A stretch of DNA of 45,000 bases, taken from assembly GCF_020194955.2 (NCBI RefSeq), contig NZ_JAFCIY020000010.1, positions 1 through 45,000 of the forward strand. The letters are read 5' to 3'. The DNA is from Desulfuromonas sp. CSMB_57. GTDB taxonomy: Bacteria > Desulfobacterota > Desulfuromonadia > Desulfuromonadales > Syntrophotaleaceae. The notes below the pieces were generated by a model, which was given only the letters and a program-made list of their open reading frames with translations, made no database searches and had not been told where the DNA came from. The translations under genes and the position numbers were made by a program. Of this stretch, positions 1 through 45,000 are shown one piece after another. Numbering within the stretch: position 1 is the stretch's first letter; each line of letters starts with the position of its first letter.

Positions 1-490
1 GCAGCCCCTTGTTGCTGCCGATGGGCGCGCCCAGGGGCATGACCGTGGCGGTACCGACCTCCTGCAGACGTTTGGCCAGCACCGGGTCGGCGTTGATATA
101 GGGCAGCACCACGAAGCCGTCCTTGACCAGGATCTCGGCGGCTTTGAGGGTCTCAATGGGATCCGGCAGCAGGTAATAGGGATCCGGCGTCACCTCCAGC
201 TTGACCCAGGGCTCGCAGCCGGCGGCCCGCGCCAGGCGCGCCAGGCGCACCGCCTCCTCGGCGTCGCGGGCGCCGCTGGTGTTGGGCAACAGCAGGTATT
301 TGTCGCGGTCGATGTGGCGCAGCAGGTCGTCGTCCGGGCGATCGATATCGACCCGGCGCAGGGCAACGGTGACGATCTCGGCGCCGGAGGCGTCCAGGGC
401 CGCGGCCATCAGGGCGTGGGAGGCGAATTTGCCGGTTCCGGCCAACAGCCGGGAGGCAAAGGGACGGCCGGCGATAATCAGTTCATCCAT
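1..490 (-). CDS. thiG: Thiazole synthase ThiG (3' end outside window)
   Basis: ThiG condenses deoxyxylulose phosphate, dehydroglycine or glycine imine, and the ThiS thiocarboxylate into the thiazole phosphate of thiamine. About 163 codons are present, starting [11 protein letters not shown] at 490; the C-terminal third lies beyond base 1. The TIM-barrel opening ([10 protein letters not shown]), the segment [11 protein letters not shown] and the Schiff-base lysine in WVKLEV (about residue 97) are visible, followed by [10 protein letters not shown] and [10 protein letters not shown]. An AAGGA sits 7 bases before the ATG. It is the third gene of the minus-strand thiF-thiS-thiG set and so should share the TPP riboswitch upstream of thiF. 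The gap to thiS is unusually long for this operon (144 bases) and contains a hexamer repeat. Confidence 0.95.
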
Positions 491-526
491 GGTAGTATCC
501 TTTATCGAACTGCTTTGGTCATGTAG

Positions 527-592
527 TCGTGATCGTTGTCGCACTCGTACCCGTAATCGTACTCGTACTCAAAATCGTACTCATACTCGCCA
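527..592. repeat. Degenerate 6-bp tandem repeat (TCGTAC family) between thiS and thiG
   Basis: About ten consecutive 6-base units start with TC or CC and are mostly TCGTAC, TCGTGA, TCATAC or TCGTAA, in strict 6-base register from 527 to about 590. On the minus strand this reads as GAGTAC/GAGTAT units. It lies in the thiS-thiG gap and does not belong to either gene. Short open frames through it translate to repetitive Tyr/Glu/Asp residues, which I take as a by-product of the repeat rather than a protein. Confidence 0.75.
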
Positions 593-634
593 CAAAGTTC
601 GCCACCAACAACCAACAGCTTTCGCGGCGGAGCA

Positions 635-838
635 TCAGCCGCCGCCCACGAACTGAACGATCTCCAGACGGTCGCCGTCGGCCAGCGGCGTGGTGGCAAA
701 ATGCTCCCCCTGCAGAATGATGCCATTGTGTTCCACCGCCACCCGCGCGGCATCGCACTGCAAATGCAGCAGTAACTCAGCCACCGAAAGGGGGGCCGAA
801 GATTGGAAGGACTTGCCGTTGACCATCAGGTTGAGCAT
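635..838 (-). CDS. thiS: Sulfur carrier protein ThiS
   Basis: ThiS is a ubiquitin-fold carrier that is adenylated by ThiF and then carries sulfur as a C-terminal thiocarboxylate to ThiG. The product is 67 residues, the usual size, begins MLNLMVNGKSF and ends FVGGG, which gives the Gly-Gly tail needed for activation. The segment LADGDRLEIV before the tail is typical of the fold. Its start overlaps the end of thiF by 13 bases, with AGGA 6 bases before the ATG, consistent with coupled translation. thiG follows downstream. Confidence 0.95.
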   Translation of the reverse strand: MLNLMVNGKSFQSSAPLSVAELLLHLQCDAARVAVEHNGIILQGEHFATTPLADGDRLEIVQFVGGG

Positions 839-1653
839 GCTTGATCCTGTTCCGGATTCTGGCCCAGCAGCAGGCGCAACACGGCGTTGGCCTGGTGATG
901 GGCGGCGACGCCGACTCTCGGCGCCATGAGTCCCTGGCCCGGTGCCGCCGCGCTCCGGCCGTCACCGATCAGGTAAAGCTGCTGCAGCGTGCGACGGGTA
1001 GTGATGCGGTTGGCCGGGCCATGGCCGGCGACACCCGAGGCGGCCACCAGGGGCCGGCCCGGACAGCGGGAGAGAAACGTCTCCGTCAGCATGGCCTTGG
1101 CTGCCGGGTCGTCAAACGCTTCCACCAGTACATCCACCTCGCCGAAAATTTCCGGCACGCGTTCCGCAGTCAGGCGCAGGACGTGGCATTCCACCTCGAC
1201 ATAGGGGTTGATGCGGCCCAGGGTTTCACGCAGGGCGACGGTCTTCGGCAGTCCGAGCTGATCCATGAAATACTGTTGGCGGTTCAGGTTGGAGGGTTCG
1301 ACCACGTCGAAGTCCACCAGCACCAGGCGGCCGATGCCGCTACGCGCCAGAGCGATGGCCACCGGCGAACCGAGTCCACCCAGTCCGGCAATGCCGACGG
1401 CAGCCCTTTTCAGTTTCTGATGCACCCCGGGCGTGTGCCGGGCGACCAGCAGCGCCTCCAGTTCCTCGGCGTCGGGCAGGCGCCCGCGCTGGATGAAAAC
1501 CACCCGATCGCCGTCGGCCAGAGGCTGCTCCGGTTGAACCGGATAGCCGTTGCAGATGAGCACGTCGGCTTCCGGTTGGACCGCTGCTCGCAGTTGCGCC
1601 AAGGTGGTGCCTGCTGCGACTTCTTTGGGTTGTTCGTTGAGCCAGATTCTCAT
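826..1653 (-). CDS. thiF: ThiS adenylyltransferase ThiF (family 2) with N-terminal ThiS-like domain
   Basis: This E1-like enzyme activates the ThiS C-terminus with ATP. The 275-residue form starting at 1653 has a ThiS-like ubiquitin fold over residues 1-57 (MRIWLNEQPKEV to VVFIQRGRLP) that lacks a Gly-Gly end. An adenylylation domain follows, with the nucleotide loop GIAGLGGLGS near residue 88 and the motif SNLNRQQYF near 121. The architecture fits the ThiF family 2 proteins that carry a ThiS-like N-terminal domain. The start is uncertain. The ATG at 1653 sits directly behind a terminator T-tract with no Shine-Dalgarno sequence. A TTG at 1689 would extend the frame by 12 residues but would run through the terminator stem. 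It is the first gene of the operon behind a TPP riboswitch. Confidence 0.93.
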   Translation of the reverse strand: MRIWLNEQPKEVAAGTTLAQLRAAVQPEADVLICNGYPVQPEQPLADGDRVVFIQRGRLPDAEELEALLVARHTPGVHQKLKRAAVGIAGLGGLGSPVAIALARSGIGRLVLVDFDVVEPSNLNRQQYFMDQLGLPKTVALRETLGRINPYVEVECHVLRLTAERVPEIFGEVDVLVEAFDDPAAKAMLTETFLSRCPGRPLVAASGVAGHGPANRITTRRTLQQLYLIGDGRSAAAPGQGLMAPRVGVAAHHQANAVLRLLLGQNPEQDQACST

Positions 1654-1659
1654 GAGAAT

Positions 1660-1682
1660 AAAAAAGGTCGCGATACGCGACC
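1660..1682 (-). terminator. Intrinsic terminator of the TPP riboswitch expression platform
   Basis: On the minus strand a perfect 7-bp stem (GGTCGCG / CGCGACC, 3-base loop, 1666-1682) is followed directly by six T (1660-1665). It lies between the TPP aptamer and thiF and ends 7 bases before the thiF ATG. A second small hairpin (CAAGCC / GGCTTG, 1687-1705) lies just upstream and may take part in switching. The arrangement implies transcription termination when TPP is bound. Confidence 0.85.
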
Positions 1683-1718
1683 CGTTCAAGCCGTACAGAG
1701 GCTTGTCGATAGCGCCGC

Positions 1719-1802
1719 TTCCCTCCGCCGGAATGACCCGGATCAGGTTCCAAGGGTTATCCGGCAGGTACCGGATTCTCAGTTTTACAACTCCCCTAGG
1801 GC
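1719..1802 (-). promoter_or_regulatory. TPP riboswitch (THI element) upstream of thiF
   Basis: The minus strand carries the conserved THI-box signatures in order: AGGGGAG, then CTGAGA, then ACCCTTGGAACCTGATC, then the closing GGCGGAGGGAA. These are the pyrimidine-sensing and pyrophosphate-sensing arms of the thiamine pyrophosphate aptamer. The element sits about 65 bases before thiF and is followed by an intrinsic terminator, so high TPP should shut off thiF-thiS-thiG. Confidence 0.95.
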
Positions 1803-1828
1803 GTGTTTCTTTGACATTGAAGATCTAT

Positions 1829-1858
1829 ACCTTAGCAGCAGCTTGAAGGGCCAGTCAA
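1829..1858 (-). promoter_or_regulatory. Predicted sigma-70 promoter of the thi operon
   Basis: TTGACT (1853-1858), 18 bases, then TAAGGT (1829-1834) on the minus strand, with a second possible -10 (TATAGA) just downstream. It lies 27 bases upstream of the TPP aptamer, the expected place. Confidence 0.5.
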
Positions 1859-1896
1859 TCCGGAAGTCGCAAAAAGGCGTCAGGTCAAGGTTGATG

Positions 1897-1925
1897 TTGT
1901 TATGGGACCCGCCAACAGTTAAAAT
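1897..1925 (+). promoter_or_regulatory. Predicted sigma-70 promoter for the 2019 gene; remainder of the 1803-2018 gap
   Basis: TTGTTA (1897-1902), 17 bases, TAAAAT (1920-1925) on the plus strand, about 90 bases before the small gene at 2019. The rest of this gap (1803-2018) holds only this element and the divergent thi promoter; I see no gene in it. Confidence 0.35.
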
Positions 1926-2018
1926 GGCCGCTTCAGGGGAAAAAATGCGCAGACCGTTACCACCCTGCCGGTCATGGCTTTTGCAGGCGGCTAACCAAAG
2001 AGATGAGGGAGTATCAGG

Positions 2019-2321
2019 ATGAACATATCGGTTCGTTATCGCAGTCTGGTCGAGGATGTGCGCTGTTTGCGGCAGGGCGCCCAGGATGAAAAGGAAGAAC
2101 GGCTCATCGATCGGGCCCTGACTGAACTGGCGGCTCTTGAGGAAGGCGTCGGCGATGTGCCGCAAATGCGCCTTGAAGCGGAGTTGACGCCCGTGCTGCT
2201 CAAGGCGCACAGCCTGCTGGATCGATCCCGACTGCTGAGGGAGGAGGATGGGCAGCAGGACCGGGTGGCTGTCATCTGGGAAATGGAACAGCAGATATAC
2301 CGGTTGCTCAACAGCCTGTGA
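2019..2321 (+). CDS. Small hypothetical protein, 100 residues
   Basis: I do not recognise this family. The frame MNISVRYRSLVED to IYRLLNSL is rich in Glu, Leu, Arg and Asp, has no cysteine pair, signal peptide or membrane segment, and should be mostly alpha-helical. A GAGGGA sequence 8 bases before the ATG supports the start. A small helix-turn-helix gene follows 79 bases downstream on the same strand, so the two may be co-transcribed. It is judged real from the ribosome site, the codon pattern and the lack of a better frame on either strand. Confidence 0.6.
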   Translation: MNISVRYRSLVEDVRCLRQGAQDEKEERLIDRALTELAALEEGVGDVPQMRLEAELTPVLLKAHSLLDRSRLLREEDGQQDRVAVIWEMEQQIYRLLNSL

Positions 2322-2400
2322 GCCGGGTTGCTTTCCGCCGGGACTACATTAAAGTTGGAAGGAGAGCGGTTGCCTGCCGATGGCGGAAAGGAAGGGAAAT

Positions 2401-2586
2401 ATGGCTCTGGTCAAAACCTGGTTGTCGCCTGAAGAGGCCGCGGATAAATTCGGCATCAGCAAGGCTCTGTTGCTGGAATGGGTCCGGCAAGGGCTGGTTC
2501 GCAGCGAACGGGAAGATGGTCATGTGGCCCGGGTCAATATCGACGATGTGAAACTGGAGGTCGATGCCATGGTCCATCGTGGCTGA
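2401..2586 (+). CDS. Small helix-turn-helix (MerR/excisionase-type) protein, 61 residues
   Basis: The product (MALVKTWLSPEEAADKFGIS onward) is a single winged-helix unit of the type found in MerR N-termini and phage excisionases: a helix that reads the frame EEAADKFGISKALLLEWVRQ, then a short wing (LVRSEREDGHVARVNIDDV). It has no effector or dimerisation domain. The start at 2401 has AAGGAAGG 4-8 bases upstream. An in-frame ATG at 2380 has its nearest ribosome site 14 bases away and is less likely. No integrase or phage gene is adjacent, so a role in excision is unlikely. The target is unknown. Confidence 0.75.
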   Translation: MALVKTWLSPEEAADKFGISKALLLEWVRQGLVRSEREDGHVARVNIDDVKLEVDAMVHRG

Positions 2587-2600
2587 GTATGGCTGCAGTC

Positions 2601-2638
2601 CAGGGCGGCGCTCCGCGATACCATGGAGTGCCGCCCTG
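2601..2638. terminator. Strong hairpin between convergent genes, without a T-tract
   Basis: A 14-bp stem with one G-T pair (2601-2614 with 2625-2638, 10-base loop) lies 14 bases after the small HTH gene and 4 bases from the DAHP synthase stop on the other strand. Neither side has a run of T, so it may act as an mRNA-stabilising 3' hairpin or a Rho-assisted end rather than a classical terminator. Confidence 0.45.
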
Positions 2639-2642
2639 CGCT

Positions 2643-3713
2643 TCAGTCGGCCAAGGGTCGACCCCCGATGGCCTGCAGGCGGCTGTGGGCATGCCGCAGC
2701 ATGCGCTCCGTGGTTTTCCAGTCGACGCATTTATCGGTAATCGAGACGCCGTATCTCAACTGGCGGATATCGGTCTGCATGGGTTGGCCGCCGGCCTCGA
2801 GATTGCTTTCGATCATCAGCGAACAGATGGAACGGTTACCGGCCTGGATTTGCTCGATGACATGGACCATTACTTCCTCCTGACGCTCATGGTCCTTGTA
2901 GGAGTTGGCATGGCTGCAGTCGACCATGATGGCCGGGGTGAGTCCGGCCTTTTGCAACAAGGCTTCGGATCTGGCGATATCCTCCGGAAAGTAGTTCGGT
3001 TTGCCGCCCCCGCCGCGTAAAACCAGATGTCCGTCCGGGTTGCCGGTGGTCTGCACGATGGAGATGCGTCCCTCACGGTTGATGCCGAGAAAGCTGTGGG
3101 CATGGCGGGCCGCGGCGATGGCGTCGATGGCAATCTGCAGGTTGCCGTCGGTGCCGTTTTTGAAGCCCACCGGAAACGAAAGTCCGCTGGCCATCTCCCG
3201 GTGGGTCTGGGATTCGGAGGTGCGGGCCCCGATGGCGCCCCAGCTGATCATGTCCGACAGATACTGGATGGTGATGGGATCCAGCATTTCCGAGGCGATG
3301 GGCAGGCCCAGATCGGTGATGGCGCACAGCAGGCCGCGGGCGACGCCGAGTCCCTTGGAAATCTGGTGGGTGCCGTTGAGATCCGGGTCGTTGATGAGGC
3401 CCTTCCAGCCGATGGTGGTCCGCGGTTTTTCAAAATACACGCGCATGACCAACAGCAGGTGTTCCGACAGTTCATGGCTCAGGGCGGCGAGTTTCTCGGC
3501 ATAATCGATGGCGGCCTTGGGATCGTGAATCGAGCAGGGGCCGACCACCACCATGATCCGGCGGTCCTGCTGGGCGAGGATGTTGCGGATGTCCCGTCGG
3601 CTGTTGACCACGAATTCAGCGGCTTTTTCGGACAGGGGAAAAACCTGCTTGAGATCCGCCGGTGCGATAATCGGGGTCAGGGAGTGAACATTGAGGTTGG
3701 TGGTACGCAACAT
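2643..3713 (-). CDS. aroF: 3-deoxy-7-phosphoheptulonate synthase, type I (AroF/AroG family)
   Basis: This enzyme joins phosphoenolpyruvate and erythrose 4-phosphate in the first step of the shikimate pathway. The 356-residue product matches the length of E. coli AroF/G/H (about 350). It shows the family signatures VVVGPCSIHDPKAA, MRVYFEKPRTTIGWKGLIND, GARTSESQTHRE, FKNGTDG, RGGGGKPNY and MVDCSHANSYKDH; the Cys of GPCSIHD, the His of DCSHANS and the following acidic residues bind metal. The N-terminus (TPIIAPADLKQVFPLS) looks most like AroF. The start at 3713 is chosen because AAAGGA lies 6 bases upstream; an in-frame ATG at 3734 would add 7 residues. Which aromatic amino acid inhibits it cannot be told by eye, so the gene letter is tentative. 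Confidence 0.95.
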   Translation of the reverse strand: MLRTTNLNVHSLTPIIAPADLKQVFPLSEKAAEFVVNSRRDIRNILAQQDRRIMVVVGPCSIHDPKAAIDYAEKLAALSHELSEHLLLVMRVYFEKPRTTIGWKGLINDPDLNGTHQISKGLGVARGLLCAITDLGLPIASEMLDPITIQYLSDMISWGAIGARTSESQTHREMASGLSFPVGFKNGTDGNLQIAIDAIAAARHAHSFLGINREGRISIVQTTGNPDGHLVLRGGGGKPNYFPEDIARSEALLQKAGLTPAIMVDCSHANSYKDHERQEEVMVHVIEQIQAGNRSICSLMIESNLEAGGQPMQTDIRQLRYGVSITDKCVDWKTTERMLRHAHSRLQAIGGRPLAD

Positions 3714-3779
3714 GGCAAATCCTTTGCGCCGCATGGCTTTGGGGGCCCGCCGAAGCGAACCGGTTGAAATTGCGCTGAT

Positions 3780-3808
3780 AATCTAGCCGCTTTGGGACAG
3801 AAAGTCAA
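3780..3808 (-). promoter_or_regulatory. Predicted sigma-70 promoter of the DAHP synthase gene
   Basis: TTGACT (3803-3808), 17 bases, TAGATT (3780-3785) on the minus strand. This predicts a leader of about 60 bases. I see no Trp/Phe/Tyr-rich leader peptide in that leader. Confidence 0.65.
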
Positions 3809-3867
3809 AACGTCTTCGGTGCGATTCGGGTTTTTCCGGTAGCCCGCGAGCCGAGCCGGGAAAGCGT

Positions 3868-3896
3868 TTGACAGCTTGTCAGCCTTTGGGTATAAA
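3868..3896 (+). promoter_or_regulatory. Near-consensus sigma-70 promoter of yggT-divIVA-yggU
   Basis: A perfect TTGACA (3868-3873), 17-base spacer, TATAAA (3891-3896), predicting a start near 3903 and a leader of about 55 bases. This is the best sigma-70 match in the window and suggests strong constitutive expression. Confidence 0.8.
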
Positions 3897-3957
3897 TTGT
3901 CGGGTGTGTGATAATTGGTTGAAAATTCGATGAAAAATTTTTCTGGAGGGAGCCGCC

Positions 3958-4254
3958 GTGATCCTTGTTCGGGAACTGGGCCTGATTCTGGCACAAATGA
4001 TCGGATTGATTATCAATGTGTATATTTACATTGTTGTCGCCCGAGCCCTCATCTCCTGGGTCAACCCTGACCCCTACAACCCCATTGTTCGCTTTCTGCA
4101 CAATGCCACCGATCCGGTTCTGTATCGAATTCGCCGGGTTCTGCCCATGACCTTCGGCGGTTTCGATTTTTCGCCCCTGGTTCTGCTGTTTGGTCTTTAT
4201 TTTCTGCAACGGCTGGTCAGCCGGTTTGCCCTGAGTCTTGCGCTGGGCATGTAA
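3958..4254 (+). CDS. yggT: YggT family membrane protein
   Basis: The 98-residue product has two hydrophobic segments (about residues 6-30, LILAQMIGLIINVYIYIVVA, and 70-92) flanking the family motif ALISWVNPDPYNPIVRFLH with TDPVL after it. This is one YggT unit; E. coli YggT has two. YggT proteins are linked to cell-shape and division genes and, in E. coli, to osmotic tolerance; the biochemical role is unclear. The start is GTG with GGAGGG 6-8 bases upstream. divIVA follows after 12 bases, the usual arrangement in many bacteria. Confidence 0.92.
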   Translation: MILVRELGLILAQMIGLIINVYIYIVVARALISWVNPDPYNPIVRFLHNATDPVLYRIRRVLPMTFGGFDFSPLVLLFGLYFLQRLVSRFALSLALGM

Positions 4255-4266
4255 AAGGAAGTCACC

Positions 4267-4785
4267 ATGGCCATCACTCCCATTGATATTCAGCAGCAGC
4301 GATTCAAATCACGCCCTTTTGGTTATGAAAAAGCCGGCGTGGATCAATTCCTCGAGCAATTGGCGGAGGAAATGGAGCGGTTGAGCCGCCAGGGCCTGGA
4401 GTGGAAAGAGGAACTGGCTCGGACCCGTGCCGCTCTGGACGAAATGCGTCAACGTGAGGTGACCCTCAAGGAAGCGCTGCTCACGACCCAGAAGGTGACC
4501 GACGAACTCAAGGCCAACGCCCGCAAGGAAGCCGAACTGATCATTGAGGAAGCCCGGCTGCAGGCTGAAAAAATGATGCAGGCGGCCGAGGAGCGGCGCT
4601 TGTTGCTGATTTCGGAAGTTCAGGAACTGAAACGCCAGAAGATCACCTTTGAGACGGTTCTTCGGACCTTGGTGGAAAGCCATCTGCGCATGCTGGAAGC
4701 GGATAATCCGACTGCGGAATTGACTCCGGACTGGCAGGAGCCGATAGCTGAAGTTCTGCCGGAAGAACCTTCCTCGGCATCATGA
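4267..4785 (+). CDS. divIVA: DivIVA-family polarity/division protein
   Basis: The 172-residue product begins with the DivIVA N-terminal membrane-binding motif (ITPIDIQQQRFKSRPFGYEK, then GVDQFLEQLAEEMERL) and continues as one long coiled coil to about residue 145. It ends in a short acidic tail (LPEEPSSAS). DivIVA proteins bind curved membrane at poles and septa and recruit partners. Its place between yggT and the DUF167 gene is conserved in many genomes. Its TGA overlaps the next ATG (ATGA, 4782-4785), suggesting coupled translation. Confidence 0.92.
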   Translation: MAITPIDIQQQRFKSRPFGYEKAGVDQFLEQLAEEMERLSRQGLEWKEELARTRAALDEMRQREVTLKEALLTTQKVTDELKANARKEAELIIEEARLQAEKMMQAAEERRLLLISEVQELKRQKITFETVLRTLVESHLRMLEADNPTAELTPDWQEPIAEVLPEEPSSAS

Positions 4786-5069
4786 CCCCTTGGCTGCGTC
4801 CCGGCGAGGGGGGAGCAATTCTCGAAATCCTGGTGCAGCCCCGTGCCAGCCGTAATGAAATAATCGGCCTCCAGGACGGCGCCCTCAAGGTGCGCCTGAC
4901 CTCGCCCCCCGTTGACGGTGCGGCCAATCTGACCTGCCGGGAATTTCTGGCCAAAAAGCTTGGCGTGGCCAAGGGACGGGTCATATTGGTGGCGGGTGAA
5001 AAGTCCCGCCACAAGCGCCTGCTCATCTCCGGAATGACCGTCGAGGAAATCCGCCCCATACTCGGTTGA
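4782..5069 (+). CDS. yggU: DUF167 (YggU) family protein
   Basis: The 95-residue product carries the DUF167 core: ILVQPRASRNEIIG, LKVRLTSPPVDGAANL and EFLAKKLGV, followed by VILVAGEKSRHKRLLI. This small alpha/beta fold is widespread and has no firmly established function. The start overlaps the divIVA stop by four bases. It is probably the last gene of the operon. Confidence 0.93.
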   Translation: MTPWLRPGEGGAILEILVQPRASRNEIIGLQDGALKVRLTSPPVDGAANLTCREFLAKKLGVAKGRVILVAGEKSRHKRLLISGMTVEEIRPILG

Positions 5070-5090
5070 AGACCGCCCCGCGATTTTTCT

Positions 5091-5119
5091 TTGGCAATCA
5101 TCCGCTCATCGTGTAAAAT
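5091..5119 (+). promoter_or_regulatory. Predicted sigma-70 promoter of the 5166 coiled-coil gene
   Basis: TTGGCA (5091-5096), 17 bases, TAAAAT (5114-5119). The predicted start site falls inside the palindrome at 5119-5137. Confidence 0.6.
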
Positions 5120-5137
5120 ATGACTAAAAGAGTCATA
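5119..5137. promoter_or_regulatory. Operator-like inverted repeat at the predicted transcription start
   Basis: TATGACT (5119-5125), 5-base spacer AAAAG, AGTCATA (5131-5137): a perfect 7-bp inverted repeat directly downstream of the -10 box. The position is typical of a repressor site. No regulator gene is adjacent. Confidence 0.5.
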
Positions 5138-5165
5138 AAAGCTCGGTCTGTGGAAAGGAGGGCTA

Positions 5166-5414
5166 ATGGCAGCGGAAGTGGTACGAGCGGATATTTACGC
5201 CAGGTTTCTTGATGAAATTCGTGCCTTGAAGGAAGAAAACTTGGCCTTGAAGAAGACCAATGACGAGTTGTTGCAGCGTTTGCACGGCCTGCATGGCGAA
5301 TACCAGGAGTTGCGCTACCATATAAAAGGGATGGCGTCTCACGGTGAAGTGTTGATGCTGCGCAAGAAGATCCTGGAATTGCAGAATCAACTGCAACTCA
5401 AGCGTTCCCATTGA
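5166..5414 (+). CDS. Small coiled-coil protein of unknown function, 82 residues
   Basis: I do not recognise the family. The product (MAAEVVRADIYARFLDEIRA onward) has two heptad-rich segments, residues 17-55 (EIRALKEENLALKKTNDELL) and 62-79 (LMLRKKILELQNQLQL), and no signal peptide or membrane segment. A general resemblance to short division-associated coiled coils is not enough to name it. GGAGG lies 6-8 bases before the ATG. It has its own predicted promoter with a palindrome on the start site and a strong terminator after it, so it is probably a single-gene unit. Confidence 0.75.
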   Translation: MAAEVVRADIYARFLDEIRALKEENLALKKTNDELLQRLHGLHGEYQELRYHIKGMASHGEVLMLRKKILELQNQLQLKRSH

Positions 5415-5471
5415 TTTTCATGTAACACGCAGGACCAGTCAGGCAAGGGTTGTTTCTTCCGGAGTTAGAGT

Positions 5472-5518
5472 AAAAATGGGGCCATGCCGGTTTTCAGAAC
5501 GGCATGGCCCATTTTTTT
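5472..5518. terminator. Bidirectional intrinsic terminator
   Basis: A perfect 11-bp stem (GGGCCATGCCG 5479-5489 / CGGCATGGCCC 5500-5510, 10-base loop) is flanked by T7 on the plus side (5512-5518) and A5 on the other (T-tract for the minus strand). It serves both the coiled-coil gene and the convergent lipoprotein gene, whose stop codon is only three bases beyond the T-tract. Confidence 0.92.
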
Positions 5519-5520
5519 CC

Positions 5521-6024
5521 TCAATTGACCAGCTTCAAAGCTTCATCAGCGCCGGCCCAGGGCAGATTGCCTGTCTTGCGGAAGGGCAGACTTACCTGCC
5601 GGTTGCCGAATCCGACGAGGTGGATGGTGCCCTCGATGACGAAGGGCAGTTCCCCGGGTTTTTGCAGAACCTTGCCGAGTTGCAGCAGATTCAGGTAGGA
5701 ACTGGAAAGCCGCAGGCCAAGGGTGCTGCGGTCGTGAGCGGCTATGCGGACGCCCCCCAGGGAGTGGCCGGAACCGACGTGGATTCCTTTGAGATGCAAC
5801 CGATAATCGATGTTTTCGATGCTTATGACCCGATCGTTGGGATTGAAGATGTCCAATTCGGCCAGAAACTGGGCGTGGCTCAGGGACAGGTTTTCCAATT
5901 GCAGGTTGAGCAACGCCACTTCCGGCGATTTTTTGGGAAGCGCGGCACAGCCGGAGAACAGCGCGGCCAGCAGCAGAAAGAGGCTAAGCCAGGAAAGATT
6001 GAAGAGACCGGTGTGTCTTGTCAT
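5521..6024 (-). CDS. LEA type 2 (WHy-domain) lipoprotein
   Basis: The 167-residue product has a lipoprotein signal (LFLLLAALFSGC, lipidated Cys26). A beta-rich LEA-2/WHy-type domain follows (LLNLQLENLSLSHAQFLAEL, DIFNPNDRVISIENIDYRL, FVIEGTIHLVG). In bacteria such lipoproteins are found in the envelope and are tied to desiccation or stress tolerance, but the role here is unknown. The start at 6024 has AAGG 8 bases upstream. It follows the DUF362 gene by 18 bases, so it is likely the last gene of a yjbQ-DUF362-LEA operon, and it ends directly at a bidirectional terminator. Confidence 0.88.
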   Translation of the reverse strand: MTRHTGLFNLSWLSLFLLLAALFSGCAALPKKSPEVALLNLQLENLSLSHAQFLAELDIFNPNDRVISIENIDYRLHLKGIHVGSGHSLGGVRIAAHDRSTLGLRLSSSYLNLLQLGKVLQKPGELPFVIEGTIHLVGFGNRQVSLPFRKTGNLPWAGADEALKLVN

Positions 6025-6042
6025 GGTATCTACCTTGTGGAG

Positions 6043-7209
6043 TCAGGGGTGATTGTTCTTGGGCCGGCGATGAGTGCGCCGGCCGTACTGATTCAGGCGC
6101 AACAGCAGTCCCTGCCGGGTGAGCAGGGCGCCGAAAGGGCAGAGTTCCTGGCAGCAGAAGCATTGAATACACCGTCGCCGGTCGATGCGCAGCCGACCGT
6201 TGTGGATGGCCATGGCCTGCGGCGGGCAATGGCGGACGCACAGGCCGCATTGTTGGCAGCGCTGCCCGTCCGGTTTCGGCCAGGCGCTCATGGACCGCCG
6301 CAGCGGACGCCGCAGCCAGGCCGGCAGGCCGAATCCGACATCCGTATCGGCCGCCGGTCGAAAGTTGGGGCAAATCAGTTGTGACAGGGGATCACCCAGC
6401 AGTTCGATGTCCGAGGGCGAGGCCCCAGCGCGTCCGGTCTGCTCCGCCAGGCGGGCGGTCCAGACTTCGGATCGGGGCAGGTTGACCAATTGGCACGCCA
6501 CCGTGTCCAGGGCCACGGGGTTGGCGCCGGCCAGCAAGGCGCCGATTCGCACCGGGTCGCCGCTGCCCGGACCGTTGCCTTCCATGCCGACAATGGCATC
6601 GGCGATGGTCAGGGCCGGTGCCAGCTGCTCCGCCAGTTCCAGCAGCATGAGAGCGAACAGTGCCTTGTCGGCTCCCGCCTGCAGGTGCAGGGCGGGCTTG
6701 CGCATGCCGACCACGCAGCCGAACAGGTTCTTTACGCCGCAGGTCAGGCCCATCATCTGGTGGGTTTTGAGTTTGGGCAGGTTGATGATGACGTCGGCTT
6801 CCAGGGCGTCGCGGGCCAATTCCAGGTGTTGGAAGGTACGGCCCCGGGGGCGCACCCGTACCGAGTCGGCAAAGGGCGCGAAGTGACAGCCGGTCTCCTC
6901 GATGACCTGCAACAGACCGCAGCGCTTGGCCACGGCCAGGGGTTGGCCGATGCCCGGTGAATCGCCGACCGCGACGATGCCGCCGGCCTCCTGGACCAGT
7001 TGGATGACGGCCCGCAGGACTTCAGGGTGGGTGGTGACGGCCTGTTCCGGCGGTTTGCCCGCCAGCATGTTGGGTTTGAGCAGAACCCGTTGGCCCGGTT
7101 TGACGAACCGCGACATGCCGCCCAGCAGTTCCATGAGCCGTCGCAGGGCCGGAGCCACGGTTGCCGGCCCATAGTCCGCGGCCGCGACCAGGGCCACCCG
7201 GGACTTCAT
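6043..7209 (-). CDS. DUF362 domain protein with C-terminal 2x[4Fe-4S] ferredoxin domain
   Basis: The 388-residue product has a DUF362 domain over about residues 40-260 (VLLKPNMLAGKPPE, ADVIINLPKLKTHQMMGLT, VKNLFGCVVGMRKP, VALDTVACQL). A ferredoxin domain at about 320-375 has two cluster motifs, CQQCGLCVRHCP and CIQCFCCQELCP. Such proteins are common in anaerobes and presumably act in electron transfer; no substrate is established. Its ATG overlaps the yjbQ stop (ATGA), indicating translational coupling. An LEA lipoprotein gene follows. Confidence 0.92.
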   Translation of the reverse strand: MKSRVALVAAADYGPATVAPALRRLMELLGGMSRFVKPGQRVLLKPNMLAGKPPEQAVTTHPEVLRAVIQLVQEAGGIVAVGDSPGIGQPLAVAKRCGLLQVIEETGCHFAPFADSVRVRPRGRTFQHLELARDALEADVIINLPKLKTHQMMGLTCGVKNLFGCVVGMRKPALHLQAGADKALFALMLLELAEQLAPALTIADAIVGMEGNGPGSGDPVRIGALLAGANPVALDTVACQLVNLPRSEVWTARLAEQTGRAGASPSDIELLGDPLSQLICPNFRPAADTDVGFGLPAWLRRPLRRSMSAWPKPDGQRCQQCGLCVRHCPPQAMAIHNGRLRIDRRRCIQCFCCQELCPFGALLTRQGLLLRLNQYGRRTHRRPKNNHP

Positions 7210-7607
7210 GAGCCGCTCACCTGGATATGGACCTGGCGTTGGCGCGGTCCGTCGAATTCACAGAAAAAAACCCCCTGCCAGGTCCCCAGCAGTGGTTCGC
7301 CGCCGGTTATGATGAGGGGCAAAGTGACACCGAGCAGGGAACTCTTGATATGGGCGTCGCTGTTCCCCTCCCGATGTCGGTAGGTGTCGCCCGGGGGCGC
7401 GATGCGGGTGAAGAACTCCTGCAGATCGTGCATCACATCGGGGTCGGCATTCTCGTTGATGGTCAGGGCGGCCGTGGTGTGGGGGACGTGAACCAGGGCT
7501 TGGCCGGTGAAGATTCCGCTCTGCCGAATCGCCTGGCGAATCTTTTCGGTCAGGTCGATCATCTGGCTGCGCCGCTGGGTGAGAATATCCAGGGTGATAA
7601 GCATCAT
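7206..7607 (-). CDS. yjbQ: YjbQ family protein (UPF0047)
   Basis: The 133-residue product has the family signatures LVHVPHTTAALTINENADPD, DAHIKSSLLG and LLGTWQGVFFCEFDGPR. YjbQ proteins are small metal-coordinating trimers; a weak thiamine-phosphate synthase activity has been described for some members, but the physiological role is open. The histidines of PHTT, YRHREGN and AHIKSS form the likely metal or substrate site. Two adjacent in-frame ATGs (7607 and 7604) follow GGAG; the second has the better spacing (5 bases), so the protein may be 132 residues. The stop overlaps the DUF362 start. Confidence 0.93.
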   Translation of the reverse strand: MMLITLDILTQRRSQMIDLTEKIRQAIRQSGIFTGQALVHVPHTTAALTINENADPDVMHDLQEFFTRIAPPGDTYRHREGNSDAHIKSSLLGVTLPLIITGGEPLLGTWQGVFFCEFDGPRQRQVHIQVSGS

Positions 7608-7752
7608 GTCTCCGGCTTGATGGGTTGCCAAGTGCCCTTGACAGCGGGTAAGATTTTGAAAAACAAGGACAAGCTGTGCGTCAGGATGGGTATTATGGCA
7701 TGCGAGCGGGAGGGCGTCAACGGCGCTCGCCGGCCGCCGGGCAGGAGCTGGG

Positions 7753-8661
7753 ATGAAACGACTGATTGACAGATTCGCGGGACATCTGGAGCATGAACGC
7801 AGCATGTCGCCGCATACGCGCCGTGCCTACCGCCAGGACCTTCATGAGTTCGCGGGGTTCCTGCGGGAAGCCGCCGGCGACCAGGCGTCCGCTCAGGCGC
7901 TGCAGGAGCTGACCCCGGTGCTGCTGCGGCGCTACCTGGCCATGCTGCACCGTCGAAACGGTCGCGCGACCATTGCCCGCAAGCTTTCGGCGCTGCGATC
8001 CTTTTTCCGGTTTCTGGTGCGGGAAGGGGAATTGGCGGTCAATCCGGCCGCCGGCCTGCTCACCCCGCGTCGGGAACAGCATCTGCCGGTAACCCTGACG
8101 GTGGACGAAATCTTCGTGTTGCTGGCTGCGGCCTGCGAAGACGATGAACTCGGCCTGCGCGATCGGGCCATCCTCGAAACCCTGTATTCCTGCGGCCTGC
8201 GGGTCGGCGAGTTGACGGCCCTGGATGTCGGCCACCTGGATCTGGAGGAGGGCCTGGTGCGGGTGCGGGGCAAGGGCAACAAAGAGCGTATCGTGCCGGT
8301 GGGGAGCAAGGCCTGCGCCGCCTTGCGGGATTACCTGGACTGCCGGGGCCGGCCGGGACCGGAGCGGGCCCTGTTTCTCAACTACCGGGGCGGTCGCCTG
8401 ACTCCGCGCAGCATCGAGCGCAATCTGCGTCAACGGCTGCTGACCGCCGGCATTCTCAAGGCCGCCACCCCCCATTCCCTGCGGCACTCCTTCGCCACCC
8501 ATCTGCTGGACGGTGGCGCCGATCTGCGCGCCATCCAGGAACTTCTCGGCCACGCCTCCCTTTCCACCACCCAGAAGTACACTCAGGTCAGTCTCGACCG
8601 CCTGATGGCGGTCTATGACCGGGCCCATCCCCGCAGTCGCGGATCCGACAAGGAATCCTAA
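7753..8661 (+). CDS. xerC: Tyrosine recombinase XerC
   Basis: XerC resolves chromosome dimers at dif together with XerD during division. The 302-residue product is the normal size. A SAM-like core-binding domain spans residues 1-95, followed by the catalytic domain with the full set of residues: Arg150 (SCGLRVGE), Lys174 (RGKGNKER), His241 and Arg244 (HSLRHSFATH), His267 (LLGHASLSTT) and the nucleophile Tyr276 (TQKYTQV). AGGAG lies 5 bases before the ATG. No phage genes or attachment repeats are nearby, so it is the housekeeping enzyme rather than an integrase. XerC rather than XerD is a family-level judgement. Confidence 0.9.
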   Translation: MKRLIDRFAGHLEHERSMSPHTRRAYRQDLHEFAGFLREAAGDQASAQALQELTPVLLRRYLAMLHRRNGRATIARKLSALRSFFRFLVREGELAVNPAAGLLTPRREQHLPVTLTVDEIFVLLAAACEDDELGLRDRAILETLYSCGLRVGELTALDVGHLDLEEGLVRVRGKGNKERIVPVGSKACAALRDYLDCRGRPGPERALFLNYRGGRLTPRSIERNLRQRLLTAGILKAATPHSLRHSFATHLLDGGADLRAIQELLGHASLSTTQKYTQVSLDRLMAVYDRAHPRSRGSDKES

Positions 8662-8694
8662 CGGGCTCTGCCGTTTGCCGACCACCTTGCCGGA

Positions 8695-10254
8695 TCAGTT
8701 CCAGTTGGGGACTTTCATGGTGCCGTGGCTGGCCAGATGCTGCTGCATGCGGAACACCCGGTCAAGCAGGTGCGGTTCGTGGCCGACGCCGCGGGACAGG
8801 CAGGCGCGGCTGGCCCGGTCGAAGTATTCCTGCAGCAGCGGGCGGTAGTCGGGGTGCGCGCAGCGGTCGATGATGGTCTGGGCGCGATCCCGCGGGCACA
8901 GGCCGCGCAAATCCGCCAGACCCTGTTCCGTCACCAGCACGTCCAGATCGTGTTCCGTGTGGTCGACGTGGGGCACCATGGGTACCACGCAGCTGATGCC
9001 GGTGGGATCGTAGCGGGTGGCGCGCACCGAGGGCGTGTGCATGATGGACAGGTAGGCGTTGCGCAGGAAGTCGCCGGAGCCGCCGATGCCGTTGATCATG
9101 CGGGTGCCGCCGACCAGGGTTGAGTTGGCGTGGGCGTAGATGTCGAATTCGACCGGGGTATTCATGGCGATGACGCCGAGGCGGCGGATGATTTCCGGAC
9201 TGTTGGCCAGGTGCTGGGGACGCAGCACGACCTTGGAGCTGTAGCGGTCCCAGTTCTGGTAAAAGCGTTGGAAGCCTCCGGCGGACAGGGCCAGGGAGGT
9301 GGTGGAGGCAAAGTCCAGCTTGCCGGAGTCGAAAAAGTCCAGCATGGTGTCCTGCAGGACTTCCGTGTACAGGGTCAGTCCCGAAAAGGGGCCCTTGACC
9401 AGGCCGCCGACCACGGCGTTGGCGATGTTGCCGACTCCGGACTGCAGGGGCAGGAGATTGGCGGGCAGGCGGCCGGCATCGACTTCGGCCTGGAAAAAGT
9501 CGAGGATATGGCCGGCGATGCGTTCGGAAACCGCGTCCGTTTCGCCCATGGCCCGGCCGGTGTCGGCTTCCCGAGACTCGATGATGGCGACGATCTTGTC
9601 CGGATCGCAGGGCACAAACGGAGTGCCGATGCGGTCGCTGACCCGGGTAATGGGATAGGGTTGCCGGTGCGGCGGCGGTTCGATCATGACGATGTCGTGC
9701 AGCCCCTCGTGGTTGGGGATGGCGGTATTGATCTCGATGATCAGCCGATCGGCCATCTGGATGATTTCCGTCGCGGCGCCGATGGAGCCCGCCAGGATGA
9801 TGCCGCCCTCGGCCGTGATGGCCGTCGCCTCGATGATGCCCAAATCCAGTCGGCCGCCCAGATCCTTGGTATAAAAACCGTACACCAGGTCCTGGGCGAA
9901 CATGGACAGATGCTTGTCCTGCATGCGGATGCGGCCGTTGTTGATTCCTTCCTGGATGTTGCGACCGTTCTGGTAGGGCCAGCGGCGGGCGATCATGTCC
10001 AGGCCGGCCCAACGATCTTCCGTTTCCGTACCGACGGAGGCGCCGATGAACAGATTGAAACGCAACTGCCCCTGCAGGTTGTGCTGTTCGACGTGGTCCG
10101 CCAGGGCCTTCGGTACCGCTTTGGGATAGCCGGCCGGGGTAAAACCAGACCAACCGAGATTCATGCCGTTTTTGAAGAGCGGAAGGACATCCTGGGCGGT
10201 GCGGATGCGTTGGAACAGGGCGGGACAGGCGATGCGTTGCTGAAGGTCGGACAT
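8695..10254 (-). CDS. Acetyl-CoA hydrolase/transferase family (probable succinyl-CoA:acetate CoA-transferase)
   Basis: The 519-residue product belongs to the Cat1/AarC class. It shows NLGWSGFTPAGYPKAVP near the N-terminus, IGASVGTETEDRWA, the oxyanion-site segment QSGVGNIANAV (about 271-281), the likely catalytic Glu298 in LYTEVLQDT, and GGTRMINGIGGSGDFLRNA. In Geobacter-type anaerobes such enzymes move CoA from succinyl-CoA to acetate, activating acetate for the TCA cycle in place of succinyl-CoA synthetase; applying that to this gene is inference. GGAGAA lies 5 bases before the ATG. It is downstream of bamD but separated by a terminator-like hairpin, so it probably has its own promoter, which I cannot place. 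Confidence 0.9.
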   Translation of the reverse strand: MSDLQQRIACPALFQRIRTAQDVLPLFKNGMNLGWSGFTPAGYPKAVPKALADHVEQHNLQGQLRFNLFIGASVGTETEDRWAGLDMIARRWPYQNGRNIQEGINNGRIRMQDKHLSMFAQDLVYGFYTKDLGGRLDLGIIEATAITAEGGIILAGSIGAATEIIQMADRLIIEINTAIPNHEGLHDIVMIEPPPHRQPYPITRVSDRIGTPFVPCDPDKIVAIIESREADTGRAMGETDAVSERIAGHILDFFQAEVDAGRLPANLLPLQSGVGNIANAVVGGLVKGPFSGLTLYTEVLQDTMLDFFDSGKLDFASTTSLALSAGGFQRFYQNWDRYSSKVVLRPQHLANSPEIIRRLGVIAMNTPVEFDIYAHANSTLVGGTRMINGIGGSGDFLRNAYLSIMHTPSVRATRYDPTGISCVVPMVPHVDHTEHDLDVLVTEQGLADLRGLCPRDRAQTIIDRCAHPDYRPLLQEYFDRASRACLSRGVGHEPHLLDRVFRMQQHLASHGTMKVPNWN

Positions 10255-10299
10255 GGCAGTTCTCCGGGCTGGCTGGGACCGGTGGTCGCGGCCGGCCGC

Positions 10300-10332
10300 A
10301 AAAGCACCGGCGCGGAGGACTCCGGCCGGTGC
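10300..10332 (-). terminator. Weak intrinsic terminator after bamD
   Basis: On the minus strand a 7-bp stem (GCACCGG / CCGGTGC, 15-base loop) is followed by four T (10300-10303). It lies about 95 bases downstream of the bamD stop and 46 bases before the CoA-transferase start. The short T-run makes it weak; it could also be an attenuator in the CoA-transferase leader. Confidence 0.45.
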
Positions 10333-10426
10333 GGGGTGTAACCATTCATATTGTCACTTCCGTCCGGCTCCCAGAGGATCGCGGCGGGGGAAGGGCAGAT
10401 ACTCTGAGGTCCGGCAGGGCGAACCA

Positions 10427-11164
10427 TCAGAAACGCTGGCGCAGAATTTCCGTGGCGCGGGCCGCCTCGGACGAGCGCGGCTGGTCGGCAATCAGCTGTT
10501 CGAAGGTCTGTACCGCCAGATTGGGGTGGCCGTTGTTCAGGTAGGCCTGGCCGAGGAGCAGGTAGGCTTCGCTACGGCCCGGATAGTCCGGGTAGTCCTT
10601 GAGCAGTTTCTGCAGACGGCCGATGGCGGCCTGGTGGCGGGCCATCTTCAGGTAAAACCTGCCGACATAGAGTTCATGGGCGGCTAGCTGTTCACGGCAG
10701 GCCTGGATGCGGGCCGTCGCTTCGGCAGCTTCCGGTGCGTTGGGGTACAGCCGCAGGAGACTTTCAAAGGTTACCAGGGCGCTCTGGGTAGCCGTCTGAT
10801 CGCGATCCATGGACAGGATCTGGTTGAAATAGGACATGCCCAGCCGGTACATGACGCGCGCTGCCTCGGCGCTGCCGGGGTACTGTTTTAGAAAGTTTTC
10901 GTAGGCGGCCGCCGCTTCGACATACTCCTTGTCGAGAAAATGGGCCTCGGCAATGTTGAGATCGGCCCGGCGGTTGAGCTCGGCCGATTCGAAGATTTGA
11001 CGGGCTTCGCCGAAAGCGGTTACCGCCTCCCGGTAGCGCCCCTTGGCCATGGCTTCTTCCCCCTGGCGGAAAAAATCCTGGGCCGATGAACCGACGGGCG
11101 CCGTTTTGGATGCACAGCCGGCGACCAGAATGAGGAGCAGCAAAAGCGACAGAGTGGTTTTCAT
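10427..11164 (-). CDS. bamD: Outer membrane assembly lipoprotein BamD
   Basis: BamD is the essential lipoprotein of the BAM complex that inserts beta-barrels into the outer membrane. The 245-residue product has a lipoprotein signal (LLLILVAGC, lipidated Cys17) and about five TPR units, for example FFRQGEEAMAKGRYREAVTA, AAAAYENFLKQYPGSAEAAR and AIGRLQKLLKDYPDYPGRSE. These match the BamD/YfiO fold and length. Upstream is rpoH on the same strand; the predicted bamD promoter overlaps the rpoH stop codon. A GGGGG lies 5 bases before the ATG. Confidence 0.93.
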   Translation of the reverse strand: MKTTLSLLLLLILVAGCASKTAPVGSSAQDFFRQGEEAMAKGRYREAVTAFGEARQIFESAELNRRADLNIAEAHFLDKEYVEAAAAYENFLKQYPGSAEAARVMYRLGMSYFNQILSMDRDQTATQSALVTFESLLRLYPNAPEAAEATARIQACREQLAAHELYVGRFYLKMARHQAAIGRLQKLLKDYPDYPGRSEAYLLLGQAYLNNGHPNLAVQTFEQLIADQPRSSEAARATEILRQRF

Positions 11165-11215
11165 TGGGGCCCCCGGGAGGTCAGCACTATGGTTGCAAAG
11201 GACGCAAGCCGTGCC

Positions 11216-11244
11216 AACTTAAGGGATTTACCGTTGTTTGTCAA
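11216..11244 (-). promoter_or_regulatory. Predicted sigma-70 promoter of bamD
   Basis: TTGACA (11239-11244), 17 bases, TAAGTT (11216-11221) on the minus strand. The -35 box overlaps the rpoH stop codon (11241-11243), so bamD can be expressed independently of rpoH. Confidence 0.6.
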
Positions 11245-12137
11245 TGCGCCAGAGTCGCAGCCCTGCTCTTTTCGGGCCGCTGCCGATGCTCCTGGTCGGC
11301 ATCCAGCACCAAGGCCCGGCGGATTTTCTCCAGGGCATTTTTTTCCACCTGACGAATGCGCTCGCGACTGATGCCGTAATCGTCGGCCAGTTCCTGCAGG
11401 GTGCGGGGCTGGTCGCTGAGAATGCGGTCCGTCACGATGTGCCGCTCCCGTTCGTTCAATCCCTGCAGGGCCACCCGGACCCTTTTTTGGGTCAGACGTC
11501 GCTCTTCCTGTTGGAGCAGCAATTGCTCCTGGTCGGCGCGATCATCGGCTAATGTGTCGAGCAGGGAATAGCCTTCGCCTGCAACCAGCTCGACATCCAG
11601 GGAAGCATCATGACCGGCCATGCGCCGGCTCATCTCCTCCACTTCCTGGTCGCTGACCTGCAGTTGCCGGGCAATCTCGCTGGCAGGGGCGGTGCCGGTC
11701 ATCCGCCGCAGTGCCTCCCGGGCCTGGCCGAGCTTGAAGAACAACTTCTTCTGGGCCTGGGTGGTCCCAATTTTGACCAGAGACCAGTTGCGGATGATGA
11801 AGTTGTGAATGAAGGCCCGGATCCACCAGACTGCGTAGGTGATGAAGCGCAGCCCGCGATCGGGTTCGAATTTTTTCAGGGCCATCATCAGGCCGATGTT
11901 GCCTTCCTGGATCAAATCGAGCAGCTTGAGGCCGTAGCCGCGATATTCATGGGCGATCTTGACGACAAACCGCAGGTTGGCGCAGATCAGGCGATGGGCG
12001 GCATCGACGCTGCCTTCCCTCCGGTAGGCGGTGGTCAGTTGGAGTTCTTCCTCCCGGGACAGGATCTGAAACTGCTTGATTTGGGCGATGTACAGGTCCA
12101 GGGTATCGGGCAAGGCGGGCAGCATGGTATTGCTCAT
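11241..12137 (-). CDS. rpoH: Heat-shock sigma factor RpoH (sigma-32)
   Basis: RpoH directs RNA polymerase to heat-shock promoters. The 298-residue product has region 1.2 (LYIAQIKQFQILSREEE), region 2 (LRFVVKIAHEYRGYG, LLDLIQEGNIGLMMALKKFE, FITYAVWWIRAFIHNFII), the RpoH-box segment (AQKKLFFKLGQAREALRR) and region 4 with its helix-turn-helix (TLQELADDYGISRERIRQVE). The start at 12137 has GGAGG 8 bases upstream; upstream in-frame ATGs at 12149 and beyond have no good ribosome site. A CIRCE operator covers the promoter start site, so HrcA should repress it. bamD lies downstream on the same strand. Confidence 0.94.
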   Translation of the reverse strand: MSNTMLPALPDTLDLYIAQIKQFQILSREEELQLTTAYRREGSVDAAHRLICANLRFVVKIAHEYRGYGLKLLDLIQEGNIGLMMALKKFEPDRGLRFITYAVWWIRAFIHNFIIRNWSLVKIGTTQAQKKLFFKLGQAREALRRMTGTAPASEIARQLQVSDQEVEEMSRRMAGHDASLDVELVAGEGYSLLDTLADDRADQEQLLLQQEERRLTQKRVRVALQGLNERERHIVTDRILSDQPRTLQELADDYGISRERIRQVEKNALEKIRRALVLDADQEHRQRPEKSRAATLAH

Positions 12138-12174
12138 GACTTGAACCTCCATAACCGGAAAAAGTCGCATGGTA

Positions 12175-12201
12175 TTAGCACTCATCGAGGCAGAGTGCTA
12201 A
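12175..12201. promoter_or_regulatory. CIRCE operator (HrcA binding site) upstream of rpoH
   Basis: TTAGCACTC (12175-12183), 9-base spacer, GAGTGCTAA (12193-12201): an exact match to the consensus CIRCE inverted repeat. It lies at the predicted rpoH transcription start, 37 bases before the start codon. CIRCE normally controls groESL and dnaK; here it controls the heat-shock sigma factor. Confidence 0.96.
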
Positions 12202-12204
12202 TAA

Positions 12205-12233
12205 TGTATAGCAAAATACCGCTAACGCTTCAA
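12205..12233 (-). promoter_or_regulatory. Predicted sigma-70 promoter of rpoH
   Basis: TTGAAG (12228-12233), 17 bases, TATACA (12205-12210) on the minus strand, placing the transcript start inside the CIRCE element. Confidence 0.7.
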
Positions 12234-12272
12234 GCCCCCTGATGATGCATCCAACCGGGATGGTGTGGCGCA

Positions 12273-12302
12273 TTGACAGGATCATGGTCCCCTTCGCATA
12301 AT
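12273..12302 (+). promoter_or_regulatory. Predicted sigma-70 promoter of the 12347 methyltransferase gene
   Basis: TTGACA (12273-12278), 18 bases, CATAAT (12297-12302), 45 bases before the chosen start codon; divergent from the rpoH promoter. Confidence 0.55.
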
Positions 12303-12346
12303 GGTGCCCGGCAGTTATGCGGGCAATCGGCGGCGAGGAAAACGCG

Positions 12347-13027
12347 ATGGCAGACAGAGAAAAGGCTGATGGTTCGGCCGCTTGGGCGGCGGACAAAGAA
12401 TCTGACGGCAGCACCCGAGGTGATGCGTGCCCTCTGGCAAGAATGACGGATTGGGCCCGGCTCTGGATAAGCGGGGTTTTGCAGCCGGGCGACATGGCGG
12501 TGGATCTGACGGCCGGCAATGGCCACGATACGGCTTTTTTGTGTCGGATGGTGGGTGCCCCCGGTCGGGTCGTCGCTTTCGATATTCAGCACCAGGCCCT
12601 GCAGCGCACCGCGGAGCGATTGCAGGAGCAAGGCACGAGCGTGACCTGGACTGCTTCGGAGGGGCCGCCGGCGGCGGCGCCCGGGGCGCTGCTGGTAGCG
12701 GCTTGCCACTCCCGGCTGGAGCGTTATGTGGAAGGCCCGCTACGGGCGGTGATGGCCAATCTCGGTTATTGTCCCGGCGGCGATCATGCCCTGGTGACCC
12801 GAACCGACACCACTTGCGCCGCTTTGCGCGCGGCCTTGGAACGGCTGCTTCCCGGCGGACGCATCACGGTAGTGCTTTATCCGGGGCATGCCGGCGGTGC
12901 CGGGGAGTCTGCCGCGGTTCGGAAATTATTCTCCTCCCTGCCGCCCGGGGAGTGGCAGGTCATGGAACTGGCGGCGGTCAATCGAAGGGCGGCCCCGCAT
13001 TTGCTGCTTGCGGCCAGAAAGGCGTGA
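12347..13027 (+). CDS. Class I SAM methyltransferase, YtqB/MnmM (rRNA_methylase) family
   Basis: The 226-residue product has the SAM-binding motif VDLTAGNGHDTAFL and the family-specific NLGYCPGGDHAL with RTDTT after it, as in YtqB. YtqB of Gram-positives (MnmM) methylates the wobble uridine of tRNA after MnmEG; the same role here is inference. GAGGA lies 7 bases before the ATG at 12347; an in-frame ATG at 12317 lacks a good site, and an internal ATG at 12443 would remove a low-complexity N-terminal extension (ADREKADGSAAWAADKESDG) that YtqB lacks. It precedes xthA by 18 bases, so the two are probably co-transcribed. Confidence 0.85.
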   Translation: MADREKADGSAAWAADKESDGSTRGDACPLARMTDWARLWISGVLQPGDMAVDLTAGNGHDTAFLCRMVGAPGRVVAFDIQHQALQRTAERLQEQGTSVTWTASEGPPAAAPGALLVAACHSRLERYVEGPLRAVMANLGYCPGGDHALVTRTDTTCAALRAALERLLPGGRITVVLYPGHAGGAGESAAVRKLFSSLPPGEWQVMELAAVNRRAAPHLLLAARKA

Positions 13028-13045
13028 GTCGAAGGGAAAACAGCC

Positions 13046-13876
13046 ATGCAGATTGTATCCTTCAACATCAACGGCATCCGGGCGCGGCTCCATCAGCTGG
13101 AGGCGCTGGTGGCCAAATACCGGCCGGATGTCATCGGCCTGCAGGAAACCAAGGTCAGTGATGAAGAATTTCCTCTGGAAGCCGTGACCGCTCTGGGCTA
13201 CCGGGCTGAGTTTTATGGTCAGAAGGGGCACTACGGCGTCGCTCTGCTGTCCCGCCGGCCGGCGTTGGAGGTGGTCAAGGGATTGCCTGACGACCCCGAG
13301 GAGGCGCAGCGCCGGGTGGTCTTTGCCGCCTATCCCATGACCGACGGTGGTCGGCTCTGGGTTGCGAATGCCTATTGGCCGCAGGGCGAAGATCGGCAAC
13401 ATCCCGTAAAGTTTCCCGCCAAGGAGCGCTTTTACAAGGACCTTGGCCGCTATCTGGCTGAGCAATTCAGCCCCGATGATCGTCTCATCCTCATGGGCGA
13501 TGCCAATGTCGCGCTTACCGATGGCGATATCGGTATCGGCGATGACAACGCCCGTCGCTGGCTGCGCAGCGGCAAATGTTCCTTCCTGCCCGAGGAGCGG
13601 CAGTGGCTGCAGGGGTTGCTCGACTGGGGGCTGCAGGATACCTTTCGAGTTTTGCACCCCGAAGTGTCCGACCGCTTCAGCTGGTTCGATTACCGCAGCC
13701 GGGGTTTCGAGCGGGTTCCGCCTCGGGGCCTGCGCATCGATGTCATGCTGGCGACTTCACCCCTGACGGCTGTTTTGCAGGGGGCGGGCATCGACTATGA
13801 ACTGCGGGGCATGGAGCGGCCTTCCGACCACTGTCCGGTTTGGAGCGACTTCGGACTTGAAATTGCGCAGGATTGA
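13046..13876 (+). CDS. xthA: Exodeoxyribonuclease III
   Basis: ExoIII is the main AP endonuclease and 3'-repair exonuclease of base-excision repair. The 276-residue product carries the metal and catalytic motifs: Asn7 (SFNINGIRAR), Glu34 (GLQETKV), ANAYWPQG, MGDANVALTDGDIGIGD and the catalytic Asp-His pair in PSDHCPVW. The segment RRWLRSGKCSFLPEE is nearly as in E. coli ExoIII. It lies directly downstream of the methyltransferase gene. Confidence 0.97.
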   Translation: MQIVSFNINGIRARLHQLEALVAKYRPDVIGLQETKVSDEEFPLEAVTALGYRAEFYGQKGHYGVALLSRRPALEVVKGLPDDPEEAQRRVVFAAYPMTDGGRLWVANAYWPQGEDRQHPVKFPAKERFYKDLGRYLAEQFSPDDRLILMGDANVALTDGDIGIGDDNARRWLRSGKCSFLPEERQWLQGLLDWGLQDTFRVLHPEVSDRFSWFDYRSRGFERVPPRGLRIDVMLATSPLTAVLQGAGIDYELRGMERPSDHCPVWSDFGLEIAQD

Positions 13877-13931
13877 CCGGGCCGAAATTTGGGGTAACGT
13901 TGCTGGTTTCATGGGGGCCGCTCGAAAATTG

Positions 13932-13969
13932 CGTATACGAATTTTGTGTTCCGCCAGATATCGTATACG
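13932..13969. promoter_or_regulatory. Paired CGTATACG palindromes upstream of the OmpW-like gene
   Basis: Two identical 8-bp palindromes, 13932-13939 and 13962-13969, are spaced exactly 30 bp centre to centre (three helical turns). They lie just upstream of the -35 box at 13981. The core GTATAC fits the loose half-site pattern of GntR-family regulators. A helix-phased pair at about -45 and -75 suits an activator or a looping regulator. Confidence 0.55.
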
Positions 13970-13980
13970 GTAAGTATCGG

Positions 13981-14009
13981 TTGACATGGGTCGGAACTTG
14001 TTCTACAGA
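13981..14009 (+). promoter_or_regulatory. Predicted sigma-70 promoter of the OmpW-like gene
   Basis: TTGACA (13981-13986), 17 bases, TACAGA (14004-14009). It predicts a leader of about 110 bases, which contains a small CAAAAC/GTTTTG hairpin at 14054-14068. Confidence 0.6.
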
Positions 14010-14125
14010 AAGAGGCTTGGGAGGCGATAGTAACCGCCGAGCGCTGGATATTACAAAACAGTGTTTTGCAGGGTGGCATCGGGCCGCCTTGTATTTGGTC
14101 GTCTTTTTTGCGAATGGAGGCAACA

Positions 14126-14758
14126 ATGAAGAGCGTAGTTGCAAGAACGGGAAGTGTCCTGCTCGCCGCCCTGCTGGTGCTGGCGACGGCCTCGGTGAGC
14201 CTGGCTGCCGGGCAGAATTTCAAGCGCTGGAGCGTCGGTACTCAGATTATGTATCTCAATCCCGATGTGGATGAGAACTTGGTGGGCTTGGTCAGCGCCG
14301 AGGACACCATGACCGGTGGTTTGACCGTGGAATATTTTTTGACCCCCAATTTCAGTGCCGAATTGGTAGCGGCTGTTGCCCACACCGATCTCGTGGTTAA
14401 GGCTGGGGGGTCCGAAATCGGTTCCGGCAAGGCCTGGTTGCTGCCGCCGTCCCTCTATGTCAAATATCATCCCATGCCCCAGTGGAAAATCAGCCCTTAT
14501 GTTGGCGGCGGTTTCTGCTGGATTTTGCCCTGGGACGAAACGCTGTCCATTACAGGTAATCGAGTTGATCTGAAGATCGATGACGCCTTTGGGTGGGCTG
14601 CCAAGGCCGGCGCCGATATCCATATCATGGGCAACCTGTACGCCAATGTCGATATCATGTACCTGAATGCCGAGCACGATGCGAAGGTTAATGGGACGAA
14701 ATTCGACCTCGACCTCAAGGTCTGGAGCTACAATATCGGCATGAAATACCGCTTCTAA
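14126..14758 (+). CDS. OmpW-family outer membrane beta-barrel protein
   Basis: The 210-residue product has a Sec signal peptide (SVLLAALLVLATASVSLAAG, cleavage near residue 29). An eight-strand barrel pattern follows: TGGLTVEYFLTPNFSAELVA, LLPPSLYVKYHPMP, ISPYVGGGFCW, and a terminal strand ending KYRF with C-terminal Phe as recognised by BAM. OmpW proteins form narrow hydrophobic channels; the cargo is unknown. GGAGG lies 5 bases before the ATG. It is a single-gene unit with a predicted promoter, two upstream palindromes and a bidirectional terminator. Confidence 0.88.
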   Translation: MKSVVARTGSVLLAALLVLATASVSLAAGQNFKRWSVGTQIMYLNPDVDENLVGLVSAEDTMTGGLTVEYFLTPNFSAELVAAVAHTDLVVKAGGSEIGSGKAWLLPPSLYVKYHPMPQWKISPYVGGGFCWILPWDETLSITGNRVDLKIDDAFGWAAKAGADIHIMGNLYANVDIMYLNAEHDAKVNGTKFDLDLKVWSYNIGMKYRF

Positions 14759-14775
14759 AAAGTTCCAATGTACCG

Positions 14776-14808
14776 AAAAAAAGGGCCTGCGCATGCAGGC
14801 CCTTTTTT
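14776..14808. terminator. Bidirectional intrinsic terminator after the OmpW-like gene
   Basis: A perfect 8-bp GC-rich stem (GGGCCTGC 14783-14790 / GCAGGCCC 14795-14802) is flanked by A7 and T6, so it works on both strands. Confidence 0.9.
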
Positions 14809-14835
14809 ATTCCGAAGCAACAAAGCGCAGTCCAT

Positions 14836-14864
14836 CCGTCGGATCGTATTGATCCGACGGTTTT
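14836..14864 (+). terminator. Perfect 10-bp hairpin followed by TTTT
   Basis: CCGTCGGATC (14836-14845), 5-base loop, GATCCGACGG (14851-14860), then T4. It is the second of three hairpins between the convergent OmpW- and OmpA-type genes; it may be a backup terminator. Confidence 0.6.
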
Positions 14865-14925
14865 CAGGCGACGCAACGCGCACCGGTTGGCAACCTGGGG
14901 GCAGTGATAGGCAGGCAGCCATAGG

Positions 14926-14975
14926 CGCATGATGCAAAAAGGGCGACAGGAATGTCGCCCTTTTTGCATCATGCG
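14926..14975. terminator. 23-bp perfect inverted repeat acting as bidirectional terminator
   Basis: Bases 14926-14948 and 14953-14975 are exact reverse complements around a 4-base loop. The A5/T5 runs lie within the arms beside the GC-rich inner stem GGGCGACA/TGTCGCCC, so the inner hairpin plus T5 works as an intrinsic terminator in both directions. It lies 15 bases beyond the OmpA-type stop codon. The outer 10 bp (CGCATGATGC) exceed what termination needs. Confidence 0.85.
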
Positions 14976-14990
14976 TATTTGAAATCCTGC

Positions 14991-16088
14991 TCAATCCGGT
15001 AAAACGCTCAATTCCACCCGGCGGTTGCGCCGGCGCCCGGCCGAAGTGCCGTTGTCGGCGATGGGGCGGCTTTCGCCGTAACCTCTGGCCACCAGGCGCG
15101 TGCCGTCGAGGTTGAAGGTCTCCATCAGGTAGCGGCGTACGCTTTCCGCCCGGCGCTGGGACAGGGCCAGGTTGTCGGCCGCCGCTCCCTGGGCATCCGT
15201 GTGGCCGGCAATCAGCACGCGGGCCGTGGGATTTTTGCGAACAAACTCGGCGGCCCGGCGCAGTTCCTGGTGGTGACCGGGCTTGATGGCCGCCCGGTTG
15301 GCATCGAATTCGATGGCCAGGGCCAAGGTCGCCGGCCTGGATATTTCCGCGGTCGGTGCCGGTGCGGATGCGATGGCGGCAGGCTGGGCAATGGGCCGCT
15401 GTTCGCGGACCGGAACTTTCACCGGGCAGCCGTGGGCATCGACCTTGGTGCCGCGGGGGGTGCCGGGGCAACGGTCGAGGCGATCCGGAACGCCGTCGCC
15501 GTCGCTGTCAAGCAGAGGTGAGGCCGCGTCGCCTGCCAGGGAGGGTTTCGGACCGCCGAAATGGTAGGTGAGACCCGCCGTGTAGACGAAATTGTTGTCG
15601 GGAAAGGTGTATACGTGCCGCAAATCGCCCCTTAATGCCAGGGAGTCGGTGAGAAAATATTTGAGGCCGAAACCGTAGTTGAGCAGCAGATCGGTTTCGC
15701 TGCCGCGATTTTCCCGATCGAGGGTGATGCCGCCGATGCCGCCGGCCAGGTAGGGCACCAGGCTGCTGTGGGGCAGAAAGTGATACAGAGTGTCGAAGCG
15801 GTAGGCATAGCCGTCCACATCCGTGCCCCGCTGGGTCCCCTGGCCTTCGGTGTTGAAGTAGTTGAGGACGAATTCCGTGCTCCAGCTGTCGCTGATGTTG
15901 TAACCCAGACCGAGGCTGACAGTCAGATCGTCCGCCAGCTTTTTGCTGCTGTCAAAGCTGAAGCCCCCCACCATGGGGGAAATGGAAAAATCGCCCTTCG
16001 AACGCTTCGCCGCTTCTGCCGGGGCGATCTGCAGGACGGCCACAAACAGGACCGCCAGCAGCAGATAGGAACGCATCGCCCGTGACAT
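14991..16088 (-). CDS. OmpA-family outer membrane protein with TSP3-type linker
   Basis: The 365-residue product has a signal peptide (LLLAVLFVAVLQIAPAEA, cleavage near residue 26). It then has an eight-strand N-terminal barrel (about 30-190), a calcium-type thrombospondin-3 repeat (DSDGDGVPDRLDRCPGTPRG then DAHGCP), a Pro/Ala linker, and a peptidoglycan-binding OmpA C-domain (about 255-365: IEFDANRAAIKPGH, IAGHTDAQG, LSQRRAESVRRYLM, RRNRRVEL). It should tie the outer membrane to the cell wall. The start at 16088 has AGGAGG 5 bases upstream. A hairpin array lies downstream, convergent with the OmpW-like gene. Confidence 0.92.
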   Translation of the reverse strand: MSRAMRSYLLLAVLFVAVLQIAPAEAAKRSKGDFSISPMVGGFSFDSSKKLADDLTVSLGLGYNISDSWSTEFVLNYFNTEGQGTQRGTDVDGYAYRFDTLYHFLPHSSLVPYLAGGIGGITLDRENRGSETDLLLNYGFGLKYFLTDSLALRGDLRHVYTFPDNNFVYTAGLTYHFGGPKPSLAGDAASPLLDSDGDGVPDRLDRCPGTPRGTKVDAHGCPVKVPVREQRPIAQPAAIASAPAPTAEISRPATLALAIEFDANRAAIKPGHHQELRRAAEFVRKNPTARVLIAGHTDAQGAAADNLALSQRRAESVRRYLMETFNLDGTRLVARGYGESRPIADNGTSAGRRRNRRVELSVLPD

Positions 16089-16156
16089 GAAAGCCTCCTG
16101 ATGAAAAACCGAATCGTCTGAACATTGCTGCAATGGAGAGAAAATTACACTCTATA

Positions 16157-16184
16157 ATAATAACATTTGCCCTGCGCAGTTCAA
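16157..16184 (-). promoter_or_regulatory. Predicted promoter of the OmpA-family gene
   Basis: TTGAAC (16179-16184), 16 bases, TATTAT (16157-16162) on the minus strand, within an AT-rich patch (16141-16168) unlike the GC-rich surroundings. Confidence 0.5.
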
Positions 16185-16283
16185 GCCAAAAGTGACGGTG
16201 CTGCAAGGACCTTGCTTCCTGCCGGCGCCTGCATTACATTGAGCGGGCATTTCTCAATACCACTACGCAGGAGTCACCTGGAT

Positions 16284-17972
16284 ATGGATAAAAGCAATCG
16301 TTCCGGGCCGTCACGGTCCGGCTCGTTGATGGCTGCCAGTCGCGCCGGAAGCATGTCCGGAGCCGAATTCAACGCCCTGAGTTTCGAAGACCGCCTCGAA
16401 GCCGTGCGTTGGGCGGAGGCCGGACTCAAGTACCGCCTGCTGCTCAAGGCCGCCGATACCAGCGATCTGGTGGCAGCCCTGCCGGCGCAGGATCTTTTCC
16501 TGATGATCAAGGAACTGGGCCGTGAGGAGGTCACGGAGGTGCTGGCACTGACTACCGGCGAGCAACTGACCGCTTTTGTCGATCTCGACTGCTGGAACCA
16601 GGATCAATTCGATGGCCGGGAAGCGCTGCTGTGGCTGGGGTTGGCCATGACCGAAGGCGAAGAGCGGGTACTGCAGGTCGCCCGCAGCCTCGATTTCGAA
16701 TTGCTGGTGCTGGTCTGCAAAAAACATGTGCATGTGCTGCGGGGGCTCGAAGCCTATCTGGATGACGAGCAGCCCCGGCCGCGCACCGGCTATTATGAGC
16801 TGGCGTTCAAACAACAGGATTTTGCCCGTTTGGTCGGGGCACTGCTGGAATGCCTCTGTCGGCTGGACGAGAGTTTTTATGTTCATCTGCTCGAGGCGGT
16901 ACGCTCCGAACAGGATGTGACCTTGGAGGAAACGGTTTTCCAGCAGCGCCGTGCCCGCCTGCAGGACCTTGGCTTTGCCGATCCGGCGGAAGCGCGCGGA
17001 GTCTATGCCTTTCTGAATCCGGCGGATTTCGATCCGGCACGTTTTCGTCGTGCCGGCGGCCCGGCGGTGCAGGAGGTGTCGCCCTGTCTGGCACTGACCG
17101 CCGTCCGCCCGCAAGGCGTGCTGGCGCGGGTCTTGGCGCAGGGCATCGACGACAGTACGGCCTGGGATCTCACCTGCCTGGTCAATCGGGTGCTGGCGGC
17201 CGAACAGGCCGATATCGGCCAGCGGGATCAACTCCGCGCCGTGCTCAAGAGGGTCTACGGCTTGCTCAATCTGGCCTTGGAAGGTCTTTGCGGAGAGGAT
17301 GTGGAACGCGCCGCCGAACTGTTCGCCGCCACCTACCTGCAGCCCCTGTTTCGTTACGGCTTGAGTCGCACCCTGCTGTTGCAGCGTCGGGCACGGGCCT
17401 TGCGACGCAGCGCCGTCGGCCCCTACCTGGAGGAACCTTGGGCCGCTCTGGTGGCCGCCCTCGAACGGGCCCTGCCCAACTATTCTCCGGCCCTGGAGGA
17501 AGGCGACGGGGTGGCGGAACGTCCCATTGCCGACGGCACGGAACTGGCGCGCTGTGACCAGGCGTTGACGGTCCTCGAGGCGGTTCGGCGGCTCTTCGAG
17601 GAACATTGGCAATTCGCTCTGCCGGTCCCGGAGGATTTGGACCTTGCCGGCTGCCTGCCGGCAGCGGCTGCCGAGATGGGCCTGTCCCACTTCTTCCTTA
17701 CCGCCCTGGCGAATCGTTTGCTGGGAGGGGAGTTTGCGCCCCGGCCCCTGTCCCCGGCCGCCTTGGCGGCTCTGCACCGGCAGGTCTGCGACCAAGGTCG
17801 ACTGTCGGTTGCCGTGAAGGAGGCGGTTCTGGCTGAGATTGCGACCCTGGAGAGCGCAGCCGGCCCCTTTGCTGCCTGGTGTTTGGCGCGCTGGCAGCAG
17901 GATTTGTGCTCCCTGGCTCCGGAACACCTGGATCCGCGCTTCGTCTCCGGTCTGTTGCTGCGGCCGGCCTGA
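16284..17972 (+). CDS. DUF6178 family protein
   Basis: I recognise this as the DUF6178 family of deltaproteobacteria-type genomes, whose function is unknown. The 562-residue product is almost wholly alpha-helical and Leu/Ala/Glu-rich, with no signal peptide or membrane segment. The most distinctive part is near residues 75-125 (LFLMIKELGREEVTEVLALT, FVDLDCWNQDQFDG, LWLGLAMTEGE). Later motifs include HLLEAVRSEQ, LTCLVNRVLAAE and SHFFLTALANRLLGGEF. The start at 16284 has CAGGAG about 10 bases upstream; the frame stays open 39 codons further but without a ribosome site. It is divergent from the OmpA-type gene and apparently not in an operon. Confidence 0.82.
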   Translation: MDKSNRSGPSRSGSLMAASRAGSMSGAEFNALSFEDRLEAVRWAEAGLKYRLLLKAADTSDLVAALPAQDLFLMIKELGREEVTEVLALTTGEQLTAFVDLDCWNQDQFDGREALLWLGLAMTEGEERVLQVARSLDFELLVLVCKKHVHVLRGLEAYLDDEQPRPRTGYYELAFKQQDFARLVGALLECLCRLDESFYVHLLEAVRSEQDVTLEETVFQQRRARLQDLGFADPAEARGVYAFLNPADFDPARFRRAGGPAVQEVSPCLALTAVRPQGVLARVLAQGIDDSTAWDLTCLVNRVLAAEQADIGQRDQLRAVLKRVYGLLNLALEGLCGEDVERAAELFAATYLQPLFRYGLSRTLLLQRRARALRRSAVGPYLEEPWAALVAALERALPNYSPALEEGDGVAERPIADGTELARCDQALTVLEAVRRLFEEHWQFALPVPEDLDLAGCLPAAAAEMGLSHFFLTALANRLLGGEFAPRPLSPAALAALHRQVCDQGRLSVAVKEAVLAEIATLESAAGPFAAWCLARWQQDLCSLAPEHLDPRFVSGLLLRPA

Positions 17973-17999
17973 CGGGCGCCTGAAATTGATCCGGGGATA

Positions 18000-19391
18000 T
18001 TACTTTCGCACCAGTCGGGCCACGGTTTCGACATGGCCGGTCTGCGGAAACATGTCCACCGGCTGCAATTCCAGGGTGCGGTAGCCGAAGCCGGCGAGCA
18101 GGCCCAGATCCCGCGCCAGGGTGTCCGGATTGCAGGAGACGTAAACCAGGCTGCGGCAGGCCAGACCGGCCAGTTCCTCAAGGACCTGGGGATCGCAGCC
18201 GCTGCGCGGCGGATTCAGTACCGCCACCGAGCCGGGCGGGACTTCCGTGTGCAGATCGTGAATCAGTTCGGCCGCGTCCCCGGCGCGAAACACGCAGTTC
18301 CCGAGCCCGTTGAGGGCGGCGTTCTGGCGGGCGTTGCGGACCGCTTCCTCCACCACTTCGATGCCGATCACCTTCCCGGCGTGGCGGGCCAGGTGCAGGG
18401 CGATGCCGCCGATGCCGCAGTACAGGTCGAGGGCCCAGTCCTGCGGGCCGGGCGCGGCCCACTGGCGCACCAGTTCGTAGATCCGGGCCGCCTGATCATG
18501 GTTGACCTGGAAGAAGGCGCCGGGCGAAATGCGCAGGCGCACATCCCCGACCTGATCGAACAGATCCTCGGCGCCCAGCACCCGGATGGTTTCCCGACCG
18601 AAAATGACATTGCCGGCGGAACTGTTGATGTTCTGGTGCACCGCCACCACCTCGGGCACCTTGCGCTGCAGCCATTTGGCCAGTTGCGGGATGCGACGAA
18701 AATCCCGTTCGCCGGTGACCAGGGTCACCATGGCCCGGTTGAGGCCCGGGCTGACTCGGATCAACAGGTAGCGCAACAGGCCGCGGCCGCTCATCGGGTT
18801 GTAGAGATAGATGTCCTGGCGGGCGATCTCTTCCCGCAGAACCTGAACGATGCGGTTGATGAGGGGGTGGTGCAGGGGGCAGTCGCCGATGTCCACCACC
18901 TCGTGGCTGCCGCGCCGGTAGAGGCCGATGCGCAATTTGCCGTGCTGTTTGGCCAGCACCAGCTTGGCGTTGGTGCGGTAGCCCAAAGGTTGCGGCGCCC
19001 TCCAGATGGGCAACTGCCGGGCGTCGGCCAGGGCCGGCCGACCGGACAGGGCGTTGCGCACCTTGTCCTCCTTGAAACGCAATTGGGCGTCGTAATCCAT
19101 GTGGATCAGGGAGCAACTCTGGCAGGCGGCCGCACAGGGGCAGGCCGGCTTGATGCGGTCCGCCGCCGGGCGCAGCACCTGCTGCAACAGGCCGACCATG
19201 CGTCGCTGTCCCTGGTGTTCGATGGCGACCTTGATCCGCTCACCGGGCAGGGCACCGGTAACCAGCACTTCCTTGCCGCCATGGCGGCCGACGGCCAAGC
19301 CTTCTTCATCCAGGCGATCCACCTCGATTTCGATGCTGTCGGGTTGCGGACGACGCCGGGTGCGGGGCGGCTTGCCAGAGGGTCTGCGCAT
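18000..19391 (-). CDS. rlmD: 23S rRNA (uracil-5-)-methyltransferase RlmD (RumA family)
   Basis: RlmD methylates U1939 of 23S rRNA and carries a [4Fe-4S] cluster. The 463-residue product has an N-terminal TRAM domain (about 18-75). Cluster cysteines lie in ACPCAAACQSC (84-93) and later GDCPLH. The SAM domain shows ALDLYCGIGGIALHLA, VLNPPRSG and the catalytic Cys420 in VSCNPDTLARD, with the general-base Glu in QTGHVETV. It is slightly longer than the E. coli enzyme (433) because of a basic N-terminal extension (MRRPSGKPPRTRRR) that may bind RNA. Specificity for U1939 rather than U747 or tRNA U54 is inferred. AGGA lies 6 bases before the ATG. Confidence 0.9.
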   Translation of the reverse strand: MRRPSGKPPRTRRRPQPDSIEIEVDRLDEEGLAVGRHGGKEVLVTGALPGERIKVAIEHQGQRRMVGLLQQVLRPAADRIKPACPCAAACQSCSLIHMDYDAQLRFKEDKVRNALSGRPALADARQLPIWRAPQPLGYRTNAKLVLAKQHGKLRIGLYRRGSHEVVDIGDCPLHHPLINRIVQVLREEIARQDIYLYNPMSGRGLLRYLLIRVSPGLNRAMVTLVTGERDFRRIPQLAKWLQRKVPEVVAVHQNINSSAGNVIFGRETIRVLGAEDLFDQVGDVRLRISPGAFFQVNHDQAARIYELVRQWAAPGPQDWALDLYCGIGGIALHLARHAGKVIGIEVVEEAVRNARQNAALNGLGNCVFRAGDAAELIHDLHTEVPPGSVAVLNPPRSGCDPQVLEELAGLACRSLVYVSCNPDTLARDLGLLAGFGYRTLELQPVDMFPQTGHVETVARLVRK

Positions 19392-19436
19392 GGGAAATCC
19401 TATTAATTGGGATGGAAGTGTATTCAGTGTGCCGCA

Positions 19437-19465
19437 CCATAAGCCTTCCGCCTCGCGACTGTCAA
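19437..19465 (-). promoter_or_regulatory. Predicted sigma-70 promoter of rlmD
   Basis: TTGACA (19460-19465), 17 bases, TTATGG (19437-19442) on the minus strand, about 46 bases before the rlmD start. Confidence 0.5.
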
Positions 19466-19482
19466 GTTCCGGCGGCCCTGCC

Positions 19483-19511
19483 TTGACTTGCCGCCCAACG
19501 ACGCGTAAACT
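19483..19511 (+). promoter_or_regulatory. Predicted sigma-70 promoter of ispG
   Basis: TTGACT (19483-19488), 17 bases, TAAACT (19506-19511), 42 bases before the ispG start codon. Confidence 0.6.
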
Positions 19512-19553
19512 CTAGGCGCCCATTCGAGGCTAAAATTTCAGGAGTTTAACAAT

Positions 19554-20630
19554 ATGAGTCGTACCACCCGCCGCATCACTCTCGGCGGTGTCGCCCTTGG
19601 CGGCGGCGCCCCGGTGGCCGTCCAATCCATGTGCAGCACCGACACCCGGGATGTCGCCGCGACCGCCGAGCAGATCCGGCGCCTGGCGGCCGCCGGATGC
19701 GAGATCGTCCGCTGTGCCGTACCCGACGAAGCGGCGGCTTTGGCCCTGGCCGACCTGCGGCGGCAATGTCCCCTGCCGCTGGTGGCGGATATCCATTTCG
19801 ATTATCGCCTGGCCCTGACCGCCCTGCAAAGCGGTGTCGACGGCCTGCGCCTCAACCCCGGCAACATCGGCGAGCGCTGGAAGGTCGAAGAGGTGGTGCG
19901 GGCCTGCGCCGAGCGCCGGGTTCCCATCCGCATCGGGGTCAACGCCGGTTCCCTGGAAAAGGACTTGCTGGCCCGTTACGGCCACCCGACCGCCGAGGCC
20001 ATGGTGGAAAGCGCCCTGCGCCACGTCCGGGTGCTCGAGGAGTTGAACTACGGCGAAATCAAAATCAGCCTCAAGGCCTCCGATGTCCGCCGGACCGTGG
20101 AGGCCTACCGTCTGCTGGCGGCGCGGGTCGATTATCCCCTGCATATCGGCATCACCGAGGCCGGCACCACCTGGAGCGGCACCATCAAAAGCGCCGTCGG
20201 CCTCGGGGTACTGCTCTACGAGGGCATCGGCGATACCCTGCGGGTTTCCCTGACCGGCGATCCCGTGGCCGAGGTGCGGGTCGGCTGGGAGATTCTCAAG
20301 TCCCTCGGACTGCGGCAGCGCGGGCCGATATTCGTCAGCTGCCCGACCTGCGGCCGCTGCCAGATCGATCTCATTGCCGTGGCCGAAGAGGTCGAAGCGC
20401 GTTTGCAAAACCTGCCGCGGGCCATCACCGTGGCGGTCATGGGCTGCGTGGTCAATGGACCGGGCGAGGCGCGGGAAGCGGACGTCGGCATCGCCGGCGG
20501 CCAGGGCATGGGCCTGCTGTTTCGCCGCGGTCAGGTGGTGCGCAAGGTGCCGGAAAAGGAACTGGCCGATGCCCTGGTGGCCGAGGCCTGGCGCCTGGTG
20601 GAGGAGGAAGGCGCCGAAGGCGAAGCCTGA
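19554..20630 (+). CDS. ispG: (E)-4-hydroxy-3-methylbut-2-enyl-diphosphate synthase IspG
   Basis: IspG (GcpE) reduces methylerythritol cyclodiphosphate to HMBPP in the non-mevalonate isoprenoid pathway. The 358-residue product has the TIM-barrel motifs VQSMCSTDTRD, CEIVRCAVPDE, ADIHFDYRLAL and LRLNPGNIG. The [4Fe-4S] domain has Cys263 and Cys266 (SCPTCGRCQ), Cys298 and Glu305 (MGCVVNGPGEA). The start ATG follows AGGAG by about 8 bases. The antiporter gene follows after 52 bases. Confidence 0.96.
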   Translation: MSRTTRRITLGGVALGGGAPVAVQSMCSTDTRDVAATAEQIRRLAAAGCEIVRCAVPDEAAALALADLRRQCPLPLVADIHFDYRLALTALQSGVDGLRLNPGNIGERWKVEEVVRACAERRVPIRIGVNAGSLEKDLLARYGHPTAEAMVESALRHVRVLEELNYGEIKISLKASDVRRTVEAYRLLAARVDYPLHIGITEAGTTWSGTIKSAVGLGVLLYEGIGDTLRVSLTGDPVAEVRVGWEILKSLGLRQRGPIFVSCPTCGRCQIDLIAVAEEVEARLQNLPRAITVAVMGCVVNGPGEAREADVGIAGGQGMGLLFRRGQVVRKVPEKELADALVAEAWRLVEEEGAEGEA

Positions 20631-20682
20631 GCAGCGGCCGGAGGTCGGATGATATGTTGCATTTGGAAGCGGAGGGAAGCAA

Positions 20683-21876
20683 ATGACGACCAGTCTGGCC
20701 TTGATGCTGATCCTGGGAATGGCGGCCAACGCCCTGTTCGTGAAGATGCGGTTGCCGGGGTTGCTCGGCATGTTGCTGCTGGGGGTGCTGCTCGGTCCTT
20801 ATGTGCTGAACTGGCTGGATCCCGATATGCTGCGCATGTCCGGGGATCTGCGCCTGCTGGCTCTGATCATCATCCTGCTGCGGGCCGGGTTGGGCATCAA
20901 GCGCGAAGCCCTCAACCGGGTCGGGGTGACCGCCCTCAAGCTGAGTTGTATTCCCGGTCTGTGTGAGGGTTTCGCCATCGCTTTCGTATCCATCTACCTG
21001 TTGGGCTTCAGCTTCATCGAAGGCGGCATCCTCGGTTTCATCGTGGCGGCGGTCTCGCCGGCCGTGGTGGTGCCGCCCATGCTCAACTTCATCGACCGTC
21101 GGGTCGGTGCCAAAAACAACGTGCCGACCCTGATTCTGGCCGGCGCCTCCATCGACGATGTGTTCGCCATCACCCTGTTCTCGGCTTTTCTCGGCCTTTA
21201 CGGCGGCCATCATGTCAATATCGGCCTGCAGTTGCTCGGTATCCCCCTCTCTATCGTGCTGGGCATCGGTCTGGGTCTGGTGGTCAGTATCGTGCTGGTG
21301 CGCCTGTTTACCACCTACTACATCCGATCCACCAAGAAGGTGATGATGATACTGGGGGTGGCCATCTTTCTGACCGCCGTCGAAAAGACTCTCAAGGCCC
21401 GGGTGGAGATCGCCAGCCTCCTCGGCGTTATGACCATCGGCTTCATCCTGCTGGAAAAAATGCCCGAAGTGGCGGCCAAGCTGGCGGGCAAATTCAACCG
21501 CATCTGGCTGTTCGCGGAAATCCTGCTGTTCATGCTGGTCGGCGCCCAGGTCAATATCCATGTCGCCCTCGATGCCGGCCTTACCGGCCTGCTGCTCATC
21601 GCCATCGGTCTGGCGGCGCGCAGCGTCGGCGTGGTGCTCTCCACCTTCGGCACACCCCTGACCTCGCGGGAGCGGTTTTTCTGTATCGTCTCCTATCTGC
21701 CCAAGGCCACGGTCCAGGCCGCCATCGGCGCCATTCCCCTGAGCATGGGGGTGCCGTCGGGGGACGTCATCCTGGCCATTGCCGTGCTGTCCATTCTCAT
21801 TACTGCGCCCATCGGTGCCATCGGCATCGAATATTTTTCCAAACGCTGCCTGGAGGTGGAGTCTGAGTCCGCCTGA
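20683..21876 (+). CDS. Cation:proton antiporter (CPA family)
   Basis: The 397-residue product has 11-12 hydrophobic segments and the Na+/H+ exchanger fold. Visible motifs are [16 protein letters not shown] in helix 2, an unwound-helix motif [10 protein letters not shown], and the ion-binding pair in [10 protein letters not shown] (about residues 156-165), two aspartates as in electrogenic exchangers. An Arg-containing helix ([12 protein letters not shown]) follows the third segment. Whether it moves Na+, K+ or Li+ cannot be told. It has no cytoplasmic regulatory domain. GGAGGGA lies about 5 bases before the ATG. It sits between ispG and pgi on one strand with short gaps, so the three may form one transcript. 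Confidence 0.9.
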
Positions 21877-21901
21877 CAGCGGTTTTGCAAAGGAGGTGGC
21901 C

Positions 21902-23545
<1,644 letters not shown>

Positions 23546-23581
23546 CCTTCCTTCTGCCAACCTTATGACAGTTGTCAAGAG

Positions 23582-23622
23582 ACCGGCCGGCAGCCTTCCA
23601 GGCCCAGGCTGCCGCCGGTTTT
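23582..23622 (+). terminator. Intrinsic terminator after pgi
   Basis: A 14-bp stem with one bulged C (23582-23596 / 23606-23619, 9-base loop) ends in T4 (23619-23622). It lies 37 bases after the pgi stop. The rest of the 23546-23850 gap holds the sigma-54-like promoter below and no gene. Confidence 0.75.
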
Positions 23623-23727
23623 CCGAATGCAGCGCCGCCTTTTGGCTGCGGCTGAATGGGTGTCCAACTGGCTCCAATCATTGAATATTTATTCATCATA
23701 AGGGATTCTCTCTTTTCCTGATCTGCA

Positions 23728-23746
23728 TTGGCTTGAACCTTGCTTT
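23728..23746 (+). promoter_or_regulatory. Sigma-54-type promoter upstream of the chemoreceptor gene
   Basis: TTGGCTTGAACCTTGCTTT has GG (23730-23731) and GC (23742-23743) separated by exactly 10 bases, with the -24 TTGGC and -12 TTGCTTT boxes close to consensus. It predicts a start near 23755 and a leader of about 95 bases. Chemotaxis genes are often RpoN-dependent in related anaerobes. Confidence 0.6.
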
Positions 23747-23850
23747 TAATGAGCAACACGGTCCCTACCCGGGACCTTGCGTGCACATGTCGAGACCAGA
23801 CCCAGTCTTTGCGGGGCCTGAGCCGATTCAATTTTTCAAGGAGGAAGTGT

Positions 23851-26196
23851 ATGAAAATTCGTTCCATTCAGATGAAAATTTCCCTTATTGCCGGCTGTTG
23901 CCTGCTGGCGGCAGCCTGTATCCTGGTGGGGTACGGGCTGGTGGCCAGCAAGCGGACCCAGAGCCTGGTGGGCGAGCGGGTATCCGGCATGGTTTCCGAG
24001 GGCACCCTGGACAGCCTGAAAAACCTGGCCGGCATGCAGGCGGGGCGGATTCAAAGTCGGTTCGATGTGGCGCTGGACGCGGCCCGCACCATGGCCCACA
24101 CCTTCGCCCTGGCCAAACAGAGCGATGCCTACGGCCGCAGCGTCAACCTGGGCCGCGACCAAATCAACGCCATTCTCCTCAACGTGTTGAAGAACAACCC
24201 AGAATTCAACGGCACCTACTCCTGCTGGGAGCCCAACGCCCTGGATGGCCGGGATGCCGATTTTCGCACCGGTCGGGACGGCAACAACAACGAGACTGGC
24301 CGCTTTACTCCCTACTGGACCCGTGACGCCGCCGGCAACATCGCCGTGCAGGCGCTGGTGGAATACGACAGCAACGACAAGCACCCCAACGGGGTCGCCA
24401 AGGGAGGCTGGTATATCGGCCCGCGCGATACCCTCAAGGAGAGTGTCCTCGATCCCATCCCCTACATCGTCCAGGGCAAACAGGTGTGGCTCGCCACCCT
24501 GTCCGTGCCGGTGGTGGCCAACGGGCGGTTTTACGGGGTCGCCGGAGCCGATTACAACCTTGATTTCGTTCAGGAACTGAGCCAGGCCGTGGACGGCCAA
24601 CTGTTTGACGGCCAGGGCGAGGTGGCCATCGTCAGCAACATGGGCCTGATCGTCGCTCACAGCGAGCGGCCCGAGCTTATCGGCCAACCCTTCAGCGCCG
24701 CCGGCAATGCCAATTGGGACAAGACCCTGGCGGCCATTCAGGCGGGCGAGGCGGTGGCGGAAGTCAACGAGCAGACCGGCCGCGTGGAAGCTTTCGCCCC
24801 CATTGAGCTGGGCCGCACCGGCAAGCCCTGGGCGGTCATGATCGGGGTGGACAAAGGGGTGGTGCTGGCCCATGCCACGGCCCTGGATCAGGATCTGGGC
24901 CGGCGCGGCAGCGTCGGCGCCATGATGCAGGTCGGGGTTGGGCTGCTGGTTACTGCCGGCGCCATCGTGTTTCTCTGGTTTGCGGCCGGCGGCATCGCCC
25001 GTCCCATTCGTGCGGCGGCCAAACTGGCGGAAAACATCCAGGCCGGCGACTTTTCCCAGCGCATGACCCACAATAGCGCGGACGAAGTCGGCCAATTGGC
25101 CCGTTCCCTGGATGCCATGACCGTCAGCCTGGCGGACAAGGTGACCCTGGCGGAAAAGATTTCCCACGGCGAACTGGATGTTGAGGTGAAGCTGGCTTCC
25201 GATCGGGATCAATTGGGCAAGGCGTTGCAGAACATGGTCGCAAAACTGCGGGAACTGGTGACCCAGGTGCAGAGCGGCGCGGATCTCATCGCCGGGGGCG
25301 CCATGCAGGTGGCGGATGCCAGCCAGACCCTGTCCCAGGGCGCGACCGAATCGGCTGCCTCCCTGGAGGAGATCAGCGCCTCCATGACCGAGATGGCTTC
25401 GCAAACCCGCCTGAATGCCGAAAACGCCCAGCAGGCCAACAGCCTGTCGTCGGGGGCGAAGAATGCCGCCGAGCACGGCAACAAGCTGATGCAGGAACTG
25501 GTGCAGGCCATGACCGACATCGAGCAGTCGGGTCAGGATATCACCAAGATCATCAAGGTCATCGACGAAATCGCCTTCCAGACCAATCTGCTGGCCCTCA
25601 ATGCCGCCGTCGAGGCGGCCCGGGCCGGACAGCACGGCAAGGGTTTCGCGGTGGTAGCCGAGGAAGTGCGCAACCTCGCCGCCCGCAGCGCCGAAGCCGC
25701 CAAGGAAACCGCCCTGCTGATTGAAGGTTCGTCGGCGAAGACCCACAAGGGCAGCGAAATTGCCGAAAAGACCGCCGCCTCCCTCAAGGGCATCGTCGCT
25801 GGAGCCGCCAAGGTTTCGGGGCTGGTGGCGGAAATCGCCGCCGCCTCCAAGGAGCAGGCGTCCGGCCTGGATGAGGTCACCCAAGGCCTGGGCCAGATTG
25901 ACCAGGTCACCCAGAACAATACCGCCAGCGCCGAGGAGAGCGCCGCATCGGCCCAGGATCTCTCCGATCAGGCGGCGCGTCTGCAGCGGCTGGTCGCCCA
26001 GTTCAGAGTCGGCGGAACCAGTCGGGCCGCCCAGCCCGCCGCGGCGGCCAAACCACGGGCGGCGCGGCGGGAAACTGCGGCTCCCCCCGCCTTGGGTTGG
26101 GGCGGGACCGTGCCTGCCGCCAAGGCGGCGGCCGGACGTGAACCCGCCCCGAAAGACGTCATCGCCCTCGATGACAGCGAATTCGGTCGCTTCTAA
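23851..26196 (+). CDS. Methyl-accepting chemotaxis protein with dCache sensor domain
   Basis: The 781-residue product has a first membrane helix (about 10-31) and a large periplasmic dCache-like domain (about 45-345: [65 protein letters not shown]). A second membrane helix follows (about 360-378), then HAMP (about 380-435), and the signalling domain with the hairpin tip [20 protein letters not shown] near residue 573. The C-terminus ([10 protein letters not shown] to DSEFGRF) is a flexible Ala/Pro linker without a CheR-binding pentapeptide I can recognise. The ligand is unknown. AAGGAGG lies 6 bases before the ATG. No che genes are in the window. Confidence 0.95.
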
Positions 26197-26212
26197 AGAA
26201 GTTGGCAACAGG

Positions 26213-26250
26213 AAAAAAAGTCCCGCGGCGCAGGCTGCGGGACTTTTTTT
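26213..26250. terminator. Bidirectional intrinsic terminator between the chemoreceptor gene and trmO
   Basis: GTCCCGC (26220-26226) / GCGGGAC (26237-26243) is flanked by A7 and T7. The trmO stop codon (26249-26251) overlaps the end of the T-run. Confidence 0.92.
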
Positions 26251-26980
26251 ATGGGAGCGGCAGAGGCGTTTGGTGTAAAAAAAGGACCTCCGTGATCGTA
26301 GCTTCGGCACCGGCAACCTGCCAACGGACCTCGAAGTCGAGCAGGCGGGTGCCGAACTGATCCCGTTGCAGGTTGCGCGGCAGGTAGGCCGGGCGCGGGT
26401 CAAGTCGGACGATTTCTCGAATCAGCTCCCGCAGTTCGGGGTAGCCCTGGTTTTCCCAGTGCCGACAGGCAAGCTCCACCGTTTCCGGAAAGCGCACCCG
26501 GAGTTGTTCGGCCGGCGCTTCCGGGGCAAATCCGGAACGGGCGTCGGGCCGGGCGTCGGCATAGGGCAGGTAGGGCTTGATGTCAAGCACCGGCGTCCCG
26601 TCCAGCAGATCGGTGCCGCCCAGGTGCAGAACGACCCCGCCGGCCCCACAGTCCATCCCTTCCAGGGCGACGGCCGACAATCCGAGGGGGTTGGGTCGAA
26701 ACGGGGAGCGGGTGGCGAATACCCCCAGGCGTTGGTTGCCGCCGAGACGCGGAGGCCGCACCGTCGGCCGCCAGGTCTGACCCAGGTGGTCGTGAAAGAC
26801 GAACAGCAACCAGAGATGGGAAAAGGCCTCCAGGCCTCGCACCGCCTCGGGTCGGTTATAGGGCGGCAGCAATTCCAGGGTGGCCCGGGCGGACGGCGAC
26901 AACCCGGGCTGTCGGGGGATGCCGAATTTGCTCTTGAAACAGGACTGGATGATGCCGATGGGATTCATGGTGAAGTTCAT
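26249..26980 (-). CDS. trmO: tRNA (t6A37) N6-methyltransferase TrmO
   Basis: TrmO (YaeB/TsaA) adds the methyl group of m6t6A37 in tRNA-Thr. The 243-residue product contains the family core SKFGIPRQPGL, YNRPEAVRGLEAFSHLWLLF, WRPTVRPPRLGGNQRLGVFA, TRSPFRPNPLGLS and DLLDGTPVLDIKPYLPYAD, with C-terminal DPRPAY, and aligns along its length with E. coli YaeB. The start is uncertain: ATG 26980 has AAGGGG almost touching it, while ATG 26968 has that site 13 bases away. It is a single gene convergent with the chemoreceptor. Confidence 0.93.
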   Translation of the reverse strand: MNFTMNPIGIIQSCFKSKFGIPRQPGLSPSARATLELLPPYNRPEAVRGLEAFSHLWLLFVFHDHLGQTWRPTVRPPRLGGNQRLGVFATRSPFRPNPLGLSAVALEGMDCGAGGVVLHLGGTDLLDGTPVLDIKPYLPYADARPDARSGFAPEAPAEQLRVRFPETVELACRHWENQGYPELRELIREIVRLDPRPAYLPRNLQRDQFGTRLLDFEVRWQVAGAEATITEVLFLHQTPLPLP

Positions 26981-27120
26981 GCCCCTTATTAACACGTTTG
27001 CGGGCCGACAATCCACTGCTTCTCATGCCGAATTAAAAAGCGCCGGGGTGGGCAGACGCTTATGGTAAACTGATGAGCAGAAGCGGGTGCCGTAGGCCCA
27101 TTGACAATCCGGAGCCATGG

Positions 27121-29607
27121 ATGGAACCAAAGCATATACCCAGGCACATGCAGCTGATCGAGCAGTTGCGACACATCGGCTTTCACGATCACCTCTGTCT
27201 GGTCCCCGGAGATCCATCCGAACAGATGGAGGTGTTTACCGCCTATCTCGCCTGGGCCGGGGATCGGCGTGAACACTGCCTGCCGCTATTGGTCGAATCC
27301 AGCCGTACGGTGCTCGATCGTCGGCTGGCGCGGCTCGGCTATCCGGTTATTGCCGAAGCCGGCGGAGACACGACGGTCCGGCCGGCTTTGCAGGCGGCCC
27401 GGGCCGGACGGTTGCTGGAGTATTGTCGAGATTTGGCGGGCCGCGTGGCGTCGAAGGGTGGCGTCGGGCTGCGGGTGCTTTGCGACATGGCCTGGCTGAG
27501 CCGGCAAGGGATGCGCATCGGCCAAATCGAAGATTTCGTTCGCCTGCTGGCCTGCTGCGGCGAGGGTGAGCCGGTATTGTTTCTCAACAGTTTCTGCCCC
27601 AGCATGGGGGCTGCGAGACTGGTCTGCGAGGCCATCGGCTGCCATCCCTTTGTGATCCAGTCGGGGGTGGTGTGCCGCAATTTCTATTATTCCATGCAGC
27701 GGCCCCCGGTGGCATCCCGACCGGTTGGTGTCGAAGACCCGGTGACGGCGGGGGAGGCTTCCCAATTTCGTCGGGGTCAGGTTCTGGATGCCATATTCCG
27801 AACCGCGCCCATCGGCCTTTGGATGCTCAACCGGGAACACCGAATGGTTTTCACCAACCGGAATTTTTGCGCCGCCACCGGAATCTCCGAGGAGGAATTC
27901 CTCTCCGCGGACCATTATTCCGAGGTGATGGCGCCGGAAACGGCATTGAAGTGTATGCTTTCCGACACCTACGCCTTTGGCGCCGAGGGGCATATCGCCG
28001 CCGAGGAGCGACTGCTCGGTGCCGATGGCCGGTTTCGTGACTATCAAATCGTCAAGACCAAGGTGCTCGATCCGGCCGGTGAGTTTGACGGCCTGCTGGG
28101 TTTGGCCATCGATATCACCGATCGCAAACGAGCTGAACGCCTGCTGAGCGAAAGCGAGTCCCGGTTTCGGGATATCGCTTTGAGCATCGCCGACATTATC
28201 TGGGAAACCGGGCCGGACTGGCGCCTGACCTACATATCGGAACAGGTGACCAGCGTGTTGGGATTCCAGCCGGAGGAAATGCTTGGGCAGCCCCTGTATG
28301 AATTTTTCGTCGCCGAGGAAGCCGGGCGCCTGCTGGCCCTGTGTCGGCAACTGACGGATGGCAAGAGGCCGTTTCGAAATGCCGAGCACTGGGCCCTGCA
28401 CAAGGCCGGGCAGCCCTGTTGCCTGCTGCTCAACGGGTTGCCCCGCCAGGATGAGCAGGGCGTGTTCGCCGGTTACCGCGGCGTGGCCCAGAATATCACC
28501 GATCGCAAATTCGGCGAGGCCGGGCTGAAGCGGGCCTTGGCCGATTCTCAGGATGCTCGGGACAAAATCGACAGCATCCTGCGTTCCATCGGGGACGGCC
28601 TCATCGCCATCGATGAGCGGGGTTGCATCACCATGATGAATCCCAAGGCGGCGGCCATCTTTTCTGTTGCTGCCGACGAATGGGTGGGGCAACCCCTCGA
28701 CCGACTCTGCGTATCGCAGGAGATCCGGGAAAAGTTGCGCGGGCTGGTGAACGGTATTGAAAGCGGTGTGGAAAAGGTCGAACTGGTGTGGCCCGGGCGG
28801 GAAACAGCCACGCCGCGTCATTATCAGGCGCGGATTTCGACCATGCGCAATCCCCGGGGGGAGGCAACCGGGGCCATCCTCATTTTTCAGGATGTGACCC
28901 GGGAGCGGGAGATGGATCGGGTCAAGAAGGAATTCATTTCCAATGCCGCCCACGAGTTGCGCACGCCGCTGACCTCCATCATGGGCTATCTGGAATTCTG
29001 TCTGCATCCGGAAGATTTCGGCGGTTTCAGTGAGGAACAACGACACGAGTTTTTGGCTGAAATCTACGACAAGGCGGAAGTTCTGGAACGGATCGTTTCC
29101 GATCTGCTGGATATCGCGCGCATCGATTCCGGTCGGCCCATTCCTCTGGAGATGGGAAGGGTGGATCTGCGTGAGGTCTGCACCAAGGTTGTGGAGCATT
29201 TTCAGTTGCAGTTTCCCCGCCATCGGTTCGAACTGGAATTTGCCGCCCAAGGCCGGCATGAGTTGCATGCGGACCGTGCCAAGCTGGAGCAGGTACTGGA
29301 GAATTTGCTCAGCAATGCCGTCAAATATTCGGAGGAAGACAGCCTGATTTGCATCAGCGGCCGGGCGGAAAGCGGAATTTACCGGCTGTCCGTGCGGGAT
29401 CAGGGCATCGGGATGACGCCGGAACAACGACAGCGCATGTTTGAAACCTTCTACCGCGCACCGGGGGCCTGCGACGGCGTGCGCGGGCTGGGTCTGGGCA
29501 TGAACATCGTCAAGCACATCATCGAGCGCCACGGCGGCGCCATCGAGGTGTTCAGCGAGACCGGGCAAGGCACCGAGATCCTTCTGCGCTTGCCATTCAC
29601 TGATTGA
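27121..29607 (+). CDS. Orphan MEDS-PAS-PAS-PAS sensor histidine kinase
   Basis: The 828-residue product has no membrane segment. Order: a MEDS (DcmR-type) sensory domain, residues about 20-200 (FHDHLCLVPGDPSEQMEVFT, HCLPLLVESSRTVLDRRL). Three PAS domains begin near 222 (DAIFRTAPIGLWMLNREHR), 344 (SRFRDIALSIADIIWETGPD) and 484 (DSILRSIGDGLIAIDERG). HisKA has phospho-acceptor His611 (SNAAHELRTPLTSIMG). HATPase_c has LENLLSNAVKY (about 727), DQGIGM (about 760) and GLGLGMNIVKHI. The start at 27121 has GGAG 6 bases upstream; an in-frame ATG at 27073 has none. No response regulator is nearby, so its partner is elsewhere. The signal is unknown. Confidence 0.9.
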   Translation: MEPKHIPRHMQLIEQLRHIGFHDHLCLVPGDPSEQMEVFTAYLAWAGDRREHCLPLLVESSRTVLDRRLARLGYPVIAEAGGDTTVRPALQAARAGRLLEYCRDLAGRVASKGGVGLRVLCDMAWLSRQGMRIGQIEDFVRLLACCGEGEPVLFLNSFCPSMGAARLVCEAIGCHPFVIQSGVVCRNFYYSMQRPPVASRPVGVEDPVTAGEASQFRRGQVLDAIFRTAPIGLWMLNREHRMVFTNRNFCAATGISEEEFLSADHYSEVMAPETALKCMLSDTYAFGAEGHIAAEERLLGADGRFRDYQIVKTKVLDPAGEFDGLLGLAIDITDRKRAERLLSESESRFRDIALSIADIIWETGPDWRLTYISEQVTSVLGFQPEEMLGQPLYEFFVAEEAGRLLALCRQLTDGKRPFRNAEHWALHKAGQPCCLLLNGLPRQDEQGVFAGYRGVAQNITDRKFGEAGLKRALADSQDARDKIDSILRSIGDGLIAIDERGCITMMNPKAAAIFSVAADEWVGQPLDRLCVSQEIREKLRGLVNGIESGVEKVELVWPGRETATPRHYQARISTMRNPRGEATGAILIFQDVTREREMDRVKKEFISNAAHELRTPLTSIMGYLEFCLHPEDFGGFSEEQRHEFLAEIYDKAEVLERIVSDLLDIARIDSGRPIPLEMGRVDLREVCTKVVEHFQLQFPRHRFELEFAAQGRHELHADRAKLEQVLENLLSNAVKYSEEDSLICISGRAESGIYRLSVRDQGIGMTPEQRQRMFETFYRAPGACDGVRGLGLGMNIVKHIIERHGGAIEVFSETGQGTEILLRLPFTD

Positions 29608-29648
29608 ACAGGTTCAGAATTTTCGTTTTTGATGCAGGAAGCTTTGCC

Positions 29649-30404
29649 ATGCCGCAGCCCTTTCTTCCCGGCCAGGATACCCGGCCCCTGTTCGATGCCA
29701 TCGCTCGCCGCTATGACCTGCTCAATCTGCTGCTGTCCGGTGGTCTGGATCGCTACTGGCGCGCCAAAGCGGTGGGCGAGTTGGAGTTGACGACTTCCTC
29801 CCGGGTTCTGGATGCCGCCACCGGCACCGGCGATGTAGCCCTGACCGTGGCCCGGGCCATGCCGGGCGTGACGGTGGTCGGCCTCGATCAATCGATGGCC
29901 ATGCTGCATCTTGCCTACACCAAGTTGCGGCGTCGGCCAGCTTGGCCGGCGATTCAACTGGTGCAGGGCGATTGCGAGGCGCTGCCCTTCGGCGAGGGGA
30001 TGTTCGATGCGGTGACCATCGCCTTCGGGATTCGTAATGTGCAACGGCGCGCCGCGGCGTTGGCCGAGTTTCGGCGGGTACTCAAGCCAGGAGGCCAACT
30101 GGTGGTTCTGGAACTCGGTCAGCCCCGCTCCGCCCTTATGGCAAGGATCTTCCGCTGCTACGGGGGCTGGTTGCTGCCGCGCATCGGCGGCCTGCTATCC
30201 TCGCGGGACGCCTACCGTTATCTTCCTGCTTCCATGCAGGCGTTTCCGGACCCGGTACTTTTTCTGGCCGAGTTGGCGGCGGGTGGTTTTGAAAAACTGG
30301 AGCACCAAGCCTTCATGGGTGGCATGGTGGGCCTGTTTCATGGCCGGCGAAACAGTTGTGCGATGAATGGGAGCGGTCAGGGCTCCCCTCGGGGCTCTTT
30401 CTGA
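29649..30404 (+). CDS. ubiE: Demethylmenaquinone methyltransferase (UbiE/MenG)
   Basis: This enzyme C-methylates demethylmenaquinone to menaquinone, the quinone expected for an anaerobe of this kind. The 251-residue product has FDAIARRYDLLNLLLSGGLD, the SAM motif VLDAATGTGDVAL, FDAVTIAFGIRNV, FRRVLKPGGQLVVLEL and YRYLPASMQAFPDP. AGGA lies 9 bases before the ATG at 29649. It follows the kinase gene by 41 bases and may be co-transcribed. Its C-terminal tail (NSCAMNGSGQGSPRGSF) is longer than usual and overlaps the end of the convergent AsmA-like gene by 28 bases. Confidence 0.93.
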   Translation: MPQPFLPGQDTRPLFDAIARRYDLLNLLLSGGLDRYWRAKAVGELELTTSSRVLDAATGTGDVALTVARAMPGVTVVGLDQSMAMLHLAYTKLRRRPAWPAIQLVQGDCEALPFGEGMFDAVTIAFGIRNVQRRAAALAEFRRVLKPGGQLVVLELGQPRSALMARIFRCYGGWLLPRIGGLLSSRDAYRYLPASMQAFPDPVLFLAELAAGGFEKLEHQAFMGGMVGLFHGRRNSCAMNGSGQGSPRGSF

Positions 30405-33400
30405 GGGGGCGGTGACGCGGTCTGGAACAGCTGGCCCACGTCACTGACCATCTTGCCCGGCAGGCCCAGAACCCGCCTGAATATGCCAAGCACCTTTTCC
30501 GATACCGAGGTGATGGGGATGGCGTCTACATCCGGGTCGGCGCTGTTGCCGGTGACCCGGAAATGAGCGGTGATCAGGGCTTTTTCCTTGCCTGCCAGGA
30601 TCCATCCCGCCACGGGGATGCGGGACACCACTTTATCCAGGGTGCCGAAGGGCTGCACGCCGAGCACCAGATCGAGCTCGTCCCGGGGCAGATCCACCGC
30701 CCCCACCAGGGAAAGATTCATGGCCGGACTCTTGACAAGCAGGTCTTCGGTGCGCAGTCGACCCTGCCGCAATTCGAAGCTCCCTCCGATTTCCTGAAAC
30801 GGCATGCCGTCGCGGGCCATGTCCGGCCATTGCAGAGCAAACAGCTGGGCGACATTCAGCAGCGAGAAAACCTTAGATAAAAAGGGAAACTGGCGCAGGA
30901 CGCCCGACCGGATCTGGAGGCGCAGTTGGCCGTTGCCCTGTTCAATGACGGATGCCGAGACCGGCCCGCTGAGATAGAAATCCGCCGTCAGGGCGCCCGT
31001 CGCCAGTCCCCTTCGTTGTAGCAGATCCCGCAGCAGAATTTCGGCGTCGACCTGTTGCAGATGCCCTGAAACACTGAGGCGGCTGGCCGCCGGTTGCGCC
31101 TCGTCGACCAGAATCTGGGCATGACCCCGGCCCGGTCCCAGACGAAACTCGAGGGGGTGGATGCTCAGCTGTTGGCCGGTATGGTGAACCGTGCCGGACA
31201 CTTTCTGAAAATTTAAAGGACCGAAGCGGGCCTCATCGACCGTGGCCCGGACCGTAACCCGCCCGGCCTGGTCGGTCTCTTCGCCATCGCTTTCCGGCTC
31301 GCCCTCCCACAGTTCCAGGACTTCCTCAATGACGGCCCGTTCCGCGCGAGCGGTCAAGTCCGTGACCGGCCTGGCGGTGAGTTGGGTGTGGCCGTCCACA
31401 CGGATCAGGCTGGAATTTTTCAGGCGCAGTCGGACGTCTTGGTAACTCAGGCGGTCCGCCTTGATCAGCACCGTGCCTTTGAGGTCGCGCAGCACCGCGG
31501 TTGTCGAGGGAAACAGCAAATCCCCGGCATTCATGGCCGGAGCCGCAACCTGCAGTCGGCTCTCCCGGCCCGGGCGAAAATCCAGCAGACCACCAAGGGT
31601 TATATTGGAGCGGCCGAGCTGCCCCTGCAGTTGTTGGAATTCCAGGCCCGTTTCGGACAGGCGCAGTTCGCCGTTGAGGTGGTGCAATGGGGCCCGCAGT
31701 CCCGGAATGGCGACCTGGACCTGCTGCAGACGAAGGTTTCCCTGCAGGGTGAGAGGGGGGCTTGCGGTGCGACTCAGTTGCGCTGTCAACCGCGCTTTGC
31801 CGGCCAGCGGGAAATCGGCCAGGGCAGGTACCAGAATTGGCAGGGATTTCAGGTTGCTGCCCGTCAGGTCGGCCTGCAGGCTCAGGGGACCCGGCAGGCG
31901 TTTGGTGATCCAGCCCTGGAGTTTCAGGTCCAGGTCCGGCAGTTGCAGCAGGCCGTTGCGCAGGGCTATCCGTTCGCCTTGCACGGCTACCTCGGCGCGC
32001 AGCGTGGCCGGGGTGCCGGGAAATTTGTCGAACCCGTTGCGCCATTGAATCCGGCAGGCCGCCAGATCCGCGTCGAGTTCGCCGGCCAGAGCATCCAGGG
32101 GGCCGTGCAGAGACAGGTTGATGGGGACAATTCCCTGAACGGCGCGGCGTATTTCGGCATGGTCGGTGAGGCGGGCCGCCAGTTTGCCGGACGGCGCCAG
32201 CCAGCTTGCCGCCAGGGCCAGGGTGGGGACGGCCTGGTCGAGGGCGGCCAGGCTTCCTTGGAACTGTAGAGGGGTGTCCAGCAGCCTGGCGCTGCCCTCC
32301 GTCAAGGCCAGTCGGCCTTCCTGCCAGCGCAGGATAGCCCGCAGTTGTTCCAGGCGGGTCGAACCTGTCAGCTGCAGGCTGCCGTCGCGGAACTCCAGCG
32401 AGCTTTCCAGATGTTCATGCAGGGTGTCAGGTTGCAGCCGGGCAAGTGGGCCGTCAAGGCTCGCCTGCAGCTGCAGTTTTCCGGCCTGCAGGTCGTTGCG
32501 CAGCCGGGCCAAAAGCGGCCAGGTTTTCGGCTCCGGCAGCCACCTGCGCAGTTGCGCCCAATCCAGCCAGTCGCTTTGCAGATGGACGGCCACCCGGGGC
32601 TCCGGTTGCTGGTGCTGATGCGACAGGTGGCCGCTCCATTTCTGGTTGTCGAGGGATATGGACAGATCCTGCCACTGGTCGAGGCTTGGAGTGGAAATCC
32701 AGCGGGTGCTGAGGGACAACATACTCAAAGCGGCCGGATCCCGGGGTCGATCCGGCCAGGCCATCCGCAGGTCTTCGCCCTTTATCTGCAGGTTCAGGTG
32801 CAGGCCGGTGGCCGGAGACCCTTCGCCGGATATATGCCAGGTCGCGCGGCCCGTCAGGTTGGGGAGGTGTTTTGCCGGCGACCATAAACGACCCGGTTCA
32901 AAGGCGTCGAGGTGCAAGGTGAAGCGGCCTTCGGTCCGGCGCCAGTGCCGCGGGTCCTCGGCCAGTTGGAAGCGGCCGTCCAGGGCCAGGGGGATGCGTT
33001 GTCCGGAGCGCTGCAGGGTTGCCCTGACGCGGAGTTTGGTGGGAGAAGATTCAAACAGGTTGCGGGCCTGCAACTCCACACCGGACAGGGAAAAATCCAT
33101 GGATTCGCCATGTTCGTCGACCAGTTCCACCAATCCGTCGCTGATGGACAGGTGTCTCACCCGGACGCTGCGAACCAGTTTGTCCAACAGTTCTCCAAAA
33201 TCGGGTGCGGAACCGTTCTTCGGCGGCCAGGGTTGGCGAAAACGGGGCTGGTCGAGAATCAGTCTTCGACAGGACAGTCGGCCGAAAAGCAGGGGCAGCA
33301 GCTTGGGTTGCAGATAGAGTTGGCGCAGTTGCAATTGCGGGCGGATCGATGGTGCGGTACCGATTTCCAGCTCGCTGCATTGGAGCACCGGGCCCCGGTG

Positions 33401-33577
33401 CCAAGCCAGGCGGAGGTCCCCGATGCGTACCGTGGTTTGCCAGGCGCTGCTCAGCTGATATTCGAGTGCCGCGCGGTAGCGGGCCGTATCCAGGCCGGCG
33501 AGCACCAGGGCCGAACCGGCGACAGCGGCAAGCAGCAGGGTGCCGCAGGCAATCAATAGCAGACGTCGGGTGGCCAT
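30377..33577 (-). CDS. AsmA/YhdP-like large envelope protein
   Basis: The 1066-residue product has one N-terminal membrane anchor (LLLIACGTLLLAAVAGSALV, about 5-25). A very long, repetitive beta-rich region follows (LQLRQLYLQPKLLPLLFGRL, LRVRATLQRSGQRIPLALDG) typical of the AsmA/TamB/YhdP superfamily of bridge-like proteins. The C-terminal part has the AsmA C-domain pattern VFSLLNVAQLFALQWPD, IGGSFELRQGRLRTEDLLV and VGAVDLPRDELDLVLGV. In E. coli such proteins carry phospholipids between inner and outer membranes; the same role here is inferred. GAGGAA lies 4 bases before the ATG, right after a terminator-like hairpin. It lies downstream of rluA on the same strand. Confidence 0.88.
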   Translation of the reverse strand: MATRRLLLIACGTLLLAAVAGSALVLAGLDTARYRAALEYQLSSAWQTTVRIGDLRLAWHRGPVLQCSELEIGTAPSIRPQLQLRQLYLQPKLLPLLFGRLSCRRLILDQPRFRQPWPPKNGSAPDFGELLDKLVRSVRVRHLSISDGLVELVDEHGESMDFSLSGVELQARNLFESSPTKLRVRATLQRSGQRIPLALDGRFQLAEDPRHWRRTEGRFTLHLDAFEPGRLWSPAKHLPNLTGRATWHISGEGSPATGLHLNLQIKGEDLRMAWPDRPRDPAALSMLSLSTRWISTPSLDQWQDLSISLDNQKWSGHLSHQHQQPEPRVAVHLQSDWLDWAQLRRWLPEPKTWPLLARLRNDLQAGKLQLQASLDGPLARLQPDTLHEHLESSLEFRDGSLQLTGSTRLEQLRAILRWQEGRLALTEGSARLLDTPLQFQGSLAALDQAVPTLALAASWLAPSGKLAARLTDHAEIRRAVQGIVPINLSLHGPLDALAGELDADLAACRIQWRNGFDKFPGTPATLRAEVAVQGERIALRNGLLQLPDLDLKLQGWITKRLPGPLSLQADLTGSNLKSLPILVPALADFPLAGKARLTAQLSRTASPPLTLQGNLRLQQVQVAIPGLRAPLHHLNGELRLSETGLEFQQLQGQLGRSNITLGGLLDFRPGRESRLQVAAPAMNAGDLLFPSTTAVLRDLKGTVLIKADRLSYQDVRLRLKNSSLIRVDGHTQLTARPVTDLTARAERAVIEEVLELWEGEPESDGEETDQAGRVTVRATVDEARFGPLNFQKVSGTVHHTGQQLSIHPLEFRLGPGRGHAQILVDEAQPAASRLSVSGHLQQVDAEILLRDLLQRRGLATGALTADFYLSGPVSASVIEQGNGQLRLQIRSGVLRQFPFLSKVFSLLNVAQLFALQWPDMARDGMPFQEIGGSFELRQGRLRTEDLLVKSPAMNLSLVGAVDLPRDELDLVLGVQPFGTLDKVVSRIPVAGWILAGKEKALITAHFRVTGNSADPDVDAIPITSVSEKVLGIFRRVLGLPGKMVSDVGQLFQTASPPPQKEPRGEP

Positions 33578-33588
33578 GCCGTTCCTCG

Positions 33589-33608
33589 AAAAAAACCGGT
33601 TGACCGGT
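33589..33608 (-). terminator. Terminator-like hairpin between rluA and the AsmA-like gene
   Basis: On the minus strand ACCGG, 4-base loop, CCGGT is followed by T7. It lies 54 bases after the rluA stop and only a few bases before the ribosome site of the next gene. The stem is short (5 bp), so termination may be partial. Confidence 0.5.
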
Positions 33609-33661
33609 CGGTTGGAAGAGCTTTTTTAAAGAATGCGTCCATGGGCTGGGCAGGCGGCGGC

Positions 33662-34561
33662 TCAGCCGCCTGGCAGGGAGCGGTTTGTCGATCCCGGCGG
33701 CGGTTCAATGCCCCACTGCGGCAACCGGGCGCTCAATTCGGCGGGCAAGGGGCAGCAGACCCGGCCGCCGGATATGGATTCGAAGGTTGGCCAGACCAGT
33801 TCGCAGCAATGCAGGAACTGCCGTTGCAGGCCATCCAGAGGAGGACCGCCGTAACGCTCGTCGCCGACCAGGGGCCAGCCTGCGGCCGCCAGCTGTTGGC
33901 GGATCTGGTGCTTGCGCCCGGTGACCAGTTGCAGGCGCAGCAGGGCGCCATCCTGGCCGTAGGCGGCCACCTCAAAGATGGTCGCCGCTTCCCGGACTTT
34001 GCCTTTGGCGACCACCGGTTGTTCAAGTCGGCCGTGTTGCGGAGGACGACCCGCCACCAGGGCCAAATAGTGCTTTTCCATTCGGCCGTCCATCATCATC
34101 CGGCCCAGAATGCGGGTGGCGTGACGGCCCTTGCCGAACAGAACCGGACCCGAGGTACCGATATCCAGGCGATGGACGGGGGCAACGCTGTAAGCCACGC
34201 CGCGCTCTTCCATGAGCCGCCGCAGGCGATCGGTCAGATTGTCCTGATCGTGACCGAGGCTGCTATGCACCGCCAGTCCGGCCGGCTTATACACCACCAG
34301 GCAGGATTCGTCCTCCAGCAGGATGCTGCGGATGGTCAGGGACTGGGCAAGGATATCGCGCATCCTGCCGCTGTCCGGCAGCCAGACAACAGCGCCGGCC
34401 TGGACCAGGCTGTCCTCGCCCGGATTCGGACCCGGACCGGCGATGCGGCCACGGCGCAGCAGTTGCCGCAGATAGCCGATGGGAGCGGCGGGAAGCTGCT
34501 GCCGGAGAGCCTGCAGCAGGGTCTGGCCCTGTTCCTGTTCAGAAAATCGCAATTCATGCAT
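33662..34561 (-). CDS. RluA-family pseudouridine synthase
   Basis: The 299-residue product has an N-terminal S4-like RNA-binding region (LRQLLRRGRIAGPGPNPGED). The catalytic domain has VVYKPAGLAVHSS, the catalytic Asp133 in HRLDIGTSG, EKHYLALV, TGRKHQIRQQLAAAG and GDERYGG. The RNA target (rRNA or tRNA position) cannot be told; RluC/RluD/TruC are all possible. The HRLD motif reads DIGTSG rather than the usual DxxTSG with Lys or Arg at the second x, still within family variation. It is upstream of the AsmA-like gene and divergent from smc. Confidence 0.92.
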   Translation of the reverse strand: MHELRFSEQEQGQTLLQALRQQLPAAPIGYLRQLLRRGRIAGPGPNPGEDSLVQAGAVVWLPDSGRMRDILAQSLTIRSILLEDESCLVVYKPAGLAVHSSLGHDQDNLTDRLRRLMEERGVAYSVAPVHRLDIGTSGPVLFGKGRHATRILGRMMMDGRMEKHYLALVAGRPPQHGRLEQPVVAKGKVREAATIFEVAAYGQDGALLRLQLVTGRKHQIRQQLAAAGWPLVGDERYGGPPLDGLQRQFLHCCELVWPTFESISGGRVCCPLPAELSARLPQWGIEPPPGSTNRSLPGG

Positions 34562-34645
34562 GGTCGCCCATCATACCTTTCACCCGCCTGCAAGGCAAGC
34601 CGCCCTTTGCCTGGCGGTTGGGACTTTTCGTTGCTGGCAAAGTGC

Positions 34646-34674
34646 TTTACATGCCTGGGGGAGATTGTTAGTAT
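34646..34674 (+). promoter_or_regulatory. Predicted sigma-70 promoter of smc
   Basis: TTTACA (34646-34651), 17 bases, TAGTAT (34669-34674), predicting a leader of about 58 bases before smc. Confidence 0.55.
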
Positions 34675-34738
34675 CCATCGGGAATTCTCGTAGGAGCGGC
34701 AGCCGGCCGCGGCCATTCCTGTCATCAGTGTCGGTCCC

Positions 34739-37700
34739 ATGCAAATCAAGCAGGTTGAAATCGTCGGTTTCAAATCTTTCGTCGACCGGGTCTCCCTGGA
34801 ATTCGGCCCGGGCATCGCCGCGGTTGTCGGGCCCAATGGTTGCGGAAAAAGCAATATCGTGGATGCCCTGCGCTGGGTCATGGGAGAGCAAAGTCCGAAG
34901 AATCTGCGCGGACGCGCCATGGAGGACATCATTTTCGGCGGCAGCGAACGTCGCCGGCCCCTGGGCATGGCCGAAGTATCGCTGATCTTTTCCAACGAAC
35001 AGGGTCTTGGTCCGGCCGCGGTACGGGATTATGCCGAATTCATGGTGACCCGCCGGTTGTACCGCAACGGCGAAAGCGAATACCTGTTCAACAAGAAGCC
35101 CTGCCGCCTGCTGGATATTACCGAATTGTTCATGGACACCGGCATCGGCGCCCGGGCCTATTCCATAATCGAGCAGGGCAAAATCGGCATGCTGCTCAAT
35201 GCCAAGCCGGAAGACCGCCGTTTTCTCATCGAGGAAGCGGCCGGCGTCAGCAAATTTAAAGCCCGCAAGAAGACCGCCCTGCGCAAGATTGAAGCGACCC
35301 GCCACAACTTGTTGCGGCTGCAGGATATCATCGGCGAGGTGCGGCGGCAATTGGCCGGTCTCAAACGGCAGGCCCGCAAGGCCGAAACCTTTCGCGGGCT
35401 GCGGGAGGAACAGCGGCAGATTGAGCTGTGCTTCGCCCAGGTGCGGTTTGCCGAGTTGGCGGATGAGTGTCGGGAGCAAACCGTCCGGGAGCAGTCCCTG
35501 AGCATGCAGTTGGCCGGGCTCGAAGGACAGCTCGCGGCTGCGGAATTGTGTTTGGAACAACAGCGGCTGCAGCAGACGGCGGAGGAACAGGAGCTGGGGC
35601 TGGTTCAGGAACGGGTCTTTCAATTCAGCAGCCAACTGCAGCGCCTGGAACTGCAGCGCGACAACGATGCACGGGAACTGCAGAGCCTGGCGGGCCAACA
35701 GGAGCGTCTGGCGGAGGAACAGCAGGAAATCCAGGAGCGGTTGCGGGCGGCGGTGGTTGAAGAGAAGGATTTGCGCAGCAGCAGCGCGTCCCTGGTCGAG
35801 GAAGGGGAGGAACAAGCGAATCGGTTGATGCGGGAGGAGGCCGAACTGGCCGAATGGTCCGGTCGGGAAGAGGCCGACGCGGCCTGTCTGGAAGAAAATC
35901 GCCGCCGGTTGATGACGATGGTGAGCGATGTCAACCGCTTGCGCCTGCGCCGGGAGGACATCGAGCGCCGCCGGCGGTCTGTGGATGAGCGTTTGGCCCA
36001 CCAGCGGCGGGAAGCCGTGCGCCTGGGCGAACAGCAGGCGGAATTGGCCCGGCAGGCCGAGGCCCATGGGCAGACGCTGGATAGCTTGGAAATCGGGATG
36101 GCGGCCGCGAATGGCCTTTTGCAGGAGGCGCTGGAGGCCCTGGCCGTCGGTCGCCGCCGGTTGGAAGACAACGAACAGGTTCTGTTGCTGGCCCGCCAGG
36201 AACTCGGTGCCTGTCGAACGCGGCTGGAGTCCCTGCAACAACTGGAGCGCAACCTCGAGGGCTACGGTCCGGGTGTCCGACAACTGTTGGCGGATGAATC
36301 CCTGCGCGGGCGCCTGCAAGGCATGACCGCGGATATATTGGAAGTGCCCGCCCGCTACGAGGTCGCCGTCGAGGCGGCCTTGGGGGAACGGCTGCAGGCT
36401 CTGATCGCTGCCGATGCGGAGGCGGCCCGCGCGGCGCTGGCGGCCCTGCGCCGTTCTGGCAGTCGAGGGTTGCTGCTGCTGCGAAATCGCGATTGCCAGG
36501 CACCGCTGCCGCCGGTTGTCGGGCGGCCCCTGGTGGATCTGATTGTGCCGCGTCCGGGTGCGGAGGCTCTGGTCCGGGATTTGCTGTCCGGAGTTTGTCT
36601 GGTCGAGGATCTCGCTGCCTGTTTTGATCAGAGCCTGCCCGTTGGTGCCATGCTGGTAACAGCGGAAGGCGAAACCCTTTGTCATCGCGGCATTCTCATC
36701 GGTGGCGGCGCGGCCGGCGGCGGCCATGGCCTGCTGTCCAAAAAGCGGGAGATCAAGGAGTTGGCGGCGCTGCTGGAGCAGCTGGAAGAACGGGCTGCCC
36801 AACTGCATCAGGAACGCCTGGCGCTCAAGGAGGCCCATGGGTTGGCCGAGCACAGCCAGGCCGAGGCGGCTGCCGAAATCCAGCGGCTGGCCTTGCGCCG
36901 GACGGAAGCCGAGCAGTTGCTGTCTGCCGCCCGTCGTGCCCTGGCCCAACTCGCCGAACGCCTCGAGGTCCTGACGCTGGAAGATGACCAGGCCGATGAG
37001 GAGTATCGCATGCTGCAGAAGCAGCATGCCGAGGTGGTGGAAGGTCTCCATGGCCAGGAATCGGCCAGGGCGGAAGCGGAAATGCAGGCGGAACAGTTGC
37101 AGGAAGCATTGTTGTTGTCGCGGCGCCGGCAGTCCGAGCGGCGTGAGCGGGCCACCGCCATCAAGGTTGAGTTGGCCGGACTGCGGGAACGTGAAGAAAG
37201 CTGCCGCCGCAACCTGCAGCGTCTGGTCGAACTGCAGCAGGATTTGCAACGCCGGCAGCACCTGAACGAACAGCGACAGGCTGAATTGCAACGGCAACGG
37301 GATGAGCTGGGACGGGCCGGACAACGAAGGTTGGTCGAAATGGAGCTCCTGGCGAGTCGGCGCGATGAGGAACAGCTTCTGCTCAGCCGCCGCAAGGAGC
37401 AGCATGGTTTGCTCCAGTCCCGGTTGGAGGCCGCTGAGGAAGCCCTCAAGGAGCAGCGGCGCGCGGTTCAGAAGTTGCGGGACGCCGTGGCCGATTTACT
37501 CCTTTGTCGGCGCCAGTCGCAGCTGGAGTATGAACATCTGCATCGCACCGTGCTGGAACGCTACCGATTCGATCTGCAGCAGGAAGCCCTGCCGTTGGAC
37601 GAGTTTCAGGCTGCGACAGCCGAAGGACGGCTGCAGGATTTGGTCCGGCAGATCGAGGAGATGGGTGAGGTCAATCTGACCGCCATCGACGAATTCCGGG

Positions 37701-38260
37701 AACTGGAGGGTCGCTGGCAGTTTCTCTGTACCCAGGAACAGGACCTGCAGCAGTCCCTGGAGGGATTGCAGGAAGCCATCGCCAAGATCAACCATACCAC
37801 CCGGCGACGGTTCCGGGAAACCTTTGATCTGGTCAACCAGCAGTTCCAGGCCATCTTCCCGCGGTTGTTTCTGGGGGGAAGGGCCGAACTGGTTCTGACC
37901 GATGAGCATGATTTGCTGGAAACGGGCATCGAAATTGTCGTGCAGCCGCCCGGCAAGCGGTTGCAGAGCGTCGGTTTGCTGTCCGGGGGTGAAAAGGCGT
38001 TGACGGCCATCGCCTTGGTTTTTGCCATCTTTTTGATCAAACCGTCGCCCTTCTGTGTGCTGGACGAGGTGGATGCGCCCCTGGACGAAGCCAACATCTA
38101 TCGCTTTAACGAGATGGTGCGGGAAATGTCGCAGTGTTCCCAGTTCATCATCATTACCCATAACAAGCGCACCATGGAGATGGCCGATACCTTGTACGGC
38201 GTGACCATGGAGGAGCCGGGCGTCTCCAAGCTGGTTTCCGTGCGCATGAACGACAGTTGA
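34739..38260 (+). CDS. smc: Chromosome segregation protein SMC
   Basis: SMC organises and segregates the chromosome as a ring-forming ATPase with ScpA/ScpB. The 1173-residue product is of normal size. Its N-terminal ATPase head has Walker A GPNGCGKSN (31-39). Two long coiled coils (about 170-500 and 670-1010) flank a hinge near 507-660 (GYGPGVRQLLADESL to GGGAAGGGHGL). The C-terminal head has the signature LLSGGEKALTAIAL (about 1080) and Walker B FCVLDEVDAPLDE (about 1105). The ribosome site is weak. scpA and scpB are not in the window. The roadblock gene starts 8 bases after its stop and ftsY follows, so the three probably form an operon. Confidence 0.97.
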   Translation: MQIKQVEIVGFKSFVDRVSLEFGPGIAAVVGPNGCGKSNIVDALRWVMGEQSPKNLRGRAMEDIIFGGSERRRPLGMAEVSLIFSNEQGLGPAAVRDYAEFMVTRRLYRNGESEYLFNKKPCRLLDITELFMDTGIGARAYSIIEQGKIGMLLNAKPEDRRFLIEEAAGVSKFKARKKTALRKIEATRHNLLRLQDIIGEVRRQLAGLKRQARKAETFRGLREEQRQIELCFAQVRFAELADECREQTVREQSLSMQLAGLEGQLAAAELCLEQQRLQQTAEEQELGLVQERVFQFSSQLQRLELQRDNDARELQSLAGQQERLAEEQQEIQERLRAAVVEEKDLRSSSASLVEEGEEQANRLMREEAELAEWSGREEADAACLEENRRRLMTMVSDVNRLRLRREDIERRRRSVDERLAHQRREAVRLGEQQAELARQAEAHGQTLDSLEIGMAAANGLLQEALEALAVGRRRLEDNEQVLLLARQELGACRTRLESLQQLERNLEGYGPGVRQLLADESLRGRLQGMTADILEVPARYEVAVEAALGERLQALIAADAEAARAALAALRRSGSRGLLLLRNRDCQAPLPPVVGRPLVDLIVPRPGAEALVRDLLSGVCLVEDLAACFDQSLPVGAMLVTAEGETLCHRGILIGGGAAGGGHGLLSKKREIKELAALLEQLEERAAQLHQERLALKEAHGLAEHSQAEAAAEIQRLALRRTEAEQLLSAARRALAQLAERLEVLTLEDDQADEEYRMLQKQHAEVVEGLHGQESARAEAEMQAEQLQEALLLSRRRQSERRERATAIKVELAGLREREESCRRNLQRLVELQQDLQRRQHLNEQRQAELQRQRDELGRAGQRRLVEMELLASRRDEEQLLLSRRKEQHGLLQSRLEAAEEALKEQRRAVQKLRDAVADLLLCRRQSQLEYEHLHRTVLERYRFDLQQEALPLDEFQAATAEGRLQDLVRQIEEMGEVNLTAIDEFRELEGRWQFLCTQEQDLQQSLEGLQEAIAKINHTTRRRFRETFDLVNQQFQAIFPRLFLGGRAELVLTDEHDLLETGIEIVVQPPGKRLQSVGLLSGGEKALTAIALVFAIFLIKPSPFCVLDEVDAPLDEANIYRFNEMVREMSQCSQFIIITHNKRTMEMADTLYGVTMEEPGVSKLVSVRMNDS

Positions 38261-38268
38261 GGGACGTT

Positions 38269-38628
38269 ATGCCGTTTAAGGTCGTGCTCGGAGAACTTCT
38301 CGCCTCGGTGCCCGGGGCCGAAGGCGCTATCATCGCCGATTGGGAAGGAGAAGCCGTGGATCAGGTCGGTTGCATGGAAGCCTTCGATCTGCAGGTCCTT
38401 GGCGCTTATAAAGGCATCATTCTCAACAACCTGCGCATCGCCCTGCAGCGCTCCAGCGGGGATGATTTGCAGGAGGTGGTGATCGGTACCGAGCGCACCC
38501 GAACCGTGGTGCTGCCCATCACCGCCGACTACTTTCTGGTTTTGACCGGATTGCGGGAGGCCTTGCTGGGTCGGGCGCTGTTCGCGGCCCGGAGTTGTGT
38601 GGAGCAGTTGCGTTCGGAGTTTTCCTGA
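38269..38628 (+). CDS. Roadblock/LC7 domain protein
   Basis: The 119-residue product (MPFKVVLGELLASVPGAEGA onward) fits the roadblock/LC7 fold: helix, then strands AIIADWEGEAVD and QEVVIGTERTRTVVLPIT, then YFLVLTGLREALLGRALFAA. Bacterial roadblock proteins such as MglB act as partners or GTPase activators of small GTPases; here the neighbours are SMC and the SRP-receptor GTPase FtsY, and a functional link is only a guess. The start is ATG 38269, with GAGGG 5 bases upstream overlapping the smc stop; an in-frame TTG at 38257 is less likely. Confidence 0.78.
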   Translation: MPFKVVLGELLASVPGAEGAIIADWEGEAVDQVGCMEAFDLQVLGAYKGIILNNLRIALQRSSGDDLQEVVIGTERTRTVVLPITADYFLVLTGLREALLGRALFAARSCVEQLRSEFS

Positions 38629-38686
38629 ACACCCTCGATGGTGTTTCCAAGGTCTGGCAGCAGACCGCATAAGTGGGGATGGCAAG

Positions 38687-39967
38687 ATGATCATGGTTTG
38701 TTTCTGGCGTTTGTTACGAAATCTATTAGAAAATCCGGTTTGCTTCGCAGATCCCGCCTGGCAGTTCGCCGGGGTCGGGAGGGACGCCGTCATACCCGGC
38801 GAGGAGCGGTTCGAGCGCGGGTTTGACTTCAGTCTGTGGCAGCGCTTGAAAGAGGGGTTTCGACCCGGTTCCCAGCCAGAGAAGCTGCCCGCTGAAGAGG
38901 TGTCCCAGGATCCTGAGGAGGTCGAAGTGTCAGATCTGCCGGTGGCGGAAGACACCGCAGGCGATGCACCTCAGGCCGAAGCACCTCAGGTCGAAGCACC
39001 TCAGGTCGAAGCACCTCAGGTCGAAGCACCTCAGGCCCCCAAACCGGGCAGCCTGTTTTCTCGGCTGCGGGCCGGATTGGCCAAAACCCAGGCCTCTCTT
39101 GTGGGGCGCATTGATACTCTGCTCCGGGGTCGTCAGGTCGTGGACGATGCATTGCTTGAAGAACTGGAAGAGATATTGATTACCGCCGATCTGGGAATGA
39201 AAACCACCCGGGAGTTGATGACGGCATTGGAACAGCGTTTGACTCGCAGCAACGGCAGCCAGGTGGAGCAGGTACGGGAAATTCTGCAGGATGAAATACG
39301 GCAGCGACTGCGGTTGGAGGCGCAACCCCTCGCGCCGGAGCGGGCCAGGCCCTTCGTGATCATGGTCGTCGGCGTTAATGGTGTCGGCAAAACCACGACC
39401 ATCGGCAAGTTGGCGAACCAACTGGTCGGTCAGGGCAAAAAGGTGTTGATCGGCGCCGGGGACACGTTTCGGGCCGCGGCGGTGGAGCAGTTGGAAATCT
39501 GGGGTCGGCGGGCCGGGGTCGAGGTGATTCGGCATGCCGCCGGCTCCGATCCTGCCGCCTTGGCCTACGATGCCATCAAGGCGGCGCAAGCTCGAGGCGC
39601 CGATGTGCTGTTGCTGGATACGGCCGGCCGGTTGCACACCAAAGCCAATCTCATGGAAGAGCTGAAGAAGATCCGCCGGGTGCTGAATCGCGAATTGCCC
39701 GGCGCTCCCCATGAAACCCTGCTGGTGGTGGATGCCACCACCGGTCAGAATGCCTTGGTGCAGGCGCGGCTGTTCCAGGAAGCGGTAGCCGTTTCCGGCG
39801 TGGCTCTGACCAAGCTGGATGGGACCGCACGCGGCGGCATGCTGGTCGCCATCGGCGCCGAACTTGGGTTGCCGGTGCGATTTGTCGGGATTGGCGAAGG
39901 GATTGAGGATCTGCGTCCCTTCGATCCCGACCAGTTTGTCCGGGCCTTGTTTGAGAGGCCCGCATAA
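38687..39967 (+). CDS. ftsY: Signal recognition particle receptor FtsY
   Basis: FtsY docks SRP-ribosome complexes at the membrane. The 426-residue product has an acidic A-domain with a 15-base repeat (about residues 93-118) and the N-domain ([14 protein letters not shown] onward). The SRP GTPase G-domain has [15 protein letters not shown] (about 229), [24 protein letters not shown] (about 310), [10 protein letters not shown] (about 374) and [13 protein letters not shown]. The start is doubtful. ATG 38687 and ATG 38693 are the only ATGs in the right place and have weak ribosome sites, and the first 45 codons are AT-richer and unlike a usual FtsY N-terminus. It is downstream of smc and the roadblock gene. 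Confidence 0.93.
38966..39037 (+). repeat. 15-bp in-frame tandem repeat in ftsY
   Basis: Nearly five copies of a 15-base unit (GCACCTCAGGTCGAA and close variants) start at 38966, 38981, 38996, 39011 and 39026 (partial). They encode APQVE pentapeptides in the acidic linker before the NG domains. Copies 2-4 are identical at DNA level, so copy number may vary between strains. Confidence 0.95.
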
Positions 39968-39971
39968 TACC

Positions 39972-40000
39972 TTGACTTGATGCTGTTTTTTTCTTAGACT
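39972..40000 (+). promoter_or_regulatory. Predicted sigma-70 promoter of zapB-zapA
   Basis: TTGACT (39972-39977), 17 bases including T7, TAGACT (39995-40000), 27 bases before the zapB start codon. The T7 run inside the spacer has no obvious hairpin before it. Confidence 0.55.
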
Positions 40001-40027
40001 TCCAACATATTCGAGCGAAGGAAAGTC

Positions 40028-40219
40028 GTGGATTTATCAGTTATTCTCCATCTTGAAGAAAAGGTTGACCTGCTCCTGGCCCGCAAGCGGGAGTTGGAAG
40101 AGGAGTGTCAACGGTTGGGAGCCGAGCGGGATCGCCTGCTGCAGGAGCGGGAGCAATTTCTCGCCGAGCTGGATAGGGTTTTGTCCAAGCTGGATGGGCT
40201 GGGTGAGGAACTGGCTTGA
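40028..40219 (+). CDS. zapB: ZapB-like cell division coiled-coil protein
   Basis: The 63-residue product is a single coiled coil (HLEEKVDLLLARKRELEEEC, RLLQEREQFLAELDRVL), matching the size and style of ZapB, which works with ZapA at the Z-ring. The start is GTG with AAGGA 7 bases upstream. Its stop overlaps the zapA start (TTGA). The name rests on this context more than on sequence, because short coiled coils carry little family signal. Confidence 0.72.
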   Translation: MDLSVILHLEEKVDLLLARKRELEEECQRLGAERDRLLQEREQFLAELDRVLSKLDGLGEELA

Positions 40220-40554
40220 AGCATGCCGTTCAGGTCACGATTCTGGGGCAACAGTACACAATCCGAAGCGGCGTTGCGCCGGAAGAGATCCATCGGGTAG
40301 CGGAGTTCGTCAACGAGAAACTGGCCGATATCATGGCGGGCAGTCGTTCCGTCGACTCCCTCAACACCGCGGTGCTGGCACTGTTGCACATCAGCCAGGC
40401 CTATTTGCGGTTGCGCGAGGAGCATGAGGAACAAGCCGGCATTGCGGCGATGCGCTTGGCCCGACTGCTGGAACGTCTTGAAGGGGCCTGTGCCGGAGGG
40501 CCGGAACCGTCCGAGAAGAAACGGGATGCCGGCGATATTTTCTTCGCAGAATGA
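40216..40554 (+). CDS. zapA: Cell division protein ZapA
   Basis: ZapA crosslinks FtsZ protofilaments. The 112-residue product has the family head VTILGQQYTIRSGVAPEEIH, then RVAEFVNEKLADIM and NTAVLALLHISQAYL, and a coiled-coil tail. The start is TTG at 40216, sharing TTGA with the zapB stop, and GAGG lies 7 bases upstream; coupled translation is likely. The gap to fthC that follows is the classic 6S RNA position. Confidence 0.9.
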   Translation: MKHAVQVTILGQQYTIRSGVAPEEIHRVAEFVNEKLADIMAGSRSVDSLNTAVLALLHISQAYLRLREEHEEQAGIAAMRLARLLERLEGACAGGPEPSEKKRDAGDIFFAE

Positions 40555-40627
40555 TGCAGTTGGTGCTTCGGCGCCGGTCGATTTCTGTAAGAAGATTTTA
40601 GATAGATTGGCTGGAAGATTGCTTTCC

Positions 40628-40654
40628 AAAGCGCAGGTCATGCTTGCGTTTTTT
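40628..40654 (+). terminator. Intrinsic terminator of zapB-zapA
   Basis: CGCAGG (40632-40637), loop TCATG, CTTGCG (40643-40648) with one G-T pair, extended by AAAG/TTTT pairing, then T6 (40649-40654). It lies about 80 bases after the zapA stop. Confidence 0.65.
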
Positions 40655-40807
40655 GTTCGTTTGGTCGAAATGGCGGCCAAGGCCCCGAGCGGGTGCCCTG
40701 ATTTGCATGCAAAGCATGCCGCCCAGGCTCAGGGCCAAGGTGTTTCTGCCGGATAGTGCGAAAGAGTGCATAAAACGGTGGAAAACAGCTGAAGGTGCCC
40801 GTTTTTT
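40655..40807 (+). ncRNA. Candidate structured RNA in the zapA-fthC gap (6S RNA position)
   Basis: In many proteobacteria the 6S RNA gene lies between zapA and the 5-formyl-THF cyclo-ligase gene. Here this gap is 360 bases. After the zapA terminator it contains an outer stem GCCCTGA/TCAGGGC (40695-40701 / 40729-40735) enclosing GCATGC-AAA-GCATGC (40705-40719), and ends in a terminator-like hairpin (40772-40807). I cannot fold it fully or see the typical closing stem, and ends are guesses. I see no protein gene in 40555-40914. Confidence 0.35.
40772..40807 (+). terminator. Terminator-like hairpin in the zapA-fthC gap
   Basis: AAAACGG (40772-40778) pairs with CCGTTTT (40799-40805) around a 20-base loop, followed by T6 in all (40802-40807). 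It would fit the 3' end of a small RNA in this gap. Confidence 0.5.
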
Positions 40808-40914
40808 CTCCTGTCTGCCAAGTGCTCAGGTGGAGCGGCCAGACGAATAACCCATCCTTTCCCGTCTAACAACTTCCTACGGAGATCGCCGGGCTGCCTC
40901 GGGGATCTCTCACC

Positions 40915-41505
40915 ATGCCGAAAAAGCCGATACGCGTTGACATGCTGGCGCGGCGCAAGCACTTGGCCGCGGAGATCTGTCTGAGCCACAGTTTGAGAAT
41001 TCAGGAACGGTTCCTGACGATGGCAGTGTATCGGGATGCCGGCACCCTGGCCCTGTACAGCCCCATTTTGAATGAAGTGTTTACGGAAGAGATTTTCCAT
41101 CGCGCCCGTCGGGAGGGCAAGAAGCTGGTCTTCCCCCGTGTCCACGGAGAGGACCTGGTTTTTGTCGAGGTCAGATCCCGTCGGGAACTGGTGCCGGGAG
41201 CCTTCGGTGTCCTGGAACCCGAAGGCCAAGACCTGGTGGCGGCCTCCGAATTGGATGTGTTGCTGGTTCCCGGGGTGGCCTTCGATCTTTGCGGTCATCG
41301 GCTTGGTTACGGCAAGGGGTTCTATGACCGGGCTCTGGGCCGCCAAGGCCGCCCAAGCCAGGTTATCGGTCTGTGCTACGAACTTCAACTGGTTCAGCGT
41401 CTGCCTGCGGAAGAGCATGATGTATGTCTCGATCTGCTGGTAACGGAAGAGCGCTGCTACGCCTTCGGGCCGGCGGTCTCCGCTCTGGACAGTTGCCAAC
41501 ATTGA
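40915..41505 (+). CDS. fthC: 5-formyltetrahydrofolate cyclo-ligase
   Basis: The enzyme converts 5-formyl-THF to methenyl-THF with ATP. The 196-residue product has [34 protein letters not shown], the signature [20 protein letters not shown] and a closing [16 protein letters not shown]. The start is ATG 40915; the nearest ribosome-like GGGGA lies about 10 bases upstream and is part of a hairpin (GAGATC 40882-40887 / GATCTC 40904-40909) that could mask it. rny begins 13 bases after the stop, so fthC-rny-ymdB-tyrS is likely one transcript. Confidence 0.95.
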
Positions 41506-41518
41506 GGAGGATAAGGCG

Positions 41519-43081
41519 TTGAGTATAGAAATCGCATGGTTGCAGGTAGGGGTGGCACTGCTGGCCGGCGCCCTCGGCGGCGTCCTGGTGCGCAGGCGTC
41601 TGGCGGAAAACGAACTGGCAACTGCTCGGCGTAGCGCTGAGCAGATTCTGGCGGAAGCCAACAAGGACGCGGAAATTCTTCGCAAGGAAGCGGAAATCCA
41701 AAAAAAGGATGCACTGCTGCAAGCCAAGGCGGAGTGGGAGGAAGAGGCCCGTGAGATGCGCCGGGAGCTGCAGTCCCAGGAGAAGCGCTTGTTGCAGCGA
41801 GAGGAGCTTATCGACCGGAAGACGACGCAGCTGGATGGCCGGGAGGAAAGCCTCGAACGCCGGGAAACGCGCCTGGGTGAACAGGAAGAGCAGATCCGGG
41901 GCCGCGAGGCTGAGGTGGAGCAATTGCGCGTCGCCCAGCGCGAACGGTTGGAGCAATTGGCCGGGATCTCGTCCGACGAAGCCAAGCAGCAGATCATGGC
42001 CATGATGGAGAGCGAAGCCCGCCACGAATCGGCAAAATGGATCAAGCAGATCGAAGATGAGGCACGTGAGTCGGCGGACAAGAAGGCTCAGGAAATTCTC
42101 GCTTTGGCGGTGCAGCGCTACGCCGGTGATTTCGTGGCCGAAAGTGCCGTCAGCGTGGTGCCCTTGCCGTCGGACGAAATGAAGGGGCGCATCATCGGCC
42201 GGGAAGGCCGCAACATCCGTGCCATCGAGGCGGCCACCGGCATCGATCTGATTATCGATGATACCCCGGAGGCGGTCATTATTTCCGGGTTCAATCCGGT
42301 GCGGCGTGAAGTGGCGCGCATTTCCCTGGAGCGCCTGATTACCGATGGCCGCATCCATCCGGCGCGCATCGAGGAAGTGGTCACCAAGGCGGCTCAGGAA
42401 GTCGACAACTCCATTCGCGAAGCGGGCGAGCAGGCAACCTTCGATGTCGGTGTCCATGGCATTCATCCGGAAATCATCAAACTCATCGGCCGCCTCAAGT
42501 ACCGCACCTCCTATGGCCAGAACGTGCTGCAGCATTCCATCGAAGTGGCTTTTCTTTGCGGCATCATGGCGGCCGAACTCGGCATCAACGTCAAGCAGGC
42601 CAAGCGTGCCGGTCTGTTGCACGATATCGGCAAGGCCGTGGACCACGAGATCGAGGGGTCTCATGCCGTCATCGGCGCCAACCTGGCCCGCAAGTTTGGC
42701 GAATCGCCCAAGGTGGTTCACGCCTTGGCGGCCCACCATGAGGATGAAAAGCCGGCCACTGTGCTGGCGGTCCTGGTGCAGGCCGCCGATGCCCTCTCCG
42801 GGGCTCGGCCCGGCGCCCGCCGCGAAATGCTGGAAACCTACGTCAAGCGCCTCCAGGATTTGGAACGTATCGGCACCTCCTTCCAGGGCGTGACCAGTTG
42901 CTACGCCATCCAGGCCGGTCGGGAGATCCGGGTGATGGTTTCCAGCGAAGATGTCTCCGATGTTCAGGCCCATGTCCTGGCCAAGGATGTGGCCCAGAAG
43001 ATCGAGGCGGAAATGACCTATCCCGGTCAGATCAAGGTGAATGTCATCCGCGAAACCCGCGCGGTTGAATACGCAAAATAG
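41519..43081 (+). CDS. rny: Ribonuclease Y
   Basis: RNase Y is a membrane-anchored endoribonuclease that starts mRNA decay. The 520-residue product has an N-terminal membrane helix (about 6-24, [20 protein letters not shown]) and a long coiled coil (about 28-180). The KH domain is at about 210-290 ([20 protein letters not shown]) and the metal-dependent HD domain at about 335-430 ([29 protein letters not shown]). The start is TTG with GAGGAGG 8 bases upstream. The next gene is ymdB, as in Firmicutes and many anaerobes. Confidence 0.97.
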
Positions 43082-43141
43082 CGGCCCGCTGCCTGGCTGT
43101 TCGGCGCGATCCGGAGGAGACCCTGGAAGGGGCGAGAACTG

Positions 43142-43924
43142 TTGAATATTCTTTTTATTGGTGACATCGTAGGCCGCCCCGGGCGGCATGCCGTAGCCAG
43201 TTGTCTGCATCAGGTGGTGGATGCCTGGCAGGTCGATCTGGTTCTGGCGAATGGTGAAAACGCCGCGGCCGGTTTTGGCCTGACCGCCGCCATTGCCCTT
43301 GAGTTGTTTGAAATGGGCATCGATTTCATGACCACGGGCAATCATATCTGGGACAAGCGGGAAGTCTACGATTACCTGGAACGCGAGCCCCGCCTGTTGC
43401 GGCCGGCCAATTATCCACCGGGACTGCCTGGTCGCGGCGTTGGTTTCTGTACCACCGCTGCAGGGTGCAAGGTTGGTATTCTCAATCTCGAGGGCCGGGT
43501 GTTCATGAACAACCTGGATTGCCCCTTCCGGGTCGCCGACCGCGAACTGGACCAGCTGCGCCGTGAAACTTCCGTGATTCTGGTGGACTTTCATGCCGAA
43601 GCGACCAGTGAAAAAATGGCCCTTGGCTACTATCTGGACGGACGGGTATCGGCGGTCATCGGCACCCATACCCATGTTCAGACGGCGGATGAACAGATTC
43701 TCGGCGGCGGGACGGCTTATATTTCCGACGCCGGCATGACCGGCAGCCGTGATGCGGTCATCGGTATGCGCAAGGAACTGGCCATGGAAAAATTTCTTAC
43801 CCAGTTGCCGGTTCGCTTCGAAGTCGCAAAAAAGGACGCGGCCCTGTGCGGGGTGGTGGTGACCGTGGACGAGCAGTCGGGGCGGGCCAGCGCTATTCGC
43901 AGGATTGTGGCGCCGGTCGCCTGA
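43142..43924 (+). CDS. ymdB: YmdB family metallophosphoesterase (TIGR00282)
   Basis: YmdB proteins are dimetal phosphoesterases, shown to hydrolyse 2',3'-cyclic nucleotides in vitro and to affect biofilm and motility decisions in Bacillus. The 260-residue product contains the metal-binding motifs LFIGDIVGRPGR, LANGENAAAGFG, MTTGNHIWDKREV, VDFHAEATSEK and VIGTHTHVQTADEQIL, then YISDAGMTG. The start is TTG with GGAAGGGG about 9 bases upstream. It lies 60 bases after rny, its usual partner. Confidence 0.95.
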   Translation: MNILFIGDIVGRPGRHAVASCLHQVVDAWQVDLVLANGENAAAGFGLTAAIALELFEMGIDFMTTGNHIWDKREVYDYLEREPRLLRPANYPPGLPGRGVGFCTTAAGCKVGILNLEGRVFMNNLDCPFRVADRELDQLRRETSVILVDFHAEATSEKMALGYYLDGRVSAVIGTHTHVQTADEQILGGGTAYISDAGMTGSRDAVIGMRKELAMEKFLTQLPVRFEVAKKDAALCGVVVTVDEQSGRASAIRRIVAPVA

Positions 43925-43996
43925 GTTTGAGGATAATGCCCGGTGCCGTTATGCAATGCGCCCTGCGGGCTGAAATAAAATGAGGAGGGACACCCT

Positions 43997-45000
43997 ATGT
44001 TGTCGGTTCCGGAGCAATTAGCGATCATTCGCCGCGGCGCGGTGGAGATTCTGGTGGAAGCAGAGCTGGAAAAGAAGTTGGAGAAATCCCTGGCCACCGG
44101 TGTGCCACTGAAAATCAAGGCCGGTTTTGATCCCACGGCGCCGGACCTGCATCTCGGCCATACGGTCCTGATTCAGAAGCTCAAGCAGTTTCAGGACCTC
44201 GGTCATCAGGTTTATTTTCTCATCGGCGACTTTACCGGCATGATCGGCGATCCGACGGGAAAAAACGAAACGCGCAAATCCCTGACCCGGGAGCAGGTTT
44301 TGCAGAACGCCGAAACCTACAAGGAACAGGTGTTCAAAATACTCGATCCGGCCAAGACGCAGGTGGTTTTCAACAGCACCTGGATGGGCGGCATGAGTGC
44401 CGCCGATCTCATCGGCCTGGCGTCCCGTTATACGGTCGCCCGCATGTTGGAGCGGGACGATTTTCACAAACGATTCGCCGGCCAGCAGCCCATTGCCATC
44501 CACGAGTTTCTCTATCCTTTGGTGCAGGGTTACGATTCCGTCGCCCTGCGGGCCGATGTCGAACTGGGGGGCACCGACCAGAAGTTCAACCTGCTGGTTG
44601 GCCGTGAACTGCAAAAGCAAGAGGGGCAGGAGCCCCAATGCGTGCTCACCATGCCGTTGCTCGAAGGTCTCGACGGGGTCAACAAGATGAGTAAATCCCT
44701 GGGCAACTATATCGGCATCACCGAGCCGCCGCGGGAGATTTTCGGCAAGGTCATGAGCATCAGCGACGACTTGATGGTGCGTTATTATGAGCTCTTGTCC
44801 GATGTCGACCTGGCCCATCTGCAGCAGGTCCGCGATGGTATCGCCGGGCGGACCGGAGGGCTGCATCCCATGGAAAGCAAGAAGGCATTGGCCCGTGAGC
44901 TGGTGGCGCGTTTTTACGATGCAGCTCAGGCCTGCCAGGCCGAGCAGGATTTCGTTCAGCAGTTCAAGAAAAAAGAGATTCCTGAGGACATCCCCACCGT
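43997..45000 (+). CDS. tyrS: Tyrosyl-tRNA synthetase (3' end outside window)
   Basis: About 334 codons are present. It shows [17 protein letters not shown] with the class I HIGH-type motif (HLGH), [53 protein letters not shown] and the KMSKS loop ([13 protein letters not shown]). The HLGH-containing opening and the overall form are of the TyrZ-like type rather than E. coli TyrS. TGAGGAGG lies 8 bases before the ATG. The C-terminal S4 domain lies past base 45000. It is the fourth gene of the fthC-rny-ymdB-tyrS run. Confidence 0.96.

Follow-up and report, generated by a model that had tools for sequence, protein, structure and literature searches.

The rpoH locus

The window analysed here, meaning the whole 45 kb stretch of DNA, encodes on its minus strand the heat-shock sigma factor gene rpoH of the sigma-32 family (11241–12137, with the ATG at 12137–12135 and the stop codon ending at 11241). 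The frame was assigned by its match to the NCBIfam equivalog profile for RpoH, TIGR02392 (343.2 bits, cut-off 323.1). Its translation of 298 amino acids begins MSNTMLPALPDT and includes AQKKLFFKLGQAREAL, which by eye resembles the RpoH box. Divergent from rpoH is a frame at 12317–13027 that looks methyltransferase-like by eye.

Read along the minus strand, the upstream region consists of a −35 box TTGAAG (12228–12233), a 17-base spacer, a −10 box TATACA (12205–12210), 3 further bases, a perfect CIRCE operator (12175–12201), a GGAGGT ribosome-binding site (12145–12150) and the ATG. The operator, TTAGCACTC-N9-GAGTGCTAA, is a 9-9-9 inverted repeat and was found by pattern search. The promoter boxes and the ribosome-binding site were read from the sequence; the geometry is similar in relatives. 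A search of the window allowing up to 3 mismatches returned this CIRCE site and no other, with 0 mismatches, and the same tolerance gave no site in 100 shuffles of the window. The perfect operator and the TTGAAG-17-TATACA promoter that the first-pass annotation placed before rpoH are thus both borne out. The range it gave, 12137–12233, has the start codon and the −35 box as its exact limits. Its claim that the operator sits at the predicted transcription start agrees with the distance of 3 bases from the −10 box.

HrcA and CIRCE in the same genome

The window comes from a 3.14 Mb genome in 94 contigs. The first-pass annotation had named a search for hrcA elsewhere in the genome as a check, and this search found one hrcA gene (PF01628, E 4.2e-65; TIGR00331, 334.7 bits, cut-off 197.2), so the proposal is not refuted there. 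Allowing up to 3 mismatches, the genome contains three CIRCE sites. All are perfect, and a backward-pattern control gave 0. The three sites precede rpoH, groES-groEL and hrcA-grpE-dnaK, where groEL, grpE and dnaK were named by frame reading. All three promoters look sigma-70-like by eye.

Distribution among relatives

We searched 136 genomes of the order for RpoH and CIRCE. RpoH exceeded the TIGR02392 cut-off in 82 of them. The order sample comprises 84 upstream regions. Of these, 82 belong to genes that exceed the cut-off, in 81 genomes (two of the genes are in G030), and two belong to partial genes; the window's own genome is left out of this sample and of the other counts below (60, 40 and 149). 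CIRCE with at most 2 mismatches is present at 81 of the 84 regions (41 perfect, 28 with one mismatch and 12 with two). In one case (L041) it lies about 300 bases 5′ of rpoH. Two of the three misses arise because the contig stops, within the right arm at L055 and within the gene at L091. The third is real: at L069 (genome G134), the 701 bases read, of which some 500 precede rpoH, contain no CIRCE with up to 6 mismatches. This is the sole order region with full upstream sequence that lacks CIRCE, in a genome that has both hrcA and rpoH. Across the order, 130 of 136 genomes have hrcA; among those with a completeness of at least 90% and no more than 5% contamination, the figure is 84/84.

In the class search, RpoH was found at E 1e-75 or better in 208 of 277 genomes. 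From outside the order we took 60 upstream regions (59 genomes) among the best-scoring matches listed, and all 60 have CIRCE (0 mismatches in 29, 1 in 23, 2 in 5 and 3 in 3). The survey of relatives suggested in the first-pass annotation therefore gave 81/84 in the order and, among those best-scoring matches, 60/60 in the rest of the class. For the whole class this amounts to 141 of 144 rpoH upstream regions read, with two of the three misses at contig ends. CIRCE is a near-constant feature of the class rpoH genes read here. The phylum search found RpoH at E 1e-75 or better in 330 of 395 genomes. In the other classes, a sample of 40 regions from 40 genomes in 39 families, drawn among the matches listed, had CIRCE at 8, all of them in genomes with hrcA.

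Loci L092–L121 repeat genomes already counted and were left out, with the exception of L120 (G157), which has CIRCE and stands in no count, yet forms one row of the tree described below. Two further loci are in no count: L005, whose source is a Desulfuromonadales bacterium (71% identity), has upstream of rpoH a CIRCE with a single mismatch, and L006 (49% identity) has no CIRCE at rpoH. The L005 genome may be the same as G110, whose locus L073 has an identical CIRCE site.

The match at rpoH could be a chance or relic match with no function, and the order genome that keeps rpoH and hrcA without CIRCE (G134) fits such a reading. We consider it extremely improbable. Neither the shuffled windows nor 3680 mononucleotide-shuffled rpoH regions contained a CIRCE with up to 3 mismatches, and CIRCE is present at 141 of 144 class regions while its middle 9 bases vary.

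Promoter geometry and proposed repression

Promoter geometry was examined at 149 CIRCE sites at rpoH from the order, class and phylum. The best −35/−10 pair upstream of CIRCE scores on average 8.37 of 12, compared with 7.22 in shuffles. Scores of 8 or more were reached at 120 of 149 sites and in 1043 of 2980 shuffles. Among these 120 sites, the −10 box ends 0–5 bases before CIRCE in 105, and the commonest spacer, 17 bases, occurs in 98. With the −10 box this close, bound HrcA would cover the predicted rpoH start; that start would fall in the left CIRCE arm, so HrcA would be expected to block initiation.

rpoH is thus a well supported candidate target of HrcA: hrcA is present, a perfect operator lies at the predicted promoter and the arrangement is kept at almost all rpoH genes read in the class. 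The CIRCE site in the window very probably functions as an HrcA operator and serves to repress rpoH. In the proposed mechanism, HrcA would at normal temperature occupy CIRCE over the predicted start of the sigma-70 rpoH promoter and block RNA polymerase. In bacteria where the system has been studied, GroESL keeps HrcA active, and heat shock occupies GroESL so that HrcA loses activity. On heat shock, the loss of HrcA activity would derepress groESL, hrcA-grpE-dnaK and rpoH at once, and the RpoH made would then turn on its own regulon. The analysis shows the operator, a promoter-like sequence with its geometry, hrcA in the genome and conservation at rpoH in the class; from these we infer that HrcA binds, where rpoH transcription starts, and that the gene is repressed and induced by heat.

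Alternatively, the inverted repeat could serve mainly as an RNA hairpin in the rpoH leader, influencing message stability or sensing temperature. With transcription predicted to start at about 12199, a stem of 7 pairs can form from the repeat, and in Bacillus the CIRCE stem is reported to affect message stability. The substitution pattern in the 149 sites points the other way. The pair between position 3 of the left arm and position 7 of the right arm (L3-R7) is a broken A-C in 33 sites, whereas 8 sites have G-C and 4 have G-T; the pair L7-R3 is G-G in 19 sites and G-A in 1. Four of the nine arm pairs are invariant. Since changes in the arms are mostly one-sided, a DNA operator whose arms are read separately is favoured over an RNA stem. 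In addition, the fold of the rpoH leader is no better than that of shuffled sequences (z −0.43), the ribosome-binding site lies outside the CIRCE stem, and positions 11900–12350 of the window have no Rfam match up to E 1. On the one-sided changes, the leader fold and the Rfam result we rejected a hairpin or thermosensor as the main explanation; it is very unlikely.

Cascade or feed-forward loop

The sequence supports a cascade in which HrcA would repress rpoH alongside groESL and hrcA-grpE-dnaK. The first-pass annotation went further and proposed a feed-forward circuit. A coherent feed-forward loop would require sigma-32 to drive groESL and the hrcA-grpE-dnaK operon as well. A passage of PMC545781 describes sigma-32-like promoters before heat-shock genes, including dnaK-dnaJ of Geobacter sulfurreducens, and a strict sigma-32 pattern matches 9 sites in the window's own genome against 0 for the backward control. 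However, the promoters under CIRCE at groESL and hrcA-grpE-dnaK are of sigma-70 type by eye, and we could assign none of the 9 to the upstream region of a chaperone gene, in a scan that is insensitive and constitutes weak evidence because it allowed zero mismatches. Six of the 9 sites lie inside open frames of at least 383 residues, on one or other strand, and one precedes a frame that is Cas5-like by eye. A feed-forward loop is possible but doubtful. Of the original proposal, control of rpoH by HrcA is well supported by operator, hrcA and conservation, and the feed-forward part is a hypothesis.

Association of rpoH, hrcA and CIRCE

One family of the order, f9, lacks RpoH over the cut-off in all 44 genomes (G047–G090), where the best matches score as other sigma factors do. 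In this family, 41 of the 44 genomes have hrcA, and most of the 44 have two CIRCE sites. Among the 88 order genomes at least 90% complete, three CIRCE sites (at most 2 mismatches) were found in 55 of 59 with rpoH, compared with 6 of 29 without (Fisher p 7e-12, which ignores kinship; the counts were typed by hand). Of these six exceptions, five come from f9; the remaining one, G017, has 7% contamination.

In the phylum sample, hrcA is present in 23 of 40 genomes. CIRCE occurs at rpoH in 8 of the 23 genomes with hrcA and in 0 of the 17 without (Fisher p 0.0125, ignoring kinship); in the other 15 of the 23, hrcA is present and CIRCE is absent at the rpoH examined. Restricting the sample to the 13 genomes with RpoH over the cut-off gives 6/6 with hrcA and 0/7 without (p 0.0006, again ignoring kinship).

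To place these counts on a phylogeny, we used a tree of RpoH with 61 rows: 30 from the class, 30 fetched ones and the window. Four changes on this tree account for the presence of CIRCE. CIRCE is absent throughout one clade of 11 RpoH, which is well supported, with hrcA present or absent. Outside it, a clade of six rows and two single rows, all without hrcA, lack CIRCE, as does G576, a long-branched row with hrcA. A kinship-corrected test had 5 supported pairs, of which about two were informative, both in the expected direction (p 0.5). The link between hrcA and CIRCE across the phylum is only suggestive for this reason.

Relation to known systems

CIRCE at rpoH is not new as an arrangement. 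A perfect CIRCE before rpoH of G. sulfurreducens, at −51, was predicted in 2004, with further sites before groESL and hrcA-grpE-dnaK-dnaJ (Rodionov et al., 2004, Table 8; PMC545781). The arrangement in the window is already of a described kind because that table lists it for G. sulfurreducens: the same TTAGCACTC-N9-GAGTGCTAA precedes rpoH, and the two chaperone targets are the same. The table gives no rpoH CIRCE for G. metallireducens or Desulfuromonas species. Where it lists the site for one species, we find it at almost all of the class rpoH genes read, and this class-wide extent is the new part of the finding. It turns a single-species prediction into an apparent class rule that places HrcA above the heat-shock sigma factor. 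Other reports of CIRCE at rpoH were not found beyond PMC545781 in the literature searched, which excludes most subscription papers.

The locus shares with the classical HrcA/CIRCE systems at groESL and dnaK operons the operator sequence, the hrcA gene in the genome and a sigma-70-like promoter. Classical targets are chaperones, whereas the target here is a sigma factor gene, so HrcA would control a second regulator instead of a chaperone. RpoH of G. sulfurreducens was reportedly the subject of a study by Ueki and Lovley in 2007. The E. coli RpoH belongs to the same sigma factor family as that of the window. In E. coli, rpoH is controlled mainly by a translational thermosensor and by chaperone- and FtsH-dependent stability of the protein. 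Unlike E. coli rpoH, the gene in the window has a transcriptional repressor site and a leader without an unusually stable fold. The command order, with HrcA over rpoH, would differ from the E. coli textbook case.

Operator variant and a putatively mobile rpoH stretch

In family f25, the CIRCE at rpoH reads TTAGCAGTC, with C changed to G at position 7 of the promoter-proximal arm. Across 18 genomes of the family (loci L162–L179 and L261–L274), this variant occurs at 21 of 22 rpoH sites and at 1 of 38 other CIRCE sites (at most 3 mismatches). The 22 sites are the 18 sampled first and 4 second copies, and they do not represent independent events because of shared descent and because three copies lie in a nearly identical stretch. 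The single non-rpoH site with TTAGCAGTC is on contig 60 of G251, whose one RpoH is elsewhere. Two further genomes, G206 and G232, have TTAGCAGTC at both rpoH copies. Outside f25, the variant is found at three of the 149 sites (L067, L126 and L134). Our guess is that TTAGCAGTC may alter the affinity of HrcA.

Four loci in families f25 and f23 (L263, L264, L265 and L268, in G231, G215, G261 and G142) have an rpoH with its own CIRCE that is 97–100% identical. The shared stretch is at least 3316 bases among L263, L265 and L268, up to the locus ends, and 1947–2429 bases with L264. L263, L265 and L268 have two Hsp20 genes on the promoter side of rpoH, and all four loci have two helix-turn-helix genes beyond the rpoH end; gene identities in L265 were assigned by Pfam. 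In L264, the shared part stops before the hsp20 genes, where a frame looks IS-transposase-like by eye. The other flanks differ, with an AraC-type gene in L264 and L265 and a magnesium-chelatase-type gene in L268. Recent horizontal transfer is the plain reading of these nearly identical stretches. Assembly contamination is possible as well, though the G261 genome has just two contigs. The stretch had no match in the plasmid collection, and its RpoH had no confirmed relative among the viral contigs.

Taken with the distribution data, these observations allow a joint reading that we put forward tentatively and regard as rather unlikely to be right in full. HrcA control of rpoH would be ancestral in the class and some neighbouring classes, f25 would have tuned the operator through TTAGCAGTC, and a mobile rpoH unit would carry its operator between families. 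If the tuning is real, the HrcA level to which rpoH responds would differ from that for groESL and hrcA. If the unit is mobile, with two hsp20 genes in most copies, it would plug a transferable sigma factor into the repressor circuit of a new host. The f25 operator change and the moving rpoH unit offer direct tests of circuit tuning and transfer.

Stress-gene islands with hsp20 are likewise moved horizontally, as described in a review (PMC8290217). That review has one rpoH passage, on RpoH degradation by FtsH, and one island with a sigma-24-like factor. The stretch described here has rpoH together with its own CIRCE.
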